Part shown: positions 1 through 37,545 of the stretch, in pieces | How positions within the stretch are numbered: position 1 is the stretch's first letter | How the letters are laid out: each line of letters starts with the position of its first letter | Origin: Deltaproteobacteria bacterium GWA2_45_12 | GTDB taxonomy: Bacteria; UBA10199 | Assembly (NCBI GenBank): GCA_001797365.1 | Contig: MGPH01000004.1 | Coordinates: 1 to 37,545 of the forward strand | Direction: 5' to 3' | DNA: 37,545 nt | Notes under the pieces: generated by a model | Databases searched by the model: none | What the model was told of the DNA's origin: nothing | The model's input: the letters and a program-made list of their open reading frames with translations, nothing else | Made by a program: the position numbers and the translations under genes

Positions 1-1
1 T

Positions 2-136
2 GACAAAGTAAAAGCAAGGGTTCTGGGAGATTGGGATAAAGGGATCGAAGAAATTAAAAAGAAATATAAGTTAGATAAAAAAGCTGTTGGGAAGAAGCCG
101 GTAAAGCCAACGTCTTATACACCCGATGGACCATAA
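2..136 (+). CDS. 3' end of an unknown gene, truncated by window edge
   Basis: An open frame enters from the left edge and ends at TAA 134-136, giving 44 residues that are rich in Lys and Asp and end in SYTPDGP. No domain is recognisable in so short a tail. It is followed after 19 bp by another small gene with a good ribosome binding site, so the two probably belong to one transcript. The gene start and true function lie outside the window. It is called coding because of frame continuity and its tight spacing to the next gene, not by homology. Confidence 0.5.
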   Translation, partial: DKVKARVLGDWDKGIEEIKKKYKLDKKAVGKKPVKPTSYTPDGP

Positions 137-155
137 TGCTTTAAGGAGATAAACC

Positions 156-263
156 ATGTTCGTTACAGATAATAAAATAAAATGGGGAGATGCCTCGGCA
201 TTTTATAAAGATAAAAATAATGATAACAAAAATGATTTTGATGATTTTGTTATTTTAAAGTAA
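156..263 (+). pseudogene. 5' part of a small gene split by IS66
   Basis: ATG at 156 is preceded by AAGGAGAT (143-150), an excellent ribosome binding site. The reading frame gives 35 residues (MFVTDNKIKW at the start, Asp/Asn rich later). The last codon and TAA stop (258-263) are built from the first bases of the IS66 left terminal repeat (GTAAGCG), so the stop is supplied by the element. Removing the IS and one 8-bp flank joins the frame exactly to 2778-2826, restoring an ORF of about 50 residues that ends KLQELEE. The product is unknown; the interruption is clear from the reading frame. Confidence 0.6.
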
Positions 264-281
264 GCGATCACCAAACCCACC
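260..281 (+). repeat. IS66 left terminal inverted repeat
   Basis: 22 bp beginning GTAAGCGATCACCAAACCCA. It pairs with 2748-2769 on the other strand with two mismatches (positions 11 and 21). It also supplies the TAA stop of the interrupted gene. Confidence 0.9.
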
Positions 282-289
282 CCAGGTTT

Positions 290-2002
290 TCACTTTAAAA
301 TCTTAAAATCAATCTTGTGAGGCAGAAGTTTTGCGATTTGGTCGGCGGTTTGGCATTTGGGGAGTTCAGTCAGCAGGTGCCGCATGTACGCGTAGGGGTC
401 CAGGCCGTTGCCGCGGGCGGTTTGAAGGATGCTGTAAATCATTCCGCTGGCGTTGGCTCCGGCTTGGGTGTCGCTAAACAGCCAGTTTTTTCGGCCAATC
501 GCAAACGGCCGGATTCTGTTCTCCGTAAAATTGTTGTCGATGGCGAGTTTGCCGTATTTTAAATAGTTCATCACGTACGGCCACTGGTTTTGGGCATACG
601 TGATGGCCTTGCCCATCAGCCCTTGCGGCGGATACTTTTTTTCGTTTTCATTGAGCCAAGCTTTAATCTCTTTAAGTATAGGCTCTGATTGCGCCTGCCG
701 GATTTTAAATCGATCCTCGATTGTTTTTTCGCTGATTAGCTCTTCAATCTTGTACAGCTTTTGAATCAGCAAAAGAACTTCGTTCGCTGCGCTGCTTTGT
801 TTCGGCGACGCTTTCCGTACATCATAAAAATACCGCCTCACATGCGCCATGCATCCTACTCGAGTAACATCTGTTCTGTCGCAAACCGTATCGTAACCTG
901 CATAGCCATCCACCTGCAGATACCCCTTAAAATCCGTGAGCAGTCGGTTGGGCACTGTCCCTGATCTTGTTGGATCGTAATCAAATAAAACAATCGGATT
1001 TATTTTCACCCCTGCAATGGGGCCCAGCCTAGGCTCCCCTTTGGGGTCTTGGGGCCCATGCCGTGATCTTACCCACATGTAACTCTTGCTCTGAGCCTTT
1101 TTCCCGGGCTCTTTTAAAACCTGAACCACCGTCTCATCGCAGCAAACATAATCCGAGGATAAAAGCTCTTCTTCCATCAGGTTGTAAATCGGCTGGAGCT
1201 TCTCAGACATTGCAATCATCCAGCTGGCCATCGTGTTGCGGGGAATGTCGATGTGGCTCCGTTTGAAGATATGCTCCAAACGGTACAAGGGCAATGCATC
1301 CACGTATTTGCTCACAGCAATGTGAGCGAGTAATCCAGGTGTCGCATTGCTCTTGGGTAAAATCCTCTCCGGCATCTTCGCTGTTTTGATGGTGTCCCCA
1401 CAGCAGGAACAGGCGTACTTCTTTCGAATCGTCCGAATCACTTTCACCTTTGCCGGGATAATATCCACCTGCTCGGAAACTTCGGATCCAATCTCTTTGA
1501 GGGGGCTGCCATCTTTATCGCAAAACTTCTCTGCATCCAAAAGATCGATGATCACTTCCTCACGAGGTAGATCATCGGGAAAGGGCTTGCGTATGGGTCG
1601 ATTGCGGGTGTGTGCCGGAACTTCAATTCCGGGCTGGGCTTCCTCCACCACTGAGGCCAAGGCGCCAACTTCCGCTTCGTTGAAAAGTTCGCATTGATTC
1701 GATGACAGTTTCTCACTCTTGGCCGCATATTGCGCCATCCGTGCTAACCGCAGTTTCTCCCTTAAAAACTCATTCTCCTGTTGGAGAAACAAAAGCTCCG
1801 TGTCTTTTTTTTCGATTTCTGTTTTGTGATTTTGGATTTGTGATTGAAAACTTTGGGCTTTGTTTTGATATTTTTGGATTTCTATTGCGTGATTTTGAAT
1901 CTGAAGACTGATGATTCCTTTGAGCTGTTCTGCGTTTGCGGGGAGTGTTTCCGGATCAAACATTAAAATGTTTGTACCACAAATCATCCAAAAAAGCCTC
2001 AT
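290..2002 (-). CDS. tnpC: IS66 transposase TnpC (DDE)
   Basis: A 570-residue transposase of the IS66 family, slightly longer than the usual 510-530. The N-terminal third is a Gln/Lys/Glu-rich coiled coil (about residues 20-90), followed by a zinc-binding segment with a CSCCG cysteine cluster and then the catalytic core. Candidate catalytic acids are in YVCCDETVV, LQVDGYAGYD and the C-terminal NNFTENRIRPFAIGRKNWLF, the most characteristic IS66 block. The ATG at 2002 overlaps the tnpB TGA by four bases (ATGA), implying translational coupling. An alternative internal Met (MFDPETL) would remove 13 residues. The frame is intact, so the enzyme may be active. Confidence 0.95.
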   Translation of the reverse strand: MRLFWMICGTNILMFDPETLPANAEQLKGIISLQIQNHAIEIQKYQNKAQSFQSQIQNHKTEIEKKDTELLFLQQENEFLREKLRLARMAQYAAKSEKLSSNQCELFNEAEVGALASVVEEAQPGIEVPAHTRNRPIRKPFPDDLPREEVIIDLLDAEKFCDKDGSPLKEIGSEVSEQVDIIPAKVKVIRTIRKKYACSCCGDTIKTAKMPERILPKSNATPGLLAHIAVSKYVDALPLYRLEHIFKRSHIDIPRNTMASWMIAMSEKLQPIYNLMEEELLSSDYVCCDETVVQVLKEPGKKAQSKSYMWVRSRHGPQDPKGEPRLGPIAGVKINPIVLFDYDPTRSGTVPNRLLTDFKGYLQVDGYAGYDTVCDRTDVTRVGCMAHVRRYFYDVRKASPKQSSAANEVLLLIQKLYKIEELISEKTIEDRFKIRQAQSEPILKEIKAWLNENEKKYPPQGLMGKAITYAQNQWPYVMNYLKYGKLAIDNNFTENRIRPFAIGRKNWLFSDTQAGANASGMIYSILQTARGNGLDPYAYMRHLLTELPKCQTADQIAKLLPHKIDFKILK

Positions 2003-2352
2003 CCTATTTGCTGGTATTGCAAATAAATATGCGGCTTCTGGAAAACATCAAATCCAAAAAGTAATTGCTCCAATTGAGCAGCATTACTCAGGATGACTTC
2101 CTCCTCATGATTACGCGGCCACTTAAACCTCTGCTTCTCCAGCCGCTTGTACCACAACGCAAAGCCCGTCTGGTCCCAATAGATGAGCTTCAGCTTCTTC
2201 CCGCACCGGCTCACAAAAACAAAAAGACGCTCGCATTTAAATGCTACCTCCATCTCTTCCAATACAATCAACGACAGCCCGTTGATCGACTTGCGCATAT
2301 CCACTGGATCTCGATGCAGGTAAATCTCTGAAAAACGATCAAGGCTTTTCAC
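1999..2352 (-). CDS. tnpB: IS66 accessory protein TnpB
   Basis: 117 residues, the normal size for IS66 Orf2. It has the family's opening pattern (LHRDPVDMRKSINGLSLIV) and the later segment KLKLIYWDQTGFALWYKRLE, both diagnostic. TnpB is needed with TnpA and TnpC for IS66 transposition, but its biochemical role is not well defined. Its start lies inside the tnpA 3' end (14-bp overlap) and its stop overlaps the tnpC start, so the three genes are coupled. Confidence 0.95.
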   Translation of the reverse strand: MKSLDRFSEIYLHRDPVDMRKSINGLSLIVLEEMEVAFKCERLFVFVSRCGKKLKLIYWDQTGFALWYKRLEKQRFKWPRNHEEEVILSNAAQLEQLLFGFDVFQKPHIYLQYQQIG

Positions 2353-2695
2353 TGTGACCTCCCTTTGGCATGGGATTTCCGACTCCGCATAAGCCTCGCA
2401 GGAACTGATTTACAACTCCGGATTCCAAACCGGCGCCAAGTTCAATCTGCACACCGTTGGGCAAATGTATGCGTGGAAATTTCTCTGCTGAATACGCGGC
2501 TCTGGGAATGGGAATAAATCGACTGGGCCCCGAAGGGGGCAAATCTCTTAACTTTTTCTTCCAGTAATAAAATGCGTACGTCTTGATTTGACGCCCCTCA
2601 CAAAATACCTGGATTGATTGGCCGCTTTGAACCTGTGCCTTGATCATCTCTCCCCAACTGCGCGCTTTGCTTTTTAATGGTGTGATCTCGTTCAT
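2339..2695 (-). CDS. tnpA: IS66 accessory protein TnpA
   Basis: 118 residues, with an N-terminal helix-turn-helix-like region (SWGEMIKAQVQSGQSIQVFC then YAFYYWKKKLRDL) typical of IS66 Orf1 / InsA-like DNA-binding proteins. The C-terminal half (IHLPNGVQIELG) is the usual TnpA tail. AAGGAGATCC lies just upstream of the ATG at 2695. It is the first gene of the IS transcript. Identification rests on gene order and the conserved motifs. Confidence 0.9.
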   Translation of the reverse strand: MNEITPLKSKARSWGEMIKAQVQSGQSIQVFCEGRQIKTYAFYYWKKKLRDLPPSGPSRFIPIPRAAYSAEKFPRIHLPNGVQIELGAGLESGVVNQFLRGLCGVGNPMPKGGHSEKP

Positions 2696-2747
2696 CCGGA
2701 TCTCCTTTCGATGGAGACCTTTTAAATCATTTTCTGGCTACATGTAA

Positions 2748-2769
2748 GATGGGTTTGGCGATCGCTTAC
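2748..2769 (-). repeat. IS66 right terminal inverted repeat
   Basis: Reverse complement begins GTAAGCGATCGCCAAACCCA and pairs with 260-281 (20 of 22). Confidence 0.9.
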
Positions 2770-2777
2770 ATAGAAAA

Positions 2778-2826
2778 GATTGAGAAGACTTCTGATGTAA
2801 AAAAATTGCAAGAACTGGAAGAATAA
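2778..2826 (+). pseudogene. 3' part of the small gene split by IS66
   Basis: Joined to 156-259, this segment continues the frame ...FVIL-KIEKTSDVKKLQELEE and stops at TAA 2824-2826. Using either 8-bp flank as the original target keeps the frame. It has no start of its own except an ATG inside the IS end (2749), which would fuse IS-derived residues to the tail. Confidence 0.5.
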
Positions 2827-2856
2827 AGGGTCGACCTTCATTGAAAATTTATAGAT

Positions 2857-2940
2857 TTGTTAAAAAATCAGGGCATTAAATTTAAAGACCGGGATCATGC
2901 GGCACGCATTGCCATGAAAATAGCAAAGGAGGAGCTATGA
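2857..2940 (+). pseudogene. Short ORF remnant, possibly a decayed gene
   Basis: The frame from 2845 to the TGA at 2938-2940 encodes about 31 residues (FIDLLKNQGIKFKDRDHAAR...). Only a weak TTG (2857) or an internal ATG (2914) could start it; an in-frame TGA at 2842 closes it upstream. Its stop overlaps the next ATG (ATGA at 2937-2940), as in a coupled operon, and its last codons contain the AAGGAGGAG that serves as the next gene's ribosome binding site. It is therefore probably the tail of a gene whose front has been lost. Function unknown. Confidence 0.35.
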
Positions 2941-3155
2941 ATTTGTTGGAAATTGCTCATGTCTATATCGATCTGGTTAATCTAGAAAAAGAAATCCCCG
3001 AAGAGGAATTTCGGGCTAAAGAAGAAGTCGGCATTTTAAGATCCAAATATCATCAGATTTTGATGGATAAAATGAAGGAAGAAAAAATAGAGTTTTTTGA
3101 CCGCTTCGATGCAACAAGAATGGCTTTTGATTTGGTAAGTGAAGAAAGGAATTAA
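2937..3155 (+). CDS. Small protein of unknown function
   Basis: 72 residues, highly charged and predicted helical (LEKEIPEEEFRAKEEVG, DKMKEEKIEFFDRFDATRMAF). AAGGAGGAG lies just before the ATG, and the start overlaps the preceding stop by four bases. No signal peptide, membrane segment or cysteine motif is seen. The position beside other tiny genes with strong ribosome binding sites, an IS and an ATPase gene suggests an accessory module, for example a toxin-antitoxin or phage-derived cluster, but nothing in the sequence identifies it. Confidence 0.55.
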   Translation: MNLLEIAHVYIDLVNLEKEIPEEEFRAKEEVGILRSKYHQILMDKMKEEKIEFFDRFDATRMAFDLVSEERN

Positions 3156-3305
3156 CCTCAATTGGATAAAGATCTATCTAAAAAATAGAGTGGGTATATT
3201 ACGCGTAAAAATGCCCTAATGTCCACATTCAAAAAATCCATGGCATCACCATCCAAGAACAAAGCCTAAGGATCACCCATTTCTCAAACTCTTAAGTCAG
3301 CCAGG

Positions 3306-4439
3306 TCAATAAAATGGCCGTGACAATTCCTCTACGGCATCCAAAGAACGCAGATTACCCTCAAATCCCAATTTTGAGGCCTCTCCGACCAATTGGTACG
3401 CCTTTGTGGGTTTGAGTCTGTTGGCAAAATAAGCAAGGGATGGCGATACGACACCATCACTTAATTTGGCTTCAATGAGCTCATCAACCTTGCCGTCTTT
3501 TAAAATGACAAAATCAACCTCGTGGCCCTCCTTGTCACGGACATATCTTAATTCATAGCGATAACCTTCGTAATCTTCCATGAACTGGTTTTTTTTGAGC
3601 AGGTGGTTTGCCACCAGGTTTTCAAACCTCACACCTTCATCCCCTTCGACATCGGCATTATCATAAAAATAAATTTTTGGCGGTTTCCGAATGGCGCGAG
3701 CCATATTTTTTGAGTAGGGCCAGACACAAAATAGGACATACATTTTTTCCAAAATTTCAATCCAGTGCCTGATTGTTTTTGGGGATACAAACAATTCCTC
3801 GGCCAGATTTGAAAACACAACCATCCCCCCCACGCGCGTTTTTAGTTTGTCAAGAAGCAGCCCCATGGTGGTAATTTGCGTAACGGCTTCCAAGTCACGC
3901 ACATCATCCTTCAAGATTTTATCCTGACGTTCGCGACGCCAGCGTCGTGCTTCACGTTCGTTATTGTCCAAAAACGGTTCCGGAAAACCACCAACACTCA
4001 AGAGCCTTTTATAGGTTTCTTTTTTGCCGATGCCTTTTGGAATTTCAGACAAGGTGAATGGATGCAACCGCCAATAGTGATAACGGCCCATCATGGAGTC
4101 GCCTCCCCGTCGATAAACGTCCAGACGGGCGCTGCCTGTTACCAAAAAGTTATGACTGTTTTTCTGGGTATCGTAGAGTCCTTTTAACCAATTCTTCCAT
4201 CGTGAATATTTGTGAATTTCGTCCAATACAATCAGGCGGCTATCAGGATGAAACTTGCGTTTAAGGATGTTTTGCCGGTCCTGGTCATCATCCCAATTGA
4301 AATAATTGTATTCGTCAACCGATGTTGCTTGTTTAAGAATCCGTTTAGCAAGGGTTGTTTTACCGCATTGACGAGGCCCCCCTATAAAAACCATCTTCTT
4401 TTGCAGATCTTTTTGAATGTATTTGTGCAGGTAACGCAT
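3306..4439 (-). CDS. AAA-type ATPase with DUF4143 domain (first copy)
   Basis: 377 residues. Walker A is GGPRQCGKTT at residues 20-29 and Walker B LIVLDE at 69-74, followed by sensor-like LVTGSARLDVYRR. The middle (about 195-245) holds a winged-helix-like segment (NLAEELFVSPKTIRHWIEILEKMYVLF). The C-terminal DUF4143 part has EVDFVILKDGKVDELIEAK, a pattern resembling PD-(D/E)XK nuclease cores. The family is common in bacteria and archaea and its cellular role is unsettled. The gene stands alone on the minus strand. Two tandem palindromes begin 2 bp before the ATG and occupy the place of a normal ribosome binding site, suggesting self-regulation. A second, divergent copy lies at 14984-16135. 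Confidence 0.85.
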   Translation of the reverse strand: MRYLHKYIQKDLQKKMVFIGGPRQCGKTTLAKRILKQATSVDEYNYFNWDDDQDRQNILKRKFHPDSRLIVLDEIHKYSRWKNWLKGLYDTQKNSHNFLVTGSARLDVYRRGGDSMMGRYHYWRLHPFTLSEIPKGIGKKETYKRLLSVGGFPEPFLDNNEREARRWRRERQDKILKDDVRDLEAVTQITTMGLLLDKLKTRVGGMVVFSNLAEELFVSPKTIRHWIEILEKMYVLFCVWPYSKNMARAIRKPPKIYFYDNADVEGDEGVRFENLVANHLLKKNQFMEDYEGYRYELRYVRDKEGHEVDFVILKDGKVDELIEAKLSDGVVSPSLAYFANRLKPTKAYQLVGEASKLGFEGNLRSLDAVEELSRPFY

Positions 4440-4441
4440 AC

Positions 4442-4471
4442 GACTATTATGGAGAGCACTCCAAAATAGTC
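4442..4471. promoter_or_regulatory. Palindrome 1 at ATPase start (operator candidate)
   Basis: 30 bp, arms GACTATTATGGAG / CTCCAAAATAGTC around AGCA with one mismatch. It lies immediately upstream of the ATG at 4439 and is separated by AA from a near-identical palindrome. Role inferred from position. Confidence 0.5.
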
Positions 4472-4473
4472 AA

Positions 4474-4503
4474 GACCATTTTGGAGAGCACTCCAAAATG
4501 GTC
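4474..4503. promoter_or_regulatory. Palindrome 2 at ATPase start (operator candidate)
   Basis: 30 bp, perfect 13-bp arms GACCATTTTGGAG / CTCCAAAATGGTC around AGCA. The core is identical to the first palindrome. Centre-to-centre distance is 32 bp, about three DNA turns, which suits cooperative binding of a dimeric protein on one face. Confidence 0.5.
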
Positions 4504-4520
4504 ATATTAACCCGTTAACT

Positions 4521-4545
4521 CGTTCCCACGCTCTGCGTGGGAACG
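4521..4545. repeat. CGTTCCCACG hairpin repeat, copy 1
   Basis: Perfect 11-bp arms CGTTCCCACGC / GCGTGGGAACG with loop TCT. The same repeat family occurs at 4579-4603 and 33889-33914. Confidence 0.8.
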
Positions 4546-4578
4546 AAAAGTGGGGACGCTCCGGCGTCATTGGAATTG

Positions 4579-4603
4579 CGTTCCCACGGAGACCGTGGGA
4601 ACG
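4579..4603. repeat. CGTTCCCACG hairpin repeat, copy 2
   Basis: Perfect 11-bp arms CGTTCCCACGG / CCGTGGGAACG with loop AGA. The last arm base differs from copy 1 on both sides (C-G to G-C), so pairing is kept. It lies 10 bp beyond the livF stop and could act as a terminator-like stem. Confidence 0.75.
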
Positions 4604-4613
4604 AGAGACCAAA

Positions 4614-5345
4614 TCATCCCCCCAAATAAGCTTCTTTTACCTGCGGGTTGGCGGCAAGTTCGGGGCCGGTGCCTGAAAGGATGATTTCGCCGGTTGAAAG
4701 GACATAGCCACGATGGGCGGTTTTGAGGGCCAGGTAAGCGTCTTGTTCCACCAACAAAAGAGTCACCCCTTGCCGGTTGATTTCCTTAAGTGTTTCAAAA
4801 ATCTGTTGTACCAGGCTTGGGGCAATGCCCAGCGAGGGTTCATCCAGCAAAAGCAGTTTGGGCTTGGCCATAAGGGCCCGGCCTATGGCCAACATTTGCT
4901 GCTCGCCTCCGGAAAGGGTGCCTGCGTTTTGTGAAAGACGCTCTTTTAGACGGGGAAAAAGTGAAAAGATACGGTCGAATTCCTCATCAAAGGGAACTCT
5001 GTTTTTACGTGCATAAGCCCCCAGCTCCAGGTTTTCGCGTACGGTCAGATTGGAGAAAATCTGCCTTCCCTCCGGCACTTGCACAATGCCGTTTTCAACA
5101 ATGTGGTGGGGGGACATTGCTGTAATGACAGGTCGCGACCTGTCATTACACATATGATATAAAATTTCTCCTTCTACCGGGCGCAACACTCCTGAAATGG
5201 TACGTAATAGAGTTGTCTTTCCGGCACCGTTGGAACCGATGAGGGTGACAATTTCACCTTCGTTCACCGTAAGTGAAACTCCCTTTAGGGCCTTGATGGC
5301 TCCGTAGGAGACGTGGAGGTTGGTGATTTGAAGAAATGGTTGCAT
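4614..5345 (-). CDS. livF: Branched-chain amino acid ABC transporter ATPase LivF
   Basis: 243 residues, one ABC ATPase domain that powers import of branched-chain amino acids (or a related substrate) with LivG. Walker A GSNGAGKTT is at 37-45, the VPEGR LivF hallmark at 90-94, the signature LSGGEQQ at 144-150 and Walker B LLLLDEP at 164-170. Residues 66-75 are encoded by a perfect 30-bp palindrome (5121-5150), an in-frame insert placed just before the conserved ITxxSPHHIV segment. The loop is about six residues longer than in typical LivF. The gene is last in a livJ-H-M-G-F order, separated from livG by 133 bp of repeats. Function is secure; substrate is inferred. Confidence 0.93.
   Translation of the reverse strand: MQPFLQITNLHVSYGAIKALKGVSLTVNEGEIVTLIGSNGAGKTTLLRTISGVLRPVEGEILYHMCNDRSRPVITAMSPHHIVENGIVQVPEGRQIFSNLTVRENLELGAYARKNRVPFDEEFDRIFSLFPRLKERLSQNAGTLSGGEQQMLAIGRALMAKPKLLLLDEPSLGIAPSLVQQIFETLKEINRQGVTLLLVEQDAYLALKTAHRGYVLSTGEIILSGTGPELAANPQVKEAYLGG
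5121..5150. repeat. In-frame palindromic element inside livF
   Basis: A perfect 30-bp palindrome (arm TGTAATGACAGGTCG) that encodes ten residues, CNDRSRPVIT. It has the same GTA...TAC ends and 28-bp core length as the intergenic palindromes at 9273, 18078, 24805, 25656 and 29209. Confidence 0.85.
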
Positions 5346-5354
5346 TTGACGTTG

Positions 5355-5469
5355 CTACCTCCCCTTTGTCCCCTCCTTACAAAGGAGGGGAGATCCTTTT
5401 AAGTCTCTCCCCCTTTGTCCCGCGAAGCGGGATCCCGTTTGCGGGATAAGGGGGAGTTGGAGGGGGTAG
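5355..5469. repeat. Multi-hairpin repeat block between livG and livF
   Basis: About 115 bp bounded by CTACCTCCCC and GGGGGTAG. It contains nested inverted repeats: CCCCTCCTT/AAGGAGGGG around ACA, and CCCGCGAAGCGGG next to CCCGTTTGCGGG, inside CTCCCCCTT/AAGGGGGAG. No ORF. It splits an otherwise compact operon and could modulate the livF level. Confidence 0.65.
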
Positions 5470-5478
5470 GAGATAAAA

Positions 5479-6237
5479 TCAAACACTCTCCCCCAAATAC
5501 GCTTCAATCACTTTGGGATTGCTGCGAATCTCAAGGGGGGTGCCTTCCGCCAGTTTTTCCCCGTAATCCAAAACAATGATACGCGGGCATAGGTTCATCA
5601 CCACATTCATGTCGTGCTCGATAAGCAAAATGGCCAAGTGATATTCCTTGTTCACCCGGCGTATCAGTTCGACTAAATGTTTTTTTTCGGTCTGGTTCAT
5701 CCCCGCCGCGGGTTCATCCAGTAAAAGAATTTGGGGGGAGGTCGCCAGGGCCCTGACAATTTCAAGTTTGCGTTGTTCGCCATAAGCAAGATTAACTGCC
5801 ATCTCATTTCTTTTTTCCCAAAGCCCAAACAGGCGCAAGAGTTCACAGGCTTTTTCTTCCAATTCATTTTCTTCCCTGTGTGATGAAAATGATCGCACCA
5901 CAACTTCAATCCAATGGGTTTTCATGTGTTGTAAGAAGCCCGAAAGCACATGTTCTATGACCGTAAGGCTGGGGAAAAGACGGATGTTTTGAAACGTGCG
6001 CGCCAAGCCCAAACGATTGATGGCATGGGGGGCCAAGCCCTGTATTTTTTCTCCGTTAAAAACCACATCCCCCAAATCAGAATCATAAACACCGGTTAAA
6101 ATATTAAATAGGGTCGTCTTGCCCGCGCCATTGGGCCCGATAATACCCAATAATTCGCCTTGGGCCAAATGGGCCGAAAAATTCTGGATGGCTTTGATAC
6201 CCCCGAAGGAAAGGGAAATGTTTTGGATGGATAACAT
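5479..6237 (-). CDS. livG: Branched-chain amino acid ABC transporter ATPase LivG
   Basis: 252 residues. Walker A GPNGAGKTT is at 34-42, a LivG-type signature LAYGEQRKLEIVRAL near 155-169 replaces the usual LSGGQ, and Walker B is ILLLDEPAAGMN, the LivG-specific form. The H-loop is LLIEHDMNVVM. It forms the ATPase pair with LivF on the cytoplasmic face of LivHM. The start at 6237 lies only 4 bp after the livM stop, so the genes are co-translated. Length and motifs are normal and no insert is seen. Confidence 0.95.
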   Translation of the reverse strand: MLSIQNISLSFGGIKAIQNFSAHLAQGELLGIIGPNGAGKTTLFNILTGVYDSDLGDVVFNGEKIQGLAPHAINRLGLARTFQNIRLFPSLTVIEHVLSGFLQHMKTHWIEVVVRSFSSHREENELEEKACELLRLFGLWEKRNEMAVNLAYGEQRKLEIVRALATSPQILLLDEPAAGMNQTEKKHLVELIRRVNKEYHLAILLIEHDMNVVMNLCPRIIVLDYGEKLAEGTPLEIRSNPKVIEAYLGESV

Positions 6238-6241
6238 ATTG

Positions 6242-7192
6242 TTACCGTTTTTTAAAAATCTCCCGCATCCCCAACAAACCCTGGGGGCGAAGGATCATCA
6301 TCAAAATCAATAAGAGCGAATATACAACCATGCGCCATTCGCTGGCCGCCCTTAAAACCTCGGGTAAAACCGTCAGCAAAGTGGCTGAAATAAAAACACC
6401 ACTCATCGAACCAAGCCCACCCAAGACAATCATCACGACAAACTCAACTGATTTTAAAAACCCGAACGAGTTGGTGTTTAAATATGTCATCAAATGGGCA
6501 AAAAGCCCGCCCCCCACTCCGGCAAAAAAAGCACTGGTGACAAAGGCAAAAACTTTCTGCCGGGCGATATTAATCCCCATGGCCTGGGCCGCTATTTCAT
6601 TGTCGCGCACTGCCAAAAAGGCCAAACCCTTGGTGGAATAAACCATGTTTTTCAGCACAAGGGTGGTGATGACAACGCACAAAAAAATCCAGAAAAAGTT
6701 CCCATATTCTCCAATGCCCGTAAACCCTCGGGCGCCGCCCAAAACCTCGGTATTCAGAATGGATACCCTGACAATTTCAGCAAACCCCAGTGTAGCAATG
6801 GCCAGATAATCCCCTGTTAACCGTAATGTGGGAATCCCCACCACAAGTCCTGCCAGGCTTGCCACAAGCCCACCGGAAACAAGGGCCACCACAAACAATG
6901 CCTGCTGGACCACAACGGCGGGCAAAAAGGAAAGAACCCCGACAACATAAGCCTCGCCATAAAAGGTGACAAAGGCCGAGGTATAAGCCCCCAAAGCCAT
7001 GAACCCCGCATGTCCCAGGGAAAACTGCCCCGTTTGTCCGCTAATGAGATTAAGGCTTAATCCCATGATAAGATTGATACCGATTAAACACACAATCTGG
7101 GTGATGTAGGGGTTGATGATATTTTTAAAGAGATAATTAAATCCTAGAAGGATAATCAGAGTGCCTATGATTTTGATAAAACGAAATGTCAT
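6242..7192 (-). CDS. livM: Branched-chain amino acid ABC permease LivM
   Basis: 316 residues, largely hydrophobic with about eight to ten membrane helices. Diagnostic stretches are LNLISGQTGQFSLGHAGFMALGAY near the N-terminus, TLRLTGDYLAIATLGFAEI in the middle and VMIVLGGLGSMSGVFISA near the end (the permease EAA-like coupling region). It pairs with LivH in the inner membrane. The start is 13 bp after the livH stop, and that gap is made of part of a GTAGGGGC-type repeat end. Confidence 0.94.
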   Translation of the reverse strand: MTFRFIKIIGTLIILLGFNYLFKNIINPYITQIVCLIGINLIMGLSLNLISGQTGQFSLGHAGFMALGAYTSAFVTFYGEAYVVGVLSFLPAVVVQQALFVVALVSGGLVASLAGLVVGIPTLRLTGDYLAIATLGFAEIVRVSILNTEVLGGARGFTGIGEYGNFFWIFLCVVITTLVLKNMVYSTKGLAFLAVRDNEIAAQAMGINIARQKVFAFVTSAFFAGVGGGLFAHLMTYLNTNSFGFLKSVEFVVMIVLGGLGSMSGVFISATLLTVLPEVLRAASEWRMVVYSLLLILMMILRPQGLLGMREIFKKR

Positions 7193-7196
7193 ACAA

Positions 7197-7209
7197 GACC
7201 TGCCCCTAC
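7197..7209 (-). repeat. GTAGGGGC half-element at the livH/livM junction
   Basis: The minus strand reads GTAGGGGCAGGTC, overlapping the livH stop: codon GTG then TAG. It fills most of the gap to the livM ATG. It matches one end of the GTAGGG palindrome family, with no second arm visible. Confidence 0.5.
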
Positions 7210-8102
7210 ACCTTTTCTTTTATCGCCTTCCCCAACAACCCCGCCGGCTTTAAAAGAAGCACCAAAATCAGGATTACAAAGGCAATGGCATCGCGATAAG
7301 TCGATGAAAGATACCCCACCACCATGGTTTCACTAATTCCCATGACCAAGCCGCCCAAGAGAGCTCCTGGAATATTGCCAATCCCTCCCAAAACCGCGGC
7401 TACAAAGGCTTTTAACCCCACCATCACACCCATTAGCGGTTCAATTTTTGGGTTGGACAAGCTGACAAGCACTCCCGCAGCTCCGGCAAGGCTTGAGCCC
7501 AAAACAAAAGTCCACGAAATGACCCGGTTGACGTTAATTCCAACAAGGGAAGAAGCCAGGGGAGAAAAGGAAACAGCACGCATAGCCTTGCCCATCTTCG
7601 TTTTCAAAACAAAAAAACGTAAAAGAATCATCAAGCCAAAACTGACGGTCAAGATTAGAAATTGAATATTATTTATGACAACACCATCCCAGGAAAAAAG
7701 CGGCTGATTGGAAATAAGTTGCGGAAAAAATTTGGGATCGGCCCCAAAAACCAGTTGTCCCCCATATTCCAGAAACAAAGAAACACCAATGGCGGTAATT
7801 AACAGGGATAAGCGGGGGGCCTTTCTTAAAGGCCGGTACGCCACCCGTTCAATAAATCCCCCCAAAAAACCACAGGCCATCATGGATAAAAATAAGACGA
7901 CAAAAAAATGCAGCCAGGAGGCTTGCGCAGAAAAAAGACGGGCAACAAAATAGCCCACCATGGCTCCCATCATGTAAATATCGCCATGGGCGAAATTGAT
8001 CAGGCGCAAAACCCCGTACACCATGGTGTAGCCAAGGGCAATAAGGGCATAAATGGCCCCCCACGAAAGTCCGTTGATGAGTTGTTGAAGGAATTCGGAC
8101 AT
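7206..8102 (-). CDS. livH: Branched-chain amino acid ABC permease LivH
   Basis: 298 residues with about eight membrane helices. It has the LivH hallmarks NGLSWGAIYALIALGYTMVYGVLRLINFAHGD (about 10-40), RAVSFSPLASSLVGINVNRV and VAAVLGGIGNIPGALLGG. The ATG overlaps the livJ stop by one base (TAATG), showing coupling. The stop codon TAG (7206-7208) lies in a GTAGGGG repeat end, so the last residues KEKV may have been set by the repeat. Confidence 0.94.
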   Translation of the reverse strand: MSEFLQQLINGLSWGAIYALIALGYTMVYGVLRLINFAHGDIYMMGAMVGYFVARLFSAQASWLHFFVVLFLSMMACGFLGGFIERVAYRPLRKAPRLSLLITAIGVSLFLEYGGQLVFGADPKFFPQLISNQPLFSWDGVVINNIQFLILTVSFGLMILLRFFVLKTKMGKAMRAVSFSPLASSLVGINVNRVISWTFVLGSSLAGAAGVLVSLSNPKIEPLMGVMVGLKAFVAAVLGGIGNIPGALLGGLVMGISETMVVGYLSSTYRDAIAFVILILVLLLKPAGLLGKAIKEKV

Positions 8103-9211
8103 TACGGATTCACTACATCCTGAAAAACGATGGCACCGTTGTCAATTTTCATGACGACCAGTTTTTTAATGGCGTTGCGGTTTTCATCCATGGAAATTGT
8201 ACCGGAAACACCCTGAAAATTTTTGGTCCGGGCCAACGCCTCCCGAATTTTTTCCGGAGCTTCATCCCCTGCCCGTTTAATGGCATCAAACAAGATGTGG
8301 GCCGCATCATAACCCAACACCGCCATGGCATCGGGGATGATGCCGTGCTTTTGTTTGTATTTTTCAATGAAATTCCGAACAATGGGCGAAGGATCTTCCA
8401 ACGAATAATGGTTGCTGAAATAAGAGCCGTTCATGGCCACCCCACCAATTTCAATGGTTTTAGGGGAATCCCATCCATCCCCACCCAAAAGTGGTACATT
8501 CAAACCCAACTCGCGCGCCTGACGGGAAATAAGCCCCACCTCAGTGTAATAACCAGGAATGAAAAGAGCCTCTGGATTTTTTGTTTTCATGTTGGTGAGC
8601 TGGGCCCTGAATTCAATATCGCCTTCGGAATAAGATTCAGCAGAAACAACCTCTCCCCCCAAAGACCGGAAAGTTTTTTCAAAGAACTGGGCCAACCCCA
8701 CCGAATAATCATTTTTGATGTCTTTAAAAATAGCCACTTTGCGAATCGCCAGTTTATTGAAAGCAAACTTGGCCATGGCTTCGCCCTGGAACGAATCAAT
8801 AAAGCAGGCACGGAAAATATAGTCCCCGACTTGTGTCACTCCTGGGTTGGTTGAAGCAGGCGATATCATGGGCACCTTGGCCTTTTGCGCTTCAGGGGCT
8901 GCAGCCAAGCTGCGAGAGGAAGCCACTTCGCCGATGATGGCTTTTACTTTATTCCGTTTGATCAACTTGAGTACCGCTGTTTTGGCTTCTTCCGGTTTAC
9001 TCATGTCGTCTTCGGTAATCACCTTTACCTGTTTCCCCAACAATCCCCCTTGGGCATTGACTTCTTCTAGCGCCATCATCACGCCATCGTGCGTAGAGCG
9101 GCCAAATGTGGCGGTATCGCCGGTAAGGCTGCCAAACTCACCCACAAGGAAAACATTTTGATTGTTTTGACAGGAAAGAAGGAAGAAAAGAAAAAGAAAT
9201 ATTTTTTTCAT
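8102..9211 (-). CDS. livJ: Branched-chain amino acid periplasmic-binding lipoprotein LivJ/LivK-like
   Basis: 369 residues of the type 1 periplasmic binding fold (Peripla_BP_6). The N-terminus is a lipoprotein signal with lipobox LLSC (cysteine at about residue 14), so it should be anchored to a membrane. Typical stretches are GSLTGDTATFGRSTHDGVMMALEEVNAQGGLLGKQVKV, IGEVASSRSLAAAPEAQ and MISPASTNPGVTQVGDYIFRACF. It delivers substrate to LivHM. It is first in the liv transcript; the ribosome binding site is weak. The exact ligand (Leu/Ile/Val, urea, amides or other) cannot be read from sequence alone. Confidence 0.92.
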   Translation of the reverse strand: MKKIFLFLFFLLSCQNNQNVFLVGEFGSLTGDTATFGRSTHDGVMMALEEVNAQGGLLGKQVKVITEDDMSKPEEAKTAVLKLIKRNKVKAIIGEVASSRSLAAAPEAQKAKVPMISPASTNPGVTQVGDYIFRACFIDSFQGEAMAKFAFNKLAIRKVAIFKDIKNDYSVGLAQFFEKTFRSLGGEVVSAESYSEGDIEFRAQLTNMKTKNPEALFIPGYYTEVGLISRQARELGLNVPLLGGDGWDSPKTIEIGGVAMNGSYFSNHYSLEDPSPIVRNFIEKYKQKHGIIPDAMAVLGYDAAHILFDAIKRAGDEAPEKIREALARTKNFQGVSGTISMDENRNAIKKLVVMKIDNGAIVFQDVVNP

Positions 9212-9272
9212 AATGACAAGACTATGCCCAACGCTCTGGGAGGGTGCAAGGATTTATTGATTATGAAACTTC

Positions 9273-9300
9273 GTATGGGCGTATTGCAATACGCCCATAC
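9273..9300. repeat. 28-bp perfect palindrome, GTAtGGGC type
   Basis: Arm GTATGGGCGTATTG. It lies upstream of livJ on the minus strand and downstream of nothing else on the plus strand. Confidence 0.85.
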
Positions 9301-9308
9301 AGAATAGC

Positions 9309-9331
9309 GGGCGGGGGAACTCCATCCCTAC
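9309..9331 (-). repeat. GTAGGG element overlapping the stop of the 9328 gene
   Basis: The minus strand reads GTAGGGATGGAG then TTCCCCCGCCC. Its GTAG end supplies the TAG stop of the neighbouring gene (codons GTG-ATG-TAG). Confidence 0.55.
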
Positions 9332-9960
9332 ATCACCGGTTTCCACAAACCATCCCCCAAATTTTTCTCCAAAATTTTTACCATGGCCGCCTCTACAAAT
9401 TGTTCCTCACTTACTCCTTGTTTCCACGCTGCCCATTTAAGCCCCTGTGTGGCTATTTCCGTCAAGGCGGGAAGATCCACTTTCCAGCCCCCATCTTCGT
9501 TTAAGAATGTCATCCTCAGCCCATAATCCTTCCCTTCCACCAGAATAGGGGCCATGACTTTACCATCCTCCATTTTAATTTTTCCCAAACTCTGCACTTG
9601 GACCGCCCCTTTTTTGGTCCATTGGTGGTCAATGATATAAGCAAACAATCCGGCACCATTCATGGCCTGTAATTCTTTTTGTGAAATTTTATGGCGCACC
9701 GACAGAATGTTGATCTGGTCTGAAAGCGGCTCTTTTCTGATCTGTTCTTTTGATCCTGAAAGAGCGAGACGACGATAACGGTCATAAGTGGCCAGCGTGT
9801 TCTGGCTTATATATTTGGCAGCTTCAGTTCCGTTGTAGGCCATCACCGCCTGAGAATATCGGTTGAAGGAATCCTTAATCGCACTTACCTCAGAATCCTT
9901 GGCTTGCGCTGAAGCCACAAACAGAAACACAATGACCACTCCATGGATAATTTTATTCAT
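9328..9960 (-). CDS. Secreted protein of unknown function
   Basis: 210 residues with a clear Sec signal peptide (MNKIIHGVVIVFLFVASAQA, cleavage after AQA). The mature part begins with an amphipathic helix (VSAIKDSFNRYSQAVMAYNGTEAAKYI) and continues with alternating strands (MTFLNEDGGWKVDLPAL), a layout reminiscent of NTF2/SnoaL-like folds (DUF4878 type). That is a guess from pattern, not an identification. It lies just after the histidine kinase gene (36-bp gap) on the same strand and may be co-transcribed with it, so a periplasmic partner role is possible. The TAG stop is provided by a repeat element. Confidence 0.7.
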   Translation of the reverse strand: MNKIIHGVVIVFLFVASAQAKDSEVSAIKDSFNRYSQAVMAYNGTEAAKYISQNTLATYDRYRRLALSGSKEQIRKEPLSDQINILSVRHKISQKELQAMNGAGLFAYIIDHQWTKKGAVQVQSLGKIKMEDGKVMAPILVEGKDYGLRMTFLNEDGGWKVDLPALTEIATQGLKWAAWKQGVSEEQFVEAAMVKILEKNLGDGLWKPVM

Positions 9961-9996
9961 GTTTTCTTCCCCTTATCTTTCCCCCTTGGAATTAAT

Positions 9997-11616
9997 CTAT
10001 CTCCTTGGAAAATTTACCACCACCTCACATCCATGCCCCTCTTCTGAATGAATATCAATGGTTCCCCCATGCTTTGTCACAATTTCCAGACAAAGGGCCA
10101 ATCCAAGACCGGTACCCTCGCCCTGGGGTTTGGTTGTAAAAAAGGGATCGAACACACGCTTGGCTACATCCGGGGGCACACCCTTCCCTGAATCTTTTAT
10201 AAAAACCGAAATGCCTTTTTCAACTTCTTTTGCATCGATCCGGATCGTTCCTTTCCCTTCAATGGCATCACAGGCATTGGACAACAAATTAACCCATAAT
10301 TGCCCCAACCCCGTACTATGGCCCATAACCATCATTGCCTCATTGACATTATTTTCAATGACAATGCGATCTTTCCATTTAGGTTTTGTCATTAAAAGCG
10401 CCCCCTCGATGGATTGTTTTAAAATCACTTGTGAGGAAGGAGATGGGTCGGCTCCAGGATGTGAGTAAAACCGGAATTGGTTGATGATATCGCGCACCCG
10501 GTTGGCCCCCGTTTCCATGTCGGCCAAGGCCCCATCCATGACATCCACTTTTTTCACCAGCCCCGCGGCGGATGCCGGCAAATTATTTTTGATATCCCCC
10601 AAAATTTCGCGCACCGGTTCAATGTTGGAATAAACAAAGGTCATGGGGTTGTTGATTTCATGGACCAACCCTGAAAAAAGATTGGCCACAGTCACACGCC
10701 GTTCGGCTTGAACCAGGGACCATTGGGATTGTTTAAGTTTGGCCAAAATCAGCCCCACAAAAAAAGCGGCGGGACACAGCAGGGTCAGCGGTGCAAAAAA
10801 ATTAAGGGGCAGAAAAATGTCATTAACCAAAAGGAGATGGGCCGGAACCAGATGAACCAGAAAAACCAGGCATTGGCCGACAAGCAGGTAAAGGGAAAGT
10901 GTTTTGACAAAATCATGCTGGGGCCGGTCCAAAAGATAAAAAAGACGGCCAATCCAGAAAAGGGAAGAAAAAAACACATAGGCCATAAGAACCATTTGCA
11001 GTTTTAACCACAACTCGGGGTTGGTTTTAAAGGCAAAAACATAAAAGGGATAAAATAAAGAAGTCAAAAAATAGGCTGCCCCAAAAACAGTTTTTTGTTT
11101 TTTATTTAAACGATGATCGGGATAGGCCAACGCAAAATGCAAAGCCAAAGTGGGTAAAAAAGTGGTCACCAACAAAAACAAATACGACAGTTTGTGTGTT
11201 AGATGAAAGTCAACGGTGAGCATAAGATAAATGCCCGCCAGCGTATTAATCACCAAAAGGATGTTCTTGCTTGAAAAGGGTGGATAAAAATAATGAACGG
11301 CCAAGCCTAGCATCACAAATAAAAGCCCACTCACCGAAAGAAACAAAACAATCACGATGTAGTCCATCATTGAAAAAATAATCTGCTTGTCCGATAGGCC
11401 CGGGCTTAATTCAAAATACCTTATTTTTTCTCCAATCTGGAGCCACCGTGGTGAAAAAAATGGGGAAACCACTCCGTTTTCCTGGGTCAGATAACCGGGG
11501 ATCTCTTTTCCTATAAAAGAATGCCCCCACGTGGCCACCAAAGAAAAAATACCCAGAGCCAAGAGCAAAATCACACTATATAAGAACCAATATTTTTTTT
11601 GAGAAGTCATCATCAT
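9997..11616 (-). CDS. Membrane sensor histidine kinase
   Basis: 539 residues from ATG 11616, chosen because AGGGAG precedes it; a GTG at 11691 would add 25 residues with a poorer site. The N-terminal half has about eight hydrophobic segments around a roughly 50-residue extracytoplasmic stretch (from GHSFIGKEIPGYL), resembling 7TM-type sensors. The kinase core has the H-box LVHEINNP (phosphorylated His about residue 319), N-box LWVNLLSNACDAI, G1 KDSGKGVP and G2 GEGTGLGLAL. It lacks an evident HAMP domain. It is transcribed divergently from a sigma-54 response regulator (11921), so the two are probably a two-component pair. The signal sensed is unknown. Confidence 0.9.
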   Translation of the reverse strand: MMMTSQKKYWFLYSVILLLALGIFSLVATWGHSFIGKEIPGYLTQENGVVSPFFSPRWLQIGEKIRYFELSPGLSDKQIIFSMMDYIVIVLFLSVSGLLFVMLGLAVHYFYPPFSSKNILLVINTLAGIYLMLTVDFHLTHKLSYLFLLVTTFLPTLALHFALAYPDHRLNKKQKTVFGAAYFLTSLFYPFYVFAFKTNPELWLKLQMVLMAYVFFSSLFWIGRLFYLLDRPQHDFVKTLSLYLLVGQCLVFLVHLVPAHLLLVNDIFLPLNFFAPLTLLCPAAFFVGLILAKLKQSQWSLVQAERRVTVANLFSGLVHEINNPMTFVYSNIEPVREILGDIKNNLPASAAGLVKKVDVMDGALADMETGANRVRDIINQFRFYSHPGADPSPSSQVILKQSIEGALLMTKPKWKDRIVIENNVNEAMMVMGHSTGLGQLWVNLLSNACDAIEGKGTIRIDAKEVEKGISVFIKDSGKGVPPDVAKRVFDPFFTTKPQGEGTGLGLALCLEIVTKHGGTIDIHSEEGHGCEVVVNFPRR

Positions 11617-11734
11617 TTTCTCCCTAACCCTGGCATGTGCAATTTGAGGGCCATAGTAAAACATGAAGAAAATCAGAGGAAAAACTACCACACTTCTCTA
11701 AAACACCCGAACAGTTTTCGACGATTTTCGATAA

Positions 11735-11867
11735 CTCTTCCCCCTTTAAAAAAGGGGGAATAAAAGGGGGATTTGTTCCCGCTTTCATTCCCGCTCCGTT
11801 CCGATTTTAGCCCCCCATCCATTCGGGGAAAATCCCCCTATATCCCCCTTTTTTAAAGGGGGAAGAG
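11735..11867. repeat. 133-bp inverted-repeat element (CCCCCTTT type)
   Basis: Arms of about 38-40 bp start CTCTTCCCCCTTTAAAAAAG and are nearly identical in inverted orientation, separated by about 55 bp. No ORF. The structure is MITE-like. It fills the divergent promoter region between the histidine kinase and its presumed regulator, so it may alter expression of one or both. It is the main content of the 304-bp gap 11617-11920. Confidence 0.75.
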
Positions 11868-11920
11868 ATCTCAAATTATCAATTGGTCTGACACCTTTCC
11901 CCTGCTATTATAGTGTTCTT

Positions 11921-13336
11921 ATGGATTCAGACGTCTTTCGACCAGCCATCCTCTATGTGGATGATGAAAAAATCAATCTCGACACTTTCGTGCGCGCTTT
12001 TGGCGGGGAATATCTTGTCAAAACCTGCCTTTCCGGGGAAGAAGCTCTTCAAATCCTTAAAGATGAAAACTTTCCGCTTATTTTGGTCGACCAAAAAATG
12101 CCCGGCATGAGTGGCGTGGCCCTTTGTGAAAAATTGGTGGAACTTACCCCTCAAAGCATCCGCATGATGTTGACAGCTTATTCCGACCCACAGCTTTTGC
12201 TGGAAGCCATCAATCGTGGGCATGTGCATGATTACATCGTCAAACCTTGGAAAAAAAGTGAGCTTAAACCAGTTTTAGATGGTGCCTTCAAAATCTACAA
12301 AGAGCGCGCAGCCAAGTTAAAAGAACTCACCCAAAAAGCGGCCCAAGCCCAATCCTTGCAAGAGCAAGTGGATGAAATGACCGATTTTTCAGGCATCATT
12401 GGTGCCTCCTCGGGGCTTAAGCCCATCACGGATACCATTCTTAAAGCGGCTCCCACTGATGCCACCATCTTGATTCTTGGCGAAACCGGGACGGGCAAGG
12501 AACTTTTAGCCCGCGCCATCCATCAAAACAGCTCCCGAAAAACACATCCCTTTATAGCGCTGCATTGCGCCGCTCTTTCACCCACCATTTTGGAAAGCGA
12601 ATTATTCGGCCACGAAAAAGGTGCCTTCACAGGGGCTGAAAAACAAAAACCCGGTCGCTTTGAACGTGCCAGCGGTGGGACTTTATTCTTGGATGAGATT
12701 GGCGAAATTTCTGAATCCATCCAAACCAAACTTTTGCGCGTACTCCAGGAAAAAGAAATTGAACGTGTGGGTGGTACATCGGTGGTAAAAGTGAATGTAC
12801 GCCTGGTGGCGGCCACCAACAAAAATTTGAAAGACATGGTGGCAAAAGGACAATTTCGTGAAGACCTTTATTTTAGATTGAATGTCATCCCGATACAGGT
12901 ACCCCCTTTAAGGGAACGCAAAGGAGATATTGAAACTTTGGCAAAACATTTTACCGAAAAATCAGGGAAACAAATCGGGAAAGCCCTCAAGCTGACAAGC
13001 GAAGCCTTAAATCTCCTTCGTCAATATGATTGGCCCGGTAATGTGCGCGAGCTGCAAAACATCATCGAACGCGCGTCCATTTTGTGCAGTGATGACGAGA
13101 TCACACCGACGGATTTAAATCTTGATCTTTCAACCACTCTCGGTCCAGAAAAAATTGATCCTGAAAAATTGGAACAAAAAAGTCTCAATGTCCGCGATTC
13201 CATCAAAAAAGAAGAAGCCCAAGAGCTGGCCAAAACATTAAGGGAAGCGGGCGGCAACATCTCTGAAGCCGCCCGCATATTAGGCATGGCCCGCTCCAGC
13301 CTGTTTCACAGGCTAAAAAAATACGGATTGATTTAA
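11921..13336 (+). CDS. NtrC-family sigma-54-dependent response regulator
   Basis: 471 residues in three parts. The receiver has acidic pocket D14/D15, phospho-acceptor D57 in LILVDQKMPG, and KPW at its end. It is followed by a coiled linker (KERAAKLKELTQKAAQAQ) and the AAA+ domain: Walker A GETGTGKE (187-194), GAFTGA (234-239) that contacts sigma-54, and FLDEIGE as Walker B. The C-terminal Fis-type helix-turn-helix is NISEAARILGMARSSLFHRLKKYG. It should activate sigma-54 promoters when phosphorylated, probably by the divergent kinase. No clear sigma-54 promoter was found nearby, so its targets are not shown. Confidence 0.95.
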   Translation: MDSDVFRPAILYVDDEKINLDTFVRAFGGEYLVKTCLSGEEALQILKDENFPLILVDQKMPGMSGVALCEKLVELTPQSIRMMLTAYSDPQLLLEAINRGHVHDYIVKPWKKSELKPVLDGAFKIYKERAAKLKELTQKAAQAQSLQEQVDEMTDFSGIIGASSGLKPITDTILKAAPTDATILILGETGTGKELLARAIHQNSSRKTHPFIALHCAALSPTILESELFGHEKGAFTGAEKQKPGRFERASGGTLFLDEIGEISESIQTKLLRVLQEKEIERVGGTSVVKVNVRLVAATNKNLKDMVAKGQFREDLYFRLNVIPIQVPPLRERKGDIETLAKHFTEKSGKQIGKALKLTSEALNLLRQYDWPGNVRELQNIIERASILCSDDEITPTDLNLDLSTTLGPEKIDPEKLEQKSLNVRDSIKKEEAQELAKTLREAGGNISEAARILGMARSSLFHRLKKYGLI

Positions 13337-13347
13337 CATTTTTCTGC

Positions 13348-13376
13348 GTAGGGGCGGGTCTGCGACCCGCCCTTAC
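13348..13376. repeat. 29-bp palindromic element between convergent genes
   Basis: GTAGGGGCGGGTC and GACCCGCCCTTAC arms around TGC. It sits between the ends of the response regulator and the 13376 gene and could act as a bidirectional terminator stem. The TAG stop of the latter shares its final G with the element end. Confidence 0.8.
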
Positions 13377-13876
13377 TAACACCCACAATCATGATCATCA
13401 TCGGCGGTCCCATCAATCTCCGCATCCGTTTCATTGTCGATGCGTAATTCGCCTTCTGAATCCACACAGAGCTCCTGCATATTCTCTCCCCAAAGGATGA
13501 TTTCCTCACCGACTTTTTGGGCTTCAAGAAGAATCTTTTTCCCATCGATGGTTACTTCTATTTGAGTGTCATTGACCTCTTTCCAAGTCCCGTGGGCCAC
13601 GGTTTCCCCATTTTCCTTGATGATGCAAGTGCCATCCGTCTCCAAATGCAGGGACGATTTAATGGTGGTGGTTCCCGCGTCCACATCCTTTAACCGTGCA
13701 AGGATGTCACGAAGTGAATCAGTAATGGCCCTGAATTCCTCCTCGTTACACGAGATGGAGTAAGTGGCGCGTATTTTTGTTTTGGAATGGATCTTGGCAT
13801 GCACAGCCTCCATTCCACAGTTTGTCAATGCCAACCAAAGAGGCAAACACATAAGAGCAAGCAGTTTGTTTTTCAT
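13376..13876 (-). CDS. Putative exported or lipoprotein of unknown function
   Basis: 166 residues. The N-terminus (MKNKLLALMCLPLWLALTNC) is a signal peptide; TNC resembles a lipobox but Asn at -1 is unusual, so lipidation is uncertain. The mature domain is beta-rich (SSLHLETDGTCIIKENGETVAHGTWKEVNDTQIEVTIDGKKI), a pattern seen in lipocalin-like stress proteins. The C-terminus is an acidic tail ending DDDHDCGC, with possible metal-binding Asp, His and Cys. AAAGGAC precedes the ATG. The next gene upstream (13993) is also exported. No family recognised. Confidence 0.65.
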   Translation of the reverse strand: MKNKLLALMCLPLWLALTNCGMEAVHAKIHSKTKIRATYSISCNEEEFRAITDSLRDILARLKDVDAGTTTIKSSLHLETDGTCIIKENGETVAHGTWKEVNDTQIEVTIDGKKILLEAQKVGEEIILWGENMQELCVDSEGELRIDNETDAEIDGTADDDHDCGC

Positions 13877-13936
13877 ATAAGTCCTTTCTTGTTTGTGGCT
13901 GACTGACTTCCTTGGTTCCCTTTAAAAAAATTCTAA

Positions 13937-13981
13937 CTCTTCCCACTCCCCCCTCTTATTTTAAGAGGAGGCTCGGGAAGA
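13937..13981. terminator. Hairpin downstream of the 13993 lipoprotein gene
   Basis: Outer CTTCCC/GGGAAG and inner CCTCTTA/TAAGAGG stems around TTT. Placed between two minus-strand genes. It may be a terminator or another member of the CCTC-rich repeat type; no clean T-run follows. Confidence 0.4.
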
Positions 13982-13992
13982 CGGTATAAATC

Positions 13993-14763
13993 TTAGTTGA
14001 ATTGAATATTGACTGGCGTACTGTAAGAGCAGATGGAAATTTCAGCAGCACCGAAACCTTCAGCGTGATTGATGTATTCACAATTCACCAATCGGAGAGT
14101 GGCTGCCCCTAAAAAAGGCTCATCCAAATTGACGGTGAATGTCCCGTTATCTTCAACGGAGTAGGTTTGAACCAAGCTCCCCCTCCCGTTATAGACATTT
14201 ACAAACAGATTTTCTTGAACGCCGGCTTCCCATTCCACAATAACGGGCTGCCCCATACGATAAATACGATTGTTGATGGGCGAAGTAGTTTCTTCTACAT
14301 GGACCGACTGAAAGCTGACCGTGGTCTGGGTGCCTTCAGAATCAATATAAGAAAGATGATATTCCTGATTGCCCAAAGGCTTGTCGACATGGGCCGCGTA
14401 GAAGAAATCATCAGTGAGCAAACCTAAGAATATGGCATTGATCAAATCATTGACCAGTGGGTCTCCTAAAGAAAGGTTGGCCGAATCTTGCTCATTGCCA
14501 TCGCCATCTTCAGAGGTGACTTTAAGTTTTTCACCTTGAGTAAACTCAATTCCATCTTCTCCGGGAAGTGTACGCATGACCCCCGTGACACGGGCTTGAT
14601 CCTTATTATTTTCCTCAACAACGCGGATATCGATCTTAAGATCGGCTGCTTTCGTTTCACGTAATTCATTGCTTTCGATTTTGGCCCCTTGACCACAACC
14701 GGTTAAAATCCCCATGCTCAGAACAAAAGCGACCCCCAAATTCATTTTGTTTTTTAATTTCAT
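13993..14763 (-). CDS. Putative lipoprotein of unknown function
   Basis: 256 residues from ATG 14763, chosen because AAGGAG precedes it (an upstream in-frame start has none). The signal ends with lipobox LTGC (FVLSMGILTGCGQG). The mature part is acidic and beta-rich. The second half (PVIVEWEAGVQENLFVNVYNGRGSLVQTYSVEDNGTFTVNL) resembles Ig-like or fibronectin-like strands, with paired cysteines in VNCEYINHAEGFGAAEISIC. No enzyme motif is visible. It probably sits on the outer membrane or in the periplasm. Confidence 0.7.
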   Translation of the reverse strand: MKLKNKMNLGVAFVLSMGILTGCGQGAKIESNELRETKAADLKIDIRVVEENNKDQARVTGVMRTLPGEDGIEFTQGEKLKVTSEDGDGNEQDSANLSLGDPLVNDLINAIFLGLLTDDFFYAAHVDKPLGNQEYHLSYIDSEGTQTTVSFQSVHVEETTSPINNRIYRMGQPVIVEWEAGVQENLFVNVYNGRGSLVQTYSVEDNGTFTVNLDEPFLGAATLRLVNCEYINHAEGFGAAEISICSYSTPVNIQFN

Positions 14764-14973
14764 ATTTTCTCCTTGTCGCGCCAAAGCCCAACGGGCGTCG
14801 GCGAACTTTTTTAGAGCCGCCCTTCACTTCGTCCACCCTTGAACCAAGAAAGATGCGAACCTGGCCCTAGCTAAAGCAACCCTAATGCCAAGAAGAAAAA
14901 TTAAAAAAGTATAATAATTTCAGTTATTTATGATAAACAAGGAAAATGGGAAGAAAAGGTCTATCGAAGATTA

Positions 14974-15000
14974 TCGAAGATTGTTAACGGGGATTGGCGA
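14974..15000 (+). repeat. 27-bp direct repeat, left copy
   Basis: Starts TCGAAGATTG and ends GGATTGGCGA; perfectly repeated at 16211-16237. It overlaps the ATPase 3' end and encodes its last residues (IANPR and stop). A short tandem ATCGAAGATT lies next to it (14963-14982). Confidence 0.9.
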
Positions 15001-16135
15001 TGAACTCACCGTCCCACAACTGATCTAAAAACATGGTCCAGGGAAGTATTTGGATCTTGCCGATTGTTCTGGGTTGTTTTTCAAGACAAACAATAATGGC
15101 TTTTTTAACAGGGCCATCTTCAAGAAGGGCCTTAAGACCTTTTAAATCTCCTTGGTGAACACGCAAGCTGGCCTTAATCTCGAGGGCCAATTGCTTTTCA
15201 TTTAAAATGAAATCCACTTCTTGATTCGTACTGGTCCTCCAAAAACTGATTTCCAATTCAGGTTGATGATAAGCCCGGTAAGCCATCAGTTCCATGAGAA
15301 TATATTGTTCAAACGATTTGCCAAACTCGGGAGTGCCCATCTGGGGGCTGCGTCTTGCAAGGTAATTGGAAACACCTACATCAAAAATATAGAATTTTTC
15401 GGTCTCAATCATTCGGCGGTTTTTTGATTTCACCCAGGGCTTAATCCGAAATCCGAGGTAAGTGTCTTCAAGAATATCAAAGTAAGTCCTTACCACTTTT
15501 GGGGAAATACCCGCTTCCCTTCCAACATTGGTGTAATTAAGAAGCTCACTGCTGGTAAGGGCAGCCACCCTTAAAAAATCGCTGAAAGCCGGGATATTTT
15601 GGGTGAGCGCCTCCGCTGCAATTTCCTCTTTAAGGTAATCGGCCAGATAGGCCCTTAAGTCTTCAATAGGGTCCGGAGACAAAAAATGGGAAGGAAGCAA
15701 TCCACTGACCATGATTTTCTCAAGGTCAAGCGAGTCAACTTCCTTGTAAGACAGGGGAGCCATATGCCTCTTCCAGGCGCGCCCTCCAAGGAGATTGGCA
15801 TGGCCACGTTTAAGCTTACGGGCGCTGGAGCCTGTCAAAAGAAAAGAAACCTTTTTATTTTCGATAAGCCAGTGAACTTCATCCAAAAGCGAGGGCACTT
15901 TTTGGATTTCATCGATGACAACAAGCCCTGTGTGGTCTTGAAACCTTTCCCGCAAGAGGGCGGGACGAGAGGAGTAATCCGCAAATTCATCTGTCTTAAG
16001 TAAGTCAACAAGGGGAACCTCTGGTAAATTTTGGCGGATCCAGTAGGTCTTTCCCACCTTCCGGGGTCCCCACAAAAACGCTGACTTACCCTTGGGCAGA
16101 TTGAGCTCAAAAAGTCTTTTAATAATCTTCCCCAT
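14984..16135 (-). CDS. AAA-type ATPase with DUF4143 domain (second copy)
   Basis: 383 residues with Walker A GPRKVGKT at 23-30, Walker B GLVVIDEIQ near 70-77, sensor-like FLLTGSSARKL, a winged-helix-like middle (TNVGREAGISPKVVRTYFDILEDTYLGFR) and the C-terminal DUF4143 core NQEVDFILNEKQLALEIKAS. It shares architecture with the 3306-4439 protein but is clearly divergent, so the two did not arise by recent duplication. Remarkably, the gene lies exactly between perfect 27-bp direct repeats, the left copy covering its last codons. An inverted repeat lies 17 bp before its start. Role unknown; a mobile cargo or defence-like unit is possible but not shown. Confidence 0.87.
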   Translation of the reverse strand: MGKIIKRLFELNLPKGKSAFLWGPRKVGKTYWIRQNLPEVPLVDLLKTDEFADYSSRPALLRERFQDHTGLVVIDEIQKVPSLLDEVHWLIENKKVSFLLTGSSARKLKRGHANLLGGRAWKRHMAPLSYKEVDSLDLEKIMVSGLLPSHFLSPDPIEDLRAYLADYLKEEIAAEALTQNIPAFSDFLRVAALTSSELLNYTNVGREAGISPKVVRTYFDILEDTYLGFRIKPWVKSKNRRMIETEKFYIFDVGVSNYLARRSPQMGTPEFGKSFEQYILMELMAYRAYHQPELEISFWRTSTNQEVDFILNEKQLALEIKASLRVHQGDLKGLKALLEDGPVKKAIIVCLEKQPRTIGKIQILPWTMFLDQLWDGEFIANPR

Positions 16136-16151
16136 AAGGGGAGATTATCCG

Positions 16152-16180
16152 GATAAAATGACATCGTCAATCATTTTATC
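16152..16180. promoter_or_regulatory. Inverted repeat upstream of the second ATPase
   Basis: Perfect 10-bp arms GATAAAATGA / TCATTTTATC with a 9-bp centre. The position is analogous to the palindromes ahead of the first DUF4143 gene, though sequence differs. Operator role is inferred. Confidence 0.4.
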
Positions 16181-16210
16181 TACCCCCCCTTTTTTTAATT
16201 TAGAAAACTG

Positions 16211-16237
16211 TCGAAGATTGTTAACGGGGATTGGCGA
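16211..16237 (+). repeat. 27-bp direct repeat, right copy
   Basis: Identical to 14974-15000 at all 27 positions; the flanking bases differ on both sides. Confidence 0.9.
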
Positions 16238-16247
16238 AAGTTGGTCG

Positions 16248-16289
16248 CTGAGCGGAGTTGAAGCGTACCGGCCCTTCGGCTCCGCTCAG
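16248..16289. repeat. CTGAGCGGAG hairpin repeat
   Basis: Perfect 10-bp arms CTGAGCGGAG / CTCCGCTCAG around a 22-base loop with its own GGCCCTTCGGC. It lies 7 bp beyond the ettA stop, so it may work as its terminator. It resembles the GAGCG/CGCTC repeat at 20166-20210. Confidence 0.6.
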
Positions 16290-16296
16290 GGACCTG

Positions 16297-17985
16297 TCAT
16301 TCTCTTTTCAACTTTTTATACTTAATCCGCCCCAGCTTATCGGCGGCATCGCCCAAGCGACGGTGTTTATCGGCTTCGTATTCGGAAAAATTGCCGTCAA
16401 ACCACACCACTTGGCTATCGCCCTCAAAAGACAGCATGTGGGTTGCAATACGATCCAAAAACCAACGATCGTGGCTGATGATGACGGCACATCCACCAAA
16501 ATTTTCGAGGGCTACTTCCAACGCACGAAGGGTGTTCACATCCAAATCATTGGTGGGTTCATCCAAAAGCAAAACGTTTCCCGCATCTTTTAAGGTCATG
16601 GCCAAATGCACACGGTTCCGTTCCCCGCCAGAAAGCACATTGATGGGCTTTTGCTGGTCGGTGCCTGAAAAATTAAACCGCGCCACATAGGCTCGTGAAT
16701 TGACTTCACGACTGCCAAGCTTGACCACCTCGGCTCCGCCAGAAATAACTTCCCATACCGTCCGTTTGTCATCCGGGCTGAACCTGTTTTGATCAACATA
16801 CCCAAGCTTGACAGTTTCCCCCACTTTAAAAGAACCGCTGTCGGGTTTTTCAAAACCCATAATCATTTTAAACAATGTCGTTTTACCGGCTCCATTGGGA
16901 CCAATGACCCCTACAATTCCGCCCTGAGGGAGACTGAAACTTAAATTCTCAAACAAGAGTTTGTCACCGTAGGCTTTTGAAATATTCCGGGCTTCGATGA
17001 CTGTTTCCCCCAAACGTGGGCCGGGGGGAATATAAATTTCAATATCCTCGGCCAGTTTTTCATTTTCCTGGGAAAGAAGTTTTTCGTAATTGGAAATACG
17101 CGCTTTCGATTTTACACGACGGGCCTCCGGGCTCTGTCTAATCCACTCCAATTCCCGTTCCAATGTCTTGACGCGTTTGGTTTCAGCCTTTTCTTCCTGG
17201 GCCAGGCGATCTTTCTTTTGAACCAGCCAGGACGAATAATTGCCCTTCCAGGGAATGCCTTGCCCACGGTCTAATTCCAAAATCCAACCTGCCACATTGT
17301 CCAAAAAATAACGGTCGTGGGTCACTGCAATGACTGTGCCCTTGTACTTTTGTAGATGGCGCTCAAGGAAAAAAACAGATTCGGCATCCAAATGGTTGGT
17401 GGGTTCATCCAAAAGTAAAATATCGGGCTCGCGCAATAAAAGCCGGCACAGGGCCACACGACGTTTTTCACCCCCTGAAATATTTTTGACAAGCGCATCG
17501 GACGGGGGACAACGGAGCGCATCCATGGCCAGTTCCAAGCGGTTATCCAGCTCCCAGGCATTGGCGGCATCCAGCTTTTCCTGTACCACCCCCTGACGGT
17601 CGATAAGCTTAGCCATTTCGTCATCGGACATGGGTTTTTCAAAACTATTATTGATCGTTTCAAATTCCTTGAGCAAATCGACTACTTCCTGCACACCCTC
17701 TTCAACGACTTGGCGCACTGTTTTTTCAGGATCTAAATGGGGCTCTTGTTCCAAATAACCAATGGAATAGTCTTTTGAAAAAGTGACCTGGCCCGTGTAA
17801 TCTTTGTCAACCCCGGCAATAATTTTTAAGAGACTTGATTTCCCGGCCCCGTTTAACCCCAGCACCCCGATTTTAGCGCCATAAAAAAAGGAAAGATAAA
17901 TATCCTTTAAGACCTGCTTTTTGGGAGGATGAACGCGGCTGACTCCCACCATGGAAAATATGATTTTTTCATTTTCGTTAGCCAT
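16297..17985 (-). CDS. ettA: ABC-F ATPase EttA (translational throttle)
   Basis: 562 residues from ATG 17985 (MANENEKIIFSMVGVSRVHPPKKQVLK); a longer frame to 18087 has no family support. It has two ABC domains: Walker A GLNGAGKSS and GPNGAGKTT, signatures ISGGEKRR and LSGGERNR, Walker B LLLDEPTNHLD and LLLDEPTNDLD. Between them is the linker region (LERELEWIRQSPEARRVKSKARISNYEKL) with the EttA-type arm. EttA binds the ribosomal E site and gates early elongation according to ATP/ADP level. The close match of whole blocks such as HDRYFLDNVAGWILELDRGQGIPWKGNYSSWL makes this secure. The stop TGA falls in AATGACAGGTC, resembling a remnant of the livF-type palindrome. Confidence 0.96.
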   Translation of the reverse strand: MANENEKIIFSMVGVSRVHPPKKQVLKDIYLSFFYGAKIGVLGLNGAGKSSLLKIIAGVDKDYTGQVTFSKDYSIGYLEQEPHLDPEKTVRQVVEEGVQEVVDLLKEFETINNSFEKPMSDDEMAKLIDRQGVVQEKLDAANAWELDNRLELAMDALRCPPSDALVKNISGGEKRRVALCRLLLREPDILLLDEPTNHLDAESVFFLERHLQKYKGTVIAVTHDRYFLDNVAGWILELDRGQGIPWKGNYSSWLVQKKDRLAQEEKAETKRVKTLERELEWIRQSPEARRVKSKARISNYEKLLSQENEKLAEDIEIYIPPGPRLGETVIEARNISKAYGDKLLFENLSFSLPQGGIVGVIGPNGAGKTTLFKMIMGFEKPDSGSFKVGETVKLGYVDQNRFSPDDKRTVWEVISGGAEVVKLGSREVNSRAYVARFNFSGTDQQKPINVLSGGERNRVHLAMTLKDAGNVLLLDEPTNDLDVNTLRALEVALENFGGCAVIISHDRWFLDRIATHMLSFEGDSQVVWFDGNFSEYEADKHRRLGDAADKLGRIKYKKLKRE

Positions 17986-18077
17986 AAGGGTATTAGGGCA
18001 TATCAAAACTGGTAGGGTAAGAAAGCTTTTTTTTATGATGAGTGAAGAAAAAGACGATTCAGAATGCTCCAATGCAA

Positions 18078-18105
18078 GTAAGGGCAATTCATGAATTGCC
18101 CCTAC
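18078..18105. repeat. 28-bp palindromic element, AATTCATGAATT centre
   Basis: Arms GTAAGGGCAATTCA / TGAATTGCCCCTAC, one mismatch. Near-identical copy at 25656-25683. It lies between ettA and the porin gene. Confidence 0.85.
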
Positions 18106-18132
18106 CCTTTACCACTAAAAAATATCTCTATA

Positions 18133-19602
18133 TCACTTAAACTCAGCCATGGCCTGAAGATAGAAGAAATCGGCACTCGTATCCATTCCCTGATCTTTAA
18201 AGAAAGCTCCGGGAATAAAATGACTGTAGCCTCCCAGCAGGTTGGCATAGTCGTTGATGGTCCATTTGGACAACAAATCAATCTCATGCCCGGCAATTTT
18301 ACCCACACCGGGGCCACCGGTAAAACCACCAAAAGTATCGGCGGAATGGTTTTTATCAACGCCTAAAAGATGATAACTTCCTTCCACAAAAAACTTGCCG
18401 GGTTTTGCTGAAACGGCCAACGAAGCATCGTGCATATTGCTCCAGCCTTCCAAATCCATGTAACCATACTTGAAATGCTCAGTGGCAAATAGACTGTTGA
18501 ATTTGGTGTAGCGGTCGCTGGTGTTGTCATCGCCCGTGGCATAGTTATATTCCACGCCGACGCGGGGTTTGACTTCTGCATCGAAGGTATAGCCCGCTTT
18601 GCCATGACCGGCAAAGGCAAGAATACTGTTGGAGCCAAATTTACCAAGCTGCACGGCCGATTCCGCACCAAAATCAATTCCGTTATCAAAATTTGATTTG
18701 GCTCTAAACCCAATGGTATGAACACTCAATGTGTCTCCCGTTCCGGAAGCCACGCCCGTTGCGCCGTCATTATCCTGAAGAAGGATGTAATACCCATCCA
18801 AAACTCCCTTGGGGAATTCCTTCCATGTTCCATAAACACCGGCCGCATATTGACCATCGCCGGAATTACTGATTGTGGTACGGTCAGTGGCAAAGGCCCA
18901 GGTATTCATGGCGTAACCGGGTTTGTCCAAAGTGATGACAATACCATCTAAAGCACGACCCACATTGCTCCAGTCAACAGCGCCCACCAGGCGTTCATCT
19001 CCCAAGGATAATTCTTGGCGACCCAGGCGAACACTGACATCTGAATCATCGATATTAAGGAAATCAATGTATCCCTGATGAAGGTCCACGCCTTCATCAT
19101 CGCCGACTGCCGCTGCAGAAGCCGAAGCCTCTTCCCCAAACTCACGGGAATCCTGCCCTTGAACAAAGAAACTGACATGTTTTTCGGGGTTGTATCTTAT
19201 TCCAAAACGGCTGCGAAGAAGGGTGGACACATCTTCTTCCCGCTCTCCTGGAACCATGGGAACTGTTTGAGACAAATTACGCCGTATTTCGGGACGCACC
19301 CGAACCTGGCCGGAAAATTTGAGCTTGTCCCAAACCAAAGACTTTTCGGTGGTTTCTGTTTTTGCCACCGTTGGCTGTGACTTGGAATCTTTTTTGATTT
19401 CACCGGCCAATTCTTTTCGAACCTGGGGTTCGAGTTCTTTTCGTAGTTCGGCCTTAACCTCATTGCGTATTTCGGCCTTGATTTCATCTTTAAGCTCCGC
19501 CTTGATTTGGGCTTTAAGCTTGGCCATATCGATATCACCGGCAAAAGCCTGGGAAGCAACAAGGCAGAAGAATGTCAAAAATGGGATAAGACGGGATTTC
19601 AT
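18133..19602 (-). CDS. Outer-membrane porin, alginate-export family-like
   Basis: 489 residues. Signal peptide ends QAFA. Then comes a helical stalk of about 60 residues with repeated KAEL/KAEIRNEV units (K-x-E-L/I heptad-like), suggesting a trimeric coiled coil in the periplasm. The remainder is a beta-barrel with alternating aromatic strands (KLKFSGQVRVRPEIRRNL, VSVRLGRQELSLGDERLVGAVDWSNVGR, the last diagnostic of alginate_exp-type barrels) and a C-terminal strand ending FYLQAMAEFK. GGAGG precedes the ATG at 19602. It probably allows passage of a small anionic or carbohydrate solute; the real substrate is unknown. Confidence 0.82.
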   Translation of the reverse strand: MKSRLIPFLTFFCLVASQAFAGDIDMAKLKAQIKAELKDEIKAEIRNEVKAELRKELEPQVRKELAGEIKKDSKSQPTVAKTETTEKSLVWDKLKFSGQVRVRPEIRRNLSQTVPMVPGEREEDVSTLLRSRFGIRYNPEKHVSFFVQGQDSREFGEEASASAAAVGDDEGVDLHQGYIDFLNIDDSDVSVRLGRQELSLGDERLVGAVDWSNVGRALDGIVITLDKPGYAMNTWAFATDRTTISNSGDGQYAAGVYGTWKEFPKGVLDGYYILLQDNDGATGVASGTGDTLSVHTIGFRAKSNFDNGIDFGAESAVQLGKFGSNSILAFAGHGKAGYTFDAEVKPRVGVEYNYATGDDNTSDRYTKFNSLFATEHFKYGYMDLEGWSNMHDASLAVSAKPGKFFVEGSYHLLGVDKNHSADTFGGFTGGPGVGKIAGHEIDLLSKWTINDYANLLGGYSHFIPGAFFKDQGMDTSADFFYLQAMAEFK

Positions 19603-19827
19603 GGGAGCCTCCTTTTTTTGAGTTGTAAGTACGCCTGAATGAGGAAAGTCTTCATGACATACATCATAGAAACTTGTGACTATGATTTGGGTTTCTGGAT
19701 CCAGTCATGGATCTAAAAAAAAATCGTGTAGATCCCTTAAGAAAGGGAAAAATGAGGAACGGTCGAATCTGGAAATATTTGGCCTCCTTAGCCAAAAGTG
19801 CGCCAAGGAGGCCAAAGTCAATGACGT

Positions 19828-20085
19828 TTACTTCAAATGCTTTGAAACAAGTTTGGTCATTTCAAACATGTTCACGGTCTTTTTGCCGCCAAACACCACC
19901 TTAAGCTTGTCATCCGCATTGATGTTGCGCTTGTTTTTGGCATCTTGCAGTTTGTTCTTCTTGATATAAACCCAAAGTTTTTTGACAACTTCGGTACGAG
20001 GAAGTGGTTTGGAGCCCACAATGGCGCCCAAAGCTTCGTCGGGTTGAAGGGGTTTCATAAAGGCACTTGTTTTTTTTGCTGGCAT
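19828..20085 (-). CDS. SWIB/MDM2 domain protein
   Basis: 85 residues from ATG 20085, which has AAAGGAGC just upstream; the longer frame is not needed. Almost the whole protein is a SWIB domain: FMKPLQPDEALGAIVGSKPLPRTEVVKKLWVYIKKNKLQD, then NINADDKLKVVFGGKKTVNMFEMTKLVSKHL. Stand-alone bacterial SWIB proteins occur in Chlamydiae and several deltaproteobacterial groups and are thought to be DNA-associated, with unclear function. It is monocistronic, with repeat hairpins upstream. Identity of the domain is secure. Confidence 0.93.
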   Translation of the reverse strand: MPAKKTSAFMKPLQPDEALGAIVGSKPLPRTEVVKKLWVYIKKNKLQDAKNKRNINADDKLKVVFGGKKTVNMFEMTKLVSKHLK

Positions 20086-20137
20086 GTTTTGCTCCTTTTT
20101 TATAGTGGTTTCATTCCAATTTGGTTCCGAAATGGAC

Positions 20138-20161
20138 AACTCGGGGGCTTGCCCCCGAGTT
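20138..20161. repeat. Hairpin upstream of the SWIB gene
   Basis: Perfect 11-bp arms AACTCGGGGGC / GCCCCCGAGTT with loop TT. Part of a dense repeat cluster 20138-20259 ahead of the tRNA. Confidence 0.75.
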
Positions 20162-20165
20162 TCAT

Positions 20166-20210
20166 CCTGAGCGACCCTTCGACTCTCCGCCTTACGGCGG
20201 ATCGCTCAGG
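20166..20210. repeat. CCTGAGCGA hairpin repeat
   Basis: Arms CCTGAGCGA / TCGCTCAGG with a nested TCCGCC/GGCGGA stem. Followed by a TCGGCCCC/GGGGCCGA stem at 20230-20247. No gene. Confidence 0.65.
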
Positions 20211-20269
20211 GTTGATCCATTTTTTTATTTCGGCCCCAAGGGGCCGAGTTTGAGTCGAAGGATCAATAT

Positions 20270-20342
20270 GCGGGAGTAGCTCAGTTGGTAGAGCATCAGC
20301 TTCCCAAGCTGAGGGTCGCGGGTTCGAGCCCCGTCTCCCGCT
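20270..20342 (+). tRNA. tRNA-Gly (anticodon CCC)
   Basis: 73 nt with acceptor stem GCGGGAG/CTCCCGC, D-arm AGCTCAGTTGGTAGAGC, anticodon stem TCAGC/GCTGA with loop TTCCCAA (anticodon CCC), and T-arm GCGGGTTCGAGCCCCGT. Discriminator base is T, as expected for glycine. The CCA end is not encoded. It is the only RNA gene seen and is on the strand opposite to its neighbours. Confidence 0.96.
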
Positions 20343-20436
20343 CATAACGAATACGGAATTCTTATTTCGGAATGCGGAATGACACACTCCGAAATGCTCC
20401 CTATTCCCTCTGGAATAGAAGGGGAAGAAAAAAATA

Positions 20437-21381
20437 TCAACCTAAAAATTTTTTGGCAAACACTCCATAGCGCAAACCATGATCACTAATAACAGCTTTG
20501 TCCTGTTTAAAATAGCGCATCAATTCACTAAGCAATAAAGCGCCCGCCAAAATGACATCGGCCCGCAAAGACTCCATGCCTGGCAATTGCTGTCGGTCTT
20601 TCACCGACATCCCTGCAAAATCCTTGATGAGTTGATGCAAGGTTTGCAGTTCCAATTTTGATCCATGCACTTTTTCGGGCTTGTATACTTTCAATTTTTT
20701 GGCTACGGCCGCAAGGGTTGTGGCTGTGCCTGCCGTGGCAATGAAGGTGTAATCCTGGGGGTTGAAATCTTTTGGATAAAAATCATCCAGCTCGTCGGCC
20801 AAATTGTTGCGAATGGAAGTTTGCAAACGTTGGAACTCGTCTTGTGAAATTGGATCGGAACGTACAAACATTTCGGTTAAAAGAACCGATCCCATGGGTA
20901 AGCTGATGGTGGTTTCAGGCTCTTTAATTTTGGGGCCCAGGTTCCCTGTAATAATTTCGGTGGAACCACCCCCAATATCGGCCACGATCGCTTTTTTATT
21001 TTTATCCCCAAAATCATGGTTGACGGCCAAAAAAGTGTATTCGGCTTCTTCATCCCCTGAAATAATCTGGGTTTTTATTTTTGTTTCCTTGGCAACGGCT
21101 TCAATAAAAATTTGGGCATTGGCAGCTGTACGGCAGGCGGCCGTCCCAACAGCGACAATTTTTTTAACATCGTGTTCCTGGCATTTTTTTTTGAATCCGA
21201 CCAAAACCTCCCGGGTACGATTCATGGCTTGGGAAATAAAAAAATGGTTTTCAGTAAGCCCCTGACCAAGACGGGTAATGCACGCCTGATCCAAAAGTAT
21301 TTTGTCGAGCTTTTTCCCCTTCACTTTACCAATGAGTAAAATGAGGGTGTTGGTACCTATGTCAATGACGGCGTAGTTCAT
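20437..21381 (-). CDS. Ppx/GppA family phosphatase
   Basis: 314 residues of the exopolyphosphatase / guanosine pentaphosphate phosphatase family (ASKHA fold). The phosphate-1 motif is YAVIDIGTNTLILLIG at the N-terminus, the second is IVADIGGGSTEIITG (about 137-151), and the third region is FIATAGTATTLAAVA. It lacks the C-terminal HD domain of long Ppx proteins, so it is the short form. It hydrolyses polyphosphate or pppGpp; which one cannot be decided. It lies just upstream of tRNA-Gly and downstream of the tol genes. Confidence 0.92.
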   Translation of the reverse strand: MNYAVIDIGTNTLILLIGKVKGKKLDKILLDQACITRLGQGLTENHFFISQAMNRTREVLVGFKKKCQEHDVKKIVAVGTAACRTAANAQIFIEAVAKETKIKTQIISGDEEAEYTFLAVNHDFGDKNKKAIVADIGGGSTEIITGNLGPKIKEPETTISLPMGSVLLTEMFVRSDPISQDEFQRLQTSIRNNLADELDDFYPKDFNPQDYTFIATAGTATTLAAVAKKLKVYKPEKVHGSKLELQTLHQLIKDFAGMSVKDRQQLPGMESLRADVILAGALLLSELMRYFKQDKAVISDHGLRYGVFAKKFLG

Positions 21382-21394
21382 TGCTTAAAGAGCC

Positions 21395-21441
21395 TCTAGT
21401 CGCTGGTTGCTAGTAGATTCTTACTAGGGACTAGCGACTAG
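21395..21441. repeat. CTAGTCGCTAG-type hairpin between ppx and tolB
   Basis: Imperfect 20-bp arms CTAGTCGCTGGTTGCTAGTA / TACTAGGGACTAGCGACTAG with a 7-base loop. The adjoining AGTTGC also belongs to the repeat style, and the tolB TAG stop (21445-21447) touches it. Confidence 0.65.
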
Positions 21442-21444
21442 CAA

Positions 21445-22725
21445 CTATTGCAGCCGTGGTCCCCAATCCGGATTCACACACGATTCGGTCCCGGGAATCA
21501 AGGTTTGATTGTCCCCATCGGCCATGGAAACATAAATACCGCTTCCGCCACGACGGCCGGATGAAAACACAATATAACGTCCATCCGGGGACCAGGTGGG
21601 GGATTCATTATTGCCTTCATCACGGGTAATACGTTGAATCAGCGAACCATCGGCATTCATCACAAACAAGTCAAAGGCCCCACGATCACGCGCTGTAAAA
21701 ATAATCTTTCTTCCATCGGGGGACCAATCGGGCTGATCGTTTTGATAGCCCGTATACGTAAGGCGTGAAACACTTCCTGAAGCCACATCCATGACAAACA
21801 GATGCAAATTACCCGCACGCTCCGAGGCAAAAACAATCTGTGAACCATCGGGCGACCAGGCGGAAGACACGTCAATATTATAGGTTTTTGTAAGCTGGTT
21901 TGAAATTTTTCCGGAAAGGTCCATCAAATAGAGTTCGGTGTCTCCTGATTTGGAACTGGCAAAGGCGATCTGCGAACCATTAGGAGAGAAAGCCGGGGTC
22001 AAATTGGTCGCTGCGTTTCGGGTCAGAGGTTTAAACCCCTTACCATCAACCCCCACCGTAAAAATTTCCGGATAAAAATTATTGAAAGAGGTGAAAGCCA
22101 CACGGGACCCATCAGGAGCCCAATTTGGAGAAATATTATTGGATTTGGTTTTGGTTAAAATTGATTTTTCGGTTCCATCCATGGCAAAGGTGTAAATTTG
22201 GCGGGCATTGGAACGGCCACAGGCGGCAACCACACGAGAATTAAACGGCCCCTTCACCCCCGTTAAAGCCAGCATCAGCTCATCGGTGAATTTGTGCACG
22301 GCCACGGGATAATCCTTGGAAAAAACAAGGTATTGCTTGCCCACCAAGAGCTGCTCGGTTTCGGTATCGTACAAACGTAATTCAACCAGCGCCTTGCCTC
22401 CCCCCTTGGGCTCAACAATTCCCTTCACCAGGGCATAGGCTTCAATGGCCTTCCATTTGGAGAAATCAATATTCTCCAGCCCCCTGTCTTTTTCCAGATA
22501 ACTGGCTTCATCCAAAACCCTGAAAATGCCGGCAAGCCGCATGTCTTTCCGCAAAAGAGTTGTGACATTTTCTGTAAGCTCGTTATGTCCCCCATCCAAA
22601 GTTTGCAAAGCAGGAATGGCAATGGGAAATTTTTTGGTCGAAACTTCATCAATGACAATGTAAATTTTGGCATGGGCTAATGCAGGAAGAAGAACGATAA
22701 AAAGAAAAAGAATTATTTTTTTCAT
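21445..22725 (-). CDS. tolB: Tol-Pal system protein TolB
   Basis: 426 residues from ATG 22725 (signal MKKIILFLFIVLLPALAHA); the longer frame would read through a repeat element and lacks a signal. The N-terminal domain (IYIVIDEVSTKKFPIAIP, LLRKDMRLAGIFRVLDEASYLE) is followed by a beta-propeller with repeated WSPDG(S/R)-type blades (ISPNWAPDGSRVAFTS, SSAWSPDGSQIVFAS, QPDWSPDGRKIIFTA, SPTWSPDGRYIVFSS). TolB is periplasmic and links the Tol inner-membrane complex to Pal. It follows tolA directly. No Pal gene follows; ppx does. No clear ribosome binding site; a palindromic element ends about 9 bp before the ATG. Confidence 0.94.
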   Translation of the reverse strand: MKKIILFLFIVLLPALAHAKIYIVIDEVSTKKFPIAIPALQTLDGGHNELTENVTTLLRKDMRLAGIFRVLDEASYLEKDRGLENIDFSKWKAIEAYALVKGIVEPKGGGKALVELRLYDTETEQLLVGKQYLVFSKDYPVAVHKFTDELMLALTGVKGPFNSRVVAACGRSNARQIYTFAMDGTEKSILTKTKSNNISPNWAPDGSRVAFTSFNNFYPEIFTVGVDGKGFKPLTRNAATNLTPAFSPNGSQIAFASSKSGDTELYLMDLSGKISNQLTKTYNIDVSSAWSPDGSQIVFASERAGNLHLFVMDVASGSVSRLTYTGYQNDQPDWSPDGRKIIFTARDRGAFDLFVMNADGSLIQRITRDEGNNESPTWSPDGRYIVFSSGRRGGSGIYVSMADGDNQTLIPGTESCVNPDWGPRLQ

Positions 22726-22734
22726 ATATTTTTC

Positions 22735-22759
22735 GTAGGGGCGGGGTCTCCCCGCCCTC
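22735..22759. repeat. GTAGGGGC element in the tolA/tolB junction
   Basis: GTAGGGGCGGGGTCTCCCCG then CCCTC; arms GGCGGGG/CCCCGCC around TCT. It occupies the tolB leader. Confidence 0.7.
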
Positions 22760-22763
22760 TTTA

Positions 22764-23564
22764 TCACTGGGTCCCCGTATCTACAACAGAACGAGGATTA
22801 AACTCAATTGAAAATCCCTCGCTTAAGGCTTCCTCCCGAATAATGTCAGGAGGCGAAGGAAAAGGAGCCGCCCGTTCGATGGCTCTTTGCGCCAAAAGAT
22901 CAAACGTTACATCCCCTGATTGGGTTTCAACCTGGGTTGTCACAATGGCTCCCTGGGCATCAATCTGAAATGAAATGACCGTAACAAGGCTTGTGCCTTC
23001 AGCATTGGCCTTAGGGAGAGTCACCCATTCATCATTTATTTTTTTCTTTAAAGTGGTCACATACATCACTATTTCTGGGTTTGTCTCTCCGTTGGTCACA
23101 TCCACCGATCCTTCCGGTGATTGCCCCCCGCCTTCTTTTTCAACCTGGGCCGCTTCGAGATCCACCTGGCGTTGCTTTAATTCTTCCTGAACACGGGCTA
23201 AGGCATCCTCTATAGCTTTATCTTCCGGCGCCTTTTTGATGGGAGTGCTTGTTTGCTTCTTTTTTTTTTGTGCCGATGGCTGGGGTTTCTTTTTTACGCC
23301 CTGAGCGGATTTTTTATCGCTGCCCGTTTTGTCCTTTGTTTTTTCCTTGATGTTTTTTTGTTCACGAAGGGTGTTCTTGGGCATGTTCGTTGTTTTTTTA
23401 TAAGGGGAAGCGTTGTTGAATTCCCCCGTACCCTTTGAAAGCTTAATCCAGGTCACCTTTTTTTCTCGGGGAAAAAGATTTGACAAACCGGGGCCAAACA
23501 GGACGAACAAAAGGAGTCCCCCATGAAAGATCACCGATATCCAGAGATATTTCTTAAAACTCAT
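22764..23564 (-). CDS. tolA: TolA-like / TonB C-terminal domain protein
   Basis: 266 residues. One N-terminal membrane anchor (WISVIFHGGLLLFVLFGPGLSNL), then a Lys-rich disordered region (about 60-125, KKKPQPSAQKKKKQTSTPIKK), a helical segment (ALARVQEELKQRQVDLEAAQ) and a C-terminal TonB/TolA-type domain (MYVTTLKKKINDEWVTLPKANAEGTSLVTVISFQIDAQGAIV). Gene order tolQ-tolR-this-tolB makes TolA the best name, though the short periplasmic rod and the C-terminal domain are TonB-like. It would transmit energy from TolQR to the outer membrane. Confidence 0.85.
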   Translation of the reverse strand: MSFKKYLWISVIFHGGLLLFVLFGPGLSNLFPREKKVTWIKLSKGTGEFNNASPYKKTTNMPKNTLREQKNIKEKTKDKTGSDKKSAQGVKKKPQPSAQKKKKQTSTPIKKAPEDKAIEDALARVQEELKQRQVDLEAAQVEKEGGGQSPEGSVDVTNGETNPEIVMYVTTLKKKINDEWVTLPKANAEGTSLVTVISFQIDAQGAIVTTQVETQSGDVTFDLLAQRAIERAAPFPSPPDIIREEALSEGFSIEFNPRSVVDTGTQ

Positions 23565-23575
23565 AAGAAGACAAA

Positions 23576-24022
23576 CTACCTATTTTTTTTGTCCTTTGAA
23601 GGGGATGCTTCTTCGGGAGTTGTGATCATTCCCATACGTTCAACGCCCGCTTTTTGACACAGGGCCATCACTTGAACCACATAACCATAAACAGCATCTT
23701 TATCGGCATGAAGATAAATTTCTTTTTTTTGCTTGTTTTCAAAAATGGATTTGAGTTTTTCTTCCAATGTCCCCAAAGTATAAATATTGGACTTGTCATC
23801 CCCCAAAAAAAGCTGGCCATTCGAGTTGATGGTAAGCACCAGGTCGTCCTTGGCCTGGGAAACAGCTCCCGCATTGACTTCAGGCAAATCAACATCCACC
23901 CCTTGTTGCAAAAGCGGGGCCGCCACCATGAAGATGATCAAAAGCACCAGCATGATATCAACCAAGGGAATGATGTTAATTTCTGCCAAAACCGCCTGGC
24001 TTTCGTGACGATGCATTTTCAT
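23576..24022 (-). CDS. tolR: ExbD/TolR family protein
   Basis: 148 residues. A single N-terminal membrane helix (INIIPLVDIMLVLLIIFMVAAPLL) carries the conserved Asp (VDIMLVLLI), the proton-path residue of ExbD/TolR. The periplasmic domain follows (VDVDLPEVNAGAVSQAKDDLVLTINSNGQLFLGDD ... KEIYLHADKDAVYGYVVQVMALCQKAGVERMGMIT). It forms the proton-driven motor with TolQ. The C-terminus is Lys-rich and disordered. 26 bp separate it from tolQ. Confidence 0.94.
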   Translation of the reverse strand: MKMHRHESQAVLAEINIIPLVDIMLVLLIIFMVAAPLLQQGVDVDLPEVNAGAVSQAKDDLVLTINSNGQLFLGDDKSNIYTLGTLEEKLKSIFENKQKKEIYLHADKDAVYGYVVQVMALCQKAGVERMGMITTPEEASPSKDKKNR

Positions 24023-24048
24023 ATTTTTTATATTCTACTTAGGGTCAG

Positions 24049-24744
24049 TTACATTTCCTCTTCAACCTTCACCAATAAATCATCAATGAACAAATCCATC
24101 ATCTTGGTGAGAATTTTTATTTTACCCGCAAAATAATTGTAGGCAATAACCGCGGGGATGGCCGTCGCCAAGCCGATGGCCGTGGTCACCAGCGCTTCTG
24201 AAATATAAGGGCCCACAGTGGCAAGTGAAGTGGAACCCGCTTTCCCGATGGCCCAAAAAGCCGTCAAGATGCCCCAAACGGTGCCAAACAAGCCGATAAA
24301 GGGGGTTGTGGACGCCGTCGTCCCCAAAAAAGAAATGTATTGTTCCAGCTTATAAATTTCCTCTTCGCGTGCCTGGGCCAGGCGATTCATGAGATGTTCC
24401 TTGAAAAAAGCCCCTTTGGCTGTTTGCTTGAATTTGCTTCCCATATCCATGGCTGTACGAAAAATTTCGTAAAGAGGCCCCGATTTTACGGCACGTTTTT
24501 CCAACACATCATTTAACGAGGGGCTTTGAGAAAAGCTGCCCCAAAAATCCTGGCAATCTTTTTGGGCCATCTTGAACTGTTTTATTTTCATGAAAATAAT
24601 GGCCCAACTGACCACTGAAAAAACAGCCAGGATGACAAGGGTTAACTGGACAACGGGGCTTGAATTCCATAAAAGGCTGAGAATACCCTTTTCGGTCATT
24701 GTTTGCTCGCCCTGCACTTGAGCCCATGCAACAGAAAAAAACAT
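24049..24744 (-). CDS. tolQ: MotA/TolQ/ExbB proton channel protein
   Basis: 231 residues with three membrane helices: VQLTLVILAVFSVVSWAIIFMKI, then ISFLGTTASTTPFIGLFGTVWGILTAFWAIG and ISEALVTTAIGLATAIPAVIAYNYFAG, the latter two being family hallmarks. The cytoplasmic part between them has DVLEKRAVKSGPLYEIFRTAMDMG. AAGGAG precedes the ATG at 24744. It is first in the tolQRAB order and forms the pentameric channel around TolR. Confidence 0.95.
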   Translation of the reverse strand: MFFSVAWAQVQGEQTMTEKGILSLLWNSSPVVQLTLVILAVFSVVSWAIIFMKIKQFKMAQKDCQDFWGSFSQSPSLNDVLEKRAVKSGPLYEIFRTAMDMGSKFKQTAKGAFFKEHLMNRLAQAREEEIYKLEQYISFLGTTASTTPFIGLFGTVWGILTAFWAIGKAGSTSLATVGPYISEALVTTAIGLATAIPAVIAYNYFAGKIKILTKMMDLFIDDLLVKVEEEM

Positions 24745-24804
24745 ATCTATCTCCTTTCGATTGTAAAAAAATAATCTTTATTGTTCACCCACCGCCTACG
24801 CCGT

Positions 24805-24832
24805 GTAGGGACAATCCTAGGATTGTCCCTAC
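24805..24832. repeat. 28-bp perfect palindrome with CCTAGG centre, copy 1
   Basis: Arm GTAGGGACAATCCT; an identical 28-bp copy is at 29209-29236. The minus-strand GTAG end provides the murU TAG stop (24829-24831). It lies 60 bp upstream of tolQ. Confidence 0.9.
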
Positions 24833-25611
24833 AGCGATTTGGAAACATCGTCCAATTGATTTTTAATCCATGTCAGTTCCTTGAAATAACTTAAAACGAT
24901 CTTTTTATTTTTTAGGTCTTGTTCCGTTTTTTTAAGCCTTTCTACAGTTCCCAAATCATTCCAATAACCCTGATACATGTAAGCCCCTATTTCCCCGCCA
25001 GCCTCTAAATAAGGGATATATCCATCGCGTACAATACAGGTTTTACCCCGTCTTTTGTAATTTTTAATAAAGGAAGGAGAAAGAACATGCACCCCGGTAA
25101 AAAAAGTATTGGCCACACCTGATTCACAAACCATGGGTTGCCCCAAAATGGACAACACACGTCCTTCTTTTTCCACCTGCAACACTCCCAACTCAAAGGC
25201 TTTGTCACTTTCAACCACGGCCAGACTCACTCCGTTTCGTTTAGAGCGATGCCATTTAAAAAAAGCTTTCAAATTAATATCCACAATAATATCCGAGTTC
25301 ATCACCACAAAACTGCCGTCATCCAAAAAACTTTCCGCCCTTTTGATGCCACCCCCCGTCCCTAAAATTTTTGGTTCTACGGAATAACGAAACTTGAAAC
25401 CAAAAGAAGAGCCATCCCCAAGAATTTTTTTTATCTTGTCCCCCATATAATGGAGGTTAATCACCACATCCTGCACCCCATGTTTTTTTAACAGGGCCAA
25501 ATTGTAAAAAATAAGGGGGATCCCATTCACCGGGATGAGTGGTTTGGGAATCTTGTCAGTTATAGGTTTAAGCCGCGTGCCAAGACCCGCGGCAAGAAGC
25601 ATCACTTTCAT
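24829..25611 (-). CDS. murU: Nucleotidyltransferase, MurU-like
   Basis: 260 residues from ATG 25611, where the conserved motif starts: MKVMLLAAGLGTRLKPITDKIPKPLIPVNGIPLI, the NTP-binding and Mg-binding signature of sugar-1-phosphate nucleotidyltransferases. VMNSDIIVDI is the second metal site; GVHVLSPSFIK and YWNDLGTVERL follow. MurU converts MurNAc-1-phosphate to UDP-MurNAc in peptidoglycan recycling. The adjacent AmgK-like kinase makes the MurU call stronger, since they act in sequence. It could still be another NDP-sugar enzyme. The TAG stop lies in a repeat palindrome. Confidence 0.83.
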   Translation of the reverse strand: MKVMLLAAGLGTRLKPITDKIPKPLIPVNGIPLIFYNLALLKKHGVQDVVINLHYMGDKIKKILGDGSSFGFKFRYSVEPKILGTGGGIKRAESFLDDGSFVVMNSDIIVDINLKAFFKWHRSKRNGVSLAVVESDKAFELGVLQVEKEGRVLSILGQPMVCESGVANTFFTGVHVLSPSFIKNYKRRGKTCIVRDGYIPYLEAGGEIGAYMYQGYWNDLGTVERLKKTEQDLKNKKIVLSYFKELTWIKNQLDDVSKSL

Positions 25612-25619
25612 AAGCCGGT

Positions 25620-25643
25620 CACCCTTCGACAAAGCTCAGGGTG
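25620..25643. repeat. CACCCTTCGAC-type repeat in the murU leader
   Basis: CACCCTTCGAC then AAAGCTCAGGGTG, with outer CACCCT/AGGGTG pairing. It lies 9 bp upstream of the murU ATG and leaves no normal ribosome binding site. The gap 25644-25775 also holds a palindrome (25656) and GC-rich hairpins (25690-25765). Confidence 0.55.
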
Positions 25644-25655
25644 TCCTTTATGTAT

Positions 25656-25683
25656 GTAAGGGCAATTCATGAATTGCCCTTAC
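25656..25683. repeat. 28-bp perfect palindrome, AATTCATGAATT centre
   Basis: Arm GTAAGGGCAATTCA. Near-identical to 18078-18105. Intergenic between amgK and murU. Confidence 0.88.
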
Positions 25684-25775
25684 CTGAACATGGTGTCCGC
25701 CAGAGGACGGATCAGCCTCCGGCTGAAGCCCCGTCCCGCGCACGGGACCCCGCTACGCGGTGGTCGAACCATGAA

Positions 25776-26825
25776 TTATCTGAACTCAGAAACATATTTC
25801 CCAATCATCTCCAAAAGCCCATGGTATTTAGGTTGAGCCTTCAAGGCTGTCTTCACATAGGCAATGGAGTTGGGCACATGAATCAAAAAGGAGGAATTTT
25901 TCTTCATCGTATGAATGTATTGAAACCTTCCCGTATCCTTTAATTTTCGTTGAATGGTCAAAAGATCAAAATGGGTCAGAATTTTTTCCGGCATGGCCTC
26001 ATAGGGATGCCCTTTAAATAAAAGTCCTGCAAAATCTTTCACCAATCCTTCAACCTGGGGCCGTGTCAGACAAATATAGGAATCCCGAAGTAAGGCCACC
26101 AAATCGTATAACACCGGGCCCAAGAGGGCATCCTGAAAATCAATGATCCACAAATTTGCCTTGTATAAAATAAGATTGCGGCTTTGGAAATCGCGATGGG
26201 TAAGCCCTTGGGGCATGACCCCAATTTCATCACAAATCTGGTTGGCAAATTCTTCAAAAATCTTTTTATCTTCGGATTCAACTTTTATCTGAAAACGATC
26301 TTCAATCCCGTATTCCAGAAAATGATTCATTTCCCACAACAAAAGATCCTTGTCGAAACGGCGATAAAAGGCCACACAACTCCCGTCACGATTTTGGGAT
26401 GTTTTTTGCTGAAATTGAACCAGTAAGCCCAGCGCTTTTCTGTAAGATGAAATCAAAACATCATCACTGGCCCCCGAAACCACCTTTTCAAGAGCCAGAT
26501 CCCCTAAATCCTGCAAAACCAGGAGACTCTTATCCGCATTGGCTGCATAAATTTCAGGAACAGGCAATCCAACACCTTTGAGATATTTTTGAACATTGAT
26601 AAAGGGCAGTTCATCCATTTTTTTTGTGGTTTTGGTGACTTCTTCTGAAACAGAGGCAAAGCCCGAGGGCATTTTCATCAAAATAGCTGTCCGGCCATCC
26701 TTGAAATGAAAACGAAAATACTCACGGTAACTGGCTTCTCCCGCCAATTTGACCAGATTAAAACTTTCTTTTTGAAATGGAGTGGCTTGCAATAACGATG
26801 GAAGTTGACCTTGCCATGAATTCAT
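25776..26825 (-). CDS. amgK: AmgK-like sugar kinase (APH family)
   Basis: 349 residues of the aminoglycoside phosphotransferase fold. The N-lobe has SYREYFRFHFKDGRTAILMKMP (ATP-contact Lys), the catalytic loop is THRDFQSRNLIL and the metal-binding segment IDFQDALLGPVLYDLVALLRDSY, both matching AmgK (N-acetylmuramate / N-acetylglucosamine kinase). It would supply the 1-phosphate sugar to MurU, encoded next in the same direction 164 bp on. Antibiotic resistance activity is not expected. The start has no strong ribosome binding site. Confidence 0.86.
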   Translation of the reverse strand: MNSWQGQLPSLLQATPFQKESFNLVKLAGEASYREYFRFHFKDGRTAILMKMPSGFASVSEEVTKTTKKMDELPFINVQKYLKGVGLPVPEIYAANADKSLLVLQDLGDLALEKVVSGASDDVLISSYRKALGLLVQFQQKTSQNRDGSCVAFYRRFDKDLLLWEMNHFLEYGIEDRFQIKVESEDKKIFEEFANQICDEIGVMPQGLTHRDFQSRNLILYKANLWIIDFQDALLGPVLYDLVALLRDSYICLTRPQVEGLVKDFAGLLFKGHPYEAMPEKILTHFDLLTIQRKLKDTGRFQYIHTMKKNSSFLIHVPNSIAYVKTALKAQPKYHGLLEMIGKYVSEFR

Positions 26826-26990
26826 AAGTGGGAAACGGTAGCATTGAATAAGAGAAGCGTCAAATAAACCAATTTAAATTTAAAACCGTAAAAATAAATT
26901 TGTTATTATTAAAAAATAGGCCTAAAATAATTTGTTTTTCCGGGTTTATCCCCTACGCTCGTTGGCTTCGGGGACGAGTCTTGCCGGGTC

Positions 26991-27019
26991 AAGATTCTCC
27001 GCCTAAGGCGGAGAATCTT
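26991..27019. repeat. Palindrome in the leader of the restriction gene
   Basis: Perfect 13-bp arms AAGATTCTCCGCC / GGCGGAGAATCTT with loop TAA. A second stem CCAGGGC/GCCCTGG follows at 27024-27039. The AT-rich stretch 26865-26935 upstream could hold a promoter. These stems lie between it and the ATG at 27058. Confidence 0.7.
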
Positions 27020-27057
27020 GGGTCCAGGGCTTGCCCTGGGGTGCATACCATTGATCT

Positions 27058-27648
27058 ATGACGATTGACATTCTCCCAAAATTCATCAGAGACGCTTATG
27101 AAATACATGAATGGAAACATGCTTGTGTTATTCTTAAAAATGATTTCCACAAAGAATGGGATAATATAATTGAGGTCTTGACAGAGTTTAGACTCAAGAA
27201 AAGCTGGATCACAGAAGGGGGTGGAAGAAAATCACAAGTTGCAGAAGCAATTGATCATGCTTTTTATAATAAAGGATGGCATGAAAAACTTTTCACAACC
27301 AAAGTAGTTGTCGATGGACATTCGATGGATTCTCCTACTCATAAAATTGACTGTTATAAAAACCGTGTAGCTTTAGAAATTGAATGGAATAATAAAGACC
27401 CTTTTTTTGACAGGGATCTTAATAATTTTAGACTGTTATTTGATCTGAGAGCAATTAGCGTGGGCATCATTATAACAAGATGCGACAACCTCCAAGATAT
27501 CTTCAATGGACTAGACCGCGGAAAATCCTATGGCGCTTCAACAACACATATGAGCAAACTTTTACCAAGAATCGAAGGTGGTGGAGGATCTGGATGCCCA
27601 CTACTTGTTTTTGGAATTACTCAAAAATTATATGAAACAAATAATTAA
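27058..27648 (+). CDS. BglII/BstYI-family type II restriction endonuclease
   Basis: 196 residues. The conserved core is HKIDCYKNRVALEIEWNNKDPFFDRDLNNFRLL followed by ISVGIIITR, a strong match to the BglII/BstYI endonuclease family. Candidate catalytic residues are D98, E107 and E109, with the same nine-residue Asp-Glu spacing as I recall for BglII (which has Gln in the third place). It should cut double-stranded DNA at a short palindrome, possibly AGATCT or RGATCY, but specificity is not provable. It overlaps the methyltransferase start by 17 bp. Base composition is clearly more AT-rich than neighbours, a sign of transfer. No control (C) protein gene is present. Confidence 0.87.
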   Translation: MTIDILPKFIRDAYEIHEWKHACVILKNDFHKEWDNIIEVLTEFRLKKSWITEGGGRKSQVAEAIDHAFYNKGWHEKLFTTKVVVDGHSMDSPTHKIDCYKNRVALEIEWNNKDPFFDRDLNNFRLLFDLRAISVGIIITRCDNLQDIFNGLDRGKSYGASTTHMSKLLPRIEGGGGSGCPLLVFGITQKLYETNN

Positions 27649-28300
27649 TACATCAAAAAATAATTTTATAACTGATTTTCAAGATTCAATTAAAGGAAGT
27701 TTTCATACCATACTTGCTGATCCTCCATGGCAATTTAAAAATAGAACTGGAAAAATGGCCCCCGAACACAAAAGGCTCAATCGTTACCCAACACTTACAT
27801 TATCTGAAATAAAATCTCTCCCTGTAGCTAAGGTTTGTAAAGAACCTGCCCATTTGTATCTTTGGGTACCAAATGCATTACTAGGTGAGGGCTTGGAAGT
27901 ATTGCACGCTTGGGGATTTACTTATAAAACAAATATTGTTTGGTACAAAATAAGAAAAGATGGCGGCCCGGATGGAAGAGGTGTTGGTTTCTATTTTAGA
28001 AATGTAACCGAATTAATTTTATTCGGGGTAAAAGGTAAAAATGCAAGAACCTTAGAAGCAGGAAGAACTCAGGTAAATTTAATCAATACTCGTAAACGTG
28101 AACACTCTAGGAAACCTGATGAACTTTTCTCACTCATAGAGCAATGCAGCAAAGGCCCATATCTCGAGCTCTTTGCCAGAGGTGAAAGAGCCAATTGGAG
28201 TCAATGGGGAAACCAAATAAAAGATTACGAACCAACATGGCCAACATATTCAAATCATTCTAAAAACTCTATTCACTCATCACTTTCTTTGTTCCCATAA
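27632..28300 (+). CDS. MT-A70 family DNA adenine methyltransferase
   Basis: 222 residues from ATG 27632; an upstream in-frame start at 27578 would overlap the endonuclease by 71 bp. The catalytic motif DPPW is at residues 30-33 and the SAM-binding-like YLELFARGERANWSQWGN near the end, the permuted order of MT-A70 enzymes (N6-adenine). Other hallmarks are HLYLWVPNALLGEGLEVLHAWGF and the EHSRKPDELFSLIEQC segment. It overlaps and follows a BglII-like endonuclease, so it is taken as the protective partner. Codon use is AT-rich like its partner. The final 25 residues are low-complexity (Ser/His/Asn). Confidence 0.9.
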   Translation: MKQIINTSKNNFITDFQDSIKGSFHTILADPPWQFKNRTGKMAPEHKRLNRYPTLTLSEIKSLPVAKVCKEPAHLYLWVPNALLGEGLEVLHAWGFTYKTNIVWYKIRKDGGPDGRGVGFYFRNVTELILFGVKGKNARTLEAGRTQVNLINTRKREHSRKPDELFSLIEQCSKGPYLELFARGERANWSQWGNQIKDYEPTWPTYSNHSKNSIHSSLSLFP

Positions 28301-28310
28301 GGGTACCTCT

Positions 28311-28497
28311 GGTACCTCTAAAAACTCGAGTTCATGGTTCGAGAACCTCACCATGTCCGTAAGCTTCCCCTAAAAAAAGACATTTCATAAGTAGAACTTT
28401 CGGGCATAAAAAGCCCAGGAGAGGAGGTCCACTATAGCTTAGTTGGGACACCCTGAGGCTCTCGAAGGGTCACTCTGCAACAGTTTTTAGAGGTGCC
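28311..28497. repeat. 187-bp element bounded by TTTTTAGAGGT inverted repeats
   Basis: Ends GGTACCTCTAAAAACT and AGTTTTTAGAGGTGCC match at 15 of 16 in inverted orientation. Inside are TTCGAGAACCTCACC and CACCCTGAGGCTCTCGAAGG segments like the CCTTCGA...CTCAGGG repeats elsewhere. No ORF. It abuts the methyltransferase stop and fills most of the 28301-28544 gap. Confidence 0.65.
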
Positions 28498-28544
28498 CAT
28501 AAGTAACTCAAATAAAATAAATCACTCAGAAAAATTTATTTTAA

Positions 28545-29201
28545 TCAATGCATGATGTAGCTGATTTTTTGTTCCTGGGTAAGATTATAGAAATGCCTGA
28601 TTTCATCTAAAAGAACTCTTAAATGTTGATGAGCATGAAACCTTTGATGAAGCTGATAACAGAATTTCCCCGCCAAGTGGCTGGCCGTCATGTAACGATT
28701 TTTTTGGGTGCCGGACAAATGATCCAAAAGGGTAAAATTTTCAAACAAAGCCTCAAAAATACGGGACGGGGAAAAACCTGATCCGGATTGGGCTGTTCTT
28801 AAATACAAAAACAGCATCACAAACTTGTCTATTTCAGCCTGAAGTTCAAGTTCGAGCTGGGTAATGGGAACCTTGCGATAAGATTTCCACAAATAATAAA
28901 CAAAATGGGAAACTCCTTCGATGACAATGCAAAAATCAGAAAGACTTTTTTGGCTGATATTCTCAAAAAGATTATGGGCACTCAGATTACGAAACAATTT
29001 GGGGTCTAAAAAGAGAGCCACTTCCACCGTTTCATCCACAGGTTGCCGGACAAGTAAGAGTTCCTTGGGAATTTTGGTTTCCTCTTTCACATTCAAAATC
29101 GAAAGGGCTTCCTTTTTTTCAATAAGAAAATCCTCAGCCCGTTCCTTAAGGCCGATATCATAAATAGACTCAAGCTGGGATTGTACTTGTTCAAGAAGCA
29201 T
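28545..29201 (-). CDS. Protein of unknown function
   Basis: 218 residues from ATG 29201. A longer frame to 29243 would need TTG and would be coded by the palindrome 29209-29236, so it is rejected. The protein is mainly helical (QVQSQLESIYDIGLKERAEDFLIEKKEAL; LELELQAEIDKFVMLFLYL) with no signal peptide. The C-terminus is His-rich (YQLHQRFHAHQHLRVLLDEIRHFYNL). It follows another unknown helical gene in the same orientation, 31 bp away, and the two are probably an operon. No family recognised. Confidence 0.68.
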   Translation of the reverse strand: MLLEQVQSQLESIYDIGLKERAEDFLIEKKEALSILNVKEETKIPKELLLVRQPVDETVEVALFLDPKLFRNLSAHNLFENISQKSLSDFCIVIEGVSHFVYYLWKSYRKVPITQLELELQAEIDKFVMLFLYLRTAQSGSGFSPSRIFEALFENFTLLDHLSGTQKNRYMTASHLAGKFCYQLHQRFHAHQHLRVLLDEIRHFYNLTQEQKISYIMH

Positions 29202-29208
29202 ATAGGTT

Positions 29209-29236
29209 GTAGGGACAATCCTAGGATTGTCCCTAC
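29209..29236. repeat. 28-bp perfect palindrome with CCTAGG centre, copy 2
   Basis: Identical to 24805-24832. It lies between two co-oriented genes, supplies the upstream gene's TAG stop (29233-29235) and ends 7 bp before the next ATG, leaving no ribosome binding site of normal form. Confidence 0.9.
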
Positions 29237-29850
29237 TGTTCAAACCCCGTTTTCACACACTCGTTGGGGATAACTCCCTGTTCATTTAAAATGGCTTTTA
29301 TCCGCTCCGAGCCCGTATGAAGCCAACGTTCATAAAGTTTAAGAAGGTTCTGGTCCGACTTAAGCTCCGTCGAATCACGCACATCATTGATCACATCCAC
29401 CAAAACGATGAATTTTCTTGAAAGTTCTTCAAAAAGATTTTTTAAAATTTTTTCCGAATAACCAGGGATAAGGGTTGAAACAGAGGAATAAGCAAAATGC
29501 CCCATATCAATATAATATTTTAGATTGATGGCTTTTCTAAAAAAGCTGTCAGCAAAAAAACCGGAAATATAAAGGGCACAATCTCCCATTTTTTTTAAAA
29601 CAGGAATCTTTGCTTTATCGGCAAGCCCTTGCGCGTCAAAATAGCGCGTGGCCAGAGCCCGGTCTTCTATCTGACCGGTTTCGCCCACCTCATAAAAATG
29701 ATCCGACTGGGCAAATTGAAACAGAAGATTCACCAGATAATATTCCACCTCAGGACTCACCGGAGCCTTAAGGTGGGTAATGGAATAATGGACTTTTTCC
29801 TTGAAAAATTCGGGAAGGCTTTCTGTGTGAAGAAGTATGTTTTCACCCAT
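29233..29850 (-). CDS. Protein of unknown function
   Basis: 205 residues from ATG 29850 (an extension to 29865 needs TTG). It is a helical cytoplasmic-type protein without signal or membrane segments. A conspicuous block is VLKKMGDCALYISGFFADSFFRKAINLKYYIDMGHFAYSSVS, likely the conserved core. The TAG stop is made by the repeat palindrome. It is upstream of and probably co-transcribed with the 28545 gene. I recall similar unnamed proteins in deltaproteobacteria, but cannot assign a family. Confidence 0.68.
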   Translation of the reverse strand: MGENILLHTESLPEFFKEKVHYSITHLKAPVSPEVEYYLVNLLFQFAQSDHFYEVGETGQIEDRALATRYFDAQGLADKAKIPVLKKMGDCALYISGFFADSFFRKAINLKYYIDMGHFAYSSVSTLIPGYSEKILKNLFEELSRKFIVLVDVINDVRDSTELKSDQNLLKLYERWLHTGSERIKAILNEQGVIPNECVKTGFEQ

Positions 29851-29968
29851 TTTGGAGTCCCTCAATGCTTAAAGTTTAGCATGGACAAAAAAGGGTGTTC
29901 AAACGGTATTTTCAAAAAAATCTTTAACGCAACACATCGCGTCAATTATAGGGGCTGGGCGATCGCCC

Positions 29969-30021
29969 CCTCCACTGGCAAAGCCAGATGGAGCCTCCCC
30001 CTCAACACCGCTGTGCGGCTG
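29969..30021 (-). repeat. 53-bp repeat, intergenic copy of the nadC insert
   Basis: Matches 34561-34613 at 50 of 53 positions on the opposite strand. Two of the three differences are a matched pair within the hairpin (T-A here, C-G in nadC), so pairing is kept. Preceded by GGGGCTGGGCGATCGCCCCC (29951-29970). It fills the gap between two minus-strand genes. Confidence 0.85.
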
Positions 30022-30062
30022 ATTAATTTCCCTCATTTGGCGATTATGGGGGCGGCATATCA

Positions 30063-31037
30063 TTAATTGGGCATGAATAAATGGCGTGATTTTTTATGCA
30101 AACAATAAGCTCCAAAAATACTTTTAAGCACGAGATTGACAAAAGCCCAGATAAGGCTTGAAGAAAAAAGAATCTGCTCTGCTGTAAGCCCGGCAGGGCC
30201 CACAAGAGAACCCTTGAAGAAATCAACCATGAGTGCCTGGCCAGTCCCCATCCCCGCAGGAGTGATGGGAAGTGTTCCTACAAACATCACCACGGGGATA
30301 TAAGTGAAAATGTGATGAAACGAAACCGAACTTTGAAATGCATGAAGAATAAAAGGGACCGAAAACATGATTGTCAAAGTAAGAGGTAATCTTAATAGCA
30401 TCACCATGAACAAATCGCGCACTTCCATTTCCCTAAAAGCAATGAATAACTTCTTGTTTAGTACCCATTGAAAAAGGCCCCATTTGCGGGTTAATTTTTT
30501 GACAAAAAGCGTGTTATGGCAGAACCAAAAAAGAAACCACATACAAACCAAGGCATAAAAAACGGCCCCAAAATTCAAAATAAAGGGTCTTAATGATACC
30601 CCACGATAAACAACATCTCCGTAAAAAATAGCGACAAAGCTGAAACTAAACACAAGGGTCAGATCAACCACACCGGTCAGAAAAATGGCCCCCAAGGTTT
30701 GAAAAGTGGGGGCCTGATGTGTCTTTCTTAAATAAAGCGCCATGCCCCCTTGGGCCAAATTGTAATTAAGAAGCATCAGCAGGTAAGTGGCCCCACGCAT
30801 GTAAAGGGTTTCAACAAAACCGACATGGGTGACAAACCGCCTGAAAATCCATTCAAGGCTCACCACATCAAAAACAAGCATGAGAAGAAAATAAACCAGA
30901 CTATAAAAAATAAACGGCCCCAAACGAACATAAGAAAAGGTCTCAAAAATCTCTGAAGGGGGTATTTTTTGGAATAAAAGATAGAACACCAAAACAACCA
31001 CAATCCAGGGAACCCATTGCTGCAGTATTTTTTTCAT
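30063..31037 (-). CDS. Flippase-like integral membrane protein (LPG_synthase_TM/UPF0104)
   Basis: 324 residues with about eight membrane helices and no soluble catalytic domain. The conserved end segment VVMFVGTLPITPAGMGTGQALMVDFF is typical of the lysylphosphatidylglycerol synthase transmembrane / AglD-like family (usual form PxSPGGxG). FRRFVTHVGFVETLYMRGATYLLMLLNYNLAQGGMALYL is the other family block. Members are linked to lipid or glycan handling in the inner membrane; the substrate is unknown. It is divergent from valS with only 42 bp between starts, so promoters must overlap. Confidence 0.78.
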   Translation of the reverse strand: MKKILQQWVPWIVVVLVFYLLFQKIPPSEIFETFSYVRLGPFIFYSLVYFLLMLVFDVVSLEWIFRRFVTHVGFVETLYMRGATYLLMLLNYNLAQGGMALYLRKTHQAPTFQTLGAIFLTGVVDLTLVFSFSFVAIFYGDVVYRGVSLRPFILNFGAVFYALVCMWFLFWFCHNTLFVKKLTRKWGLFQWVLNKKLFIAFREMEVRDLFMVMLLRLPLTLTIMFSVPFILHAFQSSVSFHHIFTYIPVVMFVGTLPITPAGMGTGQALMVDFFKGSLVGPAGLTAEQILFSSSLIWAFVNLVLKSIFGAYCLHKKSRHLFMPN

Positions 31038-31079
31038 GTTGAAGGTTGATAGATTATTCGATAATCACCTCATATTCAA

Positions 31080-33863
31080 ATGGAAACAAAGGAACTCGAC
31101 AAAATATACGAACCCCATACCGTTGAAGATCGCTGGATTGAGTTTTGGCTTCAAAACAATCTTTTTGCTCCCGATTTTTCAAAAAGCCCCAAGGGCACCT
31201 TTAGCATTGTCATTCCTCCGCCCAATGTGACCGGCTCTTTGCATATGGGGCATGCCCTTAATTCAACCCTTCAGGACATTCTTGTGCGCTACCACCGCAT
31301 GAACGGCGAAAATGTGCTCTGGGTCGTTGGCACCGACCATGCCGGCATTGCCACACAAAACGTGGTGGAAAAACAATTGCATGCCGAAGGAAAAAACCGC
31401 CATGACCTGGGCCGTGAAAAATTCGTGGAGCGCGTTTGGAAATGGAAAACCGAATCCGGCGGCACCATTATCAGTCAACTCAAAAGACTGGGCGCTTCCT
31501 GCGACTATAAAAACGAGCGTTTTACGATGGATGAAGGGTTGTCAACGGCCGTTAAAAAAGTTTTTGTGCAGTTGTATAAAGAAGGGCTGATTTATCGGGG
31601 GGAACGCCTCATCAATTGGTGCCCCCGATGCCATACGGCCCTTTCGGATTTGGAAGTGGAACATTCAGAATCGCAGGGGAGTTTGTGGCATATTAAATAT
31701 CCGATTGTACGGGCGCCCCTTGGCGCGCCCTCAATTACGGGCGCAACAAGCAGCGCCCCTACCCTCATCGTCGCGACAACACGGCCTGAAACCCTTTTGG
31801 GAGATACCGCCGTCGCTGTTAATTCCAACGATGAACGTTACAAAGATTGGATTGGTAAAAAGGTGAAACTTCCCTTAACCAACCGTGAGATTCCCGTCAT
31901 TGCCGATGATTATGTCGACAAAGAATTCGGCAGTGGCGTTGTCAAAATCACACCGGCCCATGATTTCAACGATTTTCTGGTAGGCAACCGCCATGGGTTG
32001 GAACACATCAATATTTTAACTATTGACGGAAAGATCAATGACAAGGGCGGCGCTTATGCCGGGCTCACAACAGCCCAAGCGCGGCAGAAAGTGGTGGAAG
32101 ATTTGGAAGCACAAGAATTATTGGAAAAAATCGAGCCTTACAAAAACAAGATCGGGCATTGCTATCGCTGTCGCACCGTGGTGGAACCATTTTTATCCTT
32201 CCAATGGTTTGTCAGCACAAAACCCTTGGCCGAAAAAGCCATTGCCGCAGTCAAAAACGGCGAATCCCGCTTTGTTCCCCAACATTGGGAAAAAACCTAT
32301 TTCAACTGGATGGAAAATATTCAGGACTGGTGCATCTCGCGACAAATCTGGTGGGGACACCAAATTCCGGCATGGTATTGTGAGAAGGGTGGTAGGGGCG
32401 ATCCTTGTGATCGCCCTGGGCAAATACAAGATTCGCCCCTACACAACTGCCCCCCCATCGTCTCCGAAACACCTCCCAAAAAATGTTCCACCTGCGGGTC
32501 CACACAATTAACCCAAGACCCCGACGTCCTTGACACCTGGTTTTCTTCCGCCCTCTGGCCCTTTTCTACCTTGGGCTGGCCATGGAATGGCGAACACCCT
32601 CCAGAGGCGGGCAGGCAGGGTTCGCCCCTACAACAATTTTATCCCACCAGTGTCTTGGTCACCGCCTTTGACATCATTTTCTTCTGGGTCGCCCGCATGA
32701 TGATGATGGGTATCCATTTCATGGGGAAGGTTCCATTTAAAGACATTCATATCCATGCCCTGGTTCGCGACCCTACAGGCGCCAAGATGAGCAAGTCTAA
32801 AGGGAATGTGGTCGATCCGCTGGTGATGATGCACAAATATGGGACGGATGCGTTTCGCTTCACACTGGCCGCTTTCGCCGCCCAGGGCCGTGACATCAAA
32901 TTAGATGAAGCCCGCATCGAAGGGTATCGCAATTTTTGCAATAAAATCTGGAATGCGTCACGGTTTGCGCTGATGAATGCGGCGCCATTTATTTCAGGTG
33001 AAAATGATTTCAAAACCGTGGAGCCAAAAGAAGATTTAAACCGATGGATCCTGGTGGAACTTTCAAGAACTATCAGGAAGGTCTCCGAAAAAATTAAAGC
33101 CTATGAATTTAACCAGGCAGCACAGGCCCTTTATCAATTTTTCTGGATGAAGTTTTGCGATTCGTATGTGGAACTCTCCAAGGAAATTTTTCGAGGTGAA
33201 AACATTGCGGCCAAAAAGGAAACCGCAGCCACCATCTATTTTGTTTTGGATACCTCGTTTAAGCTTTTGCATCCTTTCATGCCCTTCATCACTGAGGAGA
33301 TCTGGCAGATTTTGGTGGATCGAAAAGGAAAGAGCATTGCCTTGGCATCATTCCCCGTTGCATGGGATCTCAAAAAAGAAGATAAAAAAGCTTGGGAGAA
33401 AATCGAATTACTGAATGCCACCCTGTCCTCCATCCGAAGCATCCGTCAGGAAACAGGCCTGCCACTTGCTCAGGAAATTTCGATCGAAATTAAAACCACC
33501 GAAACCAATTTGGCCAAGTACGAAGAAATTGTCGGTATGATCATGAAGTTGGGAAAATTGGGGAAAGTAGGGACCCGGACCGGCAACATGACAGAATCTG
33601 CCGCCTTGGTAGGTATTGAAAACGGCTATATCGCCATCCCCCTGGCTGCCAACGGTATTGACAGGGCCAAAGAAACAGAGCGTGTTCAAAAGAAATTAGG
33701 ACGGGTTCTGGCGGATATTAAACAATTGGAATTAAGATTAAATGATCCTAAGTTCATGGAAAACGCCGAGGCCGATTTGATTACGGAAAAACGGCTGACA
33801 TTAACACAGGCGAAAGAATTGGAAAAAGTTTTGAAAACGGAAATTGATCTTTTGAACAAATAA
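31080..33863 (+). CDS. valS: Valyl-tRNA synthetase
   Basis: 927 residues, a class I synthetase that charges tRNA-Val. HMGH (HIGH motif) is at 55-58 and KMSKS at about 569-573; the CP1 editing domain has VATTRPETLLGD and the C-terminus is a coiled coil (ETERVQKKLGRVLADIKQLELRL). Three extra segments interrupt otherwise conserved regions: about 210-228 before TTRPET, 438-455 after GHQIPAWYC, and 504-518 before FYPTSVLVTAFDIIFFW. Each is coded by a palindromic GTAGGGGC-type repeat and keeps the frame. They fall in loops and the rest of the enzyme looks intact, so it should be functional. No strong ribosome binding site. Confidence 0.96.
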   Translation: METKELDKIYEPHTVEDRWIEFWLQNNLFAPDFSKSPKGTFSIVIPPPNVTGSLHMGHALNSTLQDILVRYHRMNGENVLWVVGTDHAGIATQNVVEKQLHAEGKNRHDLGREKFVERVWKWKTESGGTIISQLKRLGASCDYKNERFTMDEGLSTAVKKVFVQLYKEGLIYRGERLINWCPRCHTALSDLEVEHSESQGSLWHIKYPIVRAPLGAPSITGATSSAPTLIVATTRPETLLGDTAVAVNSNDERYKDWIGKKVKLPLTNREIPVIADDYVDKEFGSGVVKITPAHDFNDFLVGNRHGLEHINILTIDGKINDKGGAYAGLTTAQARQKVVEDLEAQELLEKIEPYKNKIGHCYRCRTVVEPFLSFQWFVSTKPLAEKAIAAVKNGESRFVPQHWEKTYFNWMENIQDWCISRQIWWGHQIPAWYCEKGGRGDPCDRPGQIQDSPLHNCPPIVSETPPKKCSTCGSTQLTQDPDVLDTWFSSALWPFSTLGWPWNGEHPPEAGRQGSPLQQFYPTSVLVTAFDIIFFWVARMMMMGIHFMGKVPFKDIHIHALVRDPTGAKMSKSKGNVVDPLVMMHKYGTDAFRFTLAAFAAQGRDIKLDEARIEGYRNFCNKIWNASRFALMNAAPFISGENDFKTVEPKEDLNRWILVELSRTIRKVSEKIKAYEFNQAAQALYQFFWMKFCDSYVELSKEIFRGENIAAKKETAATIYFVLDTSFKLLHPFMPFITEEIWQILVDRKGKSIALASFPVAWDLKKEDKKAWEKIELLNATLSSIRSIRQETGLPLAQEISIEIKTTETNLAKYEEIVGMIMKLGKLGKVGTRTGNMTESAALVGIENGYIAIPLAANGIDRAKETERVQKKLGRVLADIKQLELRLNDPKFMENAEADLITEKRLTLTQAKELEKVLKTEIDLLNK
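31707..31762. repeat. In-frame 56-bp repeat element in valS, insert 1
   Basis: Begins GTACGGGCGCCCC, ends AGCAGCGCCCCTAC. It is an inverted copy of the 56-bp element after nadC (34945-35000), differing mainly in the centre. It encodes VRAPLGAPSITGATSSAP. Confidence 0.85.
32392..32442. repeat. In-frame 51-bp repeat element in valS, insert 2
   Basis: Two hairpins back to back: GTAGGGGCGATCC/GTGATCGCCC and GGGCAAATACAAG/ATTCGCCCCTAC. Ends GTAGGGGCGA and TTCGCCCCTAC mirror each other. Encodes RGDPCDRPGQIQDSPL. 51 bp is 17 codons exactly. Confidence 0.85.
32589..32631. repeat. In-frame repeat element in valS, insert 3
   Basis: GGCGAACACCC ... GGGTTCGCCCCTAC, stem GGCGAAC/GTTCGCC with a GCGGGCAGGCAGG loop. 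Encodes EHPPEAGRQGSPL. The outer end is truncated on the left relative to GTAGGGGC ends. Confidence 0.75.
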
Positions 33864-33881
33864 CCGACGCTGGAGCGTCGG
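33864..33881. terminator. Hairpin directly after valS
   Basis: CCGACGC/GCGTCGG arms with loop TGGA, starting at the base after the valS stop. No T-run follows, so termination is uncertain; it also resembles a repeat-type stem (compare GACGCTCCGGCGTC at 4555-4568). Confidence 0.4.
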
Positions 33882-33888
33882 CTCTATG

Positions 33889-33914
33889 CGTTCCCACGCC
33901 GGAGCGTGGGAACG
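33889..33914. repeat. CGTTCCCACG hairpin repeat, copy 3
   Basis: Perfect arms CGTTCCCACGC / GCGTGGGAACG with loop CGGA, same family as 4521-4545. Confidence 0.8.
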
Positions 33915-33957
33915 AGATTGAATGTTTTAGAGATGGAAATCGCCCTATTAAAATGAC

Positions 33958-33982
33958 GTAGGGGCGAACCTTGTGTTCGCCC
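33958..33982. repeat. GTAGGGGC element ahead of nadC
   Basis: GTAGGGGCGAAC CTTGT GTTCGCCC, a single-hairpin member that ends 15 bp before the nadC ATG. Confidence 0.8.
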
Positions 33983-33997
33983 TTTAGAATCAAAAAC

Positions 33998-34948
33998 ATG
34001 AACCCATCCCTCTCCCAAATCGTCTCCCTTGCCCTCAAGGAAGATGTCATCACAAATGACATCACCAGCCTCGCCATTTTTGATGGCAAAAAAACGGGGC
34101 GGGGTGTTTTTTTGGCCAAACAGGATTTGATTCTTTCGGGAATAAACATGGTCAGGGAAGTCTTCCACCAAGTCTCTCCCTCTCTCCGCCTTGAAACATC
34201 GGCCAAGGACGGCGATTTCATCAAAAAAGGGAAAGTGTTCGGAAAAGTCCGCGGCAAAGTAACGGATATCCTGCGCGCCGAACGGGTGGCGCTTAATTTT
34301 TTGCAACAACTTTCCGGCGTGGCCACATTAACTTTTCGCTTTGTGGAAACCATCAAACCTTATCGCGCACGAATTTTGGACACGCGTAAAACCGTACCGG
34401 GGCTACGCATGCTCCAGAAACAAGCTGTTGCCCATGGCGGAGGACAAAATCATCGACTGAATCTTTCAGACATGTATCTTATCAAAGACAATCACATCGC
34501 CGCATGCGGAGGGATTGGAGCGGCCATTGACAAAGCCAAGGCCCATCGTACAAAATTTAACAGCCGCACAGCGGCGTTGAGGGGGAGGCTCCATCCGGCT
34601 TTGCCGGTGGAGGAAGGCTCCATGAGCCGCTGCCAGTGGCAGATAAAGGCGAGTGGAGAGCATACGCGAGCCCCTATGATCGAAGCCGAAGCAAAGAATA
34701 TTAAGGAAGTCAGAGAAGCACTTAAGCATGGTGTGGACATTCTTTTATTGGACAATATGGGGCTGGCACAGATTCGGAAGGCGGTTTCGTTGGCAAGGGC
34801 GCAGCAAGCGGCGCCCCTACTGGAGATCTCTGGCGGTGTAAACCTGCACAATGTCCGTAAATACGCGGCCACGGGGGTTTCACGCATTTCTGTCGGAGCG
34901 TTGACACATTCTGCCCCCAGTGTTGACATCAGTTTTGAGGTAATGTAG
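33998..34948 (+). CDS. nadC: Nicotinate-nucleotide diphosphorylase (quinolinate phosphoribosyltransferase)
   Basis: 316 residues from ATG 33998; family members are usually about 280. It converts quinolinate and PRPP to nicotinate mononucleotide in NAD synthesis. Hallmarks are FLQQLSGVAT, ARILDTRKTVPGLRMLQKQAVAHGGGQNHRLNLSDMYLIKDNHI, ILLLDNMG and ISVGALTHSAPSVDISFEV. The extra length lies in two spots: about 188-223 (encoded by a repeat also found at 29969-30021 plus following DNA) and 267-274 (RAQQAAPL, a GTAGGGGC half-element). The TAG stop is made by a third element. Active-site residues are retained, so activity is likely. Confidence 0.94.
   Translation: MNPSLSQIVSLALKEDVITNDITSLAIFDGKKTGRGVFLAKQDLILSGINMVREVFHQVSPSLRLETSAKDGDFIKKGKVFGKVRGKVTDILRAERVALNFLQQLSGVATLTFRFVETIKPYRARILDTRKTVPGLRMLQKQAVAHGGGQNHRLNLSDMYLIKDNHIAACGGIGAAIDKAKAHRTKFNSRTAALRGRLHPALPVEEGSMSRCQWQIKASGEHTRAPMIEAEAKNIKEVREALKHGVDILLLDNMGLAQIRKAVSLARAQQAAPLLEISGGVNLHNVRKYAATGVSRISVGALTHSAPSVDISFEVM
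34561..34613 (+). repeat. In-frame 53-bp repeat in nadC
   Basis: 50 of 53 identity to the inverted intergenic copy at 29969-30021. Stem CTCCATCCGGC / GCCGGTGGAG around TTT. It encodes SRTAALRGRLHPALPVE; the added segment continues to about 34668. Confidence 0.85.
34797..34820 (-). repeat. In-frame GTAGGGGC half-element in nadC
   Basis: The minus strand reads GTAGGGGCGCCGC TTGC TGCGCCC, nearly the first hairpin of the element at 34945-34968. Encodes ARAQQAAPL. Confidence 0.75.
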
Positions 34949-35000
34949 GGGCGCTGCTTGCTGCGCCCTCCGATTAGGGCGTACCAAGGGGCGCCCTTAC
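34945..35000. repeat. 56-bp two-hairpin element between nadC and hisS
   Basis: GTAGGGGCGCTGC ... GGGGCGCCCTTAC. Same length and near-identical arms as the inverted valS insert 31707-31762. Its TAG (34946-34948) is the nadC stop; its end is 8 bp before the hisS ATG. Confidence 0.85.
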
Positions 35001-35008
35001 AATAATTT

Positions 35009-36277
35009 ATGATCCAATCCATCACCGGCACCAAAGATAATTTTTCCCCTGAAATCAAACTGTGGCAACACATTGAAGAAACAGCTCGTGTTCATTTCGC
35101 CCTGTTTCAATTTGAAGAAATCCGTACCCCTCTTTTGGAAGTGACCGAGCTTTTTGCCCGTGGCATTGGCACCGAAACAGGTGTGGTAAAAAAAGAAATG
35201 TACACCTTTGATGATAAGGGGGGCGAATCTGTCACACTGCGACCTGAAGGCACGGCCTCTGTGGTCCGGGCCTATATCGAACATAATTTTGAAAGGGCCG
35301 ACCCTGTTACCAAACTTTATTACATGGGCCCCATGTTTCGTTACGAGCGCCCCCAAAAAGGCCGTCTGCGACAGTTCCATCAGATTGGCGCCGAAATTTT
35401 CGGCACCAAAACACCCCAAACTGATGTAGAAATAATTGTCCTGGCCGATTCTTTTGTTCGTAAACTGGGGCTTACCGACTTTGAACTTCAGATTAACTCT
35501 TTGGGATGCACGCAGCAGGCGGGAAAATGCCGTTCCCAATATCAGGAAGAGCTTAAGAAATATTTATCCAAACATGGCACCGAATACTGCGAGGACTGCC
35601 AGCGCCGTATAACCACCAATCCCCTGCGTGTATTTGATTGCAAAAATCAATCTTGCCAAAAACTTTTCCACAAGGCCCCGGAAATTTTTTCCTATTTATG
35701 TGAAAACTGCGAGCCCCATTTTGAATCGGTGAAAAACGGCCTTTCCCTTCTTAAAGTTCCCTTTGTCATCAACGCTCGTATTGCGCGCGGCCTTGACTAT
35801 TACGATCAAACGGCCTTCGAATTCATTTCAAACAATCTGGGCGCCCAAAATGCCTTTGGCGGCGGTGGACGTTACAATGGGTTGGTCAAGCATTTGGGCG
35901 GACAGGATATTCCGGCCGTGGGTTTTGCCCTGGGCGTAGAACGGTTGGTTCTATTGCTTGAAGGAAAAACACCGCCCCCCCCTTCCACAAAAGTTTATGT
36001 GATGTTCCTGGGGAGAGAAGCCTGGCCCAAAGCTATCGAGATCGCCCATTCCCTTCGCCAAAACGGCATTGCCTGTGAAATTGATTTCGAAGAAAAATCC
36101 TTCAAAGCTCAATTCCGCCGCGCCGACAAACTGGGCTGCACCCATGCCGTTATTCTGGGAGAAAACGAAGTCAAAGAGGGAAAAGTCCAAGTAAAAGACA
36201 TGGCCAAAAAAACGCAGATGGAAATACCTTTCAACACCCTCGTAGATCATCTAAAAAATGGACCAGCAACCATTTGA
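35009..36277 (+). CDS. hisS: Histidyl-tRNA synthetase
   Basis: 422 residues, a class II synthetase charging tRNA-His. Motif 1 region SITGTKDNFSPE at the N-terminus; motif 2 FRYERPQKGRLRQFHQIGAEIFG; the histidine-specific signatures ARGLDYYDQTAFEF and FGGGGRYNGL; motif 3 VGFALGVERLVLLLE. The C-terminal anticodon-binding domain starts near KVYVMFLG (about 329). The mid-domain has a Cys-rich segment (YCEDCQRR, FDCKNQSCQK, LCENCEPH), possibly metal-binding, as in many bacterial HisRS. The start is 8 bp after a repeat element and lacks a clear ribosome binding site. Confidence 0.96.
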   Translation: MIQSITGTKDNFSPEIKLWQHIEETARVHFALFQFEEIRTPLLEVTELFARGIGTETGVVKKEMYTFDDKGGESVTLRPEGTASVVRAYIEHNFERADPVTKLYYMGPMFRYERPQKGRLRQFHQIGAEIFGTKTPQTDVEIIVLADSFVRKLGLTDFELQINSLGCTQQAGKCRSQYQEELKKYLSKHGTEYCEDCQRRITTNPLRVFDCKNQSCQKLFHKAPEIFSYLCENCEPHFESVKNGLSLLKVPFVINARIARGLDYYDQTAFEFISNNLGAQNAFGGGGRYNGLVKHLGGQDIPAVGFALGVERLVLLLEGKTPPPPSTKVYVMFLGREAWPKAIEIAHSLRQNGIACEIDFEEKSFKAQFRRADKLGCTHAVILGENEVKEGKVQVKDMAKKTQMEIPFNTLVDHLKNGPATI

Positions 36278-36298
36278 AATAATTGCCGACAAGAGGGT

Positions 36299-37537
36299 AT
36301 GTTTAGGACACCGACATTAACATTACCTCAGGCACGGGCCTCTTTTACGGGAGTATTGCATCAACGTATGCTCCACTTGGGTGGGCCTTCGGGACAACCC
36401 CCTTCTTCTTTTCATCCTGCTCGTTTAAAAAAAACAACCCCTCTCACGCCTGTACCGATTGATGGATTTACCCTTGGTGGTGAAGCAAAATTGGAAATCG
36501 CGCCTCCATTTCTTCAAATTCCAGGACCTCTACGTAAAAAAACTATCCATACAAGGGGAAATATACCCGTCCTTTCAGGTGGGATTAAAGGAAATGGTGG
36601 TGGATTTATTTTCTCCACTGAAGATGTGGATATGCTTTGCTCTGGTTTAGCTACCTTGCCCGAACGTGGCGGAGGGTACCTGGGCATCGGCTCCTTTCAT
36701 CATCTTGATGTCGCTTTAACTGTCGATGCCGACGCCATTGTTCTGGCTGACATCGATCCTCAAGTAGCCTCATTCAACAAAGCTCTCCTCCAAGCCATTG
36801 AACAACTGGACGGTCCCGAACAGGGGTTTGATGCCCTTGTTGCGGTGGCCAATAAAAAATTGAGTTACAAAGGCCAACCCCTACATGAAAGAGAATGGCT
36901 ACACATGTACACTCATGGTGGAGGTGAACTACCAGACACAATTGTGGATGCCAGAACCCCCTTATTATGGGCCAAAGATGAAAAAGTCTTCCAACGCCTC
37001 AAGTGGCTCATCACCCAAAAGAGGATCGCAGTGGCTCACCTGGATGCATTCGATCCAAACTCCATGAGGCCTGTGGCTCAATTTTTAGCTCAACACAGAC
37101 TCGGTCTTAGATGGGCTCATTTATCCAACATCGAACATCCATCTCCCATGGCTATTGGTATGGATCATCGAAGGCATCTGTTAACATTACCCACCAGCTT
37201 GCGAGCCGCAGGAGCAGGAAAGGACACAATTATTATTACAAGTATGCCCAGATGGTTCAAACCAGACTTTGCCCAATACATCCCTGACAAAATACAATTT
37301 CTTCCCGAATTAGCGCCACCCATTCAGGTTGATCGTAGAGTCTTTGATTTTATTTTTGCACAACGGCGCCTCATCACATTGGATGAAGGACTATTTTTAG
37401 TAGCCCCCCAAGAAAAAGTGACAGCCATCTTAGTTAATCTTCCCGCCCGTTGGGTTAGTTCTCTTGTTACTCTAGGAGCCTGTCGGAATAATCATTTTCT
37501 TACTCATGATTTTTTCCAGACTCTGATTTTTTCGTGA
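36299..37537 (+). CDS. LIC_10091-like protein, possible methyltransferase fold
   Basis: 412 residues, no signal peptide or membrane helix. The segment GGGYLGIGSFHHLDVALTVDADAIVLADIDPQVASFNKALLQAI resembles a Rossmann-type nucleotide or SAM-binding motif (GxGxxxH...ADID), and RLGLRWAHLSNIEHP with the following LLTLPTSLRAAGAGKDTIIITSMPRW matches my memory of the Leptospira LIC_10091 family (YLSN-E motif). This is recognition by pattern, with moderate confidence. Reaction and substrate are unknown. It starts 21 bp after hisS on the same strand, so may be co-transcribed. Confidence 0.65.
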   Translation: MFRTPTLTLPQARASFTGVLHQRMLHLGGPSGQPPSSFHPARLKKTTPLTPVPIDGFTLGGEAKLEIAPPFLQIPGPLRKKTIHTRGNIPVLSGGIKGNGGGFIFSTEDVDMLCSGLATLPERGGGYLGIGSFHHLDVALTVDADAIVLADIDPQVASFNKALLQAIEQLDGPEQGFDALVAVANKKLSYKGQPLHEREWLHMYTHGGGELPDTIVDARTPLLWAKDEKVFQRLKWLITQKRIAVAHLDAFDPNSMRPVAQFLAQHRLGLRWAHLSNIEHPSPMAIGMDHRRHLLTLPTSLRAAGAGKDTIIITSMPRWFKPDFAQYIPDKIQFLPELAPPIQVDRRVFDFIFAQRRLITLDEGLFLVAPQEKVTAILVNLPARWVSSLVTLGACRNNHFLTHDFFQTLIFS

Positions 37538-37545
37538 ACTCATTG

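What the first reader, a model, noticed from the sequence alone, without database searches (positions are those of the whole stretch)
14974..16237. DUF4143 ATPase gene exactly bracketed by perfect 27-bp direct repeats
The repeats at 14974-15000 and 16211-16237 are identical, and the left one forms the gene's last codons and stop. This is the pattern of a discrete inserted or excisable unit, or the scar of a tandem duplication that lost one copy. DUF4143 ATPases are widespread and patchy, with no settled function, so a mobile single-gene cassette would be new.
Basis: partly seen in the sequence, partly recalled or inferred. Interest (0 to 1): 0.78.

Follow-up and report, generated by a model that had tools for sequence, protein, structure and literature searches.

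The report
Single-gene cassette flanked by target repeats
A one-gene DNA cassette has been pasted between two unrelated genes and left a copied stretch of target DNA on each side; the same mark surrounds about one in ten genes of this family, and of an unrelated family (Fic) in related bacteria, so small genes seem to move one at a time by a route that does not depend on which gene is carried.

Summary
The 27-bp direct repeats are real, exact and found nowhere else in the genome. They bracket only the DUF4143 ATPase gene and its promoter. In 23 of 222 DUF4143 genes from many phyla, unrelated sequences of about 20-273 bp are repeated at the same two places (mostly 40-130 bp before the start, and near the stop codon), against 1 of 287 other ORFs; windows shifted off the gene gave 0 of 920. 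Several repeats are duplicated ends of neighbouring genes. Related genes in unrelated contexts share DNA only from about 45-90 bp before the ATG to the stop codon. Alleles lacking the gene were found in congeneric genomes and rhizobial plasmids; one shows exactly this unit replacing 27 bp of target. So the 'inserted unit' reading is supported. A mobility special to DUF4143 is not: Fic genes in the same genomes show the mark at the same rate (7/64), and AbiE and DUF234 examples exist. Best explanation: gene-independent insertion of one-gene fragments at two offset target positions, giving a duplication or a deletion, possibly by illegitimate or homology-facilitated recombination. DUF4143 is the phage-defence candidate PDC-S01. 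Excision, donor molecule and mechanism remain unshown.

The parts
15001..16210 (-). inserted unit between the repeats: promoter region plus all but the last codons of the DUF4143 gene
   Evidence: the same unit limits recur in other loci
14984..16135 (-). AAA_14 + DUF4143 ATPase gene (383 aa), matching phage-defence candidate PDC-S01; Walker A/B and PD-(D/E)XK-like residues E276, D308, E319, K321 invariant in 45 relatives
14974..15000 (.). copy of the 27-bp target repeat at the gene's 3' end; supplies the last codons and the stop
16211..16237 (.). copy of the 27-bp target repeat upstream of the gene's promoter
14966..14973 (.). imperfect extension of the repeat (pairs with 16203-16210); whole match 35 bp at 91%
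16136..16202 (-). upstream region of the gene, with a TTGACG -35-like hexamer at 16165-16170 (sequence reading)
   Evidence: conserved upstream blocks in relatives
16152..16180 (.). inverted repeat in the promoter: arms GATAAAATGA 16152-16161 and TCATTTTATC 16171-16180; overlaps the palindrome TTATCCGGATAA at 16145-16156
   Evidence: upstream palindromes are enriched in DUF4143 genes

Best explanation
The window holds a one-gene cassette (promoter plus DUF4143 ATPase gene, about 1.2 kb) that was inserted between an ABC-F type gene and a gene for a probable lipoprotein (the latter identification is inferred). The two ends of the incoming DNA were joined to target positions that overlapped by about 27-35 bp, so that stretch is now present on both sides and the target supplies the last codons and stop. 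SHOWN: a recurrent insertion pattern with defined unit limits, alleles without the gene, and the same mark at genes of an unrelated family. INFERRED: the process does not depend on the gene carried. Single genes arrive on short DNA (uptake, conjugation or plasmid transfer) and are captured at an offset break or by illegitimate or homology-facilitated illegitimate recombination; the offset gives a duplication (about 20-273 bp) in some cases and a deletion (27 or about 205 bp) in others. Insertions that keep the neighbouring gene's end and the cargo's own promoter survive. DUF4143 is probably the passenger that benefits, as a defence or selfish gene, rather than the machine.
For: Tight brackets: 17/167 DUF4143 loci, then 6/55 in a later set tested with the same criterion, against 1/287 control ORFs (Fisher p = 4e-8). 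In-register windows score >=30 at 30/208 loci; windows of equal spacing shifted by 600-1200 bp give 0/920; cross-locus null 12/5000. Several repeats are ends of neighbour genes read as phoU, truA, lpdA, gatD and SMC. DNA shared between unrelated contexts or phyla ends at about -42..-93 and near the stop (e.g. L104/L108/L110 from differently labelled lineages, L026/L027 at 91.5%); the Agrobacterium/Rhizobium plasmid unit is -79..+25. Alleles lacking the gene: L035 in G020 versus G009, insert -64..+4 replacing 27 bp; truA locus G021 versus G043; rhizobial tra region, about 205 bp of target missing; Aminobacter repC; homology to other genomes resumes at +5, +13 and +24 or stops at -66. In L026 the two copies evolved as expected for one functional and one free copy. 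Gene independence: Fic 7/64 tight, 8/59 in register versus 0/296 shifted; an ORF counted there as 'other' (L455) also reads as a Fic gene; AbiE module L413; DUF234 ATPase L337.
Against: About 90% of the loci show no surviving repeat, so most cases rest on unit limits or on nothing. No allele lacking the gene was available for the window site itself. Random capture does not readily explain why the unit ends so near the promoter and the stop codon in many loci; larger brackets exist but are fewer. In L016 and L106 the two copies look like diverged orthologous gene ends (mostly synonymous differences), which implies later transfer between species or a homologous arm rather than a simple target duplication. 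A conserved neighbour in putative donors, expected from homology-facilitated transfer, was not found. The repeat criterion was chosen after seeing the first loci; the 55-locus set and the Fic set came later. Most genomes are metagenome assemblies.
Confidence: 0.62

Rival explanations
1. DUF4143 is a self-moving element: its AAA+ ATPase with a PD-(D/E)XK nuclease recognises its promoter palindrome, cuts the target with long offsets and inserts its own gene.
For: Nuclease-like and ATPase residues invariant; palindromes strongly enriched upstream (mean score 7.5 versus 4.9, p = 5e-26); no same-strand neighbour stop codon closer than 33 bp upstream in 77 loci, while many control ORFs have one; defined unit limits; many copies per genome and spread over phyla.
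Against: Fic genes, a family without this nuclease domain, carry the same bracketing repeats at the same rate (7/64 versus 23/222, p = 0.82); AbiE and DUF234 examples. No shared terminal sequence seen and no fixed duplication length.
Confidence: 0.15
2. An unknown transposase or integrase acting in trans moves these gene units.
For: Defined limits and target duplications in more than one gene family.
Against: No inverted repeats pair the two ends of the window unit; duplication length varies from about 20 to 273 bp and deletions occur, unlike known DDE, serine or tyrosine recombinases.
Confidence: 0.1
3. The repeats are the scar of a tandem duplication, or of gene conversion, at an old resident gene.
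For: Direct repeats can arise this way (general knowledge).
Against: Repeat sequences differ at every locus and several are neighbour-gene ends; relatives lack the gene altogether.
Confidence: 0.04
4. Chance or a dispersed repeat.
For: A dispersed palindrome family lies next to the right copy (16243-16294).
Against: The 27-mer occurs only twice in the genome; the repeat pairs of four further DUF4143 loci in the same genome are essentially confined to their loci.
Confidence: 0.01

Closest known systems
PDC-S01 phage-defence candidate (DUF4143 / AAA_14 ATPase)
   Same: The protein matches the PADLOC PDC-S01 models (E 8e-56); single gene; ATPase fused to PD-(D/E)XK; multiple transfers across domains reported (PMC12988326).
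   Different: The passages read treat it as a candidate defence gene; they do not describe unit ends, bracketing repeats or insertion sites.
Homology-facilitated illegitimate recombination (HFIR)
   Same: Small linear DNA integrates by homology at one end and illegitimate joining at the other (PMC3240628 abstract); could give duplications or deletions beside a gene end.
   Different: Here the cargo is one gene with nearly constant limits, and no donor-side homologous arm could be shown.
Insertion sequences
   Same: Small unit, one gene, target duplication.
   Different: No transposase domain, no inverted ends, variable duplication length, deletions also occur.
Free-standing homing endonuclease genes
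   Same: Single gene with a nuclease-like domain, spread by transfer.
   Different: Sites differ between close relatives and no site specificity is seen; Fic genes behave the same.
Integron gene cassettes
   Same: Single-gene mobile units.
   Different: These carry their own promoter and are flanked by target sequence (attC not searched for).

Membership tests
DUF4143 / PDC-S01 | AAA_14 plus DUF4143 domains over the curated cut-offs | tested here: met
   (112.8 and 74.6 bits)
DUF4143 / PDC-S01 | match to PADLOC PDC-S01 models | tested here: met
DUF4143 / PDC-S01 | PD-(D/E)XK-like catalytic residues kept | tested here: met
DUF4143 / PDC-S01 | anti-phage activity | not testable with these tools
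   validation described as pending for most such candidates (PMC12988326)
Insertion sequence | transposase encoded in the unit | tested here: not met
   only AAA_14 and DUF4143 found
Insertion sequence | terminal inverted repeats | tested here: not met
   no inverted pair joins the ends 15001 and 16210
Insertion sequence | fixed-length target duplication | tested here: not met
   about 20 to 273 bp, and deletions
Integrase-driven element | integrase within the element and a constant att core | tested here: not met
   no integrase in the unit; repeat sequence differs at each locus
Homing endonuclease gene | fixed, conserved insertion site | tested here: not met
   repeat-marked sites differ even among relatives 72-76% identical to the window protein
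Integron cassette | attC site | not tested
   no attC model was run
HFIR product | one end joined by homology with the donor's neighbouring gene | tested here: inconclusive
   L016 and L106 copies look like diverged orthologues, but no donor with the same neighbour was found

The most novel reading that the evidence does not exclude
An undescribed, gene-independent process moves single promoter-to-stop gene units between bacteria, taking them almost exactly and inserting them with variable target duplications or deletions; PDC-S01 and Fic genes are two of its cargoes.
Probability: 0.25. Interest if true: 0.9.

Novelty: new variant of a known kind. Interest (0 to 1): 0.68.

Why it matters
PDC-S01 is reported as the fourth most common defence across prokaryotes (PMC12988326), yet how such single genes reach so many genomes is not described in the passages read. 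A footprint visible in the sequence (repeat pair at promoter and stop codon, plus the allele without the gene) turns this into a countable event: insertion sites, offsets and donors can be surveyed for any small mobile gene. It also warns that candidate defence genes found by their neighbourhood may be grouped by how they move as well as by what they do.

Tried and rejected
DUF4143-specific mobility: favoured at first, set aside after the Fic, AbiE and DUF234 controls. Stop-codon targeting: convergent stop-stop gaps do not differ clearly from controls. Phage carriage: only 2 relatives found by the scan of 2.9 million viral contigs and 6 of 50,697 phage records. Thermus plasmids: no clean empty site; HB8 carries what looks like an internal deletion of the HB27 gene, not an empty site. 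Agrobacterium pyc site: composite context, no clean empty allele. Thirteen plasmid loci checked for bracketing repeats had no tight pair. Search of the class for alleles of the best repeat loci: only 46 genomes are held, none close enough to give a full empty allele. A tblastn with an invented N-terminus found nothing. Conserved neighbours in possible donors: none convincing.

Full report
OBSERVATION. The 27-bp copies at 14974-15000 and 16211-16237 are exact, and the match extends to 35 bp at 91%. The genome holds only these two copies with up to 3 mismatches. The enclosed gene (14984-16135, minus strand) is a 383-aa AAA_14 + DUF4143 protein. It matches the PADLOC candidate PDC-S01, described in PMC12988326 as an ATPase fused to a PD-(D/E)XK domain, with experimental validation pending for most such candidates. 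E276, D308, E319 and K321 are invariant in 45 relatives. The repeat copy at the gene's 3' end supplies the last codons (ANPR-stop), beyond the LWxGE end typical of relatives.

RECURRENCE. Among 167 DUF4143 loci from this class and from many phyla, 17 are bracketed by direct repeats of unrelated sequence, the left copy ending 40-260 bp before the start and the right copy beginning within -25 to +65 bp of the stop, against 1 of 287 other ORFs. A later set of 55 loci gave 6 more. With windows in register 30/208 loci score >=30; with windows of equal spacing shifted by 600-1200 bp, 0/920. Four other DUF4143 genes of the same genome have repeat pairs that are essentially confined to their loci. Caveat: the criterion was chosen after the first loci had been seen; the 55-locus set and the Fic set were tested afterwards.

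WHAT THE REPEATS ARE. Several are duplicated ends of neighbouring genes: phoU (L034), truA (L016), lpdA (L114), gatD (L106), an SMC gene (L258), a PIN-domain gene (L098), and the start of a nuclease-like gene (L026) (gene names are my reading of the translations). In L026 orthologues indicate that the left copy took amino-acid changes and the functional right copy mainly silent ones, as expected for a duplication made on the spot. In L016 and L106 the copies look like diverged orthologous gene ends, which points to later transfer between species or a homologous arm.

UNIT LIMITS. DUF4143 genes in unrelated contexts share DNA from about -42..-93 to about the stop codon, and the Agrobacterium/Rhizobium plasmid pair from -79 to +25. 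In a congeneric pair, G020 carries exactly -64..+4 where G009 has 27 bp of target. Other congeneric comparisons break at +5, +13, +24 and -66. The rhizobial tra region lacks about 205 bp of target at the insertion, and Aminobacter repC plasmids without the gene have an unrelated 265-bp spacer in its place. The truA locus of G043 lacks the gene present in G021. So the two joints can overlap (duplication) or leave a gap (deletion).

CONTROL THAT CHANGED THE READING. Fic genes in the same genomes show the same mark: 7/64 tight brackets, 8/59 in register against 0/296 shifted, and an ORF scored there as 'other' (L455) also reads as a Fic gene. The rate equals that of DUF4143 (p = 0.82). One AbiE module (L413) and one DUF234 ATPase (L337) show it too. 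The insertion process is therefore probably not a property of the DUF4143 protein.

OTHER FEATURES. DUF4143 genes are not found close behind a same-strand neighbour (no upstream stop codon nearer than 33 bp in 77 loci, while control ORFs often have one) and carry strong palindromes upstream; in the window GATAAAATGA-9-TCATTTTATC at 16152-16180 and TTATCCGGATAA at 16145-16156. These fit an autonomously regulated gene. The genes are almost absent from viral contigs and phage records.

VERDICT. The claim that this is a special DUF4143 mobility, or an excisable one, is not. Which process joins the ends is open: offset-break capture and homology-facilitated illegitimate recombination are the nearest known kinds, and the near-constant unit limits are what they explain least well.

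Noticed in passing
window 3306-4439 (-): A second AAA_14 + DUF4143 gene in the window; its promoter holds a 30-bp palindrome (GACCATTTTGGAGTGCTCTCCAAAATGGTC) and a second similar one, but it has no bracketing repeats.
   Followed up: partly
window 16243-16294: GC-rich inverted repeat next to the upstream repeat copy; a dispersed family with about 20 similar places in the genome.
   Followed up: partly
window 14963-14982: Small tandem duplication ATCGAAGATT ATCGAAGATT overlapping the start of the repeat copy at the gene's 3' end.
   Followed up: no
L184:1689-1692 (Thermus thermophilus HB8 pTT27): HB8 has what looks like an internal deletion of the DUF4143 gene that is intact in HB27, with a 4-bp overlap at the joint.
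   Followed up: partly
L377, L380, L389, L368, L437, L436, L447, L455: Fic genes bracketed by direct repeats, the same mark as at DUF4143; this became the main control.
   Followed up: yes
L337 and L413: A DUF234-type ATPase (65-bp repeat) and a two-gene AbiE module (49-bp repeat) bracketed in the same way.
   Followed up: partly
L159, L137, L067, L141: Larger brackets whose right end again lies near a DUF4143 stop codon while the left end lies 0.6 to 3.5 kb upstream.
   Followed up: no
L277 and window 16297-18087: A distant DUF4143 relative in another genome lies about 13 bp from the end of a gene related to the window's ABC-F type neighbour; possibly a shared insertion site.
   Followed up: no

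Follow-up and report, generated by a model that had tools for sequence, protein, structure and literature searches.

Most descriptions of protein-coding palindromes come from the reduced intracellular bacteria Rickettsia and Wolbachia. RPEs and their Wolbachia equivalents are small, strongly folded, dispersed repeats that sit in frame in conserved genes and have no known transposase (PMC10969869, PMC2229807, PMC3733652). PMC2229807 reports that the Gmk protein carrying an RPE is both translated and active. GTAG/CGTC REPs are short GC-rich hairpins that show complementary stem changes, and some of them lie inside genes (PMC3733652). Bacterial MITEs (Correia/NEMIS, ERIC, RUP) are non-autonomous, small and folded, and are sometimes fused in frame (PMC2229807, PMC10969869).

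Here we analyse a window of 37,545 nucleotides from Deltaproteobacteria bacterium GWA2_45_12 in which the nadC gene carries an insert. We propose, with a probability of about 0.78, that this insert is one copy of a mobile repeat that is small and non-autonomous and consists of three hairpins with invariant linkers between them. The repeat belongs to a family that has a conserved fold, lies in frame within genes and is absent from NadC orthologues. The family appears to have multiplied inside genomes and passed between them, in several bacterial phyla; its mobility, including recent movement, we infer from the comparison of copies and sites. No published description of the element was found in the freely readable literature, where the matches were to RPE, REP and MITE papers.

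The nadC gene (33971 to 34948, forward strand) encodes quinolinate phosphoribosyltransferase, with Pfam domains QRPTase_N and QRPTase_C; the QRPTase_C match is split in two. The ATG at 33998 is the probable start. This is the only full NadC match in the source genome, and its reading frame is interrupted by the element with the frame kept. The copy is of the long subtype, extends from about 34561 to 34680 on the forward strand and reads in frame as NSRTAALRGRLHPALPVEEGSMSRCQWQIKASGEHTRAPM. Hairpin 1 (34563 to 34575, GCCGC-ACA-GCGGC), identified by the predicted fold and as covariation helix 1, is followed by a linker that the copy alignments reveal as conserved and unpaired (GTTGAGGGGGAGG, 34576 to 34588). 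Hairpin 2 (34589 to 34612) has the arrangement CTCCA-t-CCGGC-TTT-GCCGG-TGGAG and is supported by covariation. Between hairpin 2 and the 3′ part lies an extra module of about 50 nt (34614 to 34663), and the element closes with CGCGAGCCCC-TATGAT (34665 to 34680), which in short copies corresponds to the right arm of hairpin 3 and ends at a sharp right information boundary. All of these parts lie on the forward strand.

A short copy lies between genes on the reverse strand (29945 to 30021), identified both by repeat match and by the covariance model, and carries the hairpin-3 variant GGGCGATCGCCC. It lacks the extra module, which recurs at three other places in the source genome (one of them partial) and is known from that genome only. 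The initial annotation had described a 53-bp repeat with 50 matches and a paired change in its stem, and alignment of the two copies bears this out: 34561–34613 and the reverse complement of 29969–30021, also seen as an inverted repeat, are identical at 50 of 53 positions. The mismatches, nadC versus intergenic copy, fall at repeat positions 15 (C/T), 36 (C/T) and 46 (G/A). Positions 36 and 46 form one hairpin-2 pair that changes from C-G to T-A, the pair the annotation had reported. The third difference, which it had missed, converts a G-C pair of hairpin 1 to G-T and also keeps the stem, so that all three differences fit the fold.

The insert had been guessed at 36 residues; it is in frame and somewhat longer, at about 38–42 residues, with protein residues 194–235 standing where the solved NadC 1x1o has four. 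None of 29 orthologues of the class carries the element; from the conserved helix to the IEVEA strand they have a short segment that varies among them. The catalytic-region motifs IKDNH, IEAEA and LLLDN are intact on either side of the insert. NadC from two other genomes, G009 and G020 (L305, L306), carries other repeat-like peptides in the same loop (RQAQGERGS, PFDRLRVSGDKGERGS), so the loop looks like a permissive site for several repeat families.

A second palindromic repeat family (GTAGGGGCGC...GCGCCCCTAC) is also found in the window, at 31704–31762 in valS, at 34796–34820 in nadC and at 34945–35003. Its copy in valS accounts for about 14 extra residues relative to the solved ValRS 1gax (RAPLGAPSITGATSSAPT), and nadC is thus overlapped by this family as well as by the three-hairpin element.

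The nadC and intergenic copies are two of many. A DNA search of the source genome revealed about 25 places, and a covariance model built from eight copies, which we used for the genome searches, found 23 copies there with a best E of 2.5e-19, which excludes a chance match. The typical unit is about 75 bp and consists of hairpin 1, the linker, hairpin 2, hairpin 3 and a sharp end, CCCCTAYAAT(A)G; the long subtype is about 120 bp. Information falls to about zero outside (aa)CAG ... CCCCTAYAAT(A)G, and the flanks are random. Across 60 genomes searched with the covariance model, 22 were positive (the source genome included), all among the 46 genomes of the class. These 22 hold about 320 copies, with up to 81 in a single genome, and the 14 searched genomes from outside the class gave none. 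A search of 85,000 species genomes with an exact 22-base pattern did reach further: among the matches listed are MAGs labelled Nitrospirae, Nitrospira, Troglogloeales, Deltaproteobacteria, Syntrophus, Bdellovibrionales and Acidobacteria. The covariance model confirmed the full element in pattern-positive MAGs, including those labelled Nitrospirae, Syntrophus, Bdellovibrionales and Acidobacteria.

Some copies have recurrent neighbours. To the left of the element in the source genome (L010–L012, L018, L020, L026), an additional hairpin (GTAGATTC...GAATCTAC) frequently stands next to hairpin 1, and the copies of G027 have a common left sequence, GTCCGGGGCCCCACGACC, in its place. Two copies (L014, L027) are broken by N runs that are probably scaffold gaps at the repeat.

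The stems change sequence and remain paired. Single copies are predicted to fold into three hairpins (z about −2 to −3). In an alignment of 106 distinct copies that had been fitted to the structure, 98.0% of stem cells are paired, compared with 85.6% after shuffling and at most 55% in slid controls, and 197 cells carry double changes (47.9 shuffled, at most 39 slid). Double changes occur in 15 of the 20 stem pairs, and in five of five in helix 1 (hairpin 1). Because the alignment had been fitted to the structure, we also sought hairpin 1 without the model: a perfect stem of 4–7 bp is present in 130 of 185 copies, and its left arm takes 27 different sequences. In some copies both arms read GCGAGC, and these are predicted to pair via tandem G-A mismatches. 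Paired positions are nearly as variable as unpaired ones (0.112 against 0.159 per site). Unpaired stem changes at the background rate would have spoken against a role for the fold; we find the opposite, with only about 2% of pairs broken. Stem pairing is 97.7% inside validated genes and 97.8% elsewhere. That stems vary and yet stay paired indicates that what matters is the folded form, and the fold is probably needed for propagation of the element. This conservation would be a property of the element family; it is not a claim about nadC function.

How the stems change is another matter. Three recent long-subtype copies are 98–100% identical over 66 nt and have unrelated hairpin 2 sequences (CATCCGGCTTTGCCGGTGG, CAGCGGCTTTGCCGATGG, CATCCCCGCGGCGCGGGGTTG). 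Hairpin-1 and hairpin-2 alleles assort freely among copies. One copy (L047) has a new hairpin, TCCGCC-TCA-GGCGGA, and still the old flank to its right, as expected of an intermediate. The differing hairpins and their free assortment make many paired changes look like one-step exchanges of whole hairpins, and the paired change between the nadC and intergenic copies may itself have been one event. The argument from two copies is for this reason weaker than the initial annotation had stated: the fold does hold over the 106 distinct copies, but two copies cannot show compensatory selection. These same observations open the possibility, which we regard as tenable though not favoured, that the covariation arose without selection. 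Paired changes would then arise in a single step, through template switching in a hairpin (quasi-palindrome correction) or through gene conversion or module exchange between copies, and pairing would be a by-product of mutation. Such a process explains perfect stems. It does not explain why three hairpins whose loops are small and constant are retained in constant order and spacing across phyla, it leaves the spread of the element unaccounted for, and a graded series (C-G to U-G to U-A) is seen for some changes. The conclusion that the fold is kept therefore survives, because order, spacing and loop size are not fixed by exchange alone. More generally, whole-hairpin exchange can create paired changes between repeat copies, which calls for caution when structure is deduced from them.

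Many of the copies with long flanks lie in long open frames. On the basis of the Pfam domains around the insert, in-frame copies are present in NadC, ArgH, GlpK, PheT, PriA, dCTP deaminase, SpeA, MoaA (from a Nitrospirae MAG), RlmN and BipA. The Pfam domain of GlpK is split into two stretches by its copy, and RseP has two copies in opposite orientation. A zinc dehydrogenase and a penicillin-binding protein also carry in-frame copies, and Pfam likewise confirms inserts in an Rsm22-like methyltransferase, a fatty-acid desaturase, an FAD enzyme and a phage capsid protein; some of the gene names combine a Pfam domain with our reading of the sequence. A crude flank test, restricted to the same strand and to flank GC below 52% and run over 80 codons, gave 14 copies in frame and open and 6 that were not, several of the latter looking like gene borders. 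The commonest frame encodes a short, hydrophilic peptide, QPxxGVEGEAPTALPVEGATRAPI. Open frames being the basis for it, we infer that the insert is translated and that the protein gains 25–40 residues.

The copies have a preferred orientation. At flank GC below 54%, sense copies outnumber antisense copies 41 to 10 inside genes (p 1.5e-5) and 36 to 12 between co-directional genes (p 7e-4). Stop codons do not account for this bias, because antisense frames are at least as open. A cis-acting RNA (an mRNA stabilizer, processing site or attenuator) retained because it acts on neighbouring genes would account for the bias, for the stability of the predicted fold and for the many copies that lie 0–40 nt from a start or stop codon. 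We nevertheless consider such a role very doubtful. The copies found share neither gene function nor position, they also occur antisense and inside coding regions, and the NadC and rplL sites are empty in relatives. Moreover, a search of the window and the insert against Rfam 15 returned only a tRNA, and the element had no match at the gathering score or even at E up to 1.

Traces of insertion are present at a minority of copies. Direct repeats of 12–59 bp flank about 14 of 220 copies, the clearest being 19 bp (L133), 21 bp (L118), 17 bp (L358) and 15 bp (L047). The right repeat starts no more than about 5 nt from where the element stops on its 3′ side; its left counterpart ends 0–61 nt before hairpin 1. 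The duplicated stretches are often tRNA halves or gene ends (rplL, mraZ, mltG, coxB and 5S rRNA, names given by reading of the sequence). At L161, L151 and L390, where gene ends are duplicated, almost all differences are synonymous, which suggests later recombination with the DNA of relatives.

Viewed together, five loci (L154, L161, L151, L121 and L390) have gene 3′ ends duplicated around the element with almost exclusively synonymous differences. The 5′ part of both copies is often identical, and L154 has a third, partial rplL copy. The pattern looks as if mosaic recombination had acted where the target was duplicated.

A SINE-like retro-element, whose three-hairpin transcript would be reverse transcribed at the target, would be expected to have an exact 3′ end, a 5′ end that varies or is truncated, and target duplications of 12–59 bp; it would spread across phyla and put peptides into essential proteins. 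The position of the right repeat near the 3′ end fits this scheme, as do the sense polarity of the copies and the leader of L047, which resembles a truncated form of the hairpin adjoining other copies of its genome. We judge it improbable all the same: no RVT_1 hit is found in a genome that holds 71 copies and is 96% complete, duplications are lacking at most copies, and the synonymous-biased ones at L161, L151 and L390 are explained equally well or better by recombination with related DNA. In-gene copies have no duplication even at the protein level, where the mean score for duplication around them is 14.6, against 14.1 in the control.

The cognate transposase of the element was not found. 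Reverse transcriptase was rejected as a partner since its distribution does not track copy number. Y1/RAYT was likewise rejected: four element-bearing genomes gave no hits (some of these assemblies are incomplete), and it is present in many element-free ones. In a scan of 38 transposase and reverse transcriptase loci, the element is near three and flanks none on both sides. Phage, plasmid and viral-contig collections contained no copy of the element.

The hairpins can be read as single strands, as by an IS200/IS605-like or RAYT enzyme that would mobilize a REP-like single-stranded DNA element. Y1 transposase genes are common in the class, and one lies about 0.4 kb from a source-genome copy (L033). 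IS200/IS605-like and RAYT transposases are not known to make target duplications. This property, the absence of a GTAG-tagged single hairpin, the genomes without Y1 and the result of the locus scan lead us to consider mobilization of this kind unlikely.

The Y1 transposase-like gene at L033 (1456–1986, contig C24) has apparent repeat-like insertions of its own (GAGLQPAL, RAGHDRVRAGHRPAPTGG). An ORF of 570 aa in the window (290–2002, reverse strand) resembles an IS66-type transposase by eye.

Our favoured explanation for the nadC insert remains a small, non-autonomous, three-hairpin mobile repeat. A folded single strand, either RNA or DNA exposed during replication or transcription, would be recognized by a putative trans-acting enzyme, and if that enzyme recognizes the folded strand only fold-competent copies would propagate. 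An insertion within a gene would survive when it falls at a loop site, adds a multiple of three bases and brings no stop codon. The surviving insertion would then be a short hydrophilic extension that is translated and tolerated. If confirmed, the gain of about 25–40 residues from a mobile repeat would be a broader route of protein change, given that groundwater-metagenome bacteria of several phyla carry this unrelated-looking family in PheT, PriA and RlmN. With hundreds of copies whose hairpins can be swapped, the mode of movement becomes directly testable.

How does the element compare with known repeats? Unlike bacterial MITEs, it has no terminal inverted repeats, no TA duplication and no visible parent transposon. 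Nor is there a duplication of fixed length: most copies have none, and others have 12–59 bp. It resembles attC sites in being a folded single strand conserved in structure over sequence and in often lying just downstream of a gene in the same orientation. However, it lacks the RYYYAAC/GTTRRRY (R″/R′) core pair at its two ends, its 3′ end in the boundary profile is CCCCTAYAATAG, and copies are dispersed singly rather than in cassette arrays. A REP is one hairpin of 20–40 bp tagged GTAG or CGTC, often in inverted dimers, whereas the boundary profile and alignments of this element reveal three ordered hairpins with no tag. Also in contrast to a REP/RAYT system, no Y1 locus is flanked by copies on both sides and Y1 is missing from four hosts. 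(GTAG-like repeats occur separately in the window, at 24804–24832 and elsewhere.)

The element is like RPEs in that it, too, is found in frame in conserved protein-coding genes. Yet the two differ in several respects. RPEs are 105–146 bp and are modelled as long stem-loops with terminal inverted repeats; the element is about 75 bp and forms three separate hairpins, its ends, CAG... and ...CCCCTAYAAT, are not complementary, and its stem sequences are replaced wholesale. RPEs are known from Rickettsiales, whereas the element crosses several phyla, mostly in groundwater MAGs. We place it provisionally within the broad kind of protein-coding palindromic repeats, set apart from RPEs by structure and hosts. 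The best reading is of an element that is like an RPE in effect and different in build and range.
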